From: Arthrobacter caoxuetaonis | Lineage (GTDB): Bacteria; Actinomycetota; Actinomycetes; Actinomycetales; Micrococcaceae | Reading direction: 5' to 3' | Assembly (NCBI RefSeq): GCF_023921125.1 | Contig: NZ_CP099466.1 | Location: 2,728,001-2,792,000, forward strand | Length of the DNA stretch: 64,000 nt | Shown here: positions 1-64,000 of the stretch, in pieces | Numbering within the stretch: the stretch's first letter is position 1 | Layout of the letters: each line of letters opens with the position of its first letter | Translations under genes and position numbers: made by a program | The notes under the pieces: generated by a model | The model's database searches: none | What the model saw: only the letters and a program-made list of their open reading frames with translations | What the model was told of the DNA's origin: nothing

Positions 1-94
1 TGCAGCTCGCCACAGCGCGTGTGCGTACACGCTCGCCTTCATCCGGCGTCCGCGCTGCTCTTCCTTTCGGGCGAGTGTACGTGCTCCCGGGCCG
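1..94. other. window edge, no gene seen
   Basis: No coding signal is visible in these first 94 bases. They lie downstream of the aminotransferase stop codon and may hold its 3' untranslated region. Confidence 0.5.
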
Positions 95-1243
95 TTAGGA
101 TTTGGCTGCGCTCAGCCTGTGGATAGCCTCCTCGAGTACCTCGGGCGCACAGCCAAAATTCAATCGGGCACAGCCTGCCCCGGCCGTCCCGAACTTGAGG
201 CCTGGTTCAAGTGCCACACGTGCCTTTTCGAGGGCGGTTGCCGCTGGGTCGTCTCCCCAGCCCAGCGCGCGCAGGTCAAGCCAAGCCAGATAGCTGGCAT
301 CGGGGAAGCGGTACGCCACTCCCGGAAGCTCCGCGGACAGCAGTTCTCCGAGCAGTTCCCGGTTGGCTGCCAGGACGGCCAGCACGCCGTCGAGCCACTC
401 CTCGCCCTCGGCATACGCGGCGGCCGTGCCGTGCAGGCCAAGGATTGAGGTCCGGAAGCCTACTTCCTCCGGCATTTCATCCAGCAGCAGCCGGGTCTCG
501 GGGGCCGAAGCAATCATCAGGGCGCACTTTGACCCGGCGATGTTCCACCCCTTACTGGCCGCCGTGACGCACACTCCGTGGGCGCGGGCATCGTCGGAGA
601 CGGACAGGAAGGGGGTGAAGGTCTCCGGGGAATAGACCAGCGGCGCATGGATTTCGTCGCTGACCACCGTAACGCCGTACCTGGCTGCCAGACGGGCGAC
701 GGCGCCGAGCGTTTCCTTCGGGTGCACCAGGCCCAGCGGGTTGTGCGGGTTGCACAGCAGCAGCGCCCGGGCACCTGCGGCGAACGCCGCCTCAAGCCCG
801 TCCAGGTCCAGGGACCATCCGGCTTCGTCCTGCAGCAGCGGCACCTCGCGGACTGTGCCGCCCGCCTCCACGGGAAGATCGAAGAACGGCGGATAAACCG
901 GCGGTGTTATGACCACCTCATCCCCCGCGGTTATGACCTGCCGGAGGGTCTCCACGATGGCCACGCTGACGTCGGTGGTGGTCCGTACGTCCTCCGGGTC
1001 CACTTCCCAGTTCCAGCGCCGCTGCGCGAAGCCGGCGAATGCGGGACCGACAGGACCAGGTCCGGATACGTACCCGACGTCGGATGCTTCGATCCGTTCG
1101 ATCATCGCGCGGGCTACGGGCGGGGCCAGCGGATAGTCCATTTCTGCTACGAACATCGGCAGCACGTCGCCGGGATAGGTGCACCATTTGGCACTGGTGC
1201 GGCGGCGCAGAACATCGAGGGAATCAACAGCCATCTCAGTCAT
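95..1243 (-). CDS. MalY/PatB-type PLP aminotransferase (C-S lyase family)
   Basis: A 382-residue fold-type I PLP enzyme, probably a cystathionine beta-lyase-like C-S lyase or aminotransferase acting in the cytoplasm on sulfur amino acids. The start is set at the Met opening MTEMAVDSLD. The open frame runs 90 codons further upstream, but that stretch is Arg/Ser-rich and unlike the family. Visible motifs are FVAEMDYPLA near residue 31, CNPHNPLG near 164, SDEIHAPLVY near 195 (the Asp pairs with the pyridine nitrogen) and SKGWN, whose Lys231 is the expected Schiff-base residue. Length fits the MalY/PatB family. It stands alone, with a membrane-protein gene upstream on the same strand. Exact substrate cannot be told from sequence. 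Confidence 0.85.
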   Translation of the reverse strand: MTEMAVDSLDVLRRRTSAKWCTYPGDVLPMFVAEMDYPLAPPVARAMIERIEASDVGYVSGPGPVGPAFAGFAQRRWNWEVDPEDVRTTTDVSVAIVETLRQVITAGDEVVITPPVYPPFFDLPVEAGGTVREVPLLQDEAGWSLDLDGLEAAFAAGARALLLCNPHNPLGLVHPKETLGAVARLAARYGVTVVSDEIHAPLVYSPETFTPFLSVSDDARAHGVCVTAASKGWNIAGSKCALMIASAPETRLLLDEMPEEVGFRTSILGLHGTAAAYAEGEEWLDGVLAVLAANRELLGELLSAELPGVAYRFPDASYLAWLDLRALGWGDDPAATALEKARVALEPGLKFGTAGAGCARLNFGCAPEVLEEAIHRLSAAKS

Positions 1244-1358
1244 GGCCCCAAAGATACCCGGTGTGCGTGCCTCGACCCGCGCACCAGGAGAGGGTTCGCC
1301 GCTCACCGCACGTCGAATGCACCCTGGGCTGCGGCAAGGATGAAATCGAATCCGCCGA

Positions 1359-1766
1359 TCACGGTTGCTGTCTATCCGACGGCCGCTGGACCTGCCCTTG
1401 AAGGAAACGTTTGGCGAAAAGGTCTTCGCCCCTGGCCTGCAGTTCTGCGTCACGGCGCATCCAGCGGGGCCGGAGGAACACTGGATACCAGAACATTCCA
1501 ACAATGCCCGCAAACATTGCCGGGAACATGATCAGCCCCATGAGGCCCGGTACCGGGTCCGGCAGCCTGTCCATACCCACGAGGCCGCCCAGTCCTATCA
1601 GGCAAAAGGCCAACCCGAGCCACGTGTTCGCCAGTGCCGGCTGCCCCGGAAACAGTACGTTTATGTTCAGGAGCAGCAGCCAACGCTTGAGGTGAACCAT
1701 CACGCCGCACACCAGCAGGAAAAGCCCCATCCCGCCCAAGAATCCGAACACCAGCAAATCAGTCAA
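1359..1766 (-). CDS. small three-helix membrane protein, resembles the protein at 9649-9990
   Basis: A 135-residue protein with about three hydrophobic segments (residues 3-25, 48-66 and 72-97) followed by a basic cytoplasmic tail. I do not recognise a named family. Its plan matches the 113-residue protein at 9649-9990: an N-terminal helix, a helix with an LGxx..GxGGL-like run, and a last helix ending in a Trp-Tyr/Leu-Pro...PRW motif followed by basic residues. The two are probably paralogues. The 9649-9990 protein sits beside a glycine-zipper protein of toxin type, so this copy may be an orphan immunity protein; that is inference. It is divergent from the methyltransferase gene, with about 180 nt between the two starts. 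Confidence 0.7.
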   Translation of the reverse strand: MTDLLVFGFLGGMGLFLLVCGVMVHLKRWLLLLNINVLFPGQPALANTWLGLAFCLIGLGGLVGMDRLPDPVPGLMGLIMFPAMFAGIVGMFWYPVFLRPRWMRRDAELQARGEDLFAKRFLQGQVQRPSDRQQP

Positions 1767-1943
1767 TGCAACGTCCTTCTCTGGGGCTGATTCCGCGATA
1801 GGGGGATGACAGTGGGTGCATCAACACTAGACCGCCGGTCATGCCGCTCACAATCTGACCGAGACGTCCCCCTGCTGCGGCCTCACCTCCGGCATCCGTC
1901 CGCAGCTAACTCCCCCGGTGCGCGAAGAACTAGGCTTGTATCC

Positions 1944-3170
1944 ATGCCCGACACTTCCCTCGCCCATGTCCTGACACCCGAAGGCTGGGCCCTGCTCAAC
2001 TCGCTCGGCCCGTACCTGGAGTCCGAGTCCCTGAAGCTGAACACCGACCTTCGCAAGGCCGGGCACTCCCCCGAACTCGTTGCCGCCGTCCTCACCCAGG
2101 CCAAACTGCGGATGAAGGCCCGGGCCAAGTTCGGGCCGTTCGCCGAGCACATGCTGTTTACGCCTGCCGGCCTTGAACAGGCCACCCGTCTGAACGTGGC
2201 AGCCCTCCATGCCCAGCGCTACCAGGAAGCCGGCCTGGAAAAGGTCGCCGATCTGGGCTGCGGAATCGGTGCAGATTCCCTGGCCCTGGCCACGCTGGAC
2301 CGCCGGGTCACCGCCGTCGAACTGGATGAAATCACCGCCGCCGTCGCCACCATCAACCTCATGCCCTGGCCGGAAGCCACCGTGGTCCAGGGCGACGCTG
2401 AGAGCTTTGACCTGACCGGGTTCGACGGCGTGTGGCTGGATCCCGCGCGGCGCACGACATCGACGTCGGGCACCTCCCGCATCTTCGACCCGGAAGCTTT
2501 TTCACCGCCGCTGTCCTTCGTGGAGTCCCTCGCCGGCGGCGGGATGCCGGTGGGCGTGAAACTGGGCCCGGGGATTCCGCATGAGTCCGTCCCGGCCGGC
2601 TGCGAGGTCCAATGGGTGTCCGTGGGCGGCGACGTCATCGAGGCCACGCTCTGGTTCAACGAGCTGCGCCGTCCCGGTATCCGCCGTGCGGCGCTGGTGA
2701 TTGGCCCGGCCGGCGCCGCGGAGCTGACCTCGCACGAGGACTATGTTCCCGGTGCCCAGGATGTACGGACCGGTCCGGCTGAGGGCTACCTGTATGAGCC
2801 CGACGGCGCGGTCATCCGCGCGGGTCTGGTGGCCGACGTCGCGCGTTCCCTGGGCGGACACCTCCTGGATCCTCAGATCGCCTACATTGCGGCTCCGGAC
2901 CTGATGGAGACTCCGTTCGCCCGCGCCTACCGGATCCTGGAAGTCCGGCCCTACAACGTCAAGGCGCTCAAGGCCTGGGTCCGCGCCAACGGCATCGGGG
3001 TGCTGGACATCAAGAAGCGCGGTATGTCCGTGACGCCTGAGGAACTGCGCAAACAGCTGCTCACCGGCTCGGGCAAGGGCCCGAACAAAGCAACCCTGGT
3101 CCTCACCCGGATCGGTGAGGACCGTGTGGCGATCGTCGTCGAGCCTGTTGCGTCCGCAGTGGAAAGCTAG
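1944..3170 (+). CDS. class I SAM-dependent methyltransferase with THUMP-like C-terminus
   Basis: A 408-residue predicted RNA methyltransferase-like protein. Motif I (VADLGCGIGA, residues 101-110) binds S-adenosylmethionine, an acidic VELDE loop follows near 125, and LDPARR (166-170) occupies the motif IV position. The C-terminal third (ILEVRPYNVKALKAW and the MSVTPEELRKQL region) matches the THUMP-like domain found behind such methyltransferases in actinobacteria. The start is the ATG at 1944, 46 codons inside a longer open frame whose upstream part is Arg/Ser-rich and not protein-like. Substrate is unknown, but rRNA or tRNA is likely by family. Confidence 0.85.
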   Translation: MPDTSLAHVLTPEGWALLNSLGPYLESESLKLNTDLRKAGHSPELVAAVLTQAKLRMKARAKFGPFAEHMLFTPAGLEQATRLNVAALHAQRYQEAGLEKVADLGCGIGADSLALATLDRRVTAVELDEITAAVATINLMPWPEATVVQGDAESFDLTGFDGVWLDPARRTTSTSGTSRIFDPEAFSPPLSFVESLAGGGMPVGVKLGPGIPHESVPAGCEVQWVSVGGDVIEATLWFNELRRPGIRRAALVIGPAGAAELTSHEDYVPGAQDVRTGPAEGYLYEPDGAVIRAGLVADVARSLGGHLLDPQIAYIAAPDLMETPFARAYRILEVRPYNVKALKAWVRANGIGVLDIKKRGMSVTPEELRKQLLTGSGKGPNKATLVLTRIGEDRVAIVVEPVASAVES

Positions 3171-3182
3171 CGGCTTGGAAGC

Positions 3183-3995
3183 CTAACTGCGCGAGAACTC
3201 GCTGGCTTCGCGGACCTGCTCCGGTGTTGGGCGGACTCCGGTGTAGAGCACGAACTGTTCCTCTGCCTGGATCGCGATGACTTCGGCGCCGGTGATGACC
3301 TTTTTACCGGCAGCACGGGCGGCACGGATCAGCGGAGTTTCGGAGGGAAGCGCGACGACGTCGAACACCGTCTGTGCGGCTGCGATGGTTTCGTCCTCGA
3401 AGGACTGCACGTCCTCTTCGGATCCTGCCATGCCAAGCGGCGTGACGTTGATCAGCAGGTCAGCGGTGGCCATTCCCGGTTCTGCCCGCCAGTCGAAGTC
3501 ATACAGGTCGGCCAGTGCGCGGCCGGTGCCCTCGTTGCGGGCCACGATGCACACGTCGCTGAATCCTGCATCACGGAGGGCTGCAGCCACTGCCTTGGCC
3601 ATCCCGCCGGAACCGCGCAGCAGCACGGAGCTGGACGGAGGGACCTCGTGGTCTGCCAGCAGCCGGGCGATCGCCAGGTAATCGGTGTTGTAGGCGGTAA
3701 GGACGCCGTCGTCGTTCACGATGGTGTTCACGGAATCGATGGCCGCAGCTGAGGGGTCCATCCGGTCCACCAGGGCAATGACGTCCTCTTTGTACGGCAT
3801 TGAAACTGCTGCTCCGCGGATCGGCAGGCCCCGCACCCCCGCAATGGCCTGGGCCAGGTCCGCGGGCGCAAAGGCCTTGTAGACATAATTCAGGCCCAGC
3901 TGCTCATAGAGGTAGTTGTGGAAGCGGGTGCCGATATTGCTGGGACGGGCCGCCAGCGAGATGCACAGGGTCATGTCTTTGTTCAGGATGGGCAT
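3183..3995 (-). CDS. shikimate 5-dehydrogenase family protein
   Basis: A 270-residue NAD(P)-dependent dehydrogenase of the AroE/YdiB/SdhL superfamily. The catalytic pair is visible as Lys69 in SMPYKED and Asp105 in NTDYLA, and GSGGMA (128-133) is the dinucleotide-binding turn. The opening (SLAARPSNIGTRFHNYLYEQ) is that of the SDH-like (HI0607-type) branch rather than of housekeeping AroE, so it may not serve the main shikimate pathway. The gene converges with the methyltransferase (12 nt between stops) and is divergent from the glutamate-cysteine ligase gene. Start alternatives are Met1 and Met8. A link to the shikimate-derived operon at 53-59 kb is conceivable, but nothing here proves it. 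Confidence 0.85.
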   Translation of the reverse strand: MPILNKDMTLCISLAARPSNIGTRFHNYLYEQLGLNYVYKAFAPADLAQAIAGVRGLPIRGAAVSMPYKEDVIALVDRMDPSAAAIDSVNTIVNDDGVLTAYNTDYLAIARLLADHEVPPSSSVLLRGSGGMAKAVAAALRDAGFSDVCIVARNEGTGRALADLYDFDWRAEPGMATADLLINVTPLGMAGSEEDVQSFEDETIAAAQTVFDVVALPSETPLIRAARAAGKKVITGAEVIAIQAEEQFVLYTGVRPTPEQVREASEFSRS

Positions 3996-4139
3996 TATCC
4001 CATTATCGCCGGGACGGCATCCGGGCAGGCTTTCGGAGCGTAACTCACCAGTGATGTCACCGGGCTACGATTGAACTGGCTCTTATAACGCAATGGCGCG
4101 CAGATGGAGGCAACATTTCGACGCACAGCAGGAGACATA

Positions 4140-5288
4140 TTGGACATTGAGTTTGCAGCTTCCCCGCAGTCGACCCTTGGGGTCGAGTGGGAATTGGCCC
4201 TGGTCGACCGGGAATCAGGTGAGCTGCTCTCTGTGGCCGACGAAGTCCTGCGGGCGGTCAACGCCGCGGACCCGGAGCTTAGTGCGGATGAGGAACACCC
4301 GCATATCAAGCAGGAACTCCTGGAAAACACGGTGGAGCTCGTCACCGGTATCTGCAACACCGTGGCCGAGGCAAAGGCGGACCTGGCCCGTTCCATGGCG
4401 GCCGTGCGGCGGGTCACCGATGAGATGGGCGTTGAGCTGTTCTGCGCCGGCACCCATCCGTTTGCTGTTCCGCGTTCCCAGCCGGTGACGGATAAGGAAC
4501 GGTACGCCAAGCTGATCGACCGCACGCAGTGGTGGGGCCAGCAGATGCTGATCTACGGCGTCCACGTCCATGTGGGCCTGGATTCCCGGGACAAGGTGCT
4601 GCCGGTCCTGGACGGACTGGTCAACTACTTCCCGCACTTCCAGGCGCTCTCCGCATCCTCTCCGTTCTGGTCAGGGGATGACACAGGCTACGCCTCACAG
4701 CGGGCGCTGATGTTCCAGCAGCTGCCGACGGCCGGGCTGCCGTTCCAGTTCCGTTCGTGGAGTGAGTACGAGTCCTATGTGCAGGACATGTTCACCACCG
4801 GCGTGATCGATTCGATCAGCGAGATCCGGTGGGATATCCGTCCGGTGCCCGCACTCGGGACTATTGAACTGCGGGTCTGCGACGGGCTTGCCACCGCTAC
4901 TGATATTGGTGCCATTGCTGCCCTGACCCAGTGCCTGGTAGATGAGTTTTCCACCATCCTGGACAACGGCGGATCCATCCCCACCATGCCGCCGTGGCAT
5001 GTGCAGGAGAACAAGTGGCGTGCTGCCCGGTACGGGCTGGACGCAATCATCATCCTTGATGCTGCCGGCAACGAGAAGCTGGTGACCGAGCACCTGCTTG
5101 AGGATGTCCTTCCCCGCCTGACTCCTGTTGCCGAGAAGCTTGGCTGCAGTGCGGAACTTGCCGACGTTGCGGGGATCATCGAGCGGGGTGCGGGCTACCA
5201 GCGCCAGCGCCGGGTTGCGGAAGCGAATGGCGGGGACCTGCGTGCTGTGGTGCTCGACGGCGTCCGGCAGCTCCGCGGCGAAAGCTAA
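4140..5288 (+). CDS. carboxylate-amine ligase / glutamate-cysteine ligase type 2 (YbdK family)
   Basis: A 382-residue ATP-grasp-like GCS2 family enzyme that ligates an amino group to the gamma-carboxylate of glutamate. Family hallmarks are STLGVEWELALVD at the N-terminus, HIKQELLENTVEL, the His-rich GVHVHVGL strand and the RWDIRPVPALGTIELRVCD segment. I chose the TTG at 4140 because AGGAG lies five bases upstream (4130-4134) and the protein then opens with the family's usual DIEFA. An in-frame ATG at 4104 would add 12 residues but has no good ribosome site. True gamma-glutamylcysteine synthesis is uncertain, because most Arthrobacter rely on mycothiol. Confidence 0.85.
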   Translation: MDIEFAASPQSTLGVEWELALVDRESGELLSVADEVLRAVNAADPELSADEEHPHIKQELLENTVELVTGICNTVAEAKADLARSMAAVRRVTDEMGVELFCAGTHPFAVPRSQPVTDKERYAKLIDRTQWWGQQMLIYGVHVHVGLDSRDKVLPVLDGLVNYFPHFQALSASSPFWSGDDTGYASQRALMFQQLPTAGLPFQFRSWSEYESYVQDMFTTGVIDSISEIRWDIRPVPALGTIELRVCDGLATATDIGAIAALTQCLVDEFSTILDNGGSIPTMPPWHVQENKWRAARYGLDAIIILDAAGNEKLVTEHLLEDVLPRLTPVAEKLGCSAELADVAGIIERGAGYQRQRRVAEANGGDLRAVVLDGVRQLRGES

Positions 5289-5468
5289 CCTTCCGGTTGT
5301 TGCCGCAGCTCGAATGACTGGTTCGGTGCCCCATTCCATCCGGTTCCGCGCTGTTCCGTGCTGTTTCGCGCTGACCCGCCTGACCCGCAAGCATCGTCCC
5401 CTAACGCGAATAAACGGGTAAACCACCCGTAATTGGCGGCGCTGAAAAGGCCTGTTTGAGGCCCCGAA

Positions 5469-6257
5469 ATGTCAGTGGCAGCTGAGAGTGTTGGGGGTAT
5501 GAACCACTTCTCGGACACTCCGTTTCCCCGGTCAGCTGACCGGGATGGCGGTGGTGCGCCGGGTGTGGAAACCGGCGGTTTGTCGGGTGCTTCGTCAAGC
5601 GGTTCGTCCGGCGGTTTGTCGGGTGCTTCGTCGGGCGATGCGCCCAGCGCTTCTCCAGGAGCCTCGCCCTTTGACCCTTCCGGGTTTGCGGGTGGTTTCG
5701 CCGCCTCCGTGTTTTGTGCCGATCCTGCCTTAGCTGAGGACGCGGTGGCCGATGCTCTGCCGGAGGGGTTCGCGGGCCGGTTATCGTTTCGCGCCGCGGA
5801 GACTTTGGGCTATGAGCAATCCGTTTCCGCCCTGCAGCGGCTGGGTATGCTCGTTTCCTGGGCGCAGACGCAGCAGGCCCGTGCTCCAGGCGCGGGACGG
5901 AAACTGCCGTTTCCCGGGCTGTTCAGTAAATGTCCCCACACCGAAATCGATCACACCACGCCCTTCTCGCGGGGCGGGCCAACAGACCACACCAACCTGG
6001 AACACCTCTGCCCCAAACACCACCGGTTCAAGACCCTGGGCCATTGGAACGCACGCCAACCAGAACCTGGAACCCTCCAATGGAACTCGCCCACCGGCCG
6101 CACCTACAGCACCCAACCAGCCCTGGACTACGCCTCAGCTCAACAGACGACACCCGGTCAGCGGGTCCCATTCCAGAAAACCCCGCTACAGGAGGCCCAG
6201 TTGTCCAAGGACCTGAACCCAGCCAGCGATCCGGACAGCGACCCACCACCCTACTAA
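5469..6257 (+). pseudogene. DUF222/HNH endonuclease gene remnant (internal deletion and frameshift)
   Basis: Remains of the DUF222-HNH proteins that are multicopy in Arthrobacter. The frame starting at 5469 gives a plausible N-terminus (PEGFAGRLSFRAAETLGYE, then LQRLGMLVSWAQTQQAR), but nearly all of the DUF222 domain is missing. Around 5880 the sequence jumps straight to the HNH entry motif, which reads VLQARDGNCRFPGC in another frame. The HNH core IDHTTPFSRGG...NLEHLCPKHH is back in the first frame. The switch needs one extra C in the C-run at 5934-5937 (four present, five expected for ...VPHTEIDH). The longest uninterrupted frame is 262 residues; the family is usually 400-550. Gly/Ser-rich repeats occupy the N-terminus. 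It is unlikely to be functional. Confidence 0.75.
5573..5632 (+). repeat. 24-bp direct repeat, 36-bp period
   Basis: The 24-bp unit beginning cggcggtttgtcgggtgc occurs at 5573-5596 and again at 5609-5632. The period of 36 bp equals 12 codons, so the repeat encodes a duplicated Gly/Ser-rich GGLSGASS element in the N-terminal part of the HNH remnant. Confidence 0.8.
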
Positions 6258-6443
6258 GTTGTGCAGTCTGAGGCTCATCGCACTTCTCCACTGCCCTCCA
6301 ACTCCGGGTGTCTTGCCTGCACCAAGTAGGACAGCGGGAAGGGCACGCGAAGGGCAACGAGGAAAGACGTTCATGCTGAAGTGTCGTCAGCTAAAGGTGC
6401 GTAACTCCCGGGTGGTGTTGGAGGCCCCCGCACCACCGCCCAG

Positions 6444-7520
6444 CTAGGCAGCAGGAAGATGAATGCTGGTCACAGGCTGGGACGGATCGGGCGTGAAATC
6501 GATGCCGGACGGCTCGCCGCCGGCCATGACGATCTGCGCGCCCAAAGCAGCAACCATGGCGCCGTTATCCGTGCACAGGCGGATAGGAGGAACACGAAGC
6601 GAAATGCCGGCAGCAGCACAACGCTCGGCAGTGAGCTCACGAAGCCGGGAATTCGCAGCAACACCACCACCAAGCAAAAGGTTCGTAATCCCCTGCTCGG
6701 TACAGGCGAGAACAGCCTTCGAAGTAATCACATCTACAACTGCTTCCTGGAAAGAAGCAGCAATGTCCGCAACAGGAAGTTCCTGCCCGGCAGCCTCATA
6801 CTGCTCCACACAGCGGGCGACAGCGGTCTTCAAACCAGAGAAAGACCAGTCATAGCGGTGCGGACCAGGAACCTCGGCAGTACCCATGTACTTCGGCTGG
6901 GTCAGGCCGCGGGGAAAACGGATAGCCTTCGGATCGCCTTCACGGGCAAGCTTGTCGATAGCAGGACCACCGGGATAACCCAGACCCAGTATCCGCGCCA
7001 CCTTGTCGTACGCTTCACCGGCAGCGTCATCAATGGTCGATCCCAGGAGCTGGACATTTGTTGTCAGGGAACCAACACGAAGGATTTCGGTATGCCCGCC
7101 GGAAACCAGCAGGGCACCAAGATCCTCCGGAAGTTTGCCGCCATCGAGCACTCCAACACCCACATGGGCAACAAGATGGTTAATCGCATACAGCGGCTTG
7201 CCGGTAGCAACAGCAAGAGCCTTCGCAGCACAAACACCAACCATCAGTGCACCCGCCAGACCTGGCCCGGAAGTCACAGCAATCGCATCGACGTCGTCGA
7301 GGGTCACGCCAGCCTCATCAAGGGCCTGGCGCAGCGTGGGAACAAAGGCATCCAAATGCGCACGGGAAGCAATTTCCGGAATCACGCCGCCGAAGCGGAC
7401 ATGCTCCTCCATGGAAGATGACACGGCGTTGGTCAGCAAAGTATCGCCCCGGACAATACCGACGCCGGTCTCGTCACAGGAGGATTCGATGCCGAGCACC
7501 AAAGGTTCGCTGCGGTTCAT
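6444..7520 (-). CDS. tsaD: tRNA N6-adenosine threonylcarbamoyltransferase TsaD
   Basis: A 358-residue catalytic subunit that transfers the threonylcarbamoyl group from TC-AMP to A37 of ANN-decoding tRNAs. The opening [15 protein letters not shown] and the metal-binding pair His115/His119 in INHLVAH are diagnostic, followed by SGGHTEIL and, near the C-terminus, the [12 protein letters not shown] motif. It acts with TsaB and TsaE, both encoded upstream on the same strand, and follows rimI with no gap: its ATG abuts the rimI stop. Length is typical. Confidence 0.97.
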
Positions 7521-8036
7521 TTATGCTTCCTTCGGAGTCTGTGGAGTGCGCGGCGGCATGCCCTGCCAGGCGGAAAGATAAAGGCGCATGATCAGTGCAT
7601 CGACGCCGTCGCGGTAATAACGGGGACGGACGTGGATCTGTTCGAACCCGAACCGCCGGTAGAGGTCCTGGGCGCGTGGATTGTCCGCACGGACCTCGAG
7701 CAGCACGTCATCGGCACCCCGGCTCTTCGCCTCGTCCAGCAGTGTGGCCAGCAGCCGGGAACCGGTACCCGCACCCTCATGGCCGGAGTTGACGGCGATG
7801 GTCTGCACATCCGCAATGGGCAGCACACACATCAGTCCGGCATAGCCGATGACCGTGCCGTCCGGGGCCTGCGCTACGTAATAGGACCGGGTGTCACTCT
7901 GCGCGAGTTCGTCGTAGAACATCTGCGTAGGCCACGCGTCGACAGGGAACATGGCTTTTTCCAGTGTGTCCACGGCAGGAATATCGGCCTCGGTCATGGG
8001 CCGGATGCTGACCGGCCTTCCGGACGGGGCGCTCAC
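7521..8036 (-). CDS. rimI: ribosomal protein S18-alanine N-acetyltransferase RimI
   Basis: A 171-residue GNAT-fold acetyltransferase. The acetyl-CoA loop appears as GAGTGSRLL, followed by LEVRADNPRAQDLYRRFGFE, the conserved alpha4 region of RimI. The start is GTG at 8034-8036, which shares four bases with the tsaB stop (GTGA), implying translational coupling. Its place between tsaB and tsaD is the standard actinobacterial arrangement. Confidence 0.93.
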   Translation of the reverse strand: MSAPSGRPVSIRPMTEADIPAVDTLEKAMFPVDAWPTQMFYDELAQSDTRSYYVAQAPDGTVIGYAGLMCVLPIADVQTIAVNSGHEGAGTGSRLLATLLDEAKSRGADDVLLEVRADNPRAQDLYRRFGFEQIHVRPRYYRDGVDALIMRLYLSAWQGMPPRTPQTPKEA

Positions 8037-8701
8037 AATGCGCGCTTCCGCGGGCCGGGAACCTTGGCGTCGGATTCCCGGAGGTACAGGGGCAGATCCG
8101 GGAGCAGGTCCAAACCACGGACAAGACGGACGACGGCGGTGCGGCCCAGCGCTGCAGCTGTTGGCTGGGCGTCGGCAAAGTCCTGCACCGCGTGCAGCGC
8201 ATCCGGATAGAGACCGGCCCCGGCACCGTAGGCCGGCAGCGCGGGAACTTCGGATGGTGACGTGACATGCGGACCATCAATCAGTTCCGCAGTTCCACCG
8301 GTGCTGCGGTAATGCGCCCAGTAGACCTCTTTGCGCCGGGCATCCGTGGCGACGACGAACTCGTCTACTCCGGCCCGCCAGGCGTCCAGGGCGGCGTCGA
8401 TGGCGATGGCGTCCAGGCTCATAACGCCGTGCAGCGGCTTGTTCCAGGCGAATGCCAAGGTCCGTGCGGTCGCGATACCCGAGCGGAGACCGGTAAAGGG
8501 ACCAGGCCCGACTCCGACAACAAGCTCATCGATGTCTGTGCCGGTAACGTCTGCGCTCTTCAGCAGGTCCTGGATGCCGGGGGCAAGAACTTCCGCATGG
8601 GAACGGGTGTCCTCCGTGGCGAAGGCTGCGAGCGTTTCTCCCTCACCGGTCAGAAGTGCCGCACTGGCAATGGCGGAAGTATCGATGGCGAGGATAAGCA
8701 C
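8033..8701 (-). CDS. tsaB: tRNA threonylcarbamoyladenosine biosynthesis protein TsaB
   Basis: A 222-residue non-catalytic partner of TsaD with an ASKHA fold. The N-terminus LILAIDTSA and the GVGPGPFTGLRSGIATA segment identify it. The start is taken as GTG at 8699-8701 (protein VLILAIDTS). The longer open frame upstream is not TsaB-like and would overlap nothing useful. A 62-nt gap separates it from the frameshifted ORF that lies between it and tsaE; in many relatives tsaE and tsaB are neighbours. Confidence 0.93.
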   Translation of the reverse strand: MLILAIDTSAIASAALLTGEGETLAAFATEDTRSHAEVLAPGIQDLLKSADVTGTDIDELVVGVGPGPFTGLRSGIATARTLAFAWNKPLHGVMSLDAIAIDAALDAWRAGVDEFVVATDARRKEVYWAHYRSTGGTAELIDGPHVTSPSEVPALPAYGAGAGLYPDALHAVQDFADAQPTAAALGRTAVVRLVRGLDLLPDLPLYLRESDAKVPGPRKRAL

Positions 8702-8763
8702 GGTGTTCAGTTTACGCCGTCGGCCGGTGCTCCTGCTCCGGGAAGGCCGCCTGGGGATAGTCG

Positions 8764-9652
8764 TCAGGCCAGCTCGGCACTGACCGCCTGAAGCAGAGCC
8801 CGGTAGGCCTGCGCCGCTGGCCATGGACGGAGCAGCAGCCCCGATCCGCTGTTCAGCAGCTGCCAGGTCCCCGCAGTCCCAGCGTGGATTCCCGTCTGAA
8901 GGGCGGCGGTTCCCCCCACCTGCTGCCAGATAAACCACTCCTGCTTCCACATGTTCCGCACTACCGCGCCCGCGCCTTCCGGAGGAGCAACGTCTGTTCC
9001 GGAAGCACCTGCCATCCGTGCCTGGATTGCCCCGGGAGACACTTTCACTTCAGCGTCCAGAAGCCACGAAGGCCCAAGTCCAAGCCACACCGCAAGAGCG
9101 GGGAAGAACTGGTCGAGGGACAGGAAATCCACCTGCCGCGCGTCAGCGTAAGCGTGAGCGCCGCTGCGCAGCCTGGCACATGATGGACCGGCGAGCACCA
9201 AAACACCCTCGCGTCCCAGCGCACCGTAGAAAGCACTCTTCACGCCGCCGAAGCCGGCCGTGAACTGTACGCTGCCGGAGGTACCGTCGAGCGGTGAAGC
9301 GACGAGCCGGCCCTCTGCGGTCAACCGGCCCTTACCTGTTGCCAGCCCTGCTGCTTCGAGCTCGAGCAGGCCTTCCTGCGCTCCGCCAAGCGCCCTCTGC
9401 GCCTGGATCGTACGGCCACAGGTTCCAGCTGAGCACCTGAGGGGACTCCAGGGCAGCAAAGACACCGGCAATTTCCTGGGTTGCCGCCCTACCCGCCGTC
9501 CCCTCGAAGGGAAGGGTTCGGAGGGTCAGATTCGCCCGGAACCCATCGGTCGATGGTGCCAGGACCAGGGCCTCCGTGCCCTGTTGGCTGGCTTCCCAGC
9601 CTGGCTGGACCTGCATGCGAACTGAACCTGTGGTGATGACTCCCGCTCTCAC
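8764..9652 (-). pseudogene. frameshifted accessory gene of the tsaE-tsaB insert (two overlapping frames)
   Basis: Two same-strand frames overlap by 140 bp. The first (9332-9652) begins with GTG overlapping the preceding stop (GTGA) and encodes MQVQPGWEASQQGTEALVL... through LSWNLWPYDPG, resembling small LpqN/DUF1795-like proteins. The second (8764-9471) gains protein character at LLELEAAGLATGKGRLTAEG and runs to the stop at 8764; its L..AGL...GRL pattern is faintly like EspG-type T7SS chaperones. The joined product (about 296 residues) needs a one-base shift near 9380-9420. Alternatives are two separate overlapping genes or a sequencing error. I do not recognise the family with confidence. 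Confidence 0.5.
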
Positions 9653-9990
9653 CCTGCGTGTTCCTTGACGTTCTCAGCCATTTTGACCCACCGGGGAATC
9701 ATGAAGCGAGGCAGCCACACCAGGCTCATGAGGAACGTCCAGATTCCGCCGAGTATGACTACCAGCAGCACCGCAAGGAGCGGCCGGGGAATGGAATCGC
9801 CGTCAACGTCCCACAGCAGCGTGCCGGTCAGCAGACCGGCACCCCCGTAAAGCATGCCCAGGGCTGGATAGCCCTTCACCCTCGGCAGCAGGCCAGGATG
9901 ACCCAGCCACGTGCGCCAGCGGCCGGTATAGGCGCACCATCCCATGGCGAGTATCACGAGGCTCAGGATCAGCCCGAGAATGAATCCCAT
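9649..9990 (-). CDS. small membrane protein, candidate immunity protein
   Basis: A 113-residue protein with hydrophobic segments at about residues 2-20, 42-60 and 68-92, then WLPRFMIPRWVK and a short polar tail. Its start lies inside the end of the glycine-zipper gene (22-nt overlap), and its stop overlaps the next GTG by four bases, so all three ORFs are translationally coupled. A small polytopic protein directly behind a pore-forming-type toxin tail is the usual arrangement for an immunity protein; this is inference from context. The 135-residue protein at 1359-1766 shares its plan. Confidence 0.65.
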   Translation of the reverse strand: MGFILGLILSLVILAMGWCAYTGRWRTWLGHPGLLPRVKGYPALGMLYGGAGLLTGTLLWDVDGDSIPRPLLAVLLVVILGGIWTFLMSLVWLPRFMIPRWVKMAENVKEHAG

Positions 9991-10424
9991 AGATCCTTGG
10001 CCTTCTTTCGGATCTTTTCTCCAACACCGCTGCCTATGATGCCGCCGGCAATGCCACCCACGATACCGCCTGCGACCGCACCGGCAGGTGTTCCCACCAC
10101 CGGGAACCAGCTGCCAGCAACACCGCCGACGACGGCCCCGGCTTTCGCTCCGCCCAGGCGCCTCCGGCGCCGGCTGTCAGGGAAGCGCCTCCTACAATCG
10201 CCGCATTCTCCGTGACGGACAAGGCCCGCTGCCCGGGGAGGCCAGTCCGGGTGTTCAACCCTGTCCGCGTTGTACTGCTCGCTGCCGTGGTCCCAGGCAG
10301 TAACTCCTGCATCCAGAACGAAAAGGCCGCGACCGGCCCAGCGGGCCCAGGCGGGAGGAGTAGCAGCATCAGAGTTGAGCCGCAGTTCCGGTGCCGGACG
10401 GGCAAAGTCGTCAGCCGGGTGCAC
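9969..10424 (-). pseudogene. glycine-zipper protein like T7SS toxin C-termini, with two compensating frameshifts
   Basis: The open frame gives 151 residues from GTG at 10424. Residues 26-55 (WARWAGRGLFVLDAGVTAWD, then the SEQYNADR segment) and the last 60 (GAKAGAVVGG through GSGVGEKI) match the tails of putative type VII-secreted toxins, with a GxxxG-rich hairpin (AGGIVGGIAGGIIG). Between them the current frame reads Arg-rich nonsense, while another frame reads NTRTGLPGQRALSVTENAAI and GGASLTAGAGGAWA, which fits the family. One extra G near 10260 and one missing G near 10147 would explain it. No WXG/LXG export domain is present, and the gene starts 36 nt after tsaE. It may be an orphan toxin tail. 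The double frameshift may be real or an assembly error. Confidence 0.6.
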
Positions 10425-10460
10425 CGGCGATGGGGAGAACTGCCCATCGCCGGAGCCGGG

Positions 10461-11006
10461 TCAGGGAACCGTTACCGGGACAGCTGCCCAGCGCGGACCA
10501 TACCCGGCGATCCGGATGGTCCGCTCCTCGTCGTCGTCCTCCGCTGAGAAATCGGTGACCAGTTCGCCCGTGGCACCCGCCCCTCCTCCGGTTGCACGCA
10601 GCAGGGTGATTTCCAGGCGGCTTTCGGAGAGATGCTCCACCAGCCCGTGTCCCCACTCGACCACAGTCACGGCGGTGTCCATGGTGTTCTCCAGGTCAAT
10701 GTCATCAATCTCCGCCGGCGAGCCCAGGCGGTAGGCATCGACATGGACCAGATCGGGTCCGGATCCCAGAGACGGATGGATACGCACCAGGACGAAGGTC
10801 GGCGAGATGATCCCGGGACGGACACCAAGGCCCTCGCCCAGGCCCTGGGTAAAGGTGGTCTTTCCCGCCCCAAGCTCACCGGTCAGCAGCAGCAGGTCCC
10901 CCGCCCGCAGGGACGCACCGAGGGTCCGTGCGAGTTCCTGGGTCTGGGCAGCACTCGAGGTGCGAAACTCACGCTCCCAGCGCAGCTCGGCGCCGGCGTC
11001 ATTCAT
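10461..11006 (-). CDS. tsaE: tRNA threonylcarbamoyladenosine biosynthesis ATPase TsaE
   Basis: A 181-residue P-loop ATPase that drives turnover of the TsaB-TsaD complex. Walker A is GELGAGKTT (residues 43-51), with ISPTFVLV and VHVDAYRL behind it as in all TsaE. The ATG overlaps the alr stop (ATGA). The C-terminal 40 residues (the TGELVTDFSAEDDDEE stretch) extend beyond the usual 150-160 residues and look flexible. Confidence 0.95.
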   Translation of the reverse strand: MNDAGAELRWEREFRTSSAAQTQELARTLGASLRAGDLLLLTGELGAGKTTFTQGLGEGLGVRPGIISPTFVLVRIHPSLGSGPDLVHVDAYRLGSPAEIDDIDLENTMDTAVTVVEWGHGLVEHLSESRLEITLLRATGGGAGATGELVTDFSAEDDDEERTIRIAGYGPRWAAVPVTVP

Positions 11007-12238
11007 GGCAGTACCGCGGCGGAGCCGGCCGCGATGCCGGCGTCTGCGCCGCTTTTATCGGTGTCCTCGGCATCTGCGCCGCCGGTATGGGTGTCGACGT
11101 AGCTGCGGGTGACCCTGCCGCTGATCCGGGTGATGATCTCATAGTTGATCGAACCCGCGGCCTGTGCCCATTCCTCGACTTGGGGCGCCCCTTCGCCGCC
11201 AAACAGGATTGCTTCCTTGCCAATGAACGACGCCGGGGTACCGGCAATGCCGGTCCGGCCCAAGTCGATCACCATCTGGTCCATGGCGATGCGCCCGACA
11301 ACGGGGAACACTTCTCCGTCCACCATGACCGGACCGCCGGTGGCGACCCGTGGAATGCCGTCGGCATAGCCCAGGGGTACCAGGGCCAGGGTGGTAGGCT
11401 CCGGCGTCTGGTAATGCAGCCCGTAGGAGACGCCCTGACCGGCAGGCACGGCCTTGCAGTTGGCAATGGTGGTTTTGAGGGTCATTGCAGGCCGCAGCCC
11501 CAGTTCAGCGGCGCTCTGGCCGGCAAACGGAGACAGCCCGTACATTCCCAGGCCCACACGGACCAGGTCGAAATGGGAGTCCGGGCGGGACAGCACAGCG
11601 GGAGTGTTGGCGATGTGCCGGACTTCGTGGTCCACTCCCGCGTCTTCGGCTACGGCTACGGCGTCACGGAACTTCTGCAGCTGGACATCCGTTTCCGCGC
11701 GGTGCGGTTCGTCCGCCACTGCCAGATGGGAGAAGATGCCAACGACCCGAAGCAGGCCGTCTTCCTGGTAGGCCAGCGCCCGGCCCACAAACGTTTCCCA
11801 GAGGTCCTCGGGACAGCCGTTCCGCCCAAGTCCGGTATCGATCTTCAGGTGGACCCGCGCCGGGACCTCCAGTTCACGCGCCGCCGCCACCACGGCTTCG
11901 AGTTCCCAGCCGGAAACTCCGATGTCGATATTCGCGGCAACCGCAGCAGCGAAGTCGCTGTCCGCAGTGTGCAGCCACGCCAGCAGGGGTGCGGAAATGC
12001 CGCCGGTCCGCAGCGCCAGTGCTTCGGAAATATGTGCGACGCCGAGCCATCCGGCTCCTGCTTCCAAAGCGGCACGGGCGACCTCCAGGGCGCCGTGCCC
12101 GTAGGCATCCGCTTTCACGACGGCCATGAGGCGGGCGGGCCTGGCGATTTCGGCGAGGTGGCGGACGTTATGCCTGATTGCGGCAAGATCAACGACGGCG
12201 CTGCGCTCCGCCGGAGGTACTGCTTCGAGGTAATTCAC
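11003..12238 (-). CDS. alr: alanine racemase
   Basis: A 411-residue PLP enzyme interconverting L- and D-alanine for peptidoglycan. Lys42 in VVKADAYGHG is the Schiff-base lysine, and the Tyr of GVSYGLHY is the opposing catalytic base. GRIAMDQMVIDLG is the conserved C-terminal strand region. The last 35 residues (GGADAEDTDKSGADAG...) are a low-complexity extension beyond the normal end. It is followed by tsaE with a 4-nt overlap and preceded by a GNAT gene 34 nt upstream. Confidence 0.96.
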   Translation of the reverse strand: MNYLEAVPPAERSAVVDLAAIRHNVRHLAEIARPARLMAVVKADAYGHGALEVARAALEAGAGWLGVAHISEALALRTGGISAPLLAWLHTADSDFAAAVAANIDIGVSGWELEAVVAAARELEVPARVHLKIDTGLGRNGCPEDLWETFVGRALAYQEDGLLRVVGIFSHLAVADEPHRAETDVQLQKFRDAVAVAEDAGVDHEVRHIANTPAVLSRPDSHFDLVRVGLGMYGLSPFAGQSAAELGLRPAMTLKTTIANCKAVPAGQGVSYGLHYQTPEPTTLALVPLGYADGIPRVATGGPVMVDGEVFPVVGRIAMDQMVIDLGRTGIAGTPASFIGKEAILFGGEGAPQVEEWAQAAGSINYEIITRISGRVTRSYVDTHTGGADAEDTDKSGADAGIAAGSAAVLP

Positions 12239-12272
12239 GGATCCATTGTTTCATTGACGGCACTGCTGCGGA

Positions 12273-12863
12273 TCACTGGGTGCCTTCTGCGAGGTCCTTA
12301 TGCATAATGTGCAGGCCCGTCAGGCCCTGCACCGGGTGCTCGAACGCGCGCGGGACGGTGGCCAGGATCCGGAAGCCGAGGGACTGCCAGAGGGCCACGG
12401 CCCGGACGTTGGTTTCCACCACGGCATTGAACTGCATCGCCAGGTACCCCTGCGCCGCAGCCTCGGCCAGGACATGCGCAGCCAGCGCCCGGGCGATGCC
12501 GCGCCCGGATGCTGCCTGCGCCGTCATGAATGAAGCGTTGGCAACGTGGCTTCCTCCGCCGCCGCGGTTCGGATGCAGCTGGGCGGTCCCCAGGATCCGG
12601 TCCCCTTCCCCGTCCGGGTCCCCGTCGACTGCCACGTAGACGCAGGTCGGGGCAGGCTCGAACCACAGTTCCCGCGCGCCTCCGCTGTCCATCTGCCTGT
12701 CCCAGCAATACGTCTCACCGGCACGCACAATCGGTTCCATCAGTGCCCAGATGCCGGGCCAGTCACTGTCCACCGCTTCGCGGACGGACACGCGCCCTGC
12801 CAGCGAAAATGTTCCGGTGCCGCTCCGCGGCGGTTGCGGTCCTGCCGGTACAGCCTCTGCCAT
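12273..12863 (-). CDS. GNAT family N-acetyltransferase
   Basis: A 196-residue acetyltransferase. SVREAVDSDWPGIWALMEPI opens the GNAT fold, ASGRGIARALAAHVL is the acetyl-CoA loop and NVRAVALWQSLGF is the C-terminal signature. The arrangement resembles PAT/YhhY-type enzymes that acetylate amino groups of small molecules; the substrate is unknown. The first 25 residues are Pro/Gly-rich and an internal start is possible. It lies 6 nt behind the aldo/keto reductase gene and 34 nt ahead of alr. Confidence 0.85.
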   Translation of the reverse strand: MAEAVPAGPQPPRSGTGTFSLAGRVSVREAVDSDWPGIWALMEPIVRAGETYCWDRQMDSGGARELWFEPAPTCVYVAVDGDPDGEGDRILGTAQLHPNRGGGGSHVANASFMTAQAASGRGIARALAAHVLAEAAAQGYLAMQFNAVVETNVRAVALWQSLGFRILATVPRAFEHPVQGLTGLHIMHKDLAEGTQ

Positions 12864-12869
12864 GGTTTC

Positions 12870-13916
12870 TCAGGCGTCCAGTGCTGCGGCCCAGAGATTG
12901 ATGCCGGCGTCCTGCGCGTACGTGTCGATCTCCGCCAGTTCCGCGTCCGTGAAGGACAGGTTCTTCACCGCGGCGAGGCTGTCTTCAAGCTGCCGCACGC
13001 TGGAGGCTCCCACCAGCGCAGAGGTGACGGCAGTCCCGTTCTTCTGCGGGCGCAGTACCCAGGCGATAGCCATCTGCGCCAGCGTCTGGTTCCGGGATTC
13101 GGCAATGCCGTTCAGCCCGCGGATCCGTTCCAGGTTTTCTTCCGACAGCTGGGAGGGGTCCAGGGATTTGCCGGCTGCGGCCCGCGACTGCTCGGGAACG
13201 CCATTCAGGTACTTGTTCGTGAGCAGTCCCTGTGCGAGCGGCGAGAACGCGATTGAGCCTGCGCCGGCTTCCTCCAGTGCCTGGAACAAGTTGGGATCGC
13301 CCTGCTCCACCCAGCGGTTGAGCATGGAATAGGAGGGCTGGTGGATCAGCAGCGGGGTACCCATTTCCTGCAGGATGCGTGCAGCTTCCAGGGTCTTCTC
13401 CGGCGAGTAGGAGGAAATGCCGGCATACAGTGCCCGCCCGGACCGGACCGCTGTGTCCAAGGCGCCCATCGTCTCTTCCAGCGGCGTGTGGGGATCCGGA
13501 CGGTGGCTGTAGAAAATGTCCACATAGTCCAGGCCCATCCGGTTGAGCGACTGGTCCAGGCTCGAGAGCAGATACTTTCGGGAGCCCCAGTTTCCGTACG
13601 GACCGGGCCACATGTCGTAGCCCGCTTTGCTGGAGATCACCAGTTCGTCGCGGAATGGCCGGAAATCGTCCCGAAGGTGGCGGCCGAAGTTGGTTTCCGC
13701 CGATCCGTACGGCGGTCCGTAGTTGTTGGCGAGGTCGAAATGGGTAACGCCCAGGTCGAAGGCGCGGCGGAGGATGGCCCGCTGCGTCTCAAAGTCCCTG
13801 TCGTCGCCGAAGTTGTGCCACAGGCCCAGCGATACAGCGGGCAGCTGCAGTCCGCTGCGGCCAACTCGCCGGTAGGGCATGGAATCGTAGCGGTCATCCG
13901 CGGGGGTGTAAGTCAT
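12870..13916 (-). CDS. aldo/keto reductase, YghZ/GpR type (L-glyceraldehyde 3-phosphate reductase-like)
   Basis: A 348-residue NADPH-dependent (alpha/beta)8-barrel reductase. Signature stretches are the YRRVGRSGLQLPAVSLGLWH opening, FDLANNYGPPYGSAE with the catalytic Tyr, SSKAGYDMWPGPYG and YVDIFYSHRPDP with the catalytic His. The GYxMWPGPYG segment is typical of the YghZ/GpR branch, which reduces methylglyoxal and L-glyceraldehyde 3-phosphate. It follows treZ by 58 nt; a detoxifying role beside sugar metabolism is plausible. Confidence 0.9.
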   Translation of the reverse strand: MTYTPADDRYDSMPYRRVGRSGLQLPAVSLGLWHNFGDDRDFETQRAILRRAFDLGVTHFDLANNYGPPYGSAETNFGRHLRDDFRPFRDELVISSKAGYDMWPGPYGNWGSRKYLLSSLDQSLNRMGLDYVDIFYSHRPDPHTPLEETMGALDTAVRSGRALYAGISSYSPEKTLEAARILQEMGTPLLIHQPSYSMLNRWVEQGDPNLFQALEEAGAGSIAFSPLAQGLLTNKYLNGVPEQSRAAAGKSLDPSQLSEENLERIRGLNGIAESRNQTLAQMAIAWVLRPQKNGTAVTSALVGASSVRQLEDSLAAVKNLSFTDAELAEIDTYAQDAGINLWAAALDA

Positions 13917-13974
13917 GGGTCCATCCTGCCACCGGTGCTGGGGCTGGTCGAAAACACTGTCGGGTGTCCCGGGT

Positions 13975-15717
13975 TTAGACGCCCGACACGATGGCTGCCC
14001 CGTATCCGGGGAGCTCGATCGCTCCGTCGGCCGTGAGCGACGGTGCCGTCTCCAGCACGACCGTTACGGGACCTTCCAGGGGAAGCGGCAGTTCCCTCGG
14101 CGAGTCGGCGAAGTTCAACGCCACCAAGACCTTCCCGCGCCGGATACTGAGCCAGCGGGAGACTTCATCGAAATCCACCTCGATCTTGCGGAAATCCGGT
14201 TCGCTCAGCTCGGGCATGGTTCGCCGAAGATGCAGCAGCTGACGATAGAGCTGCAGCAGGAACGGGTGGCGGCCCACGGCGATTTCCGACCAGTCCAGCT
14301 TGGAGTTCTCGAAGGTCTGCGGGTCCTGGGGGTCAGGCACCAGCGCAGGGTCCCATCCCATGCGGGCGAACTCCAGCATCCGGCCTTCTGCCGTTGCCTT
14401 GCCCAGGTCTTCCTCGGGATGCGACGTGAAGAACTGCCAGGGTGTCGAGGCACCGAATTCCTCGCCCATGAAAATCATGGGGGTGCAGGAGGACGCGAGG
14501 TTCAGCACGGCGGCGAGCGCCAGCTGCTCATAGCCCAGTCCTGCCGTCAGCCGGTCCCCCGCAGCCCGGTTGCCGATCTGGTCGTGGTTCTGTGTTGCCA
14601 CCACCAGCTGGCGGGCGTTGTGCACCGACTTATCCAGCGGACGCCCATGGCTGCGTCCCCGGAAGGAAGAGTAGGACCCGTCGTGGAAAAAGCCGTGCTG
14701 CAATACCTTCGCCAGCGCGGCAAGGGAATCGAAATCTGCGTAGTAACCGTCTGTCTCCCCGGTCAGGTTGGTGTGCGCGGCATGGTGGAAATCATCGGAC
14801 CACTGTGCTGCCAGCCCGTACCCGTTCAAGCTGCGCGGCGTGATGACCCGGGGGTTGTTTATGTCCGATTCGGCAATCAGGAACAGTGAGCCGCCAAGCT
14901 CCGCGGAGAGGTCGTCGGTCAGTGCAGCCATCTCTTCCAGGATGTGGAGGGCGCGTTCGTCCCGGAGCGCATGCACTGCATCCAGCCGCAGCCCGTCAAC
15001 ATGGTAGTCACGGAACCACATCTCGAGGTTGTCCAGGATGTACTGGCGCACGTGGTCCGACTGCGGCCCGTCCAGGTTGACGGCGTCGCCCCATCCCGTG
15101 GCGGCAGCCTCATTCAGGTAAGGGCCAAAGAGGTTCAGATAGTTGCCGCTGGGGCCGAGGTGGTTGTACACAACATCCTGGATCACACCTAGGCCGTGGG
15201 CATGGGCCTGGTCAACAAACCGCTGGTAGGCCTCCGGTCCGCCGTAGGTCTCCTGCACGGCGTACCAGAGCACTCCGTCATAGCCCCAGTTGTGGTGCCC
15301 GTTGAAAGCGTTGACCGGCATCAGCTCCACATACTGCACTCCGAGCTCGGCCAGGTAGTCAAGCCGCTGCGCCGCTGCATCCAGCGTGCCTTCCGGGGTA
15401 AAGGTGCCAATGTGGAGCTCATAGATGGCTCCGCCGGTCAGGCCCGGGGATGCCCAATCCTGGTCTGTCCAGGAAAACGCATCCGGGTTGAAGGTGCGGG
15501 AAAGTCCGTGAACCCCCGCGGGCTGGCGGCGGGAACGCGGATCCGGCACGGCGTGGGCGGCGTCGTCGATCAGGTACCCGTATTCTGCTTCGCCCGGCAC
15601 GGGCTCAGGGGCATGCCACCATCCTTGTTCACCCCGTACCATCTGCTGCTCAAAGCCATTTGCCAGCAATCGCATGTTGTTGGCCTTCGGTGCCCATACG
15701 TCAAATGCAGTGCTCAT
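13975..15717 (-). CDS. treZ: malto-oligosyltrehalose trehalohydrolase TreZ
   Basis: A 580-residue GH13 enzyme that cleaves trehalose from the end of maltooligosyltrehalose, the last step of the TreX-TreY-TreZ route. An N-terminal beta-sandwich covers roughly the first 90 residues. The barrel carries [25 protein letters not shown] with nucleophile Asp246, FLIAESD with acid/base Glu283, and QNHDQIGNR with the third acid. Its ATG overlaps the treY stop (ATGA). Length is typical. Confidence 0.96.
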
Positions 15718-18041
15718 GCGTCCTCCTCACGGACCAGCAGCGCTACGGGGTACTGCGCGAATAGTTCTGCGGCTTTAACGGCCGCCCCTGTGAAGGCAGC
15801 GCCGCTCAGTGCATCCCGGTAGGTTCCGGACGGAAGCTGGACCGTGGTGTCCTGCCAGCCCCCGGCGCGTTCGAGTCCGAGGGGAAGCCTGGTCACCGCG
15901 GTGAGTACACCCCCGCGGTCGAATCCAAAGAAGTGACCGGCAGCCGCGCCGGTGGCTACCAGAGCCGAATACCCGGTGAAAAGCGCGGGTTTGTCCCGGC
16001 GCAGTCTCAGGGCCTCCCTGGTCACCAGGAGCTTGGCTGCCCCGGATTCGTCTATTTCGGGAAGCCCGTCTTCCCCCGACAGGTCCGAAACAGCGGACAG
16101 GAGGGTCCTGCGCGCCTCGAAGTCAACGGGCCGCCGGTTGTCCGGATCCACGAGGGAGTGGTCCCACAGCTCGGTCCCCTGATACACGTCAGGGACACCC
16201 GGCATCGTGAGCTGGACCAGCTTCGCACCCAGCGCATTGGAGTAACCGGCACCGCGGATCCGGTCAACGACCGCTTCCAGGACAGCGTTGGCCTTCGGGT
16301 GGTCGTACGCACCGTCAACCAGGGCATGAAGCTGCTTCTCGAAAGCCTCATCGGGCGCCGTCCACATAGTGCTGTCTCCCGCTTCGCGCGCTGCCTTTTC
16401 AGCGTAGGCATGTGCCCGGCTCCGCTCCAGCGGCCAGGTTCCCACGAGCGCCTGCCACACCAGTTCGGCAAGCGGGCGGTCCTCAAGCGGCAGCAGCCCG
16501 GCCAGTTCGGCGGCGGCTTCGGTCCACTCCTGCGGCATCTCAGTCAGGACGCTGATCCGGGCCCGGGTGTCCTCGCTGCGCTTCGTATCATGGGTGCTCA
16601 GCGTCGTCATGGCATCCGGGGCCTCCTGCTGGCGCAGCATCATCCCCAGATGCAGGTCGTGCGGTTCCATGGCGAACAGTGAGGGGTCCGCTCCCACTTC
16701 GTTGAGTGACGTCAAACGGGTGTAGCGGTAGAACGCGGTGTCCTCGACGCCCTTGGCCATCACCATTCCGGAGGTCTGCTGGAACCGCACGGCCAGCTCA
16801 CCGAGTCCGTCCTCGCCGTCACCGCCCTGGCCCTGCAGCAGCGGCAGCAAGACCTCGATGGCGGGTTCCAGGTCAGGGCGGCGCACCCGTGCATTCAGCG
16901 CCGCCTCGTCCAGATAGCCCGCGCCTTCGGGAAGGTAGCTGCGGTAGACCGGGAAGCAGGCCAGCAGCTCCGCGAGTGCGTCCGCTGCGGTTTCCGCTTC
17001 CAGTCCGGAGCCGGGCGGGAGCAGCCGGACCAGCCGCTGCACTTCCGAATGCAGGAGCCCGTCCGCCACTGCACGCTTGGTGTCATGGATCATGTGCCGG
17101 TAGGGCTCGGCGTCGGAAGCATCTGTCAGCGCAGCAGCGGCCTCCGGATCGACGAACAGCCGGTCCACCTCGGCGAGCGCGTCATACCCGGTGGTTCCTG
17201 CCGCGGACCAGGAGGCGGGCAGCTTTTCTCCCGGTTCCAGGATCTTCTCCACCAGCACGTAGGCTCCGCCGGTGAGTTCCCGGAGCTGTTCCAGGTAACC
17301 GGCCGGGTCGGCCAGCCCGTCAGGATGGTCGATGCGCAGGCCGTCGGCCAGGCCTTCCTGGAACCAGCGGCGGATCTCGGCGTGCGATTCCTCGAACACC
17401 CACGGAACCTCCACCCTGACCCCGGCCAGGGTATTGACGCCGAAGAACCGCCGGTAATTCAGCTCGTTGTCCGCCCGGCGCCAATTCACCAGCTCGTAGT
17501 GCTGGCGGGAGTGCACCTGCCGTGCGGAGTCACCCGGTGTAAACGTTCCCTCTGCCAGGGGAAAAGCCTGCTCGTGGTAGCGCAGCTCACCGTCCTCAAT
17601 CCGCAGCTCGTCCAGGGCATCACCGTTGTCCCCGAGCACCGGCAGCCGGAGTTTTCCGTTCCCGGCGGCCCAGTCAATGTCGAAGGCCTCGGCGTACCGG
17701 GACTCCGGACCGTCACGCAGCACGGACCACCACCACTGGTTCGCCCGCGGGGTGGCCACGCCCATGTGGTTCGGCACGATGTCCACCAGCACACCCATGC
17801 CTGCGCCGTGGGCAGCATCGGCCAGGGCCTGGAATCCCTCAGGTCCTCCCCTGGCCGGGTCGATGCAGGAGGGATCGGTGACGTCATACCCGTGTGTTGA
17901 ACCCTCTTCCGCCTTCAGCAAGGGCGAGAGGTAGACCCAATCCACTCCGAGGTCCCGCAGGTACGGGACCAGTGCCGCAGCGTCAAAGAGGGTGAAGTCC
18001 TCATGGAGCTGCAGCCGGTACGTAGAGCGGGGCGCCCTCAT
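15714..18041 (-). CDS. treY: malto-oligosyltrehalose synthase TreY
   Basis: A 775-residue GH13 transglucosylase that turns the reducing-end alpha-1,4 bond of a maltodextrin into the alpha,alpha-1,1 bond of trehalose. STYRLQL near the N-terminus, DIVPNHMG (residues 87-94), [11 protein letters not shown] with nucleophile Asp238, [10 protein letters not shown] with Glu265 and [14 protein letters not shown] are the diagnostic blocks. It overlaps treX upstream and treZ downstream by four bases each, so the three enzymes are translated as one coupled unit. Confidence 0.97.
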
Positions 18042-20224
18042 ACGGTGCTCTCCCGCGTCTTGGCGCCGGCCAGCACTGCCAGCGAAGCTGCGACTGAATG
18101 GTCGTGGACTTCTTCTTCCTGCGGGTGGGCGCGCAGCACGACCATGGACTTCGCAGCGACCTTCAGCTTGCCGTCGCTGCTCACAGGATCCGAGTCAGCT
18201 CCCTCCCCCGCGGTGTCGATGACCTGGTCCCAGAGGTCCCCGTACTCCTGCGGCGGCAACGTGACCGTAACGGTGGCGTCGTCAGCGTTGAAGTAGAGCA
18301 GGAAGCTCGCGTCAGTGATCGGCTGGCCGCGGCGGTCGTTTCCGCGGATACCCTGTCCGTTCAGGAACACTCCCAGGGACCGCCCCAGCTGGCTGTCCCA
18401 GTCTTCGGGCTTCATGGGCGTGCCGTCGTCATTGAGCCAGACGATGTCCGGCAGGACGTCTTCTTCCCCGCGCTCCACCGGGCGGCCGTCGAAGAATTTG
18501 CGCCGGCGGAACGTGGGGTGCTCGGCGCGCAGCTTGTTCACCGCGGCGGTGAACTCCATCAGCGGAGCGTCCATGTTCTCCCAGTTGATCCAGGTCAGTT
18601 CGGAGTCCTGCGCGTAGCCGTTGTTGTTGCCGTTCTGGGTCCTGCCGAGCTCGTCGCCGTGGGAAATCATCGGAACGCCCTGGGACAGCAGGAGCGTGGC
18701 CAGGAAGTTGCGCTGCTGGCGGGCACGCAGGGACAGGACGTCAGGGTCATCCGTGGGGCCCTCGGCGCCGCAGTTCCACGAACGGTTGTGGGACTCGCCG
18801 TCGTTGTTGTCTTCGCCGTTGGCCTCGTTGTGCTTCTCGTTGTACGAGACCAGGTCGCGCAGGGTAAACCCGTCGTGCGCGGTGACGAAGTTGATGGAGG
18901 CAACCGGACGGCGTCCCGAGGACTCATAGAGGTCTGCGGAACCCGTGATGCGGGAGGCGAATTCTCCCAGCGTCGAGGGCTCTCCGCGCCAGAAATCCCG
19001 GACCGTGTCACGGTACTTGCCGTTCCATTCCGTCCACTGCGGCGGGAAGTTGCCCACCTGGTAGCCGCCGGGTCCGATGTCCCACGGTTCGGCGATCAGT
19101 TTGACCTGGGAGACTACCGGGTCCTGCTGCACCAGCTCGAAGAACGCGGACAGCTTGTCCACATCGTAGAACTCGCGGGCCAGGGTGGAAGCGAGGTCGA
19201 AGCGGAAACCGTCAACGTGCATTTCCGTCACCCAGTAACGCAGCGAATCCATGATCAGCTGCAGGGAGTGCGGGTTGCCGACGTTCAGCGAGTTGCCGGT
19301 GCCCGTGTAGTCCATGTAATAGCGCTTGTCGTCCTCCACCAGCCGGTAATAGGCAGCGTTGTCGATTCCGCGGAAGGAGAGCGTGGGGCCCAGGTGGTTG
19401 CCTTCGGCGGTGTGGTTGTAGACCACGTCCAGGATCACTTCGATGCCGGCCGTGTGCAGGGCCTTGACCATGGCCTTGAACTCCTGGACCTGCTGACCGT
19501 CGTCCCCGGTTGACCCGTAGGTGTTCTGCGGGGCGAAGAAACCGATGGTGTTGTAGCCCCAGTAGTTGGAGAGGCCCTTTTCCTGCAGCGTTGAATCGTC
19601 GACGAACTGGTGCACCGGCATCAGCTCCAAGGCCGTCACGCCCAGCTTCTGCAGGTGGGCGATCACGGCCGGGTGGGCGATGCCGGCGTAGGTGCCGCGC
19701 TGTTCCTCGGGAACCTCGGGGTGCTGTTCGGTCAGGCCCCTGACGTGCGCTTCGTAGATGACCGACTGGTGGTAGTCGGTGCGGGGCCGGCGGTCACCAT
19801 CCCAGTCGAAGAAGGGATTAATGACCACGGCCTTCATCATGTGGGGTGCGGAGTCCTCGTCATTGCGGGAGTCTTCGTCACCGAAGTTGTAGCCGAACAG
19901 GGACTGGTTCCAGTCGATCTGGCCGGAGACCGCCTTGGCATATGGATCCAGGAGCAGCTTGCTCGGGTTGCAGCGGTTGCCCTGTTCGGGGTCGTTGGGT
20001 CCGTCCACCCGGTAGCCGTACTTCTGCCCGGGCACCACGTGCGGGAGGTAGCAGTGCCAGACATAGCCGTCTACTTCCGTGAGCGGAACGCACGACTCCG
20101 TGCCGTCGTCGTCGAACAGGCAGAGCGTGACCGAATCCGCCACCTCGCTGTAGAGGGCGAAATTCGTGCCGTTGCCGTCGTACGTGGCTCCCAGCGGGTA
20201 TGCATCTCCGGGCCAGACTTCCAT
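18038..20224 (-). CDS. treX: glycogen debranching enzyme TreX/GlgX
   Basis: A 728-residue GH13 isoamylase-type enzyme that removes alpha-1,6 branches and supplies linear maltodextrins to TreY. A CBM48-like N-terminal domain ([19 protein letters not shown]) is followed by the barrel with [20 protein letters not shown] (Asp343), LIAEPWD (Glu379) and [13 protein letters not shown] (Asp451). As first gene of the tre set it has an 87-nt space upstream to nnr. That space could hold a promoter, but I could not pick a convincing one. Confidence 0.95.
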
Positions 20225-20311
20225 TCACAAGCTCCTGACTGCTGTAGCTGGTGCAGGCATTACTACGCCTACTTACTTTTACAGTATGTCAGCACGCTGA
20301 GCATCTGCGAG

Positions 20312-21820
20312 TCAGCCGTGCAGCAGGTCTGCCATGACCGATCGGACGCCCTCCGGCAGTTTGGAAACTTCCACCGGACCGCTTTCAGCGGCGAGCCTCC
20401 CGGCCTGTCCGTGGATGCTGGCGGCGGCTGCCGCCAGGCGGGCATAGTGTCCCGGACCGCGGGTCCCGGTCCGATCGGTGGACAGCAGTGCTCCGAGGAT
20501 GCCGGAAAGGGTATCGCCGCTGCCGGCGGCTGCCAGCCAGGGCGTTGCCTCCGCCTGGCTGTATACGGGCCCGCCGGGAGCCGCGACCAGGGTTGCCCAG
20601 CCCTTCAGCAGGACGGTTGCCCCGGTGAGGTCCGCGGCTCTGCGCACCCAGGTCAGCGGGTCAGCTTCAACACCGGGCCGGTCGATACGCTCCCCCAGGG
20701 AGTTCAGCAACCCGGTCATCTCCCCGGCGTGCGGAGTAAGAATGACCTGCGGCCCCAGGCCTGGTTCCACGGCCTGGATCGCATCGGCGTCAATCACGGC
20801 GGGGAGCCCGGAAGCCATGGCCTCCACCGCCCTGCGCCGCTGGTCTTCATCGACTCCGGCGCCCGGACCGGCAACCCAGGCCTGCACATGGGTCAGGGGC
20901 ACCGTGCTGTCCGCGCAGACAGCTTCCGGGTGCGCCGCGTGGATCAGCCCGGAGACCGGCTCCGGCCCGAGGTAGCGCACCATCCCCGTTCCCGTGGCGA
21001 GTGCCGCACCCGTCGCCAGGACGGCCGCGCCCGGATATGTTTCCGACCCAGCCGCGATGCCGAGGACTCCCCTGCTGTACTTGTGGTCTCCCGGAACCGG
21101 TTCCGTCAACAGGGCTGCTATGTCCCGGTTCTCCAGGCGCTGCACGGCCGGGGCGTCGAGATACCCTGCGATTCCGATGTCCACGAGTTCGATCTCGCCC
21201 GCAGCCTCTGCACCGGGGCCGGCCATCAGCCCGGTCTTGACGGCACCGAAAGTCACCGTGAGGTCCGCACGAAGATGGGGTCCCGCTGCTTGCCCGGTAT
21301 CGGCATCTATTCCGCTGGGGAGATCGCAGGCGATGACCGCCGGTGACTCTCCCCGCCGCAGGCGTGCCGGTGCAAGCACTGCCAGCTGCGCGGCCTGGGA
21401 CCGGAGTCCCCCCTTGCCGCCGGTGCCGAGAACGCCGTCAAGGACGACGTCAGACTCCCGGCACAGTGCCAGTGCGGCGGAAACGGTCTCATCGCGCAGC
21501 TGAAGAACCCTGCCGCCGTTGCTGCGGAACGCAGCGAGTGCCTCCGGATGGGCCTGCTCCGAGGTCAGTACCGCTGTGGCGCCGGCACCGCGGGCCAGCA
21601 GCCGGGAGGCAGCATAGAGGGCATCTCCGCCGTTGTTGCCTGCTCCCGCCAAGACGACGACGGCGGCTCCGTAGATCCGGCCGCGGCGTTGGGCGAGGAG
21701 CGCAGCAGCACTGCGGTACAGTCCGTAGGCGGCCTTCTGCATCAGCTCCGGACCGGCACCGGCTTCAAGGAGCGGGCGCTCCGCTGCACGGACCGCTGAC
21801 CCCGGATACGCACTGATCAT
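20312..21820 (-). CDS. nnr: bifunctional NAD(P)H-hydrate epimerase / ADP-dependent NAD(P)H-hydrate dehydratase
   Basis: A 502-residue metabolite-repair enzyme that restores NAD(P)H from its hydrated S and R forms. The N-terminal YjeF domain carries VLAGAGNNGGDALYAASRLL and IACDLPSGIDADTG. The C-terminal ribokinase-like domain carries VAGPGAGVDEDQ, ILTPHAGEMTGLL and AGSGDTLSGILGALLS with the catalytic Asp. It lies 10 nt behind acpS, the usual actinobacterial neighbour. Confidence 0.95.
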   Translation of the reverse strand: MISAYPGSAVRAAERPLLEAGAGPELMQKAAYGLYRSAAALLAQRRGRIYGAAVVVLAGAGNNGGDALYAASRLLARGAGATAVLTSEQAHPEALAAFRSNGGRVLQLRDETVSAALALCRESDVVLDGVLGTGGKGGLRSQAAQLAVLAPARLRRGESPAVIACDLPSGIDADTGQAAGPHLRADLTVTFGAVKTGLMAGPGAEAAGEIELVDIGIAGYLDAPAVQRLENRDIAALLTEPVPGDHKYSRGVLGIAAGSETYPGAAVLATGAALATGTGMVRYLGPEPVSGLIHAAHPEAVCADSTVPLTHVQAWVAGPGAGVDEDQRRRAVEAMASGLPAVIDADAIQAVEPGLGPQVILTPHAGEMTGLLNSLGERIDRPGVEADPLTWVRRAADLTGATVLLKGWATLVAAPGGPVYSQAEATPWLAAAGSGDTLSGILGALLSTDRTGTRGPGHYARLAAAAASIHGQAGRLAAESGPVEVSKLPEGVRSVMADLLHG

Positions 21821-21830
21821 GCGTACCAGA

Positions 21831-22181
21831 CTAGCCCTCTGCGACCACCATGGCAGTGGCTACATCGCCGTCGTGGCTCAGGGAGAGGTGCCAGGTCCGC
21901 ACACCCTTGGCTTCGGCGGCCGCAGCCACCGTTCCATCGACGCGGATCCTCGGTGCACCGGCCGGGTCCAGTTCCACCTGGCAGTGCTGCCAGTTCATTC
22001 CCGCGGGCGCCCCCAGGGCTTTGGCTACGGCTTCCTTGGCTGCGAACCGTGCTGCCAGGGAACGCAGGCTCAGCTCCCGTTCGGCCGGAACGAAGAGCCT
22101 CGCGCGGAGGCCGGGCGTGCGTTCAAGCTGGCGTCCAAAGCGCGGGACGTCCACCACGTCCACGCCAATCCCCACGATCAT
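21831..22181 (-). CDS. acpS: holo-[acyl-carrier-protein] synthase
   Basis: A 116-residue enzyme that transfers 4'-phosphopantetheine from CoA to apo-[18 protein letters not shown] holds the Mg-binding Asp and [15 protein letters not shown] the conserved Glu/Lys helix. The C-terminal [16 protein letters not shown] strand closes the trimer site. It lies between glmS (33 nt) and nnr (10 nt). The coaA gene nearby feeds the same CoA supply. Confidence 0.96.
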
Positions 22182-22214
22182 GCGTTCCCCCTTGGCTGCC
22201 CGTTGCCGGGACTG

Positions 22215-24092
<1,878 letters not shown>

Positions 24093-24194
24093 AGTGCTAA
24101 GAGTACCGGCAGGATAAGGCAGGCGACGAAACGCCCGGCGCAAGCGGCCTCTGCACGTTTGGATTGACCGGCGAGGCAGTGCACAATTCCTAGG

Positions 24195-25175
24195 GTGACC
24201 GAACCAACTCCGCGGGCCTCGTCCGGTAACGGCCAAGAGACCAACTTCACCCCATTCGTTGAGCTGGACCGGCAGACCTGGTCACGCCTGTCCCACGAAA
24301 TCGAGTCCCCGCTCAACCAGGACGACATCACCCGCCTGCGCGGCCTGGGTGACCAGCTGAACCTCGATGAGGTCCGCGAGGTCTATCTGCCGCTCTCCCG
24401 CCTGCTGAACCTCTACGTCGCGGCTGCCGGCAAGCTGCACAGCGCCACCACGACCTTCCTCGGAGAGAAGACCACGCGGACACCATTCGTGATCGGGGTC
24501 GCCGGGTCGGTTGCCGTCGGAAAATCCACCACCGCCCGCGTGCTGCGCGAAATGCTGCGGCGCTGGCCGGACACCCCCAATGTGGAACTCATAACCACGG
24601 ACGGTTTCCTCTATCCCAACGCCGAACTCAAGCGGCGCGGCCTGATGCAGCGCAAGGGCTTTCCGGAGAGCTATGACCGGCGCCGGCTGCTGCGCTTCGT
24701 CAGCGCAGTGAAAAGCGGCGCCGAAGAAGTGCGCGCTCCGCGCTATTCGCACCTGACCTACGACATTGTTCCCGGCTCGGAAATCGTGGTTCGGCGTCCC
24801 GATGTGCTGATCGTCGAGGGACTGAACGTCCTGGCCCCCGCCCGGACCAGGCCGGACGGCCGCTCCGGACTGGCGCTGAGCGATTTCTTCGACTTCTCGA
24901 TCTATGTGGACGCCCGGACTTCCTATATCGAAGAGTGGTATGTCCAGCGCTTCCAGTCGCTCCGCAGCGGTGCCTTCGCCAATCCGGCGTCGTACTTCCA
25001 CCGCTATGCGGACCTCACTGACGCCGAGGCGCGTGAAACTGCACTGGACATCTGGAAGCGGATCAACGAGCCCAACCTCGTGACCAACGTCCTGCCGACC
25101 CGCGGGCGCGCGCAGCTGGTGCTCACCAAGGACGCCGACCATTCGGTCCGGCGGATGCTCCTGCGCAAGACCTGA
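24195..25175 (+). CDS. coaA: type I pantothenate kinase
   Basis: A 326-residue kinase catalysing the first step of CoA synthesis. The P-loop [12 protein letters not shown] lies at residues 101-112, followed by [12 protein letters not shown] and [20 protein letters not shown] is the type I C-terminal motif. It starts with GTG, divergent from glmS with about 100 nt between the starts. Length is typical (about 310-325). Confidence 0.97.
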
Positions 25176-25229
25176 GCAGCAGCACGTCATCTCCGGCGCC
25201 GGACACCGGGCAGCCGATAGTCTTGGCCG

Positions 25230-25628
25230 ATGCTTAAGGGTTTCAAAGACTTCATCATGAAGGGCAACGTGCTCGACCTTGCCGTTGCCGTCATCATCGG
25301 CACGGCGTTCACCGCAGTAGTCAACGCCATGGTTTCAGCAGTGCTGATGCCGTTCATTTCCGGTCTGGTCGGTTCACCGAATTTCGACAGTTTCGCTGTG
25401 GTGAACCTGAACGGAAACGCTATCCAGTTCGGGGTGCTGCTGACCGCAGTGGTCAATTTCCTGTTGGTAGCTGCCACGGTGTACTTCGTGATCGTACTGC
25501 CCATGAACAAGATGATTGAACGCCGCAACCGGCGCATGGGAATTACACCGGCACAGTCGGTGGATCCGCAGATTGCGCTGCTTACCGAAATCCGGGACGC
25601 GCTGGCTTCCCAGCGCCCCTCCGCCTAG
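25230..25628 (+). CDS. mscL: large-conductance mechanosensitive channel MscL
   Basis: A 132-residue pentameric channel subunit that opens on hypo-osmotic shock. [20 protein letters not shown] is the amphipathic N-terminal helix running into TM1, and [21 protein letters not shown] is TM2. The cytoplasmic helix ends at residue 132. Its TAG stop and the glmM TAG stop share the palindrome CTAG at 25625-25628. Confidence 0.96.
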
Positions 25629-26995
25629 ACGCTGGCGCCCTCGGACGGCGTGAGGGAGAGGTTCGCTTCCACCGTGGCGGCCAGTTTCTCAGCCACTGCC
25701 TGGGCAGTTTCCATATCTTCCGCTTCGACCATCACACGCACCAGCGGCTCGGTGCCGGACGGACGCAGCAGGACGCGCCCGGTTTCGCCCAGCTTTTCCT
25801 GGGCGTCGATTACGGCCTGGCGAACCGTCTCGTGCGTGGACGCGGCTGATTTGTCCACATCTTTGACGTTGATGAGGACCTGGGGCATTTTCGTCATGAT
25901 GCTGGCCAGCTGCTTCAGGCTGCGTCCGGTCTTGGCGACCTGGGCAGCGAGCTGCAGGCCGGTCAGGACGCCGTCGCCCGTCGTGGCGTACTGCGAGAAG
26001 ATCACATGCCCGGACTGCTCGCCGCCGAGGCTGTAGCCGCCTTGACGCATGGCTTCGAGCACGTACCTGTCCCCCACTCCGGTCTCCCGGATGCTGATGC
26101 CTGCTTCGCGCAGTGCCAGCTTGAGGCCAAGGTTGCTCATGACCGTGGCTACGAGGGCGTCATCCTTGAGTTCTCCCGACGCCTTCATGGCAACGGCCAT
26201 GATCGCCATGATCTGATCGCCGTCGACGACGTTGCCTTCCGCGTCCACTGCGAGGCATCGATCCGCGTCGCCGTCATGGGCGATACCGAGGTCGGCCGCA
26301 TGCTCCAGCACGGCAGCCTGAAGCGGCTGCAGGTGGGTGGAACCGTAGCCGTCATTGATGTTGATGCCGTCCGGCTCGGCTCCGATGACGATCACTTCTG
26401 CACCGGCGTCGGCAAAGACCTGCGGTGAGCAGCCGCTGGCCGCTCCGTGGGCACAGTCAAGGACTACCTTTAGCCCGTCCAGCCGGTGCGGCAGCGTCTG
26501 CAGCAGGTGCACGATGTAGCGGTCTTCAGCGTCCGCAAAGCGTTTGATGCGGCCCACGGCGGCACCGGTGGGCCGGGGACTGGGCACATCCATCTCGGCT
26601 TCGATCGCATCTTCCAGCGCGTCGTCGAGTTTCTGCCCGCCGCGGGCCAGGAATTTGATGCCGTTGTCGGGGGCAGCGTTGTGGGAGGCGGAAATCATGA
26701 CGCCGAAGTCGGCTTCGAGGTCGGCAACGAGGTACGCGGCCGCGGGGGTGGGCAGGACTCCGGCATCGAAGACGTCAATACCTGAGCTGGCGAGGCCTGC
26801 TTCAATGGCGGCCGAAATGAAGTCGCCGCTGATGCGGGGATCCCGCGCCACCACAGCTACTGGCCGCTTGCCTGCAGGAACCTGGCGGTGCCCCAGAACC
26901 ACTGCTGCCGCCTGCGCGAGCCCCAGCGCCACTTCGGCCGTAATCAGGCCGTTGGCCAGCCCGCGTACCCCGTCAGTGCCAAACAGTCGTGTCAT
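25625..26995 (-). CDS. glmM: phosphoglucosamine mutase
   Basis: A 456-residue alpha-phosphohexomutase converting glucosamine 6-phosphate to 1-phosphate, the step after Glm[10 protein letters not shown] opens the protein. The phosphoserine loop is [13 protein letters not shown] with Ser104 (Ala replaces the more common Pro after Asn). AHDGDADRC is the metal-binding loop, [10 protein letters not shown] the sugar loop and [12 protein letters not shown] the phosphate loop. The gene stands alone upstream of the convergent mscL. Confidence 0.97.
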
Positions 26996-27192
26996 GTTCC
27001 AGAATCCTTAAAGCATGTAATAGCCACCCGTGCGGCTGCCCGGAAAAGGGCGCCGTGCTGCGACCCCGGGGCCTATTCTGCCACTTAGCGAAGTCAGCGG
27101 GCGAAATACCCGCAGGCCTTAGGAGAGAAAAAGGTGGCTTTAGGAGGTTTTCCGAGCCCAAAAGAGTGTGTTTTGCGTCCCTTTCAAGGGCC
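26996..27192. other. intergenic space upstream of glmM
   Basis: This stretch should hold the glmM promoter and the 3' end of the rplM-rpsI transcript. No open frame looks protein-like and I could not choose a convincing promoter. Confidence 0.4.
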
Positions 27193-27231
27193 AAAAACAG
27201 AGAACCCCCGGCCGTGGCCAGGGGTTCTCTG
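27193..27231 (-). terminator. Rho-independent terminator of the rplM-rpsI operon
   Basis: On the minus strand an 11-bp stem (CAGAGAACCCC / GGGGTTCTCTG) with an inner GGCC/GGCC helix is followed directly by TTTTT (plus-strand A-run 27193-27197). It lies about 140 nt beyond the rpsI stop. Confidence 0.85.
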
Positions 27232-27295
27232 TAGTGCCCCGTGGGGGCAGGCGCTCCAGCGCCTGGTTCCAAGCACTGGATGAGCGCTTGTGGAG

Positions 27296-27378
27296 CCAAG
27301 CGCTAAAAAGCGCCGAGGGCCCCCTCTTGCTGACGCTCCAGCGGCAGCAAGAGGGGAAGGCGCCTTTTTAGCGCTTGG
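27296..27378. repeat. 83-nt inverted repeat overlapping the end of rpsI
   Basis: The left arm 27296-27314 (plus strand ccaagcgctaaaaagcgcc) is the inverse complement of 27359-27378 apart from a single-base bulge. Nested inside is a perfect 12-bp arm pair, cccctcttgctg (27321-27332) with cagcaagagggg (27343-27354 by count), and a further CGCT/AGCG inner helix. The right arm contains the last four codons and stop of rpsI, so the transcript folds back onto its own coding end. No U-run follows, so it is not a classic terminator. Confidence 0.75.
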
Positions 27379-27865
27379 AGTACTGAGGTGCCTTGCGGGC
27401 CTTCTTGAGACCGGCCTTCTTGCGCTCGATGACGCGGGCGTCACGAGTCAGGAAGCCAGCCTTCTTCAGGGCCGGGCGGTTGTTCTCGCGGTCGATCTCG
27501 TTCAGCGAGCGAGCCACGCCGAGACGCAGTGCGCCGGCCTGGCCGGAGGCGCCGCCGCCGTGGATGCGGGCGATGACGTCGTAGGCGCCGTCGAGGTCGA
27601 GGAGCTTGAACGGCTCGTTGACTTCCTGCTGGTGCAGCTTGTTCGGGAAGTAGTCAGCCAGCTCGCGGCCGTTGACGATCCACTTGCCGGTACCGGGAAC
27701 AACGCGCACGCGGGCGATTGCTTCCTTGCGGCGGCCAACAGCGGAACCGGCGACGGTCAGCGCCGGGCGTTCCTTGACGGCTGCCTCGGCAGCGTCAGGG
27801 GATTCCGAGGTGTAGCTGGTGAGCTCCTCGGTGTTTTCATTCAGCTCTTCAGTGTTCTGAGCCAC
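27368..27865 (-). CDS. rpsI: 30S ribosomal protein S9
   Basis: 165 residues. The S9 core begins at [18 protein letters not shown] and ends with the RKAPQYSKR tail that reaches the P-site tRNA. An acidic, low-complexity N-terminal extension of about 40 residues ([19 protein letters not shown]...) precedes the core. It follows rplM by 39 nt and ends inside the long inverted repeat at 27296-27378. Confidence 0.97.
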
Positions 27866-27904
27866 GATTCTCCTTGAATTAATTTCTTAGTTGGCGGGCC
27901 AGAA

Positions 27905-28348
27905 CTACTGGGCGACCTGGGTGATTTCGAAGGTCTTGGGCTGCTGGGCGGCGTGGGGGTGCTCGGCACCCTTGTATACCTTGAGCTTGCCCATCTGCTG
28001 TGCAGCGAGGGAGTTCTTGGGCAGCATGCCGCGGATGGCCTTCTCAACTGCACGCACCGGGTTCTTTTCCAGCAGTTCGGCATAGTTGACGGAGGACAGG
28101 CCGCCCGGGAAACCGGAGTGGCGGTAGGCACGCTTCTGTTCGAGCTTGGCGCCGGTCAGGGCAACCTTCTCAGCGTTGATGATGATGACGAAATCGCCCA
28201 TGTCCATATGGGGAGCAAAGGTCGGCTTGTGCTTTCCGCGCAGCAGTGTTGCGGTCTGGCTGGCAAGACGGCCTAGGACAACGTCGGTGGCGTCAATGAC
28301 GTGCCACTGGCGGTTGATGTCGCCGGGCTTCGGGGTGTACGTACGCAC
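27905..28348 (-). CDS. rplM: 50S ribosomal protein L13
   Basis: 147 residues, first gene of the rplM-rpsI operon, starting at GTG (28346-28348) with GAAGG eight bases upstream. [16 protein letters not shown] and [14 protein letters not shown] are the family blocks. L13 is an early assembly protein of the large subunit. A promoter lies about 210 nt upstream, leaving a long structured leader. Confidence 0.97.
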
Positions 28349-28556
28349 GGTGTTTGCCTTCGTTTCTTCTTCTTAGGTGGCGCGCCGCGTATGGATGCCA
28401 TACGCCGCGCAGCTTCTCTATGCGTTACCGGATGGTCAGGTGAGGACTGATGTAACCAGTGGTCCTGAGATCTCGGCTATCTCCCCGGGGCCAGGTGGCT
28501 CTGCAACTGAGCCGCTCCCGTGGGCATAGACCTATCGAGGTAGGACACGCACAACG
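28349..28556 (-). promoter_or_regulatory. long structured 5' leader of rplM-rpsI
   Basis: About 208 nt lie between the predicted promoter and the rplM start. Near its 3' end a 13-bp stem with one mismatch (GCGCGGCGTATGG paired with CCATACGCGGCGC, loop CAT) spans about 28380-28410, roughly 32 nt before the start codon. Further upstream GGCTC/GAGCC and other short pairings are possible. Ribosomal protein operons often carry autoregulatory leaders and L13 leaders are known in other phyla; whether this one is regulatory is inference. Confidence 0.5.
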
Positions 28557-28563
28557 ACTATAA

Positions 28564-28592
28564 ACAATAGCCTGCTTGCGGGGTCAGGTCAA
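28564..28592 (-). promoter_or_regulatory. sigma70-type promoter for rplM
   Basis: On the minus strand TTGACC (-35, 28587-28592) is followed by a 17-bp spacer and TATTGT (-10, 28564-28569). It lies just after the truA stop, so the rplM-rpsI unit is transcribed on its own. Confidence 0.7.
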
Positions 28593-28628
28593 AAGCCCTC
28601 ATGCATGCAGTTGTTCACACCCTGAATT

Positions 28629-29552
28629 CTATTCCCTCCGCGCCCTGGTCGCTTCCGCCCGGGCCAGCAGCTGGCCCGGCTCGGGGTACCTGACTTCTTC
28701 CAGGACCAGCGGGTGCGGCGGTGCCAGCTTGGATTTCGAATCCCGGACACGCGCGAACATGCGCTCTGCCAGCCACTGCGGCCTGCGCTCCCCCGCCCCG
28801 ACGAGCAGCGCCCCGCCGATCAGTGAACGGACCATGTTGTGGCAGAACGCATCTGCCTGCAGGTGGGCCAGCAGGATGCCGTCCGGTCCGCGGGTGAAGG
28901 AAAACTCCTGAAGCTCGCGGATGGTGGTGGCACCCTGCCGCGGCTTGCAGAAGGAAAGGAAGTCCTGGACCCCCAGGACGCCGGCTGCTGCTTCATTCAT
29001 GGCATCGTCACTGACGGGGACTTTGTTCCAGAGGGTCACGCTGCGCAGGAGCGGGTCCCAGTTTTCTTCACGGTCGGCGATCCTGTAGCTGTACCTCCGC
29101 CAGAGGGCGCTAAAACGCGCATCAAACCCTTCCGGGGCGAGGGAAACGCCGCTGACCTCAATGGCACCGGCACGGGCCTCCACGGCACGCCGGGCCACGT
29201 GCTGCTCCTTCAGCGGGACCGTCAGCTCCCGGTTCAGCACTCCGCGCAGCCGCCGCTGCAGCGCGACCGCCGGCTCCTTGTCCCGGGCGATGGCAAGCCA
29301 CTCGCGTTCCGTGGCATCGAAATGGACGACCTGTCCCCTGGCATGGACACCTGCATCGGTGCGGCCGGCTACGGTAACCCGGACCGGACGGCGGAACAGC
29401 ACCGCAAGGGCAGCTTCCAAGGTGCCCTGCACGGTGGGCAGCCCGGGCTGCACGGCCCAGCCTGCAAAAGGGGCTCCATCGTAGGACAGGTCCAGGCGGA
29501 TACGAAGAAGCCCGCCGTCCGGATACGGAACGGCGGGCCTCTCACTAGTCAT
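28629..29552 (-). CDS. truA: tRNA pseudouridine(38-40) synthase TruA
   Basis: A 307-residue pseudouridine synthase for the anticodon arm. The nucleophile is Asp66 in GRTDAGVHARGQVVHF, FDARFSALWRRYSYRI carries the conserved Tyr, and FCHNMVRSLIGGALLVG is the C-terminal family block. It is the last gene of the alpha operon here, 38 nt behind rplQ. Confidence 0.96.
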   Translation of the reverse strand: MTSERPAVPYPDGGLLRIRLDLSYDGAPFAGWAVQPGLPTVQGTLEAALAVLFRRPVRVTVAGRTDAGVHARGQVVHFDATEREWLAIARDKEPAVALQRRLRGVLNRELTVPLKEQHVARRAVEARAGAIEVSGVSLAPEGFDARFSALWRRYSYRIADREENWDPLLRSVTLWNKVPVSDDAMNEAAAGVLGVQDFLSFCKPRQGATTIRELQEFSFTRGPDGILLAHLQADAFCHNMVRSLIGGALLVGAGERRPQWLAERMFARVRDSKSKLAPPHPLVLEEVRYPEPGQLLARAEATRARRE

Positions 29553-29590
29553 AACCCCAATATTAAGGGCACAACGGGTATTTCAGAGAA

Positions 29591-30154
29591 TTACTTCTTC
29601 TCTTCGGTTTCCTCAGCAGCTTCGTCGGCAGACTCAGCGGATTCGGCCGACTCAGCGGAATCAGCAGATTCGGCCGAGTCAGCTGATTCGCCGGACTCTG
29701 CGGAGTCAGCGGAGTCAGCGGACTCAGCAACCGGGGCCGGAGCAGCGGCGGCAGCGGCCGTGGAGGCCTCTGCAACGACGGACTGCTTAGCGGAAAGCGG
29801 CTCGAGCACCAGTTCGATGACAGCCATGGGAGCGTTGTCGCCCTTGCGGTTGCCGATCTTGGTGATGCGGGTGTAGCCGCCGTCGCGCTGGGCGACAGCC
29901 GGTGCAATCTCGGTGAAGAGCTCGTGAACGAGGCCCTTGTCAGAGATCAGGGCCAGAACGCGGCGGCGGGAAGACAGGTCTCCGCGCTTGGCGAACGTGA
30001 TCAGGCGTTCTGCGTAGGGACGCAGGCGCTTGGCCTTGGTCACCGTGGTGGTGATCTGCTTGTGCTCGAACAGCTGTGCGGCAAGGTTCGCCAGCATGAG
30101 GCGCTGGTGAGCCGGGCTGCCTCCGAGGCGCTTACCCTTGGTGGGTGTAGGCAT
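29591..30154 (-). CDS. rplQ: 50S ribosomal protein L17 with long acidic tail
   Basis: 187 residues against about 120 for most L17. The core starts with the [20 protein letters not shown] block and ends near [20 protein letters not shown]. From about residue 140 a tail of alternating Ser-Ala-Asp and Ser-Ala-Glu triplets with an EEKK end extends the protein. At DNA level it is a degenerate 9-bp repeat. The tail is probably disordered; its role is unknown. Confidence 0.96.
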
Positions 30155-30216
30155 TACATTTTCTCCTCAAACGGTGCCGCGCAGTGCCAGGGGCACGGCG
30201 GCAAGATTTTGCGTGT

Positions 30217-31233
30217 TTAGAGCTCGTCGTCCGAGAATTCGGACTCGTCCTCTTCGATGGCTGCGGCGCGGGCGGCCAGGTCAAACCCGGGAGGGGAATC
30301 CTTCAGGGACAGACCCAGTTCAACGAGCTTCGCCTTCACCTCGTCGATGGACTTCGCACCGAAGTTGCGGATGTCCATCAGATCAGCCTCGGAGCGGGCT
30401 ACGAGTTCACCCACGGTGTGGATGCCTTCGCGCTTGAGGCAGTTGTAGGAACGCACAGTCAGCTCAAGGTCTTCGATCGGCAGGGCCATGTCGGCAGCCA
30501 AAGCGGCATCCGTCGGGCTCGGGCCAATTTCAATGCCTTCTGCTGCGGTGTTCAGTTCACGGGCCAGGCCGAAAAGCTCAACCAGGGTGGTGCCTGCGGA
30601 CGCGACAGCGTCGCGGGGTGCAATGGCATCCTTGGTTTCGACGTCGACGATCAGGCGGTCGAAGTCGGTGCGCTGCTCGACACGGGTGGCCTCCACGCGG
30701 AAGGTTACCTTCAGGACCGGCGAGTAGATGGAGTCAACCGGGATACGGCCGATCTCCTGGTCACCGGACTTGTTCTGGCTTGCGGAAACGTAGCCACGTC
30801 CACGCTCGATGGTCAGTTCGAGTTCGAACTTGCCCTTCGAGTTCAGGGTGGCGATGTGCAGATCCGGGTTGTGGAACTCCACGCCGGCCGGCGGAGCAAT
30901 GTCCGCTGCGGTGACGACGCCGGGACCCTGCTTGCGCAGGTAGGCCACGACGGGCTCGTCATGCTCGGAGGACACCGAGAGGTTCTTGACGTTAAGGATG
31001 ATCTCAGTGACATCCTCCTTGACGCCCGGAACGGTGGTGAACTCGTGCAGAACTCCGTCGATCCGGATGCTGGTTACGGCAGCACCGGGGATGGAGGACA
31101 GCAGCGTACGGCGGAGGGAGTTGCCGAGGGTGTAGCCAAAGCCCGGCTCCAGCGGTTCGATGATGAACCGGGAGCGGTTATCGGCTACGACTTCTTCAGT
31201 GAGGGTGGGGCGCTGTGCAATGAGCACTTGCAT
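30217..31233 (-). CDS. rpoA: DNA-directed RNA polymerase subunit alpha
   Basis: 338 residues. The N-terminal dimerisation domain carries [20 protein letters not shown]. The C-terminal domain ([20 protein letters not shown] and the [13 protein letters not shown] segment) binds UP elements and activators. It follows rpsK with a 175-nt gap holding a strong hairpin; rpsD, which sits here in many bacteria, is absent. Confidence 0.98.
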
Positions 31234-31339
31234 TTCCTTTCAGCGAGCGTCCGCTATATGACGCAACACAAATGGTGGAAACGACGACGACGGGGACACC
31301 CCCGCGCGCGTCTTGGACGGCTAGCAGCCTCGCACCCGG

Positions 31340-31390
31340 GCCGGTGCCGCTGGACTGTCTGCGAAACAAACAGTCAGCGGCGGCACCGGC
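31340..31390 (-). other. hairpin in the rpsK-rpoA gap
   Basis: An 18-bp interrupted stem: nine pairs GCCGGTGCC/GGCACCGGC, a 3-nt bulge, then GCTG/CAGC and ACTGT/ACAGT around an 11-nt loop. It starts 18 nt after the rpsK stop. There is no U-run, so it may protect the upstream mRNA end or tune rpoA read-through rather than terminate. Confidence 0.55.
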
Positions 31391-31408
31391 ACCGGCAACG
31401 AATGCGAA

Positions 31409-31810
31409 TTAGACGCGGCGGCGCTTCGGGGGACGGCAGCCGTTGTGAGCGCTCGGGGTGACATCCTGGATGGTGCCAACTTCAAGGCCGGTGGCCTGGA
31501 GCGAACGGATCGCGGTCTCGCGGCCGGATCCCGGACCCTTCACGAAGACGTCGACCTTGCGGACGCCGTGCTCCTGTGCACGCTTGGCAGCGGCTTCAGC
31601 AGCCATCTGCGCAGCGAACGGGGTGGACTTACGGGAGCCCTTGAAGCCAACCTCACCGGCGGAAGCCCATGAGATAACAGCACCGGTCGGGTCCGTGATG
31701 GACACGATGGTGTTGTTGAAAGTGCTCTTGATATGCGCCTGGCCCAGCGCGATATTCTTCTTATCCTTGCGACGCGGCTTGCGTACCGCTCCACGAGTCT
31801 TGGGGGGCAT
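31409..31810 (-). CDS. rpsK: 30S ribosomal protein S11
   Basis: 133 residues. [32 protein letters not shown] and [19 protein letters not shown] are the family blocks, and the basic C-terminus [11 protein letters not shown] is intact. It forms part of the platform near the mRNA exit. It follows rpsM by 67 nt. Confidence 0.97.
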
Positions 31811-31877
31811 TACTTCTCCTACAAAGAGTTTGGTTTAGGTGACCTGACTGTGCAGGTCATGGCCTGGACCGCGTTAT

Positions 31878-32255
31878 TTAGCGGCCGGCCTTCTTCTTAC
31901 CGGCAACGGTACGCTTCGGGCCCTTGCGGGTACGAGCGTTGGTCTTGGTGCGCTGGCCATGGACAGGCATGCCGCGGCGGTGGCGGATGCCCTGGTAGGA
32001 GCCGATTTCAACCTTGCGGCGGATGTCGGCTGCTACCTCGCGGCGGAGGTCACCCTCAACCTTGAAGTTGCCCTCGATGTAGTCACGCAGCTGAACGAGT
32101 TCAGCATCGCTGAGGTCCTTGACGCGAGTGTCCGGGCTGATGCCGGTCTCTGCCAGGGTCTGCTCTGCACGGGTCTTGCCCACGCCGTAGATGTAAGTAA
32201 GCGCAATGACAACCCGCTTTTCGCGGGGGATGTCTACGCCGGCGAGACGTGCCAT
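31878..32255 (-). CDS. rpsM: 30S ribosomal protein S13
   Basis: 125 residues. [20 protein letters not shown] and [20 protein letters not shown] are typical, ending in the basic tail that contacts P-site tRNA. A 182-nt gap separates it from rpmJ upstream; no gene or clear terminator was found there. Confidence 0.97.
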
Positions 32256-32437
32256 ATTGGCGGTTCTCCTTTGGTGTTACCGGAGGTCTGAAGCAGTACG
32301 TCCCTGTTACCAGGTCCCCGGCCTCCGTACCGGGGGTATGCGTCACGCGTATCAGACGCTGTACTGCCATATTCAATTACTACGCGTGGGCTTAGCGCGC
32401 CCCTGGACCCTAGGATCCCTGGACAGTAACCGCTTAT

Positions 32438-32551
32438 TTAGCCCTGGCGCTGCTTGTGGCGCGGGTTCTCGCAGATCACCATGACTCGGCCGTTACGGCG
32501 AATCACCTTGCACTTATCGCAGATCTGCTTGACGCTCGGCTGGACCTTCAT
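32438..32551 (-). CDS. rpmJ: 50S ribosomal protein L36
   Basis: 37 residues, read by hand. The protein opens [15 protein letters not shown] and ends NPRHKQRQG. The zinc ribbon is complete with Cys11, Cys14, Cys27 and His32 (the C+ form). It lies between infA and rpsM as in most bacteria. TAA is at 32438-32440 and ATG at 32549-32551. Confidence 0.95.
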
Positions 32552-32619
32552 GGTTTTCCTTTGCGTGGTTGCAGGGTTGAGCTCCAGCCTTCCTGTACGG
32601 AGTGCCGGAGCCTGTGTTG

Positions 32620-32841
32620 TTACTTGTAGCGGTAGACGATACGGCCCCGGGTGAGGTCGTACGGGCTAAGTTCCACCACAACGCGGTCTCCGGGGAGGAT
32701 GCGAATGTAGTGTTGACGCATCTTTCCCGAGATGTGTGCGAGCACAATGTGGCCGTTGGCCAGCTCAACGCGGAACATCGCATTGGGCAGGGCTTCGTTG
32801 ACCGAGCCCTCAATCTCTATGACGCCGTCTTTCTTGGCCAT
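32620..32841 (-). CDS. infA: translation initiation factor IF-1
   Basis: 73 residues starting at [14 protein letters not shown]; the longer upstream frame is not IF-1. It is an OB-fold protein that blocks the ribosomal A site during initiation. [20 protein letters not shown] and RGRIVYRYK complete the family pattern. It is the first gene of the alpha operon here, because map is separated from it by a plus-strand gene pair. Confidence 0.97.
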
Positions 32842-33102
32842 ATCCTCCGCTAACGTCTGTGCTGCCCTTGATTGCCCGGGCAGCGGTTTTTGTGTTTGGC
32901 GCCCCTCCCCGTTCCTCTTCCGTCCACTGCAAAGGGATGGAATTGGGCACGAATGTAGAGACAACCAACAGATAACTCTACGGCACGAGGCCGGATAAGT
33001 TAAATCCCGGGGCCGCCCTAGCCGCGCGCCTGAACCGCTTCCATAGTGCAGGCCCCGGCTTCGGCCCGTAAGGCCGCGGGCCTGGTTTGCTATGGTCGGG
33101 GC

Positions 33103-33576
33103 ATGAATTCCTCACGGACTGCCCCGTTCAGGCCGCGCCGCAGGAACCTTCTTTCCGGCGTGTTCGTCGGCATTGGAATCGCGGCGTTCGTCGACGAAGT
33201 CGTGTTCCACCAGCTCCTGCAGTGGCATCACTTCTATGACAGGTCCACAACGGCGGCAGGCCTGTTCTCCGATGGCCTGTTCCACGCCTTCGGCTGGTTC
33301 GCCGTCGTCGCCGGCCTGTTCCTTTTCGCCGATCTCCGCCGGCACCGCGCCCTGATACCCGCCCGGTGGGCCGGATCCGTACTGCTGGGCGCCGGCGCCT
33401 TCCAGCTTTACGACGGAACCGTGCAGCACAAGCTGCTGACCCTCCACCAGATCCGGTACAAGGTTGACCTGCTGCCCTACGACCTCACCTGGAATATTGC
33501 CGCCGTCCTGATGCTGGCGGCAGGGGCCTTCCTGGTCTTCCGCACCCGGGATGCCGTTCCCCTCCCCCGGCCCTGA
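33103..33576 (+). CDS. DUF2243 family membrane protein
   Basis: 157 residues with four hydrophobic segments. Conserved family features include the [18 protein letters not shown] stretch with several His residues, GLFHAFGWF, and [18 protein letters not shown], another His-rich stretch. Function is unknown; the His residues at membrane edges suggest metal or haem handling. It overlaps the following ctaG-like gene (TGATG) and is therefore probably its partner. The start at ATG 33103 is preferred over an upstream in-frame Met that gives non-family residues. Confidence 0.85.
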
Positions 33577-34403
33577 TGATGCTGCACACGCATTCGACGG
33601 GCAGCATGCCGGTTGAACTGCTTTTCCTGGTCCCGGCCGGTGCCGCCGCAGCAGCGTATTGGGCCGCTGCCCTGGCCCCGCGTTCCGGGACGTGGCCGAT
33701 GCTCCGGACACTGTCCTTCACCGCGGGCATCGCTGCTGTCCTGGCAACGGTTGCGGGACCGTTCGCCGAACGCGCCCATGCGGATTTCACCCTGCTCAGC
33801 TTCTCCCACGTCCTGGCAGGCATGCTGGGCCCCGCCCTGCTGGTGCTGGGCCGTCCGGCAACACTGGCCCTGCGGATCATGGATCCCGTCCCGTCGCGCC
33901 GCCTGGTCCGGCTCCTGCGCAGCCGCCCGGCGCGCTTCCTAGCCTTTCCCGTCACCGCTGCCGTCCTGAACGCCGGCGGCATGCTGGTCATGTTCCGGAC
34001 CCCTGTCTTCGACACCATGCGGACGCAGGCACCGGTCCACTGGCTGGTCACGTTCCATGTGCTCGCAGCAGGCTACCTGTGGACTGCTGCCCTCATTGGC
34101 CGGGACCCCAATCCGCACCGTGCATCCCTGCCGCTGCGGGCAGGCGTCCTGATCCTGACGATCGCAGCCCACAACGTCCTCGCCAAGTCCCTGGCTGCCT
34201 CTCCTCCCCCGGGGATAACAGCCGGCGAGGCCGAATCCGGCGCGATGGCGATGTACTACGCCGGCGGTGCGGTCGAACTGCTAGTGGTGTTTATTTTCTG
34301 CCTCCAGTGGTACCGGAGCCCTGGTACGCGCAAGGCCCGCCCCGCCGAAGGCGGGACGGGCCTTGAAGCACCAGCGGGCGTCAGGGAACCGGCACGGGGG
34401 TGA
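33576..34403 (+). CDS. CtaG-type cytochrome c oxidase assembly protein
   Basis: 275 residues with about seven membrane helices of the caa3_CtaG family, which helps insert copper into cytochrome oxidase. FSHVLAGMLGPALLVLGRPA, VHWLVTFHVLAAGYLWTA and AAHNVLAKSLA are the His-containing family blocks. It is translationally coupled to the DUF2243 gene. Its last about 25 codons run through a hairpin and overlap the 3' end of map on the other strand by 23 nt, so the true C-terminus may be recent or variable. Confidence 0.85.
   Translation: MMLHTHSTGSMPVELLFLVPAGAAAAAYWAAALAPRSGTWPMLRTLSFTAGIAAVLATVAGPFAERAHADFTLLSFSHVLAGMLGPALLVLGRPATLALRIMDPVPSRRLVRLLRSRPARFLAFPVTAAVLNAGGMLVMFRTPVFDTMRTQAPVHWLVTFHVLAAGYLWTAALIGRDPNPHRASLPLRAGVLILTIAAHNVLAKSLAASPPPGITAGEAESGAMAMYYAGGAVELLVVFIFCLQWYRSPGTRKARPAEGGTGLEAPAGVREPARG
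34332..34364. terminator. hairpin between convergent ctaG-like gene and map
   Basis: Arms aaggcccgccccgcc (34332-34346) and ggcgggacgggcctt (34350-34364) pair over 15 bp with one G-T wobble and a 3-nt loop. It lies inside the ctaG reading frame and just past the map stop. No clear U-run follows on either strand, so termination strength is uncertain. Confidence 0.55.
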
Positions 34404-35202
34404 CCCCCAGCGGCTCGAGCCGGGAGGCTCCGCCGTCAGGTGCCGTCAGCACCCAGATCCCCTTCTCGTGGATCGCCACGGTGTGTTCCCACTGGCAGGA
34501 GCGCGCTCCGTCCGTGGTCACAACGGTCCAGTCGTCCTCGAGCGTTGCCGTCTCTATTCCGCCGCGGACCAGCATCGGTTCGATGGCCAGGCACATTCCG
34601 GCCTTCAGCTTCGGACCGCGGTGGCTGGTCCTGTAGTTCAGCACATCCGGCGCCTGGTGCATCTCCGAGCCAATGCCGTGGCCGACATAGTCTTCGAGGA
34701 TACCCAGCGGCTTGCCGGGAACGCTGCTGACGTAGTCGTCTATGGCCGCGCCGATGTCCCCCACGAAGCGGCCCTTCGCGGCGGCGGCAATCCCGTGCCA
34801 CATAGCGTTCTCGGTGACGTCTGAGAGCCGCTGGTCCTCCGGATCAGGCGTTCCGACAATCACGGTCCGGGCAGAATCCGAATGCCAGCCGTCAACTATC
34901 GCTCCGCCGTCGATCGAGATGATGTCGCCGTCGTTCAGCACCCGGCTTCCGGGGATGCCGTGGACGACTTCCTCATTCACCGAAGTACAGATGGTGGCCG
35001 GGAAACCGTAGTAGCCCAGGAAGTTCGACGTCGCGCCCGCCTCGGCGAGCACCCCGGCAAAGACCTTGTCGATCTCTGCCGTGGTGACGCCTGGGCGGGC
35101 CGCAGCAACGGCCTCGTCCAGCGCCTTGATAAGCACCAGGCCTGCCTCGCGCATCGTGCGCATCTGCGCATTTGTCTTGTACTGGATCCGCGGCTGTGCC
35201 AA
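34381..35202 (-). CDS. map: type I methionine aminopeptidase
   Basis: A 273-residue metalloprotease removing N-terminal Met from new proteins. Metal ligands and active-site His are visible in NEEVVHGIPGSRVLNDGDII, SIDGGAIVDGWHSDSART, DYVGHGIGSEMHQAPDVLNY and CLAIEPMLVRGG. It follows adk by 15 nt. The usual next gene infA lies 1.5 kb away beyond the inserted plus-strand pair. Confidence 0.97.
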   Translation of the reverse strand: MAQPRIQYKTNAQMRTMREAGLVLIKALDEAVAAARPGVTTAEIDKVFAGVLAEAGATSNFLGYYGFPATICTSVNEEVVHGIPGSRVLNDGDIISIDGGAIVDGWHSDSARTVIVGTPDPEDQRLSDVTENAMWHGIAAAAKGRFVGDIGAAIDDYVSSVPGKPLGILEDYVGHGIGSEMHQAPDVLNYRTSHRGPKLKAGMCLAIEPMLVRGGIETATLEDDWTVVTTDGARSCQWEHTVAIHEKGIWVLTAPDGGASRLEPLGVTPVPVP

Positions 35203-35217
35203 CGTCCCGCCTTCTAA

Positions 35218-35790
35218 CTAGCTGGTTTGCTTGAGTGCCTGCATTACGCGTTCCGTGACCTCGTCGATGTCGCCGAGCCCATCCACGCGTGCAACAATTC
35301 CGCGCTTCTCGTAGCTGTCGACGACGTCTGCGGTCTGCTGCTTGTACAGCTCAAGCCGGTGCCGGATGACTTCTTCATTGTCATCGGCGCGGCCTTCGAT
35401 CTCGGCACGCTTGAGCAGCCGCTGGACGAGTTCCTCGTCGTCGGCCGTCAGCAGAAGGACTGCGTCCAGGCTGTCGCCGCTGGCGGCGAGGATGTTATCC
35501 AGTTCCTCTACCTGCGCTGCGGTGCGGGGGTAGCCGTCCAGCAGGAAGCCGTCCTGGACATCGTCTTCCTGGAGACGTGAACGCACCATGTTGTTGGTGA
35601 CCTCGTCAGGGACAAAGTTACCGGCGTCGATGTATTTCTTGGCTTCGATGCCCAGCGGGGTCAGGTTCTTCACGTTGGAACGGAAGATGTCTCCCGTGGA
35701 GATCGCGCTGACACCGAGGCGCTCGGAGATACGGGAGGCCTGAGTTCCCTTGCCCGCACCGGGGGGCCCAATAATGAGCAGTCGTGTCAT
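35218..35790 (-). CDS. adk: adenylate kinase
   Basis: 190 residues, converting ATP plus AMP to 2 ADP. The P-loop is IIGPPGAGKGTQAS (Lys14), GFLLDGYPRTAAQVEEL is the family signature, and the LID is the short form without zinc cysteines, as is normal in actinobacteria. It overlaps secY upstream by four bases (ATGA). Confidence 0.97.
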   Translation of the reverse strand: MTRLLIIGPPGAGKGTQASRISERLGVSAISTGDIFRSNVKNLTPLGIEAKKYIDAGNFVPDEVTNNMVRSRLQEDDVQDGFLLDGYPRTAAQVEELDNILAASGDSLDAVLLLTADDEELVQRLLKRAEIEGRADDNEEVIRHRLELYKQQTADVVDSYEKRGIVARVDGLGDIDEVTERVMQALKQTS

Positions 35791-37100
35791 CGCAATAACC
35801 CTTCGTAGTGACGCTGCTGGAGCTGCGCGTCAATTTGTTTGACCGTCTCGAGGCCCACACCAACCATGATGAGGATCGAGGTTCCGCCGAACGGGAAGTT
35901 CTGGTTTGCCCCGACCAGCACCAGGGCAATCAGCGGAATAAGGGCAACAAGGCCCAGGTAAAGGGCGCCGGGCAGGGTAATGCGGGAGAGCACGTACTGC
36001 AGGTATTCGGCGGTGGGGCGGCCGGCCCGGATGCCCGGGATGAAGCCGCCGTACTTCTTCATGTTCTCCGAGACTTCCTCGGGGTTGAACGTGATCGACA
36101 CGTAGAAGTACGTGAAGAAGACGATCATCAGGAAGTACACGGCCATGTAGAGCGGGTGGTCGCCCGATGTCAGGTAGTTGTTGATCCAGACGACCCATTC
36201 CGGCGGAGCAGATCCGTCCGAGGGGGTGTTGAACTGTGCCAGCAGCGAGGGCAGGTAGAGCATCGACGATGCAAAGATCACGGGGATCACGCCGGCCATG
36301 TTGACCTTGATCGGGATGTACGTATTCGTGCCGCCGACAGTGCGGCGGCCGACCATCCGTTTTGCGTACTGCACGGGAATACGGCGCTGGGACTGCTCGA
36401 CGAAGATAACCAGGGCGACCGTCAGGATGCCGATCCCGATGACGCCGAGGAAGACCGTCCAGCCCTGGGCGGAGAGGATCGCGCCGAGGGCGCTGGGGAA
36501 GCTGGCCACGATGGAGGTGAAGATCAGCAGGGACATGCCGTTGCCGACGCCCTTCTCCGTGACAAGCTCGCCCATCCACATGATCAGGCCGGTGCCGGCC
36601 GTCAGGGTGATGATCAGCAGCAGGATGGTGATGATGTTGTCGTCCGGGATGATCGGCACCGAGCACATGTTGTTGAACAGTGCTCCGGAGCGGGCCAGGG
36701 ACACAACGGTGGTGGCGTTCAGCAGGCCAAGGGCGATCGTCAGGTAACGCGTGTACTGCGTCAGCGTCGACTGGCCCTGCTGGCCTTCCTCATAAAGCGC
36801 CTGGAAGTGCGGGATCACTACGCGCAGCAGCTGCACAATGATGCTGGCGGTGATGTACGGCATGATGCCGAGGGCGAAGACTGAGACCTGCAGCAGGGCA
36901 CCGCCGCTGAAGAGGTTCACGAACTCATAAAGGCCACCAGAGGTGGCACCCAGAGCCAAGCACTGCTGCACATTGCCGTAGTCAACACCCGGGGCCGGGA
37001 TAAAAGCACCCATGCGGAAGATAGTGATGATTCCCAGCGTAAACAACAGCTTGCGTCGCAGGTCTGGCGTCCGGAAAGCCCGGCCAATAGCGCTAAGCAA
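35787..37100 (-). CDS. secY: preprotein translocase subunit SecY
   Basis: 437 residues, ten membrane helices, the pore of the Sec translocon. GIMPYITASIIVQLLRVVIP and FIPGIRAGRPTAEYLQYVL are the two SecY signatures. The start is TTG at 37098-37100 with AGGAGG four bases upstream (37105-37110). It is separated from rplO by a terminator, so secY-adk-map forms its own unit. Confidence 0.97.
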   Translation of the reverse strand: MLSAIGRAFRTPDLRRKLLFTLGIITIFRMGAFIPAPGVDYGNVQQCLALGATSGGLYEFVNLFSGGALLQVSVFALGIMPYITASIIVQLLRVVIPHFQALYEEGQQGQSTLTQYTRYLTIALGLLNATTVVSLARSGALFNNMCSVPIIPDDNIITILLLIITLTAGTGLIMWMGELVTEKGVGNGMSLLIFTSIVASFPSALGAILSAQGWTVFLGVIGIGILTVALVIFVEQSQRRIPVQYAKRMVGRRTVGGTNTYIPIKVNMAGVIPVIFASSMLYLPSLLAQFNTPSDGSAPPEWVVWINNYLTSGDHPLYMAVYFLMIVFFTYFYVSITFNPEEVSENMKKYGGFIPGIRAGRPTAEYLQYVLSRITLPGALYLGLVALIPLIALVLVGANQNFPFGGTSILIMVGVGLETVKQIDAQLQQRHYEGLLR

Positions 37101-37221
37101 GCGTCCTCCTGAAGAAAGTGTGGAATGAGTCCCGGCGGGACAGGTAACAGAAACTGAGTCTATCCGCTCAGGCCGTGTGTTGCGTCACCGGCACAAACGG
37201 CTTCTTGCGGTGTTAAAACAC

Positions 37222-37261
37222 TAAGCCCCCGGCTGGCCGGTTTCGGCCTGCCGGGAGCTTA
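37222..37261 (-). terminator. terminator of the spc operon after rplO
   Basis: On the minus strand TAAGCTCCCGGC pairs with GCCGGGGGCTTA (one wobble), with an inner GGCC/GGCC helix. Then comes GTGTTTTAAC. It lies about 85 nt past the rplO stop and upstream of secY, separating the two transcription units. Confidence 0.75.
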
Positions 37262-37346
37262 GTGATCAGTGGCAGAGTGCACAGCCCGCCGACGGCGCCC
37301 GGAAAACCGGGCCCCGTCAGCGAAACCTGTGCGCTGGTCACGGTGC

Positions 37347-37802
37347 TTAGAGCGCCGTGGTCGTTCCGCCCGCTGCAGCGATCTTGTCCGCGGCACTGGC
37401 CGAGAAGGCGTTGGCCTTCACATCAACCTTGACGGTGATGTCGCCGGTGCCCAGCACCTTGACGGGCTGGTTCTTGCGAACGGCGCCCTTGGCTACGAGG
37501 GCCTCAACGGTGACCTCGCCGCCTTCGGGGAACAGTTCGGAGATCTTGTCCAGGTTAACAACCTGGAACTCGACCTTGAACGGGTTCTTGAAGCCGCGCA
37601 GCTTCGGCAGGCGCATGTGCAGCGGAAGCTGCCCGCCTGCGAAGCCGGCCTTGACCTGGTAACGGGCAGCCGTTCCCTTGGTACCGCGGCCTGCGGTCTT
37701 ACCCTTGGAACCTTCACCGCGGCCAACACGGGTCTTAGCCGTCTTGGCACCCGGAGCAGGACGCAGGTGGTGGACCTTCAGAGCTTTGTTATCTTCAGCC
37801 AT
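37347..37802 (-). CDS. rplO: 50S ribosomal protein L15
   Basis: 151 residues from [35 protein letters not shown] is the Gly-rich N-terminal block that winds into the large subunit. It ends the spc operon, one base after rpmD. Confidence 0.97.
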
Positions 37803-37803
37803 G

Positions 37804-38016
37804 TTACTTCGCCTCCTCAACCTTCACGAGGTGCGGAACCGTGTTGATCATGCCAACGGTCACGGCATCTGCACTGCGGACGACGGTGTCGCCGATGTGC
37901 TTCAGGCCGAGTGAACGCAGCGTGTCGCGCTGATTCTGCTTACCACCGATGGTGGACTTAATCTGGGTAATTTCCAGCTGTGCCGAGCTGACGGCAACGC
38001 GCTTGGGAGTACTCAT
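37804..38016 (-). CDS. rpmD: 50S ribosomal protein L30
   Basis: 70 residues ([11 protein letters not shown], then [20 protein letters not shown] and [10 protein letters not shown]). Two adjacent ATG codons (38014-38016 and 38017-38019) overlap the rpsE stop in the string ATGATGA; either may be used. The longer frame upstream is a shadow of rpsE. Confidence 0.95.
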
Positions 38017-38726
38017 CATGCACCAGCCTTCTGCATGTTGCGGATCATCGCTGCGGGAGCAACTTCGTCCAGCGGCAGGCCGCGGCGGGCAGCCACTGCC
38101 TGAGGCTCTTCGAGGCCCTTCAGCGCGGCAACCGTGGCGTGCACGATGTTGATCGCGTTGGAAGAACCCAGCGACTTGGAAAGCACGTCGTGGATACCGG
38201 CGCACTCGAGGATGGCTCGGACCGGACCGCCGGCGATAACGCCGGTACCCGGGGAAGCCGGACGCAGCAGGACAACGCCTGCAGCAGCTTCACCCTGGAC
38301 CAGGTGCGGGATGGTTCCACCGATACGGGGGACGCGGAAGAAAGTCTTCTTGGCTTCTTCAACGGCCTTCGCGATTGCGGAGGGAACTTCCTTTGCCTTG
38401 CCATAGCCAACGCCGACCATGCCGTTGCCGTCGCCGACAACTACGAGGGCGGTGAAGCTGAAGCGACGACCACCCTTGACCACCTTGGCGACGCGGTTGA
38501 TGGTAACGACGCGTTCAATGAACTTGTCCTTGTCATCATTGCGTCCGCCGTCGCGGCCACCGCGGCCACCGCGTTCTCCGCGGCCTCCACGGTCCGAGCG
38601 CTGCTCGCCCTTGCGGCCGCCGCGGCGGTCGTCAGTGGCGGGAGCTGCGGCGTCCTTGGTCTCAGTTGCCTCAGCAGATGTAGCTTCAGTCACCTGATTT
38701 TCCTTTTCCTTGTTTGCCTCGGTCAC
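38016..38726 (-). CDS. rpsE: 30S ribosomal protein S5 with RGG-rich N-terminal extension
   Basis: 236 residues against about 165 in E. coli. The S5 core starts near residue 67 at [35 protein letters not shown] and the [19 protein letters not shown] block follow. Before it lies an acidic stretch (the [11 protein letters not shown] region) and then an Arg-Gly-rich run ([20 protein letters not shown]). The extension is probably disordered. It overlaps rplR by four bases. Confidence 0.97.
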
Positions 38727-39106
38727 AGTGCCAGCCCACCTTCGCGTGCGCCGTCTGCGACAGCCGCGATGCGGCCGTGGTAGCGGTTGCCGCCGCGGTC
38801 AAAGACCACGGCTTCGACGCCGGCAGCCTTGGCACGTTCGGCAACGAGCTCGCCGACGCGCTTGGACTTGGCAGTCTTGTCGCCCTCCATGGAACGCAGG
38901 TCTGCTTCCATGGTGGACGCGGATGCAACGGTCACGCCGCGGCTGTCATCGACAACCTGGACGAACACGTGGCGCGAAGAGCGGTTGACGACCAGGCGCG
39001 GACGGGCCGCGGTGCCGGCAATGCGCTTGCGGATCCGCAGCTGACGGCGGCTCCGGGAAGCGGACTTGCTCTTGGAATTGCGCTTCTTATTGATGCTGAT
39101 GGCCAT
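38723..39106 (-). CDS. rplR: 50S ribosomal protein L18
   Basis: 127 residues binding 5S r[22 protein letters not shown] and [17 protein letters not shown] are the family blocks, with a strongly basic N-terminus. It lies two bases behind rplF. Confidence 0.97.
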
Positions 39107-39108
39107 GA

Positions 39109-39645
39109 TTACTTACCAGCCTTTCCGACCTTGCGGCGGACAATCTCGCCGGCGTAACGAATGCCCTTGCCCTTGTAGGGGTCAGGCTTGCGCAGCTTGC
39201 GGATGTTGGCGGAAACCTCGCCGACCTGCTGCTTGTCAATGCCGGAAACGGTGAGCTTGGTCGGGCCCGTAACGGTGAGCGTGATGCCCTCCGGAGCCTT
39301 CACGGATACCGGGTGGCTGTAGCCCAGGGCGAACTCGAGGTCCGAGCCCTTGGCCTGCACACGGTAACCGGTGCCTACGATTTCCAGGTCCTTCTTGTAG
39401 CCTTCGGTCACACCGGTGATCATGTTGGAGATCAGGGTGCGGGTCAGGCCGTGGAGGGAACGGGATTCGCGCTCGTCATTGGGGCGGGCGACGGTGATGG
39501 TGTTCTCGTCCAGGGAAACAGTGATCGGGCTGGGCACAACGTGGCTCAGCTCGCCCTTGGAACCCTTGACCGAAACGGTGTTGCCGTCAATGGCAACGTC
39601 GACTCCGGCGGGGACAGAGATGGGCAGACGTCCAATACGTGACAT
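39109..39645 (-). CDS. rplF: 50S ribosomal protein L6
   Basis: 178 residues with the two repeated L6 domains. [17 protein letters not shown] opens the protein, and [19 protein letters not shown] is the C-terminal signature near the sarcin-ricin loop site. It follows rpsH by 18 nt. Confidence 0.97.
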
Positions 39646-39663
39646 TATTCTTTCCCTTCCCTG

Positions 39664-40062
39664 CTACCAGACGTAGGCGAGGACTTCCCCACCCACACCC
39701 TTCTTGGCGGCCTGGCGGTCGGTCAGCAGACCTGACGACGTCGACAGGATGGCGATGCCCAGCCCGCCCAGAACGCGCGGCAGGTTGGTGGACTTTGCGT
39801 AAACACGCAGGCCCGGCTTGGAGATGCGGCGGATGCCGGCGATGGAACGCTCGCGGTTCGGACCGAACTTGAGGTCCAGGGTCAGCGTCTTGCCGACCGT
39901 AGCCTCTTCTTCCTTCCAGCCCGAGATGTAACCCTCGGCCTTCAGGATGTCGGCAACGCGTGCCTTGAGCTTGCTGTACGGCATGGACACGGAATCGTGG
40001 TAAGCCGAGTTTGCGTTGCGCAGACGCGTAAGCATGTCTGCGACAGGATCTGTCATTGTCAT
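39664..40062 (-). CDS. rpsH: 30S ribosomal protein S8
   Basis: 132 residues, an early-assembly protein and repressor of the spc operon in E. coli. [20 protein letters not shown] and [20 protein letters not shown] are typical. It follows rplE directly (83-nt gap). The S14 gene that often lies between them is not here. Confidence 0.97.
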
Positions 40063-40145
40063 GTGGGCTCTAGCCCTCCCTCGTAACGGTTTCTGCTGCT
40101 CTCACGGCTGGGCCGGAGGTGAGCAACAGACCTTTTACGTAGTAA

Positions 40146-40715
40146 TTAATCTTCGGATTTGAACGGGAAGCCGAGCGCCTTCAGCAGCGCGCGTCCCTCG
40201 TCATCGGTCTTTGCGGTGGTAACCACGGTGATGTCCATGCCGCGTACGCGGTCGATCTTGTCCTGATCGATTTCGTGGAACATCGACTGCTCGGTCAGAC
40301 CGAACGTGTAGTTGCCGTTGCCGTCGAACTGCTTGCCGCTCAGGCCGCGGAAGTCGCGGATACGCGGAAGCGCCAGGGTGACCAGGCGGTCCACGAATTC
40401 CCACATGCGGTCGCCGCGCAGCGTAGCGTGCGCGCCAATCGGCATGCCTTCGCGCAGCTTGAACTGTGCGATCGACTTGCGGGCCTTGGTGATCTGCGGC
40501 TTCTGGCCGGTGATCGCGGTCAGGTCGCGTACGGCGCCGTCAATGAGCTTGGAGTCCTTGGCGGCATCTCCAACACCCATGTTCACGACGACCTTGACGA
40601 GGCGCGGAACCTGGTTGACGTTTGAGTAGTTGAACTCGTCCTGGAGAGTCTGCTTGATTTCCGCTGCGTAGCGGTTCTTCAGACGGGGGACGATCTTGGT
40701 GACAGTCTCAGTCAT
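40146..40715 (-). CDS. rplE: 50S ribosomal protein L5
   Basis: 189 residues, a 5S rRNA and P-tRNA contact protein. [39 protein letters not shown] and [20 protein letters not shown] are its conserved blocks. It shares one base with the rplX stop. Confidence 0.97.
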
Positions 40716-41074
40716 TAGAGGTCCTTCCCAGATCCCTTGGCGACGCGGATGCGCACGTTGCGGGTCCGGCCGTCCTTCGTGACGGTTTCGGTGCGGTAGC
40801 CAACGCGGGTGGGCTTCTTCGTCTCGGGGTCCACGACGGCCACGTTGGAAACGTGGATCGGGGCTTCAACAACCTCGATGCCGCCGGTCTTGGAACCACG
40901 GGAGGACTGGCCAACCTTGGTGTGCTTGGTGACGCGGTTGATGCCCTCAACGAGGACACGGTTGGTCTCCGGGAAAACCTTCAGAACCTTGCCCTGCTTG
41001 CCGCGGTCTCCGCCGCGCTCAGCCTTGGCACCGGTGATGACCTGAACCAGGTCACCCTTCTTGATCTTTGCCAT
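40715..41074 (-). CDS. rplX: 50S ribosomal protein L24
   Basis: 119 residues with an N-terminal KOW motif ([15 protein letters not shown] and [14 protein letters not shown]). It initiates large-subunit assembly. It lies three bases behind rplN and overlaps rplE. Confidence 0.97.
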
Positions 41075-41077
41075 GAT

Positions 41078-41446
41078 CTACAGCACCTCCGGAGCCAGCG
41101 AAATGATCTTCATGAACTTCTTGTCGCGAAGTTCGCGGCCAACAGGGCCGAAGATACGGGTACCGCGGGGGTCGCCGTCGTTCTTCAAGATCACTGCAGC
41201 GTTCTCATCGAACTTGATGTAGGAACCGTCCTGGCGGCGGCGTTCCTTCTTGGTACGGACGATGACGGCCTTGACCACATCGCCCTTCTTGACGTTGCCG
41301 CCGGGAATTGCGTCCTTGACGGTGGCAACAATGGTGTCGCCAATGCCTGCGTAGCGACGGCCGGATCCACCGAGAACGCGGATGGTCAAGATTTCCTTGG
41401 CACCCGTGTTGTCGGCGACCTTCAGTCGCGACTCCTGCTGAATCAC
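41078..41446 (-). CDS. rplN: 50S ribosomal protein L14
   Basis: 122 residues, [19 protein letters not shown] and [19 protein letters not shown]. It is the first gene of the spc segment. A 374-nt non-coding gap with two hairpins separates it from rpsQ, suggesting its own promoter. Confidence 0.97.
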
Positions 41447-41820
41447 TTATTACTCCTGTCGTCGCGCCGGTTCTCAGTACTCTGAGCCTTGCGGAACGGA
41501 TATGGGTGGACCCCGTAATACTGGTACTCAGCACCGGTCCCTTACGGACCGCTCTGCAGCGCAAGCCACAGCACCATGCTGAACAAGATTATCGGGCTTT
41601 TGTCTCATTCGGCGGTGAGGAAGAGCGTCCTGAAAGAGGACATGCTTCCGCACCACACAGACAAGATTTCAAGTTTATCGCGAAAGGGCCCCGGAAGCGA
41701 AATCGAATGATAACGCGGCCGGGGCCCTGACGCTTGGACGGCGTCTGCGTGCCGGATCCCAGCAGCTGGTGCTGCTGGGATCCGGCACGCTACCGGCCTG
41801 TTTTGCCTTGCAGCCTGGGG
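41447..41820 (-). other. rpsQ-rplN gap with two hairpins and a possible promoter
   Basis: No coding signal is seen. Reading on the minus strand after rpsQ, a perfect 17-bp hairpin comes first (41749-41788, 6-nt loop), then arms AGGGCCCCGG / CCGGGGCCCT around a 24-nt loop (41685-41728) followed by TTTCGCG. Further on lies GATAAT (41588-41593), a possible -10 box about 140 nt upstream of rplN, though no good -35 box accompanies it. The likely meaning is that S10 transcription ends or weakens here and spc transcription restarts. Confidence 0.55.
41749..41788. terminator. perfect 17-bp hairpin after rpsQ
   Basis: Arms gtgccggatcccagcag and ctgctgggatccggcac are exact inverse complements around a ctggtg loop, starting 33 nt past the rpsQ stop. 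No U-run follows, so it may act as an attenuator or mRNA end protector rather than an intrinsic terminator. Confidence 0.6.
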
Positions 41821-42126
41821 CTACTTGGCCTTTTCGATGACCTCGACCAGGCGCCACCGCTTGGTAGCGGAGAGCGGCCGGGTCTCGGTGATCAGCACGA
41901 GGTCGCCAATGCCGGCCTCGTTCTTCTCATCGTGGGCCTTGCGCTTGGACGTGCGGCGAAGAACCTTGCCGTACAGTGCGTGCTTCACGCGGTCTTCGAC
42001 CTCGACAACGATGGTCTTATCCATCTTGTCCGAGACCACGTAGCCGCGAGCGGTCTTCCGGTACCCGCGGGCATCGGCTCCGTTAGCGTCAGTTGTCACT
42101 GCTGCCTCATTCTTGTTTTCACTCAT
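41821..42126 (-). CDS. rpsQ: 30S ribosomal protein S17
   Basis: 101 residues. The core [20 protein letters not shown] and the [20 protein letters not shown] block is preceded by about 20 extra residues ([20 protein letters not shown]) of low complexity. It overlaps rpmC by four bases and ends the S10 segment. Confidence 0.97.
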
Positions 42127-42449
42127 TTGGCATCATCCTCGGCAACCTCGGCCGGAGCTTCGGACTCGGCAGCCTTCTTCTTGGACTTCTTCTTCTCCGG
42201 GGCAGCTTCCTCGACGGGAGCTACCGGCTCGGGACGAATTCCCAGCTCGCGCTCACGCAGCACCGTGTAGATGCGGGCGATGTCGCGCTTGACAGCGCGG
42301 AGGCGACCATGGTTTTCCAGCTGCCCGGTGGCGGACTGGAAACGGAGGTTGAACAGCTCCTCCTTAGCCTTGCGAAGTTCTTCAACGAGACGCTCGTTGT
42401 CGAACCCGTCCAGCTGATCAGTTGCAAGTTCCTTTGAACCGATAGCCAT
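42123..42449 (-). CDS. rpmC: 50S ribosomal protein L29 with acidic/Lys tail
   Basis: 108 residues against about 65-80 usually. The core [20 protein letters not shown] through [14 protein letters not shown] is normal. From about residue 73 a tail of Pro, Glu, Lys and Ala ([20 protein letters not shown]) extends it. It lies at the polypeptide exit, where a tail could interact with targeting factors; this is inference. Confidence 0.96.
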
Positions 42450-42451
42450 TG

Positions 42452-42868
42452 CTATTCACCACCCTCGCGACGCACAATGCGTGCCTTCAACGGCAGCTTA
42501 TGGATCGCCAGGCGCAGGGCCTCGCGAGCTACCTCTTCGGAAACACCGGAGAGTTCGAAGAGAACCCGCCCCGGCTTGACGTTTGCAACCCACCACTCCG
42601 GCGAACCCTTACCGGAACCCATGCGGGTTTCGGCAGGCTTCTTGGTCAGCGGACGGTCAGGATAGATGTTGATCCAGACCTTGCCGCCGCGCTTGATGTG
42701 GCGCGTCATGGCAATACGGGCAGCTTCAATCTGGCGGTTGGTGACGTACGCAGGCGTCAGAGCCTGGATACCCCATTCACCAAAGCTGACTGCAGTGCCA
42801 CCGGTTGCAGCGCCGGAACGACCCGGGTGGTGCTGCTTACGGTATTTGACTCGACGTGGGATAAGCAT
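42452..42868 (-). CDS. rplP: 50S ribosomal protein L16
   Basis: 138 residues. [19 protein letters not shown] opens the protein, and [20 protein letters not shown] and [18 protein letters not shown] are its signatures. It organises the A-site tRNA elbow region. It follows rpsC directly. Confidence 0.97.
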
Positions 42869-43708
42869 TTAAGCCTGTCCTCCTTCTGCTGCGGGGGCAG
42901 CTGCCTCAGCGGCCGGAGCCTCTGCAGCAGGCGCGGCGGCCTTGTCGGCACGCTCGGGACGACGACGACGGTCGCCGCCACGGTCCCCACGGTCGGCCGG
43001 GCCGCGGCCCGGACGGTCGTTGGAACGTCCGCGGGACGGTGCAGCAGCCTGCTGTGCAGCCAGTTCCTTGGAGGTGACGTCGCCCTTGTAGATCCAGACC
43101 TTCACGCCGATGCGGCCGAAGGTGGTCTTTGCTTCGAAGAAGCCGTAGTCGATGTTCGCGCGGAGGGTGTGCAGGGGCACACGGCCTTCGCGGTAGAACT
43201 CGGAACGGCTCATTTCAGCGCCGCCCAGACGGCCGGAGCACTGGATACGGATACCCTTTGCACCTGCACGCTGTGCGGACTGGATGGCCTTCTTCATCGC
43301 ACGGCGGAAAGCCACGCGGGAAGAAAGCTGCTCTGCAACACCCTGGGCAACAAGCTGGGCTTCCATCTCGGGGTTCTTGACCTCGAGGATGTTCAGCTGA
43401 ACCTGCTTGCCGGTGAGCTTTTCGAGCTCGCCGCGGATGCGGTCTGCTTCGGCGCCGCGGCGGCCGATCACGATGCCCGGACGTGCAGTGTGGATATCCA
43501 CACGGACACGGTCGCGGGTGCGCTCGATCTCAACCTTGGCGATGCCGGCGCGGTCCATGCCCGTGGACATGAGCTGACGGATCTTGATGTCCTCGCGGAC
43601 AAAGTCCTTGTAACGCTGGCCCGGCTTGTTGCTGTCAGCAAACCAGTGCGAAACGTGATCAGTGGTGATGCCGAGTCGGAACCCGTGCGGGTTTACCTTC
43701 TGTCCCAC
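42869..43708 (-). CDS. rpsC: 30S ribosomal protein S3 with Arg- and Ala-rich tail
   Basis: 279 residues against about 233 in E. coli. [14 protein letters not shown], the KH domain ([20 protein letters not shown]) and [14 protein letters not shown] are intact. The C-terminal about 60 residues are Arg/Gly/Asp-rich then Ala/Pro/Glu-rich ([20 protein letters not shown]). It abuts rplV with no gap. Confidence 0.97.
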
Positions 43709-44074
43709 TTAACGGTCCTCCTCGTTCTTCGGGGTTGCGACAACCACGGTGACGTGGCTGGTGCGCTTGTTGATGCGGTAGGCGCGGCCCTGGGCACGCG
43801 GCTGGAACCGCTTCATGGTGGGTCCTTCGTCAACGAATGCTTCGCTGATGTAGAGGTCACCTTCGTCGAAGGCCACGCCGTCGCGGTCCGCGAGGACACG
43901 TGCGTTGGCCATTGCCGACTGAACTACCTTGAATACCGGCTCCGAAGCTGCCTGGGGGGCAAACTTCAGAATTGCCAGAGCCTCATTCGCTTGCTTGCCA
44001 CGAACAAGGTTGACGACGCGCCGGGCCTTCATAGGCGTTACGCGGATATGACGCGCAATTGCCTTGGCTTCCAT
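43709..44074 (-). CDS. rplV: 50S ribosomal protein L22
   Basis: 121 residues from [20 protein letters not shown]; the longer open frame upstream is out-of-frame rpsS. The beta-hairpin tip ([20 protein letters not shown]) that lines the exit tunnel is complete. No macrolide-type deletion is visible. Confidence 0.97.
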
Positions 44075-44112
44075 TGCTTTCCTTCTCTCGTCTTCTGCCG
44101 AAAGAGCAGCGC

Positions 44113-44394
44113 CTAGCGGCGCTTGCCCTTGCGGTCGTCCTTCACATGGCCGCGGAATGTCCGCGTCAGAGCGAATTCGCCGAGCTTGTGCCCGACCATC
44201 GACTCGGTGACAAACACCGGAATGTGCTTGCGTCCGTCGTGCACGGCGATCGTGTGCCCGAGCATGTCGGGGATGATCATCGAACGGCGGGACCACGTCT
44301 TGATGACGTTCTTGGTGCCCTTTTCGTTTTCGGCCGCTACCTTAAGGAACAGGTGCTGGTCGACGAAGGGGCCTTTCTTCAGGCTGCGTGGCAT
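44113..44394 (-). CDS. rpsS: 30S ribosomal protein S19
   Basis: 93 residues. [36 protein letters not shown] and the [19 protein letters not shown] block are the family pattern. It lies 12 nt after rplB. Confidence 0.97.
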
Positions 44395-44406
44395 GTTTCC
44401 AGGCTC

Positions 44407-45246
<840 letters not shown>

Positions 45247-45276
45247 TATTTATTCCTCGTTAAAGTGGTCTCCGCC

Positions 45277-45582
45277 CTAGCTGAGCGGACCGCCGAAGAT
45301 GTCGATTGTGCCTTCCTTCAGGGTGACAATCGCGCGCTTGGTGCTCTTGCGCTGTCCCCATCCGAACTTGGTCCGCTTGCGCTTACCGGCACGGTTGATG
45401 GTGTTGATCGAGTCGACCTTGACGGAGAAAATCTTCTCCACGGCCAGCTTGATCTCGGTCTTGTTCGAGCGGGGGTCGACCAGGAAGGTGTACTTACCTT
45501 CGTCGATCAGGCCGTAGCTCTTTTCCGAGACGACGGGTGCAAGCACGACGTCGCGCGGATCCTTAGCGGTGGTCGCGCTCAC
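45277..45582 (-). CDS. rplW: 50S ribosomal protein L23
   Basis: 101 residues at the tunnel exit, docking site for SRP and trigger factor. [20 protein letters not shown] and [20 protein letters not shown] are typical. It overlaps rplD by four bases. Confidence 0.97.
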
Positions 45583-46193
45583 TTGGCGTCCTCCTTGACA
45601 GTGTTCTTGCCAACGAACTCGTCGTAGGCAGCCTTGGTGAAGACCACGTCATCGGCAACAAGCACGTCGTAGGTGTTCAGCTGATCTACATAGATCACGT
45701 GAACAGCGGTGAGGTTACGCACGGAAAGTGCAGCAACATCGTTGGCGCGCTCGATGACAACGAGCATGTTCTTGCGGTCGGAAAGTGAACGCAGCGCTTC
45801 GCGTGCTGCCTTGGTCGACGGCGTTTCGCCGGCTACCAGGGATTCCAGCACGTGGATGCGGCCGTTGCGTGCCCGGTCCGAGAGTGCTCCGCGAAGTGCG
45901 GCAGCAATCATCTTCTTGGGGGTGCGCTGGCTGTAGTCGCGGGGCGTCGGTCCGTGGACAACGCCGCCACCGGTCATGTGAGGAGCACGGATTGAACCCT
46001 GACGGGCGCGGCCGGTGCCCTTCTGCTTGAACGGCTTGCGGCCTGCACCGCTAACCTCTGCGCGGGTCTTCGTCTTGTGCGTGCCCTGGCGGGCAGCGGC
46101 AAGCTGTGCCACTACTACCTGGTGCAGCAGCGGTACGTTCGTCTGAACGTCGAAGATCGCTGCGGGGAATTCAACAGTGGTTTTGTTAGCCAT
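45579..46193 (-). CDS. rplD: 50S ribosomal protein L4
   Basis: 204 residues. The extended loop [20 protein letters not shown] and [20 protein letters not shown] line the exit tunnel. L4 represses the S10 operon in E. coli; whether that happens here is unknown. It lies four bases behind rplC. Confidence 0.97.
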
Positions 46194-46197
46194 GAGA

Positions 46198-46854
46198 CTA
46201 AGCTCCCTTCACGGCGGTGCGTACGAGGACGACCTGGCCGCGGGCGCCGGGGACGGCACCCTTGATCAGCAGCAGCGACTTCTCAACATCCACGGCGTGG
46301 ACGGTGAGGTTCATCGTGGTGTGACGGACGGCGCCCATGCGGCCGGCCATCCGAAGACCCTTGAAGACGCGGCCGGGGGTGGATGCGCCACCAATCGAGC
46401 CGGGCTTGCGGTGGTTCTTGTGAGCACCGTGGGAAGCGCCAACACCGTGGAAGCCGTGACGCTTCATAACACCGGCGAAGCCCTTGCCCTTGGAGGTGCC
46501 AACGACGTCGACCTTCTGGCCGGCTTCGAACATCTCAACGGAGAGTTCCTGGCCGAGCTCGTAGGTGTCGGCGTCAGCGGTGCGCAGCTCAACAACGTGG
46601 CGGCGAGGCGTAACGCCTGCCTTTTCGAAGTGGCCTGCCAGCGGCTTGGTGACCTTGCGGGGATCGATCTGGCCGTAGCCGATCTGAACGGCGGTGTAGC
46701 CGTCCTTGTCCGCATTGCGCAGCTGGGTGATGACGTTGGAATCAGCCTGGACCACGGTGACGGGGATGAGCTTGTTGTTCTCGTCCCAGACCTGGGTCAT
46801 GCCCAGCTTGGTGCCCAGGAGGCCCTTAACCTGGCGGGTAAGTGAAGAAGACAT
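46198..46854 (-). CDS. rplC: 50S ribosomal protein L3
   Basis: 218 residues. [40 protein letters not shown] and [20 protein letters not shown] are the conserved blocks reaching the peptidyl transferase centre. It follows rpsJ by 16 nt. Confidence 0.97.
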
Positions 46855-46870
46855 AAGTATCTGCTCCCCC

Positions 46871-47179
46871 CTACAGCTTGATTTCGATGTTCACGTCTGC
46901 AGGCAGGTCGAGACGCATCAGCGAGTCAACGGCCTTAGGCGTGGGGTCAATGATGTCGATCAGACGCTTGTGCGTGCGCATTTCAAAGTGCTCGCGGCTG
47001 TCCTTGTACTTGTGCGGCGAACGGATAACGCAGTACACGTTCTTTTCCGTGGGCAGCGGCACGGGGCCTACTACCGTTGCGCCTGCACGCGTGACCGTCT
47101 CAACGATCTTCCGTGCTGATACGTCAATGACCTCGTGGTCATACGACTTCAGCCGGATGCGGATTTTTTGTCCCGCCAT
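46871..47179 (-). CDS. rpsJ: 30S ribosomal protein S10
   Basis: 102 residues from [19 protein letters not shown], first gene of the S10 operon and also the NusG-binding Nus[21 protein letters not shown] is the signature. The open frame continues about 80 codons upstream, but only this Met gives an S10-like protein. Confidence 0.97.
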
Positions 47180-47672
47180 GGCGTCGTGCCTCTTTCTTCG
47201 AGTATTGCTCTCTGTACAGTTTTTGCCCCTGGCGGCCATGTTGGCCCCGGTGCTCCTCCAACAAGCTGAATCCGGAAGCTCCGGGTTCCTCAACCTGCCG
47301 AGGCTCCGACCCCCGCGCTCGGGCGTGTCGCAGATTCGAAACTGGCAACACCCGTTCAAGAATGGGGGCGGGTTATATATGGGCTTTTCCCCTGAAGGAT
47401 TCGACCCTGCGCCAGGCATTATCCTGACCGGGACGCAATCTCATCACGCACACAGAGCCGATTTTCGCGGCCTGCTCAGCGCGTGCGGGCACAAAAGCGC
47501 TTGAACAACTTCTCTAGTTTGCCAGATCGAACGGCAGAACGCGAATCAGCGGCTGCCGGCAGGGACTGGCTTCTAGCATATGGACGCATCACCGTCCCGG
47601 AATTACCCGGCGCATGGCGCGTCATTTTCCTTCAGTCTAGCCCAGCGGGGCTGGGCCGCCGAAATCCTGCGG
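47180..47672 (-). other. S10 operon leader and promoter region
   Basis: 493 nt without a protein-like frame. It must contain the S10 operon promoter, because the next gene upstream on this strand is unrelated. An imperfect 16-nt palindrome, CCCATTCTTGAACGGG on the minus strand near 47343, and several short pairings are visible, but I could not choose a promoter with confidence. Confidence 0.45.
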
Positions 47673-47804
47673 CTAGGGCCTGTCCTGCCTGTTGGCACGG
47701 CGGATCCGCTTCGCCCGGTTGATCTCCGAAGAAAAATGGCGGCGCCCCCAGCCCACACCGACGACGATGGCTGCTGCAATGACCAGCAAGATCAGAAGTT
47801 CCAT
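47673..47804 (-). CDS. 43-residue single-helix membrane protein
   Basis: Read by hand. ATG is at 47802-47804 and TAG at 47673-47675. The protein has one strong transmembrane segment (MELLILLVIAAAIVVGVGWG) followed by a basic tail (RRHFSSEINRAKRIRRANRQ). It lies 32 nt behind the 1717-residue membrane protein on the same strand and is probably cotranscribed. No family was recognised. N-out/C-in topology is expected from the basic tail. Confidence 0.6.
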   Translation of the reverse strand: MELLILLVIAAAIVVGVGWGRRHFSSEINRAKRIRRANRQDRP

Positions 47805-47836
47805 TCCCTGAGCCTAGCGGAGCCGGCACCGGGGCG

Positions 47837-50800
47837 TCAGGCCCTGCTGTCTTCCTTTTCCCGGCTTTCCTCAGGGTCTGCACGCACCCTCGTCAGGCGC
47901 CAGACCGCAAGCCCGATCAGCCCCGCAGCGAGCAGCGCCAGCAGCAGGAATGTGTAACCGCGCAGGTACCAGAGCACTGCAAGGGCCACTCCGGCTGCGC
48001 CCCAGATCGTGAACAGCTTCCGGCTGGCCAGCAGGCCGAAGGCGAGCAGCGCGGCGTGGGCAAGAAGTGCCCACAGCTGCTCTCCGGCATCCCCCGAGCT
48101 GACGGTGCCCAGGCCGCTCCCGGAGACGATGACCGCGGCGGCTCCCAGCACCGCGGTGCCCCTGGTCCCCCGGCGGCGGATGAACTCCCAGGCCGCAACC
48201 CCGGCCAGGACAGCTGCCCAGTACTGCAGGGACCAAAAGAGGTCCGCCGGGCCCAGGACAAACCAAATCAGGCGCTGCACGGCGAACGCGGCAGGCAGGA
48301 CTGCAGCCTCCGTGGCCGCTTCGCGAAGGCCGCCGGGCACTTCCCGAACCGCCAGAGCCAGGGCTGCGAGCAGGGTCAGTGAACCCGCTGCGGCAGAACT
48401 GTTGAACTCGGCCATGGCAGGAACCGCGCCCAAAACCAGCAGCCACGAGGAGCCGCTGCCCATGATCCGCAGCCGCAGTACCGTCCTGGGAACCTGCTCC
48501 GCGAGGGACATGATGAGCCGGGCAGCCTGCAGTGCCAAGGCCGCACCCCAGGCCGGCCAGAGTTCCCCGTAGCCCGGCGCAAACGGCGCACGAAGGACAG
48601 TCCGTTCGAATTCTCCGGCACACAGAAGGGCAGAGGCAAAGACGAGCGCAGCCGTCCCTGCGCTGAGCCAGGGCATGTTCCGCGTGTAGGACGCCGTCAG
48701 CAGACCCGCTGCTGCCGCCGCTGCAGCAAGGCCGCCAAGAGCGAGGCTCTCATCCGCTGCTGCGGCCAGCCCCGTGAGGAGGATGAATCCACCGGCGGAA
48801 GCAAGCAGGACGGTCCGGACCGGCAGGGGCAGGGCCGGCCGGGCTTCACCGGCAAGGGCGGCGGCGGCGAATGCTGCCAGCACCAGGCCGGCAGCCATGA
48901 TGGACAAGGGTGCCTCCGGCAGCACTCCCCCGCCGCTGAAAGGCACGAGTTCGGTCAGGGCCAGCGGCAGGGCGCCTAGGGCAGCTGCTGCCGGATACAG
49001 CATTGCTGCCCTGCGGCAGCGGAGGAATCCCGAGACGCTTACGACGAGCAGCAGGAGCAGGAATGCGGAGACCACGTCCCGCTGCATCCGGTCCGCCAGC
49101 AGCGCCGCGTATCCCACGGGTGCCATGGAGAGAAGGGCGAGGCTCGTCCACAGGGCGGCAGCGCTCAAGCCAACACCTGCCAGCCGCGGTTCCAGGACCG
49201 TCCGAAGAATTTGGGCTGTGGCAACGGCGGCCGCACCCGAGGCGAAGAGGCCGTGGATGTTTGCGCCGGCGTCGGCAGCCACCAGAACCGCCAGAACCGC
49301 GGTGAGCAACTGAACTGCCAGAAGATACCGGCCCCTGTTCGGATGTCCCTTTCGGGCAGCCAGATAGGACGAGTAGCCAAGGGCAGCGAGGACCAAAAGC
49401 TCGTAGCCGCGAAGTCCCAGCAGGCCTGCGCCCGTGATGCCGGCTCCTGCGAACCCGGCCACGGCCAGGGCCTCCCAACGGCCCGGCCGCAGCAGCAGTG
49501 AGGACGCTGCATTAATGCCGAGCGCGGTCCAGAGCACGGCAACGCCCCAGACGGCCTCCTGCTCGCCGGCCAGCCGGATCGCGGGGACAGCGAGCAGTGC
49601 GCCCGCTGCAGCCGCTATGACCAGTTCGGCGCAGTACGGCAGCGCCCGGCCGTTCCGGATCCTTACGGCAGCGTCCAGCTGGGTCAGCAGGAACACGGCA
49701 GCGGCGGCAAGGATCATGATGAGCAGTGTCACCGGTTCCGTGCGCCCGGACAGAAGGTAGGTGAACGGAAGGACCGTCTGTACAGCCAGCCCGCTCCACC
49801 GGACAGGTTCCGCAAGGCCCAGGTCCCGTACCCGCGAGTGGAACAGCGTCCTGAGAAGGTGGCCGGCCGCCACCCCGATGGACATCACGGCGAAGAATGC
49901 GCCGCGGGAATCCGCTGCCGCATCGGCTGCAATGAGCGCGGCGAGGAGCGGGGCAAGTGCCTGCGCGGCGGCGAGGTACGCGCCGCGGAAACCGCCGGCC
50001 CGGTCGAGCACCATCACGACGCAGTAGGCGAGCGCGGCGGCGCAGAGGAACTCATATCCCCGCAGCCCCAGGACACCGGCTCCCACTGCCCCCGCTGCGA
50101 GGAATCCGCCCGGGGCCAGGAGGGCGAGCAGCGTGTGCCGGTGCCGTGCCGCCGTTGCGAGGTTGGCAGCAAGGGCGACCCACAGCGCGGCTGCGGCCCA
50201 AGGCCCCGCCGGGGACTCTGCGGCGCGAACTCCGGCACACAGCAGCAGGACCAGCGCAGCGGCTGCCACCGGCGCACGGTTCCATGCCGGATCGGTTTTC
50301 GGGAGCAGGGATGCGGCGACCTGCGTCACCACCGCGCTGGCCCCCGCTATCAGGAGCAGGACACTGCCGGTTTCCGCCTGAGCCTGGGATGCCAGCAGCA
50401 GATAGTAGGCCGGGGCCACGGCGGCCAGGGCGAGCAGGCTCCCCCAGGTGAGCACCTGCGCCATTCCGAAGAAGTCCAGCCGCTTGCCGAGCAGGGTCCT
50501 GGCCAGGTGCTGGAGGGCCAGGGATACCGCAACCGTCACAAAGACGCCGTGCACCGTAAGCCGAAGGTCCGCTGCCACGAGCGCGGCCAGAACGCTGACG
50601 AGCGCCTGCCCTGCGGCCAGGTAGTACCCGCGGAGCGGACGCGGGGCGGCCCACAGTGCCTGGACGGCACTGTAGACCACTGCCGCAGCGGCAAGTACTT
50701 CATATCCGCGCAGGCCAAGCTGGCCGGCACCAAGCAGGGCACCGGCGAGGAAGCCCGCAGGAGCATAGAGTGCGGCCAATGCACGCCCCGTCCGCTCAAG

Positions 50801-52990
50801 CAGCAGCGACGAGGCGGTATTCAGGAGCACGGTGACCCAGATGACCGCAAGCATCAGGCCCTCCGCCGGAGCCTCAACGGCGAGCGCAGCGGCGAACGCG
50901 AGTGCAGCGGCCGCGGAGAGGCCGTGGACCGTCTGCGGGTAGTTTTCCGGCCTGCCGGTGACACCGAGCAGGACGGACCACGCCTGGTTCAGCGCTGCGG
51001 CCAGGAAGGCCGCGGCGAGGGTCCAGGTCCAGGCACTTCCGGGTGCGCTGGATTGCAGCAGGATGAAGACTGCCAGCGGCACGGCCGGGAGGGCAGCAGT
51101 CCGTGCTGCCAGCGTGAAGGCTGCACGGGTCCCGGCTTGGGCTCGTACCGCACGAAGGACAAAGTAGCCGGTCAGCGTAACGAGCAGCAGCAGGACCGGC
51201 CACAGCGGCGCCCCGCTGGTCAGCAGGCAGGCCAGGACAGGAAGCAGCAGCGCTGCTGAGGCCAGCGGCTCAGCAGCGTTCCGGAGCTTCCATGCTGCCG
51301 TGAATAGCGTGAGCTGGGCCAGGACCGCTGAGGCCACAAAGAGCCACAGGTTCCCGGAGCCTTCGTGCGCTTCCACCGCGTAGGCCACGGCCGCTGCCGT
51401 GGCAGCGGCGAATTGAAGGGCAAGCACGGCCAGGAGGTCGGTGTGGAAGACCCGCACGGCCCCGGGTGCGGTTTCTGAAAGGCCTGGCGAGCGCGGCTCC
51501 TCCTTCGGCGTGGCCTGGGCCGGTGCAAGGCTCAGGGCCGCAACTGCGAGGTAACGGCCGGTTCCGGCGCAAAGCGCGGCGGCCTGCACCCCCAGCAGGA
51601 AGACAGCCGCCAGCAGGGTCGCCGGCAGACTGTCCAGGACGGTGTCTGCGAGCGCAGTGAGTCCAACCGTCGCTGACACACGCGCTCCAAGACTGTGCGC
51701 CAGTGCCTGGGACCGGGGTGCCTGCCGGAACATCACCAGGTAGTACGCACCAAAGGCCAGGAACAGGGCCGCAATGGCTGCCGTGCCGAGCTCTGCCCAG
51801 ACAAGTACCGCGGCCGCTGCCGTCGCGGGCACCAGATAGCGGTGCGCCTGCACGAAGGCATCCAGGTAGATGTTCCGCAGCCAGGCCGGACGGCGGATCG
51901 CAGCCAGGCTGATCAGCGTTGCCAGCAGCACGGTGAAGAGGAAAGCCCAGACGATGCCGGCGCGCAGGGACGCCCCCGAGGCCAGCGCCGTCGAGATCAG
52001 GAAGGTCAGCGCCAGATAGGTCACCACGCGGCTTTCCAGCCGCGCTGCGGCGTAGGCGAACGCCGCGCTTCCCACCACTGAAGTGACCAGCCAGGCCAGG
52101 GCCGCGTCCGGCAGGAGGAAGTTATAGAGGGCGAGCCCCACCACGGGTATCAGCGCCAGACCAGTGCCCGTAAACGCGACAGCGGCAGGGCGCAGGGCCT
52201 TCCGCCGTGAGTGGACCACCAGCCCGGAAGCGTAGAAGAGCACCGTCAGGGCCACCACGCCCGCGAACCGTGCCTGCTCCGGAACCGAAATACCGATAAA
52301 CAGGGACGCTGCGGCGACAAGCAGCAGGCTGCCCGCATAGAGGGTGATGTTGATGTTGCGCAGGTCCCTGCGGCGCTTCTCGCGGGCAAGTTCCGCTTCC
52401 GACTTCACCGGCTGCGGAGGATGCGCCGGCGGGCGGACAGCGCCTGCTGCCGCGGGGGCGTTTCCCCACGGGCGCGGCGTCCCCGCGGCTTCAGGCTGGA
52501 GCGGCCGCTGCGCCTCCGCCTGCGGTACCTCCGGCCGCGGTACGGTCACCGGCGGCAGCGGCATGACAGGTTGGGACGGCAGGGGCTGCTGCCGGGGAGA
52601 TGGAGGGTGGAAAGCTGCAGGGTTCGGCGCGGGAACCTGGGGAGCAGGAGGGCCGAAGGCTGGCCCGGAACCAGGTTCCGGCTGCGTACGGTATTCCCGG
52701 GCAGGTGCGGCACCCGCAGTACCGGCGGCAGCAGCAGCGGCCGCAGCACCTCCACCGGCAGCAGCAGGGACAGCAGCAGCGCCGGCCGGAACGCCGGCGG
52801 CCTGACCCGCCAGCCCGGCATCCCGGCGTCCAGCCTGGTAGCCCTCCTCGAAGATGTGTGCAGGATGAGGCAGAACTTCTCCGTATCCGTAGGCATTACC
52901 GGATGTGCTGCCCGCGGACCGCCGCGCACTCAGGCGGCCCACTGCAAATCCGCCTGCCGCAACGGCAAGAAAAAAGAAGAACTCCCCCAT
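47837..52990 (-). CDS. giant polytopic membrane protein with three tandem ~216-residue repeats
   Basis: 1717 residues. Residues 5-20 form an N-terminal helix. About 60-200 is a Pro/Ala/Gln-rich linker ending in charged KSEAELAREKRRRDL; the rest is an almost unbroken series of hydrophobic helices, several dozen by eye. The motif GLRGYE recurs at about residues 759, 975 and 1192, and a second anchor, GxYLxAxQ...LVAAD...HGxF, at 788, 1003 and 1220. That gives three repeats of about 216 residues. The type resembles the large actinobacterial SCO7613-like / DUF2157-like membrane proteins of unknown function. No catalytic motif was seen. It is divergent from the EPSPS-ligase operon. Confidence 0.8.
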   Translation of the reverse strand: MGEFFFFLAVAAGGFAVGRLSARRSAGSTSGNAYGYGEVLPHPAHIFEEGYQAGRRDAGLAGQAAGVPAGAAAVPAAAGGGAAAAAAAAGTAGAAPAREYRTQPEPGSGPAFGPPAPQVPAPNPAAFHPPSPRQQPLPSQPVMPLPPVTVPRPEVPQAEAQRPLQPEAAGTPRPWGNAPAAAGAVRPPAHPPQPVKSEAELAREKRRRDLRNINITLYAGSLLLVAAASLFIGISVPEQARFAGVVALTVLFYASGLVVHSRRKALRPAAVAFTGTGLALIPVVGLALYNFLLPDAALAWLVTSVVGSAAFAYAAARLESRVVTYLALTFLISTALASGASLRAGIVWAFLFTVLLATLISLAAIRRPAWLRNIYLDAFVQAHRYLVPATAAAAVLVWAELGTAAIAALFLAFGAYYLVMFRQAPRSQALAHSLGARVSATVGLTALADTVLDSLPATLLAAVFLLGVQAAALCAGTGRYLAVAALSLAPAQATPKEEPRSPGLSETAPGAVRVFHTDLLAVLALQFAAATAAAVAYAVEAHEGSGNLWLFVASAVLAQLTLFTAAWKLRNAAEPLASAALLLPVLACLLTSGAPLWPVLLLLVTLTGYFVLRAVRAQAGTRAAFTLAARTAALPAVPLAVFILLQSSAPGSAWTWTLAAAFLAAALNQAWSVLLGVTGRPENYPQTVHGLSAAAALAFAAALAVEAPAEGLMLAVIWVTVLLNTASSLLLERTGRALAALYAPAGFLAGALLGAGQLGLRGYEVLAAAAVVYSAVQALWAAPRPLRGYYLAAGQALVSVLAALVAADLRLTVHGVFVTVAVSLALQHLARTLLGKRLDFFGMAQVLTWGSLLALAAVAPAYYLLLASQAQAETGSVLLLIAGASAVVTQVAASLLPKTDPAWNRAPVAAAALVLLLCAGVRAAESPAGPWAAAALWVALAANLATAARHRHTLLALLAPGGFLAAGAVGAGVLGLRGYEFLCAAALAYCVVMVLDRAGGFRGAYLAAAQALAPLLAALIAADAAADSRGAFFAVMSIGVAAGHLLRTLFHSRVRDLGLAEPVRWSGLAVQTVLPFTYLLSGRTEPVTLLIMILAAAAVFLLTQLDAAVRIRNGRALPYCAELVIAAAAGALLAVPAIRLAGEQEAVWGVAVLWTALGINAASSLLLRPGRWEALAVAGFAGAGITGAGLLGLRGYELLVLAALGYSSYLAARKGHPNRGRYLLAVQLLTAVLAVLVAADAGANIHGLFASGAAAVATAQILRTVLEPRLAGVGLSAAALWTSLALLSMAPVGYAALLADRMQRDVVSAFLLLLLVVSVSGFLRCRRAAMLYPAAAALGALPLALTELVPFSGGGVLPEAPLSIMAAGLVLAAFAAAALAGEARPALPLPVRTVLLASAGGFILLTGLAAAADESLALGGLAAAAAAAGLLTASYTRNMPWLSAGTAALVFASALLCAGEFERTVLRAPFAPGYGELWPAWGAALALQAARLIMSLAEQVPRTVLRLRIMGSGSSWLLVLGAVPAMAEFNSSAAAGSLTLLAALALAVREVPGGLREAATEAAVLPAAFAVQRLIWFVLGPADLFWSLQYWAAVLAGVAAWEFIRRRGTRGTAVLGAAAVIVSGSGLGTVSSGDAGEQLWALLAHAALLAFGLLASRKLFTIWGAAGVALAVLWYLRGYTFLLLALLAAGLIGLAVWRLTRVRADPEESREKEDSRA

Positions 52991-53202
52991 GACCTGCTGC
53001 TTTCCAAAGACGTCAAAGACCTGCCCATCCTAAATGGCCTTCTGACTCCCGCGGCGCACGTGTCGCGGGTTGTGGAGAAACACCGGATCCCTGAGACGGA
53101 TGGGCGCTCCCCCGGGCTGCGCTGCCCGCGCCCCTGTTCCGGCCCCGCTGCGCAACTGGTAGCGTCACCTTCCGGGGTGGCCGCCTGAACGAGGACAGCC
53201 GT
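52991..53202. other. divergent intergenic region
   Basis: 212 nt between two oppositely oriented genes, expected to hold promoters for both the giant membrane protein and the EPSPS-ligase operon. No operator-like inverted repeat stands out and no regulator gene is adjacent. Confidence 0.4.
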
Positions 53203-56200
53203 TTGAAGGGCTCTGACGCCATGTACCTTTCGGTCCTGGGAACTGCGCAGCGCATCTGTGGCGAAGCCCTGGTGCCCAACTCGAAATACCACGCACACAG
53301 GGCACTGATCCTGGCTTCCCTGGCGCCGGGCACCAGCAGGATCACGGGTCTGACCGACGCCCGGCACGTGCACTACACGGTGGAAATGCTCCGGCGCCTG
53401 GGCACCCGGATCGAGATCGACGGCGGCACCTACGTGGTCCACGGCGGACCGTACCGTCCGGCGCGCCAGGACATCTCCGCCGGAAGTTCCGGCACCACCC
53501 TTTACTTCATGGTGGGACTGGCTGCCCTGGGCTCGAAGGATGTCACCGTCACGGGGCAGAAATACTTCCAGCGGCGCCCTATCGGTCCGCTGCTTGCGGC
53601 GCTGCGCCAGATGGGGCTCGACGTCGACTCCCCCACGGACTGCCCGCCCATCAAGGTGCGGGCCAAAGCGCCTACCGGCGGCGAGGTCCACATTGCCGGA
53701 ACTCTCTCCCAGTGGATCTCGGGCCTGCTGCTCCTGGCTCCGTTCGCTTCCCACCCGACCGCAGTGGTGGTGGACGGAACGCTGAACGAACGCACCTACC
53801 TGCACCTGACGGTGCAGATGATGCGCCGGTTCGGACTGCGGATCGACGTGTCCGAGGACTGGCACCGCTTCGAAATCCCGCCCGGCCAGCAGGCTGTTCC
53901 CACCGATATGCGGATACCACCGGACATTGGGTCGGCGGCCTTCGGACTCGCCGCAGCGGCCCTGCATCCGGCAGACCTGCTCCTGCACGGGCTGCAGACA
54001 GTCACGTCCGCAGGCGCTGACCACCCGGAAGCGGACTTCCTGGACGTCGCCGCTTCCATGGGGCTGCCCATGAAGTACGACGCCGCACATGACGCGGTCC
54101 GGGTCCGGCACGACGGGGTGTCCCTGCAACCTGCAGAAATCGACTGCCGCACCGTCCCGGACATGCTTCCCATCCTCTCCGTCATGGCTGCCGGCGCCGA
54201 CGGCGAGAGCATCTTCCGCAATGTCGCACACGTGCGCCTGAAGGAATCGGACCGGGTTGCCGCCATGCTGCAGCTGAATTCCATGGGGGCCGAGGTCCGC
54301 ATCAGCGGCAGTGACCTCCGGGTCCGCGGATCAGCCCGGCTGACCGGTGCGGACCTTTCCTCGTTCAACGACCACCGGGTGCTGATGTCCCTGGCCGTCG
54401 CGGCCTCGGCCGCCGAGGGACTGTCCACCCTGACCTACCCGAATGCCTACCGGATTTCCTACCCGGAGTTCCTTAAGGCAATGAACTCTTTCGGCCTGTC
54501 CATGCAGGTCCAGGACGGGAAGGCAGCGAGGCGGCCCGCATCCCGCGGTACCCGTCCCCGCCAGGGCAGGACACCGGCCCTGGACATCGAGGCAGCTGCC
54601 CGGGTCACGGCCCCGGACTGGGTCCGCCGCTGGGCGGCCGAACGCCCTGCACGCACTGCCGTGGTGGATGGCCGCCCGCAGGACACCGGACACCTGACCT
54701 GGGCAGAGCTCGACGCCGGAGCAGACCGGATCGCGGCAATGCTGCTGGACCTGGGGGTGCGTGCCGGAGACCGGGTGGCGTTCCAGCTGCCGAACTGGAG
54801 CGAGTTCGTCCTCTTGACCGTGGCTGCGCTGCGGATCGGTGCGGTGGCAGCTCCCATCATGCCGATTTTCCGCGAACGGGAAGTCGCGTTCGCGCTGCAC
54901 CGTTCCGGCGCCGCCGTCGTTGTTGTTCCCGAGGAGTTCCGCGGACGGCACTACGCCGCCGAGCTTTCCGGGATCCTTGCTGCCGGCAGCGATCCCGACT
55001 ATGAGCTGGCGGTTCGGCACGTCCTGGTCATCGGAGCAGCCGCCCCTCCCCTGCCGGTGCGGGACCGGGGCGTGAGGTGGCACGGCTGGGAACAGGAGCT
55101 GGCCGAAACCCCGGTGGACCGCGAACGAATAGACGCGGCCGCACCGGATGCCCAGGTGCCGGCCCAGCTCCTGTTTACCTCGGGAACCACCGGAGAGCCC
55201 AAAGGCGTCCTGCACCGGCATTCGACCCTCTCCCGGGCCGCGGCAATGCAAGCTCGCCAGCTGGGACTCGGTGGCGGCGACGCCATCTTCGTTCCCTCTC
55301 CCCTGGCCCACCAGACCGGTTTCCTTTACGGCATGTGGCTCTCCTTTGTCCTCGGAACTCCCCAAATCCTGCAGTCCGTCTGGGATCCGGTCCGGGCCCT
55401 GAACATGCTGCGCGCCTGGCAGGGCACGTTCGTGCAGGCCGCCACCCCGTTCCTGGATGACCTGGTCAAAGCCGTAGAAGCCGGTTCCCCCGCGCCCCGG
55501 AGCCTGCGGATCTTCGTCAACACAGGTGCCGCCGTTCCCCGCCACCTTTCCGAGCGGGCCACCAGGGTGCTGGACGCCGCGGTTTGCGGGGCTTTCGGGA
55601 CCACCGAGACGTGCCTGGGTGCCGTTTCCACCCCGGGAGACGATCCGGCGCTCGTCTGGGGAACTGACGGGCAGCTGCTGCCCGGGGTCCAGGCACGGAT
55701 CGTCAGCGACGACGGCCACCCGCTGCCCGCAGGAACGGAAGGGAACTTTGAACTCCTCAGCCCCACACTGTTCGAGGGTTACCTTGACCGCCCGGACCTC
55801 ACCAAGGAGGCGTTCACGGACGATGGCTGGTACCGCACCGGTGACCTGGCAACACTGGACGACGCCGGTTACCTCCGGATCACCGGACGCGTACGGGACG
55901 TGATTAACCGGGGCGGGGAGAAAATCCCGGTGGCCGAGATCGAACAGCTGCTGTACCGGCACCCGAAGGTCGACGACGTCGCGCTGGCCGCCATGCCGGA
56001 TCCCCGGTTGGGCGAACGGGCGTGCGCCTTCGTGGTTCCTGCCGGAACCCCGCCCACGCTGCGCGAACTCACTGATTACCTGGACCGGTGCCGGGTTGCA
56101 AAGCATTATTGGCCGGAACGGCTTGAACTGCTCAGCGAGATTCCCCGCAACCCCGTGGGAAAGGTACAAAAATTCCTGCTGCGGGATCAGGCGCGGCAAC

Positions 56201-56244
56201 TGGCCGGGAAAGCCCGTGCCGCCGAAGACAGGAGTCCTTCGTGA
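53203..56244 (+). CDS. fusion of EPSP-synthase-like domain and cyclohexanecarboxylate-type CoA ligase
   Basis: 1013 residues. Residues 7-435 form an EPSP synthase (AroA) fold: K28-R33 (NSKYHAHRAL), the SSGTT loop near 95, RRPIG at 124, VPDMLPI at 318, RLKESDR at 345 and NDHR at 389. A basic linker (about 436-465) leads to an AMP-forming CoA ligase with RPARTAVVDG, PIMPIFREREV, LLFTSGTTGEPKG (657-669), GAFGTTETC, the YRTGDL-GRVRDVINRGGEKIP block and VGKVQK with catalytic Lys near 997. The ligase half is of the cyclohexanecarboxylate-CoA ligase type. Several EPSPS active-site residues are replaced (see findings), so it is probably not housekeeping AroA. TTG start has GAGGA seven bases upstream; ATG at 53221 is an alternative. 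GTGA overlap with the next gene. Confidence 0.88.
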   Translation: MKGSDAMYLSVLGTAQRICGEALVPNSKYHAHRALILASLAPGTSRITGLTDARHVHYTVEMLRRLGTRIEIDGGTYVVHGGPYRPARQDISAGSSGTTLYFMVGLAALGSKDVTVTGQKYFQRRPIGPLLAALRQMGLDVDSPTDCPPIKVRAKAPTGGEVHIAGTLSQWISGLLLLAPFASHPTAVVVDGTLNERTYLHLTVQMMRRFGLRIDVSEDWHRFEIPPGQQAVPTDMRIPPDIGSAAFGLAAAALHPADLLLHGLQTVTSAGADHPEADFLDVAASMGLPMKYDAAHDAVRVRHDGVSLQPAEIDCRTVPDMLPILSVMAAGADGESIFRNVAHVRLKESDRVAAMLQLNSMGAEVRISGSDLRVRGSARLTGADLSSFNDHRVLMSLAVAASAAEGLSTLTYPNAYRISYPEFLKAMNSFGLSMQVQDGKAARRPASRGTRPRQGRTPALDIEAAARVTAPDWVRRWAAERPARTAVVDGRPQDTGHLTWAELDAGADRIAAMLLDLGVRAGDRVAFQLPNWSEFVLLTVAALRIGAVAAPIMPIFREREVAFALHRSGAAVVVVPEEFRGRHYAAELSGILAAGSDPDYELAVRHVLVIGAAAPPLPVRDRGVRWHGWEQELAETPVDRERIDAAAPDAQVPAQLLFTSGTTGEPKGVLHRHSTLSRAAAMQARQLGLGGGDAIFVPSPLAHQTGFLYGMWLSFVLGTPQILQSVWDPVRALNMLRAWQGTFVQAATPFLDDLVKAVEAGSPAPRSLRIFVNTGAAVPRHLSERATRVLDAAVCGAFGTTETCLGAVSTPGDDPALVWGTDGQLLPGVQARIVSDDGHPLPAGTEGNFELLSPTLFEGYLDRPDLTKEAFTDDGWYRTGDLATLDDAGYLRITGRVRDVINRGGEKIPVAEIEQLLYRHPKVDDVALAAMPDPRLGERACAFVVPAGTPPTLRELTDYLDRCRVAKHYWPERLELLSEIPRNPVGKVQKFLLRDQARQLAGKARAAEDRSPS

Positions 56245-57440
56245 ACACCAGCGCCACCAAGACCAGCACCGTCACCGCCGACGGGCGCGGCAGTTCGGTC
56301 CCGGAACCCGATTATCTGGCACTGCTTGACCGGGTTACCAGCTGGGTCCAGGGCCCGGGCGAGGAGTGGTCCGGAAGAATCGAAGCCACGGGCACCGTCC
56401 CGGACGACCTCTGGAAACAGCTGCGCGAAGAAGGCTTCCTCTCCCTCGCTGCCCCGCGGGATCTGGGCGGCACGGGCCTGAGTTTCGTGCAGTGGATGGG
56501 CCTCATGGAAGTCTTCTCCCGTTCCCATGCTTCCGTGCGGATGATCGTCCACGTCCTGAACGGGACCTGGCGGGCCATGAATCCTTTCGCCGATGAGGCC
56601 CAGCGGCAGCGGTTCGTTCTCCCCGCAGTCGCGGGCGAGACCGTCGTCGCCTTTACCCTGACAGAACCCGCGAACGGCAGCGGAGCGGACATCACCTCCT
56701 CCGTCCGCAGGGACGGGGACACCTATTACCTCAGCGGACGCAAGCACCTGATTACCTTTGGCGTCCGCTGCGACTACTGGCTTCTTTTTGCCCGGCTGGA
56801 AGGCAGCACCGGAAGGGACGGGACGGTGGCGCTCCTGGTGGACCGCAATACACCGGGCGTCCAGGTGGAGGACACTTCGGCGACCATGGGAGTCCGCGGC
56901 ACCGACCACGCCTCCCTCACCTTCACCGATGCACCGGTGCCGGTCGGGAACCGGCTCGGCGCTGAAGGAGACGGACTGGCCGTCGCCCTGGGCGGGTTCC
57001 TGACGCCGAGCCGGATTTCGGTGGCGATGAGCTGTGTGGGCCTGGCGCAGCGTGCACAGCAGCTGGCCGTGGACTATGCGCGGCAGCGTACCACCTTCGG
57101 CAAGCCGCTGGCGTCCAGGCAGGCCATCGCCTTTTCACTGGCTGAAAACGCCGCAGACATCGCAGCGGCGAAGGCCCTGACACTAACCGCCGCAGCGGCC
57201 TGGCAGGCGGCTGAACCCACCGCCGCTGCCCTCTCCTCCATGGCGAAGCTGACCGCAGTGGACATGCTGGGACGGGTCACGGACAAGGCCCTGCAGGTCC
57301 ACGGCGGCATCGGCTACTGGCAGACCCAGCCGATTGAACGTGTGTACCGCGACGCCCGGGCGCAGCGGTTCGAAGAGGGCACGAATGAGATCCAGAAGGC
57401 CGTTATCGCCCGGGAGATCCTCGGCGGAGCGGCCGGGTAG
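56241..57440 (+). CDS. acyl-CoA dehydrogenase
   Basis: 399 residues, an FAD enzyme that introduces or removes a double bond alpha-beta to a CoA thioester. AFTLTEPANGSGAD is the flavin/substrate block, RGTDHASLTFTDAPVPVGNR the middle domain, YARQRTTFGKPLASRQAIAF the C-terminal helix, and EEGTNEIQK carries the expected catalytic base at Glu379. The start is GTG at 56241, overlapping the upstream stop. It sits between an acid-CoA ligase and a dienoyl-CoA reductase, so a cyclic acyl-CoA substrate is the best inference. Confidence 0.9.
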   Translation: MNTSATKTSTVTADGRGSSVPEPDYLALLDRVTSWVQGPGEEWSGRIEATGTVPDDLWKQLREEGFLSLAAPRDLGGTGLSFVQWMGLMEVFSRSHASVRMIVHVLNGTWRAMNPFADEAQRQRFVLPAVAGETVVAFTLTEPANGSGADITSSVRRDGDTYYLSGRKHLITFGVRCDYWLLFARLEGSTGRDGTVALLVDRNTPGVQVEDTSATMGVRGTDHASLTFTDAPVPVGNRLGAEGDGLAVALGGFLTPSRISVAMSCVGLAQRAQQLAVDYARQRTTFGKPLASRQAIAFSLAENAADIAAAKALTLTAAAAWQAAEPTAAALSSMAKLTAVDMLGRVTDKALQVHGGIGYWQTQPIERVYRDARAQRFEEGTNEIQKAVIAREILGGAAG

Positions 57441-57449
57441 GCGACTGCC

Positions 57450-59462
57450 ATGCCGGATGACCCGCGCCCAGGATTCCGGCAGTTCCCGCATGTCTTTGCG
57501 CCCGGCAGGATCGGAACGCTGGAGGTGCCGCACCGGATCATCATGGGCTCCATGCACCTGAACTTTGAGCAGGATCCGCCCGCACTCGCCTCCTTCTACG
57601 CCGAGCGGGCAGCGGGCGGCGCCGGGCTGATCGTCACCGGAGGCGCCGCCGTCAACAGGGAAGGCTCGGGCGGCCCGACCTATCTGGTGGCGGGTGAGGT
57701 ACCTTTCCGGGAAGCTGCCGCCGCAGCACTGGAAGCGGTGCACAACGCCGGAGCGAAGCTGGCGCTCCAGCTTTTCCACGCCGGCCGCTATGCCTTCGAA
57801 AGCACCTACGGACTGCAGCCGGCAGCCCCGTCCGCGGTCTGGTCCGCCTATTCCAAGGCCATGCCGGCGGCTATGGACGAGGAGCACGTCCGCCGCACGC
57901 TTGCCGCTTTCGCTGCTGCTGCGGCCCAGGCCCGGGAATTGGGCTTCGACGCTGTGGAGATCATGGGGTCCGAGGGGTACTTGGTGAACCAGTTCGCGTC
58001 GGCCGCAACGAACCGGCGCGATGATTCCTGGGGCGGGGACGCCCTGCGCCGGCAGGCCTTTCCGCTGGCAGTCCTCTCGGCAGTCCGCGGGGCCGTGGGC
58101 ACCGGCTTCCCGGTCATCTTCCGCCTGTCCGGGGACGACCTGGTCGACGGCGCCGGTCCTCCCGAGGAGTACGTGTCACTGGCCGGAGCCCTGGCCGCAG
58201 GAGGTGCAGATGCCCTGAACATCGGCATTGGATGGCACGAATCCCGGATCCCCACCGTGCAGGCCATGGTCCCCCACGGCACCTGGCTTCCAGTGGCAGC
58301 CCGTATCCGACAGCACCTGGCGGGTGCCGGGCATACCGTACCGGTGATCGGTTCCAACCGGATTAACTCGGTGGCGCAGGCGGAGGCGGCCCTGGCCGAC
58401 CGCATGGTCGATTTCGTGTCGATGGCCCGCCCGTTGCTGGCTGATCCCCGCATCATAGCCAAGTCAGCCGCTGGAAGGCCTGACCTGGTAAACACCTGCA
58501 TCGCCTGCAACGAGGCCTGCATCGACCGATCGCTCGGAACAGAGCCGGTCTCCTGCCTGGTCAACCCGCGCGCCGGACGTGAACGTGCCTTCCCGGTGTC
58601 TTTTCCACCGCGGACCAGGAGTGCCGGCACGCCGCGTGCCGCAGTTGCCGGCGCCGGTCCGGCCGGCCTGCAGGCAGCGGCCGCCCTAGCGGAAGCCGGT
58701 ATCCACGTGGACCTCTTCGAATCCGCACCCGGAATCGGCGGGCAGTTCCGGCTGGCATGCGTGGTCCCGGGCAAAGCGGATTTCGCCGAGACCATTCGCT
58801 ACTTTTCCCGGGAACTGCCCCGTCTGGGGGTTGAGATCCACACCGGTGTCCTTGCCGGCGCGGAGGTGCTCTCCGGTTTCAGCCATGTCATCGACGCCAC
58901 GGGGGTGCTCCCGCGGACCGTCCGCCTGCCGGGAGCCGAGTACCTGCCGGTTTACGACTACCACGAGGCCTTCGCTGTGGCCGCCGCCCTCCCCCGCAGG
59001 CTGGCCATTGTCGGGGCCGGCGGCATCGCCGTCGACCTCGCCCACCTGCTCGCGGAACACCGCTTCCGGCAGATCACCCTGCTGCGCCGGGGCAGCCGCA
59101 TCGGAGAAGGCATTGGGCCCTCCACCCGATGGGCTGTGCTGCAGGCACTGCGCAGTGCCGGAGTCGCGATGCTGACCGGAGTCAGCTGCAAGGAGGTGAC
59201 GCCACGGGGACTGATCCTTGCGGGGTCCGGCGGGCAGGATGAACTCGTCCCGGCGGACGCCGTCATTGTCGCCGCGGGACAGGTGGAAAACAGCTCCCTG
59301 TCGCGCGAACTGGCTGCAGCCGGCATAGCGCACACGAGCGTCGGCGGGGCGGCGTCGGCTGCAGGACTCAACGCCGTGCGGGCCTTTGCCGAAGGACTGG
59401 CCTCCGGCAGGGCACTGGCAGGGGAACTGACCGGGGAACGCAAAAGGGCCCCGCTGCCGTAG
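57450..59462 (+). CDS. FadH-type 2,4-dienoyl-CoA reductase / old yellow enzyme family
   Basis: 670 residues. The N-terminal TIM barrel (FMN) carries QLFHAGRYA, EIMGSEGYLVNQF with the active-site Tyr, and GIGWHESRIPT with the active-site His, as in E. coli FadH. A 4Fe-4S site follows (CIACNEAC, then a fourth Cys at SCLVNPRA). The C-terminal half has FAD and NAD(P) Rossmann motifs (AVAGAGPAGLQAAAALAEAG and AIVGAGGIAVDLAHLL). It starts nine bases after the dehydrogenase. Its stop codon lies in the loop of the terminator hairpin. It probably reduces a conjugated cyclohexadiene-carboxyl-CoA; that is inference. Confidence 0.9.
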   Translation: MPDDPRPGFRQFPHVFAPGRIGTLEVPHRIIMGSMHLNFEQDPPALASFYAERAAGGAGLIVTGGAAVNREGSGGPTYLVAGEVPFREAAAAALEAVHNAGAKLALQLFHAGRYAFESTYGLQPAAPSAVWSAYSKAMPAAMDEEHVRRTLAAFAAAAAQARELGFDAVEIMGSEGYLVNQFASAATNRRDDSWGGDALRRQAFPLAVLSAVRGAVGTGFPVIFRLSGDDLVDGAGPPEEYVSLAGALAAGGADALNIGIGWHESRIPTVQAMVPHGTWLPVAARIRQHLAGAGHTVPVIGSNRINSVAQAEAALADRMVDFVSMARPLLADPRIIAKSAAGRPDLVNTCIACNEACIDRSLGTEPVSCLVNPRAGRERAFPVSFPPRTRSAGTPRAAVAGAGPAGLQAAAALAEAGIHVDLFESAPGIGGQFRLACVVPGKADFAETIRYFSRELPRLGVEIHTGVLAGAEVLSGFSHVIDATGVLPRTVRLPGAEYLPVYDYHEAFAVAAALPRRLAIVGAGGIAVDLAHLLAEHRFRQITLLRRGSRIGEGIGPSTRWAVLQALRSAGVAMLTGVSCKEVTPRGLILAGSGGQDELVPADAVIVAAGQVENSSLSRELAAAGIAHTSVGGAASAAGLNAVRAFAEGLASGRALAGELTGERKRAPLP

Positions 59463-59476
59463 CAGCGGGGCCCTTT
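59443..59476. terminator. bidirectional terminator between the dienoyl-CoA reductase gene and tuf
   Basis: A perfect 15-bp stem, aaagggccccgctgc (59443-59457) and gcagcggggcccttt (59462-59476), with loop cgta. On the minus strand it is followed by TTTT, serving tuf, whose stop is 39 nt away. On the plus strand the arm ends in CCCTTT, and the loop contains part of the reductase stop codon. Confidence 0.8.
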
Positions 59477-59514
59477 CAAGCTGAACCAAACGGTCCGAGC
59501 GTCAGTAGATCAAA

Positions 59515-60705
59515 TTACTTGATGATCTTGGTGACGCGGCCGGATCCAACGGTGCGGCCGCCTTCGCGGATAGCGAAGCCGAGGCCCTCTTCCATTGCGA
59601 TCGGCTGGATCAGTTCAACGGTCATTTCGGTGTTGTCACCGGGCATAACCATTTCCGTACCCTCGGGCAGGGTGATGACACCCGTGACGTCGGTGGTGCG
59701 GAAGTAGAACTGCGGGCGGTAGTTCGAGTAGAACGGGTTGTGGCGGCCGCCTTCATCCTTGGACAGGATGTAGACGTTAGCCTCGAAGTCGGTGTGCGGG
59801 GTGATGGAACCCGGCTTCACGACAACCTGGCCACGCTCTACGTCTTCGCGCTTGATGCCGCGGAGCAGCAGGCCACAGTTCTCGCCGGCCCATGCTTCGT
59901 CAAGCTGCTTGTGGAACATCTCGATACCGGTAACCGTGGTCTTCTGGACCGGGCGGATGCCGACGATCTCGACCTCGGAGTTGATGGCGAGGGTTCCACG
60001 CTCGGCGCGGCCCGTAACAACGGTTCCACGACCGGTGATCGTGAAGACGTCCTCGATCGGCATCAGGAACGGCTTGTCCTTGTCGCGGATCGGGTCCGGA
60101 ACGTTGTTGTCAACGGCTTCCATCAGCTCTTCAACGGAAGCAACCCACTTCGGATCGCCTTCCAGAGCCTTCAGGCCCGAAACGCGGACGACGGGAGCGT
60201 TGTCGCCGTCGAATTCCTGGGAGCTCAGCAGTTCGCGAACTTCCATTTCCACGAGGTCGAGCAGTTCTTCGTCATCAACCATGTCGGACTTGTTCAGTGC
60301 GACCAGCAGGTAGGGAACACCAACCTGGCGGGCGAGCAGAACGTGCTCGCGGGTCTGAGCCATCGGGCCGTCAGTAGCGGCAACCACGAGGATTGCGCCG
60401 TCCATCTGAGCTGCGCCGGTGATCATGTTCTTGATGTAGTCAGCGTGGCCGGGGGCGTCAACGTGTGCGTAGTGACGCTTCTCGGTCTGGTACTCGATGT
60501 GCGAGATGTTGATGGTGATACCGCGCTGGCGCTCTTCAGGTGCAGAGTCGATAGCAGCGAAATCGCGCTTTTCGTTCAGATCAGGGTACTTGTCAGCAAG
60601 CACCTTCGAAATGGCAGCGGTCAACGTCGTCTTTCCATGGTCAACGTGACCAATGGTGCCGATGTTGACGTGCGGCTTAGTCCGCTCGAACTTTGCCTTC
60701 GCCAC
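59515..60705 (-). CDS. tuf: elongation factor Tu
   Basis: 396 residues. GTP-binding motifs are [17 protein letters not shown] and NKSDMVD. The start is GTG at 60703-60705 with TAGGAGGA upstream. It delivers aminoacyl-tRNA to the ribosome. No obvious kirromycin or pulvomycin resistance change was sought in detail. It is separated from fusA by 230 nt. Confidence 0.98.
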
Positions 60706-60935
60706 GGGTTCCTCCTAGAAAGGTTAGAAGACTTCAATCACCAGCCGCGCTTCTCGCAACTGATCCGATCCAAGTCTACTTGGGGCTGTTTATTTGATGA
60801 AATTGCCTTGTGCCGCGGTCCTTGGCAGGTTCCGCTCAGTCTGGCCGCGCAGCCTGGGTCTTCAGGACAAATATCCTTCAGACCCGGGCCGCGCACAGCC
60901 GGTGTTCCGGTAAAGCCGGAACACCGGCCAGGGTC
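60706..60935 (-). promoter_or_regulatory. fusA-tuf intergenic region
   Basis: Contains a 13-bp perfect hairpin right after the fusA stop (60898-60928), an imperfect GGGTCT...AGACCC fold further on, and TAGACT (60773-60778) as a possible tuf -10 box without a clear -35 box. A separate tuf promoter is likely but not proven. Confidence 0.45.
60898..60928. terminator. 13-bp hairpin behind fusA
   Basis: Arms gccggtgttccgg and ccggaacaccggc are exact inverse complements around a taaag loop, eight bases past the fusA stop. No U-run follows on the minus strand, so partial termination or RNA end protection is as likely as full termination. Confidence 0.55.
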
Positions 60936-63050
60936 TTACTCGCCGCGCGTCTTCTGGATGATCTCGTCGGCTACTGCCTTCGGGACCTCTGCGTAGCTGT
61001 TGAACTGCATCGAGTAAACGGCGCGGCCCTGGGTCTTGGACCGCAGGTCACCGATGTACCCGAACATGCCGGACAGCGGAACGAGGGCACGAATTACCTT
61101 CACGCCGCTGGCGTCTTCCATCGACTGCATCTGCCCGCGGCGCGAGTTGATGTCACCGATGACTTCACCCATGTATTCCTCAGGGGTGCGGACTTCGACA
61201 TCCATGATCGGTTCCAGAAGAACCGGGCTGGCCATCCGTGCAGCTTCCTTGAAAGCCTGGCGGCCGGCGATCTTGAACGCCATTTCGGAGGAGTCAACAT
61301 CGTGGTAAGCGCCGTCAATAAGCGTTGCCTTGATGCCAACCACCGGGTAGCCGGCGAGGATACCGTCGGTAAGGGCGCTCTGGATGCCCTGGTCGACGGA
61401 GGGGATGTACTCGCGCGGAACACGGCCACCGGTGACCTTGTTGTCGAACTCGTACATCGCACCTTCAGCAGTATCCAGCGGCTCGATGGCAATCTGGATC
61501 TTTGCGAACTGGCCGGAGCCGCCCGTCTGCTTCTTGTGCGTGTAGTCGTAGCGCTCGACCGTACGGCGGATGGTCTCGCGGTAGGCAACCTGGGGCTTGC
61601 CCACGTTGGCCTCAACCTTGAATTCGCGGCGCATGCGGTCCACCAGGATGTCCAGGTGGAGCTCGCCCATGCCGGCGATGATCGTCTGGCCGGTATCTTC
61701 GTCGAGGGAGACCTGGAAGGTCGGATCCTCTTCGGAGAGCTTCTGGATGGCCGTGGAGAGCTTCTCCTGGTCACCCTTGGTCTTCGGCTCGATGGCCACG
61801 GAGATAACGGGCTCCGGGAAGCTCATCGATTCCAGGACGATCGGGTTCTGGAGGTCGCACAGGGTGTCGCCCGTGGTCGTATCCTTCAGGCCGATAGCGG
61901 CGTAGATGTGACCGGTGGTGATTTCATCCACCGGGTTCTCCTTGTTGGCGTGCATCTGGAAGAGCTTTCCGATGCGCTCCTTCTTCTGCTTGGTCGAGTT
62001 CATGACCTGGGCGCCGGAAGCAGCCTTGCCGGAGTAAACGCGGATGTAGGTCAGACGGCCGAAGAACGGGTGCGTCACAACCTTGAACGCCAGTGCGGAG
62101 AACGGTGCATCGGCATCAGCGGCGCGCTCGAGGACAACCTCTTCGTCGCGGATGTCGTGGCCCTGGATGTTCGGAACATCCAGCGGGCTCGGCAGGAAGG
62201 CGACAACAGCGTCAAGCATCGGCTGGACGCCGCGGTTCTTGAACGCGGAGCCGCACAGCACCGGGTAGATTTCGGAGTTGACGGTCATCTTGCGGATGCC
62301 GGCCTTCAATTCCTCAACGGTGAGCTCTTCACCTTCGAGGTACTTGTCCATCAGCTCATCGCTGGCTTCTGCCACAGTCTCCACGAGCTTCGCGCGGTAC
62401 TCTTCGGCCTTTTCCTGCAGGTCTGCGGGGATCGGCTCAACTTCGTACTTTGCACCCATGGTGACGTCACCCTTGGCGTCGCCGCGCCAGGTGAGGGCAC
62501 GCATTTCGATGAGGTCAACGACGCCTTCGAATTCGCTTTCGGAGCCGATCGGCAGCTGGAGGACCAGCGGCTTGGCGCCGAGGCGGTTGATGATCGTGTC
62601 TACGGTGAAGTAGAAGTCAGCGCCCAGCTTGTCCATCTTGTTGACGAAGCAGATACGCGGAACGTTGTACTTGTCGGCCTGGCGCCAAACAGTCTCGGAC
62701 TGCGGCTCCACGCCTTCCTTGCCGTCGAAGACAGCAACGGCGCCGTCGAGCACGCGCAGGGAACGCTCAACTTCGACAGTGAAGTCAACGTGACCCGGCG
62801 TGTCGATGATGTTGATCTGGTTGTTGTCCCAGTAGCACGTGGTAGCTGCGGAGGTAATGGTGATACCCCGCTCCTGCTCCTGTGCCATCCAGTCCATGGT
62901 CGAGGCGCCGTCGTGCGTCTCGCCAATCTTGTGGTTGACACCGGTGTAGAACAGGATGCGCTCGGTAGTAGTGGTCTTGCCGGCATCAATGTGAGCCATG
63001 ATGCCGATGTTGCGGACCTTGTTGAGGTCGGTAAGCACGTCCAGTGCCAC
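60936..63050 (-). CDS. fusA: elongation factor G
   Basis: 704 residues, the translocase GTPase. [13 protein letters not shown], the RGITI switch, DTPGHVDF and [10 protein letters not shown] are the G-domain motifs, and domains IV-V ([23 protein letters not shown] region and the C-terminal [16 protein letters not shown] end) are complete. It follows rpsG by 113 nt. Confidence 0.98.
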
Positions 63051-63163
63051 AGTTACTCCCTAGTTTTGGTTCTGGCCCCGCCGGTCATCAATTCGGCCTG
63101 CGGCCCTGAGGCCCGCCGGAGCGGGCCGCAGGGCCTGGGCTGAAAAGATATGGGTGGTGCTAA

Positions 63164-63634
63164 TTACCAGCGGTAGTGGGCGAAGGCCTTGTTGGACTCG
63201 GCCATCTTGTGGGTGTCTTCGCGACGCTTCACAGCAGCACCAAGACCATTGGAGGCGTCCAGGATTTCGTTGCGCAGGCGCTCCGTCATCGTCTTCTCGC
63301 GGCGGGCCTTGGAGTAGCCAACCAGCCAGCGCAGCGCCAGGGCGGTTGCGCGGCCCGGCTTGACCTCAACCGGCACCTGGTAGGTTGCGCCGCCGACACG
63401 GCGGGACTTGACCTCGAGGCTCGGCTTGATGTTGTCCATAGCCTTCTTCAGGGCTGCAACCGGATCCTGTCCGGTCTTTTCCTGGGCTCCGGCGAGTGCA
63501 CCGTAAACAATGCGCTCGGCGGTGGACTTCTTGCCGTCAACGAGGACCTTGTTGATCAGCTGCGTGACGAGCGGGGAGCCGTAAACGGGATCGACTGCGA
63601 GCGGCCGCTTGGGGGCCGGACCCTTGCGGGGCAT
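63164..63634 (-). CDS. rpsG: 30S ribosomal protein S7
   Basis: 156 residues from [20 protein letters not shown]; the longer upstream frame is a shadow of rps[21 protein letters not shown] and [18 protein letters not shown] are typical. S7 nucleates assembly of the 30S head. One base separates it from rpsL. Confidence 0.97.
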
Positions 63635-63635
63635 A

Positions 63636-64000
63636 TTACTTCTTCTCCATCTTCGCGCCGTAGCGGCTGCGAGCCTGCTTGCGGTTCTTGACACCCTGGG
63701 TGTCCAGTGCGCCGCGAACGATCTTGTAACGGACACCGGGCAGGTCCTTAACACGACCACCGCGAACGAGCACGATGGAGTGTTCCTGCAGGTTGTGGCC
63801 TACACCGGGGATGTAAGCGGTAACTTCCACGCCGCCGTTGAGGCGGACACGGGCTACCTTGCGCAGAGCCGAGTTCGGCTTCTTCGGGGTGGTGGTGTAA
63901 ACACGGGTGCAGACACCACGGCGCATCGGGCTGCCCTTAAGGGCAGGAGCCTTGGTCTTGGAGACCTTGGGTGAGCGGCCCTTGCGGACCAGCTGCTGAA
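63636..64000 (-). CDS. rpsL: 30S ribosomal protein S12, 5' end outside the window
   Basis: The frame is open to the window edge and begins mid-gene at [16 protein letters not shown], so only the first four or so codons are missing. [12 protein letters not shown] and [15 protein letters not shown] keep the lysines that mutate in streptomycin resistance, so a sensitive type is predicted at these sites. It is the first gene of the str operon. Confidence 0.97.

Follow-up and report, generated by a model that had tools for sequence, protein, structure and literature searches.

Arthrobacter caoxuetaonis probably carries a complete pathway from shikimate to cyclohexanecarboxyl-CoA (CHC-CoA). The pathway is divided between two operons and would supply a dedicated ketosynthase whose products are most likely omega-cyclohexyl acyl chains. 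One operon lies in the window (the whole 64,000-nucleotide stretch that was analysed), and the other, which contains chcA, lies about 2.5 Mb from it. Each of the four kinds of enzyme in the Streptomyces route is encoded by an open frame, and the set is co-inherited within the genus. As predicted from sequence, the route to CHC-CoA is very probable, and the linkage of the genes gives omega-cyclohexyl fatty-acyl chains about an even chance of being the end use. The initial annotation had proposed that the strain makes an alicyclic acyl-CoA from shikimate, and the genomics, including a ChcA orthologue, supports this for a product that is itself a prediction. By analogy with the Streptomyces pathways, the EPSP-synthase-like half of a fusion protein would remove or activate a shikimate hydroxyl, its ligase half would make the CoA ester, and the dehydrogenase, the FadH-type reductase and ChcA would carry out the steps leaving a saturated ring; the dedicated ketosynthase, judging from linkage, would incorporate acyl groups derived from CHC-CoA as a chain grows. 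Because one of the two operons of Streptomyces-like starter genes adds its own chain-building enzyme, the strain probably makes fatty acids tipped with a ring, or something similar.

The operon in the window

The three abutting plus-strand reading frames of this operon (Table 1) were as initially annotated, down to the GTGA overlap of the fusion and dehydrogenase genes at 56241-56244 and the 9-nt gap before the reductase gene at 57441-57449. The exception is the start of the fusion, which had been placed at TTG 53203. ATG 53221 is most likely the start instead, since in 20 of 21 aligned relatives nothing precedes the M(Y/H)LSV column. A hairpin that overlaps the reductase stop codon (-32.8 kcal/mol, z -4.39 by folding) is likely the terminator between the reductase operon and a convergent EF-Tu gene.

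Table 1. Features of the operon, in window coordinates
Feature	Position	Strand	Basis
PlmJK-type fusion (EPSP-synthase-like + AMP-forming acyl-CoA ligase)	53221..56244	+	Pfam, homologues, alignment
PlmL-type acyl-CoA dehydrogenase	56241..57440	+	Pfam, PDB alignment, operon order in related loci
PlmM-type FadH/old-yellow-enzyme reductase	57450..59462	+	Pfam, 1ps9 alignment, operon order
Hairpin, 15-bp stem, 3' arm ending TTT	59443..59476		Sequence and fold

The fusion is one 1007-aa frame with the Pfam domains EPSP_synthase, AMP-binding and AMP-binding_C, in which an EPSP-synthase-like domain (about residues 10-420) precedes a ligase domain (about 469-981); we infer that it performs the first step or steps on shikimate and the CoA activation. 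Among the best 120 homologues listed, the 119 others have the same three domains at 59-85% identity and at least 96% query coverage, and since the gene order is also kept in most loci read, the fusion is not a chance event. None of the 3069 plasmid records with a match covers 80% of it, and the 20 listed match the ligase half only. The ligase had been called a cyclohexanecarboxylate-type enzyme; the similarity stands, but the score against the equivalog model TIGR03208 (457.9 bits) is below the curated cut-off of 792.3. The dehydrogenase has the Pfam Acyl-CoA_dh N, M and C domains, and the glutamate of its RFEEGTNEIQ motif aligns with the EGT glutamate of PDB 4u83. Alignment of the reductase (Oxidored_FMN and Pyr_redox_2) to 1ps9, the E. 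coli 2,4-dienoyl-CoA reductase (E 2e-129), shows the GSEGYLxN tyrosine, the GIGWHExRIPT histidine and the four cysteines of NTCIxCNxACxD...SCLVNPRA all in place. These residues had been described as intact and are so; we take the glutamate, the tyrosine, the histidine and the Fe-S-type cysteines to be catalytic.

The distant chcA operon and its ketosynthase

The window contains neither chcA nor a polyketide-synthase or fatty-acid-synthase gene, as first noted; chcA is displaced rather than absent, and a second FabF lies in its operon. A genome-wide search for a ChcA homologue, the check proposed at the outset, found an orthologue on the same contig (G000:C1:235380-236219) that is 72% to Sinomonas ChcA, the next SDR paralogue being at 35%. 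In a tree, the ChcA sequences form one clade, seven other SDRs of this genome fall outside it on long branches, and the placement is in the same Arthrobacter/Cellulomonas group as in the fusion tree. The window and 11 close loci had first suggested that chcA was lost from the lineage, an idea dropped once the gene was found elsewhere in the genome. Besides chcA itself, this operon (G000:C1:235380-239184) contains genes for a second AMP ligase and a second FabF-type ketosynthase. About 3.6 kb upstream of chcA, on the opposite strand, is an ABC-transporter pair (ATPase and FtsX-type permease). The ORFs read immediately next to the two operons included no recognisable gene for a ketoreductase, dehydratase or ACP; short ORFs were read by eye near chcA only and without profile searches.

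The chcA-linked ketosynthase keeps the Cys-His-His triad and lysine (motifs ACASG, CAHGT and APKSMTGH) and has pocket changes, some of which are in common with Eremiobacterota ketosynthases. It scores just below the cut-off of TIGR03150 fabF (487.4 bits versus 493.75) and above that of the PRK07314 FabF subfamily (472.2 versus 387). Only two ketosynthase matches in the genome are full, namely this one and one beside FabH. The five others are short and weak, and these matches revealed no PKS, whether modular or type II, in linkage with the CHC genes. Of 21 genomes reached through the related loci, 11 have the ketosynthase at 60% or more and 10 are without it; the ligase adjoins it in 9 of the 11, five of these stretches having been read in more detail, and the ligase-ketosynthase pair was also found unlinked from the CHC operon. 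Cryobacterium has a cluster-type ketosynthase at 66-67%. In 11 of the 80 loci read, namely 10 of the 12 from Eremiobacterota and L075, a different ketosynthase (33-38%) precedes the fusion on the same strand, with 0-110 bp between its end and the fusion. For nine fusion/ketosynthase pairs the longest contig is, by eye, of equal size (for example, 8,654 or 10,039 bases), which suggests that each pair is probably on one contig.

Distribution and relation to known systems

The order fusion-dehydrogenase-ChcA-reductase is found in 55 of the 80 related loci, and 72 have the dehydrogenase plus ChcA or the reductase after the fusion gene. In the 11 Arthrobacter/Cellulomonas loci among the 80, no ChcA lies between dehydrogenase and reductase. 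Six Streptomyces loci (L023, L027, L028, L034, L036 and L037) have all six genes together. Within the genus, 20 of 29 genomes have the fusion (E 1e-150), ChcA and the cluster ketosynthase, 8 have none of them, and one has the second operon only. ChcA is thus present in 21 genomes (E 1e-80), including all 20 with the fusion, and these 21 also have the ketosynthase at 80% or above (for the co-occurrence, Fisher p 2e-6, uncorrected for relatedness). The exception, G127, keeps chcA-ligase-ketosynthase without the fusion and has no reductase match at E 1e-60; its chcA was considered a pseudogene until the reported stop proved to be its normal end. A close reductase is likewise lacking in five genomes of the Specibacter group (best 45-46%). 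A survey of the family at E 1e-200 gave matches in 11 of 120 genomes, belonging to 4 of 32 genera, one of them only partly matched. A phylum survey scoring two candidates per genome matched 5 of 396 genomes at E 1e-150, and only the window's own shows the fusion. The remaining four match in their ligase half, and two of them proved on further reading to have the unfused genes.

The proposed likeness to Streptomyces starter genes holds up. The published phoslactomycin/lactomycin gene table gives the order plmJK, plmL, ChcA, plmM (PMC5852498), which is the order in the 55 loci, and the gene types are those of the window operon plus chcA. That table annotates plmJK only as an AMP-dependent synthetase and ligase; the name suggests one gene for both halves. 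The window clade differs from phoslactomycin in having chcA about 2.5 Mb away, no linked PKS, and a FabF-type ketosynthase and second ligase in the chcA operon. Of the features that define a Plm/Ans-type starter pathway, the EPSP-synthase-like and ligase halves, the dehydrogenase and reductase in one operon, and a ChcA homologue were all found.

Ansatrienin (ansJ-M, chcA) and asukamycin also have named CHC-CoA starter genes, for which ansamycin-type and 3,4-AHBA-type loci served as proxies for the named Ans/Plm sequences. Family member L032 stands beside an AHBA-synthesis-associated protein (TIGR01454, above cut-off). Another, L043, has as neighbours genes of the 3,4-AHBA-making families, together with a pair of KAS III genes and one that is ACP-like, the 3,4-AHBA-specific and ACP models being below their cut-offs. 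We infer that these are ansamycin-type and 3,4-AHBA-type loci, respectively. Unlike them, the A. caoxuetaonis operons have no AHBA-type neighbours in the stretches read.

According to a review, omega-cyclohexyl fatty acids are made from CHC-CoA as well in the asukamycin producer (PMC4147253), and two papers give cyclohexyl fatty acids for Curtobacterium pusillum (PMC3426160, PMC5023266); a 1981 report is cited for them. C. pusillum ATCC 19096 has fusion-dehydrogenase-ChcA-reductase (L080) and no close copy of the dedicated ketosynthase (best 43%), so its omega-cyclohexyl chains do not require this enzyme. The same four genes occur in C. luteum and C. flaccumfaciens, which are not known as omega-cyclohexyl producers; gene presence may therefore not mean phenotype. 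Anteiso-branched acids predominate in the described Arthrobacter of this group. Among the open-licence papers listed, titles and abstract openings showed no link of the group to cyclohexyl acids and nothing on CHC operons in Arthrobacter or a CHC-linked FabF, though such work may exist elsewhere. For Alicyclobacillus, the parts consulted of PMC10562698 offered lipid data, and pathway genes were not found in them.

Alternative explanations and significance

CHC-CoA might be made and the ligase-ketosynthase pair might then direct it to a small secreted or signalling metabolite, such as a short polyketide or acyl derivative, rather than to a membrane fatty acid. The altered pocket of the FabF-type enzyme, the ligase that accompanies it, the antibiotic-type contexts of L032 and L043, the transporter pair near chcA, and a clade that is not known for cyclohexyl lipids, nor linked to them in the titles and abstract openings consulted, would all fit. 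We consider it unlikely, as no reduction, dehydration or carrier gene was recognised beside either operon among the ORFs read and both operons are kept in 20 of the 29 genus genomes. Degradation of an alicyclic acid or shikimate-like compound is very improbable. The bad/ali pathway of cyclohexanecarboxylate degradation uses related ligase and acyl-CoA dehydrogenase families, and here the ligase half resembles cyclohexanecarboxylate-CoA ligase most closely and the dehydrogenase weakly matches cyclohexane-carbonyl-CoA dehydrogenase models, but both are far below the curated NCBI cut-offs. The operon also has no ring-hydrating or ring-opening gene, whereas the fused EPSP-synthase-like domain, ChcA and the linked ketosynthase fit a biosynthetic role, and relatives that share the gene order have been listed or observed in antibiotic starter settings.

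That the EPSP-synthase-like domain is a second AroA of the aromatic pathway, with the ligase operon unrelated, is the reading of many named database copies, which are called 3-phosphoshikimate 1-carboxyvinyltransferase (EPSP synthase); we regard it as extremely improbable and the name as a likely misannotation. The domain does pass the NCBIfam aroA model TIGR01356 (311.2 versus a cut-off of 287.25), and Lys, Arg and Glu residues of the site are among those kept in the family (K22, R27, R124, S170, Q171, K340, E341, R344 and R386). Ligand-binding residues as a set are not conserved: relative to L002, a further AroA-like protein of this genome, all 22 aligned family members have S23->Tyr, S169->Leu, S197->Glu and K411->Ile (with Arg beside), at what we take to be ligand-binding positions in E. 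coli EPSPS. A change of N336 to His was discarded as a difference, L002 also having His there. L002 (28% to the domain) likewise disposed of the idea that the fusion is the cell's sole AroA-like protein; L001 and L004 are MurA by eye. The family's consistent gene neighbours argue against this reading as well, and in relatives L143 and L144 even unfused, adjacent EPSP-synthase-like and ligase genes stand with CHC genes.

The CHC-CoA pathway may, more tentatively, be a stand-alone alicyclic-starter system in which CHC-CoA passes to the ligase-ketosynthase pair, with its own FabF subfamily and reshaped acyl pocket, and in which Actinomycetota and Eremiobacterota use different ketosynthases, giving cyclohexyl-tipped chains in bacteria not known for them. 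The genes are candidates for omega-cyclohexyl acyl synthesis outside antibiotic clusters, C. pusillum included, and they predict cyclohexyl lipids or metabolites in the Arthrobacter, Cellulomonas and Microbacteriaceae that carry them.

The three-gene operon and a displaced chcA

The initial annotation described an AroA-fold/CoA ligase fusion, an acyl-CoA dehydrogenase, and a FadH-like reductase encoded by three linked genes, and open reading frames and domain matches confirmed this arrangement. ATG 53221 is the most probable start of the fusion. Its gene and that of the dehydrogenase share a GTGA overlap, the reductase gene follows after 9 nt, and there is a strong hairpin across the stop codon of the reductase gene. 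The residues expected to be catalytic are also conserved, as alignments of the dehydrogenase with PDB 4u83 and of the reductase with PDB 1ps9 show. The divergent membrane-type protein on one flank has no Pfam match; EF-Tu, EF-G, and S7 genes, identified by eye on the minus strand, occupy the other.

Features of the operon and its divergent neighbor in the window
Feature	Position	Strand	Basis or remark
Fusion gene, EPSP-synthase-like domain plus AMP-forming acyl-CoA ligase	53221-56244	+	Pfam/NCBIfam domains; first of three genes
Acyl-CoA dehydrogenase gene		+	Pfam/NCBIfam domains; second of three genes
FadH-type flavoenzyme gene		+	Pfam/NCBIfam domains; third of three genes
1717-aa Ala/Leu-rich membrane-type protein with repeated segments	47837-52990	-	Divergent from operon

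The proposed search of the full genome for 1-cyclohexenylcarbonyl-CoA reductase (ChcA) was successful. A homologue with 72% identity to Sinomonas ChcA (next SDR, 35%) lies at C1:235380-236219, about 2.5 Mb from the window operon on the 3.56-Mb contig. In a quick tree it clusters with its genus and one Cellulomonas sequence, matching the quick fusion tree, and seven other SDRs of the genome fall far away. Among the best 80 of 214 stretches encoding a fusion relative, found by a scan of the genome_contigs collection, the order fusion-dehydrogenase-ChcA-reductase occurs in 55. The 11 loci with fusion-dehydrogenase-reductase and no ChcA in the operon come from Cellulomonas and from the Arthrobacter group to which the window belongs. 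Six more have fusion-dehydrogenase-ChcA without the reductase, and eight have the fusion alone or with the dehydrogenase only, three of these at a contig end. The operons of the Specibacter/Arthrobacter terrae group (L017 to L021) contain ChcA but lack a FadH-type reductase, and the closest reductase encoded elsewhere in these five genomes reaches only 45 to 46% identity. No dehydrogenase gene adjoins the fusion gene at Streptomyces loci L065, L066, and L068, and the strains of L065 and L066 also yield full operons (L026 and L031).

A chcA-linked ligase and ketosynthase

The displaced chcA heads a second operon: an AMP ligase gene (567 aa) starts 14 nt after it and overlaps a FabF-type ketosynthase gene (415 aa), whose product is 43% identical to the genome's other FabF, beside FabH at C1:2.22 Mb. 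ChcA is followed by the ligase at all 15 genus loci read, out of 21 ChcA matches. Genes for a TetR-type regulator and a small cupin protein run divergently to chcA (L095:8053-9071, minus strand) and adjoin it in only part of these loci. Within the genus, 20 of 29 genomes have the fusion (E 1e-150) and 21 have ChcA (E 1e-80), the same 21 that have the cluster ketosynthase (at least 80%). ChcA and this ketosynthase are both present in all 20 fusion genomes, all three are absent from eight, and one genome (G127) has the second operon alone; the Fisher value for co-occurrence, 2e-6, ignores shared ancestry.

Outside the genus, the four cyclohexanecarboxyl-CoA (CHC-CoA) genes, the ligase, and the ketosynthase stand in one row at Streptomyces loci L023, L027, L028, L034, L036, and L037, and the DNA read there contains no type I KS motif. 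The ketosynthase was found at 15 of the 80 loci (at least 57%) and in 11 of the 21 genomes reached through them (at least 60%), adjoined by the ligase in nine. At the latter threshold it is absent from the other ten: Sinomonas (2), Curtobacterium (3), four Streptomyces (L030, L032, L045, and L062), and one Lentzea. Four of five stretches read further (Specibacter, Homoserinimonas, Microlunatus, and Arthrobacter terrae) have the ligase-ketosynthase pair without ChcA, and the fifth, from Cellulomonas, has ChcA-ligase-ketosynthase. With both linked and split arrangements, the six genes therefore behave as one physically splittable set. A different ketosynthase (33 to 38%), encoded on the same strand as the fusion, ends 0 to 110 bp upstream of it at 11 loci, namely, 10 of 12 Eremiobacterota loci and L075; of the other two Eremiobacterota loci, L073 has a ketosynthase downstream and L070 is cut off.

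Predicted chemistry and origin of the fusion

The ligase, dehydrogenase, reductase, and ChcA match the enzyme classes to which the steps of the Streptomyces route to CHC-CoA are assigned. For the EPSP-synthase-like half, we assume that E. coli EPSPS numbering and residue roles apply. All 22 aligned sequences keep the equivalents of K22, R27, R124, S170, Q171, K340, E341, R344, and R386, and all have S23 changed to Tyr, S169 to Leu, S197 to Glu, and K411 to Ile, with an invariant Arg beside this Ile; none of these four changes occurs in the genome's other AroA-like protein, which carries the usual residues. As the lost serines are presumably contacts of shikimate-3-phosphate, their loss fits a substrate without the 3-phosphate, of which a shikimate hydroxyl might be activated as a leaving group. 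The use of PEP appears uncertain because K411, which we take to be a PEP contact, is lost. The chcA-linked ketosynthase has the catalytic Cys, two His, and Lys. By motif, and assuming E. coli FabF numbering, it has Val at Ile108 and Leu at Phe202, and its GFGGQN motif carries Gln versus His in the other FabF (36 subfamily rows, several of them duplicates from the same genome). Of these residues, the Leu and Gln also occur in the Eremiobacterota ketosynthases, where the Ile108 equivalent is Met. These pocket changes would fit a chain that ends in a bulky ring.

The best 120 fusion homologues have the same fused Pfam domains (at least 96% query coverage); the sources named for them include Arthrobacter, Cellulomonas, Microbacteriaceae, and Streptomyces. 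The fusion is not common: within the family, 11 of 120 genomes matched (E 1e-200; one match partial), and among 396 genomes drawn evenly from the phylum, with two candidates scored per genome, it was seen only in the window's own. In two distant genomes of the phylum (L143, G249:C21; L144, G260:C11), separate, slightly overlapping AroA-like and ligase genes precede the dehydrogenase and ChcA, which indicates that the fusion joins two neighboring genes of one pathway. At L144, a luciferase-like oxidoreductase occupies the expected place of the FadH-type reductase. In databases, many copies of the fusion bear the name 3-phosphoshikimate 1-carboxyvinyltransferase, which is likely a misannotation; the window's fusion scores above the TIGR01356 cut-off.

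End use of the pathway

Some fusion loci have antibiotic-type contexts. L032 encodes an AHBA-synthesis-associated protein (349.3; NCBIfam cut-off, 246.65) and an amino acid adenylation domain above its cut-off. L043 has two genes of families jointly making 3,4-AHBA (general models above and BagB/BagC models below cut-off), two KAS III genes, and an ACP-like gene below ACP cut-offs. Judging from these neighbors, L032 would be an ansatrienin-like and L043 an asukamycin-like cluster. For the lactomycin/phoslactomycin clusters, the published gene order is plmJK, plmL, ChcA, plmM, with CHC starter synthesis ascribed to six genes (PMC5852498).

Omega-cyclohexyl fatty-acyl chains are the simplest end use. 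Counted in their favor is the CHC operon of Curtobacterium pusillum ATCC 19096; cyclohexyl fatty acids are reported from C. pusillum in two papers (PMC3426160 and PMC5023266), and a review, in the context of asukamycin, describes conversion of CHC-CoA to omega-cyclohexyl acids, 3.1% of the total (PMC4147253). Counted against them, the operon also occurs in C. luteum and C. flaccumfaciens, and C. pusillum lacks the dedicated ketosynthase. Nor, to our knowledge, is the window's Arthrobacter group known for such acids, and the parts of the open-licence literature searched yielded no report of them. A secreted metabolite is a less likely alternative to omega-cyclohexyl chains; genes for an ABC-transporter pair are found about 3.6 kb from chcA.

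The proposal that this strain makes an alicyclic acyl-CoA from shikimate is thus supported at the level of genes. The new element is the displacement of chcA and its link to a ligase and a ketosynthase that form a dedicated pair.
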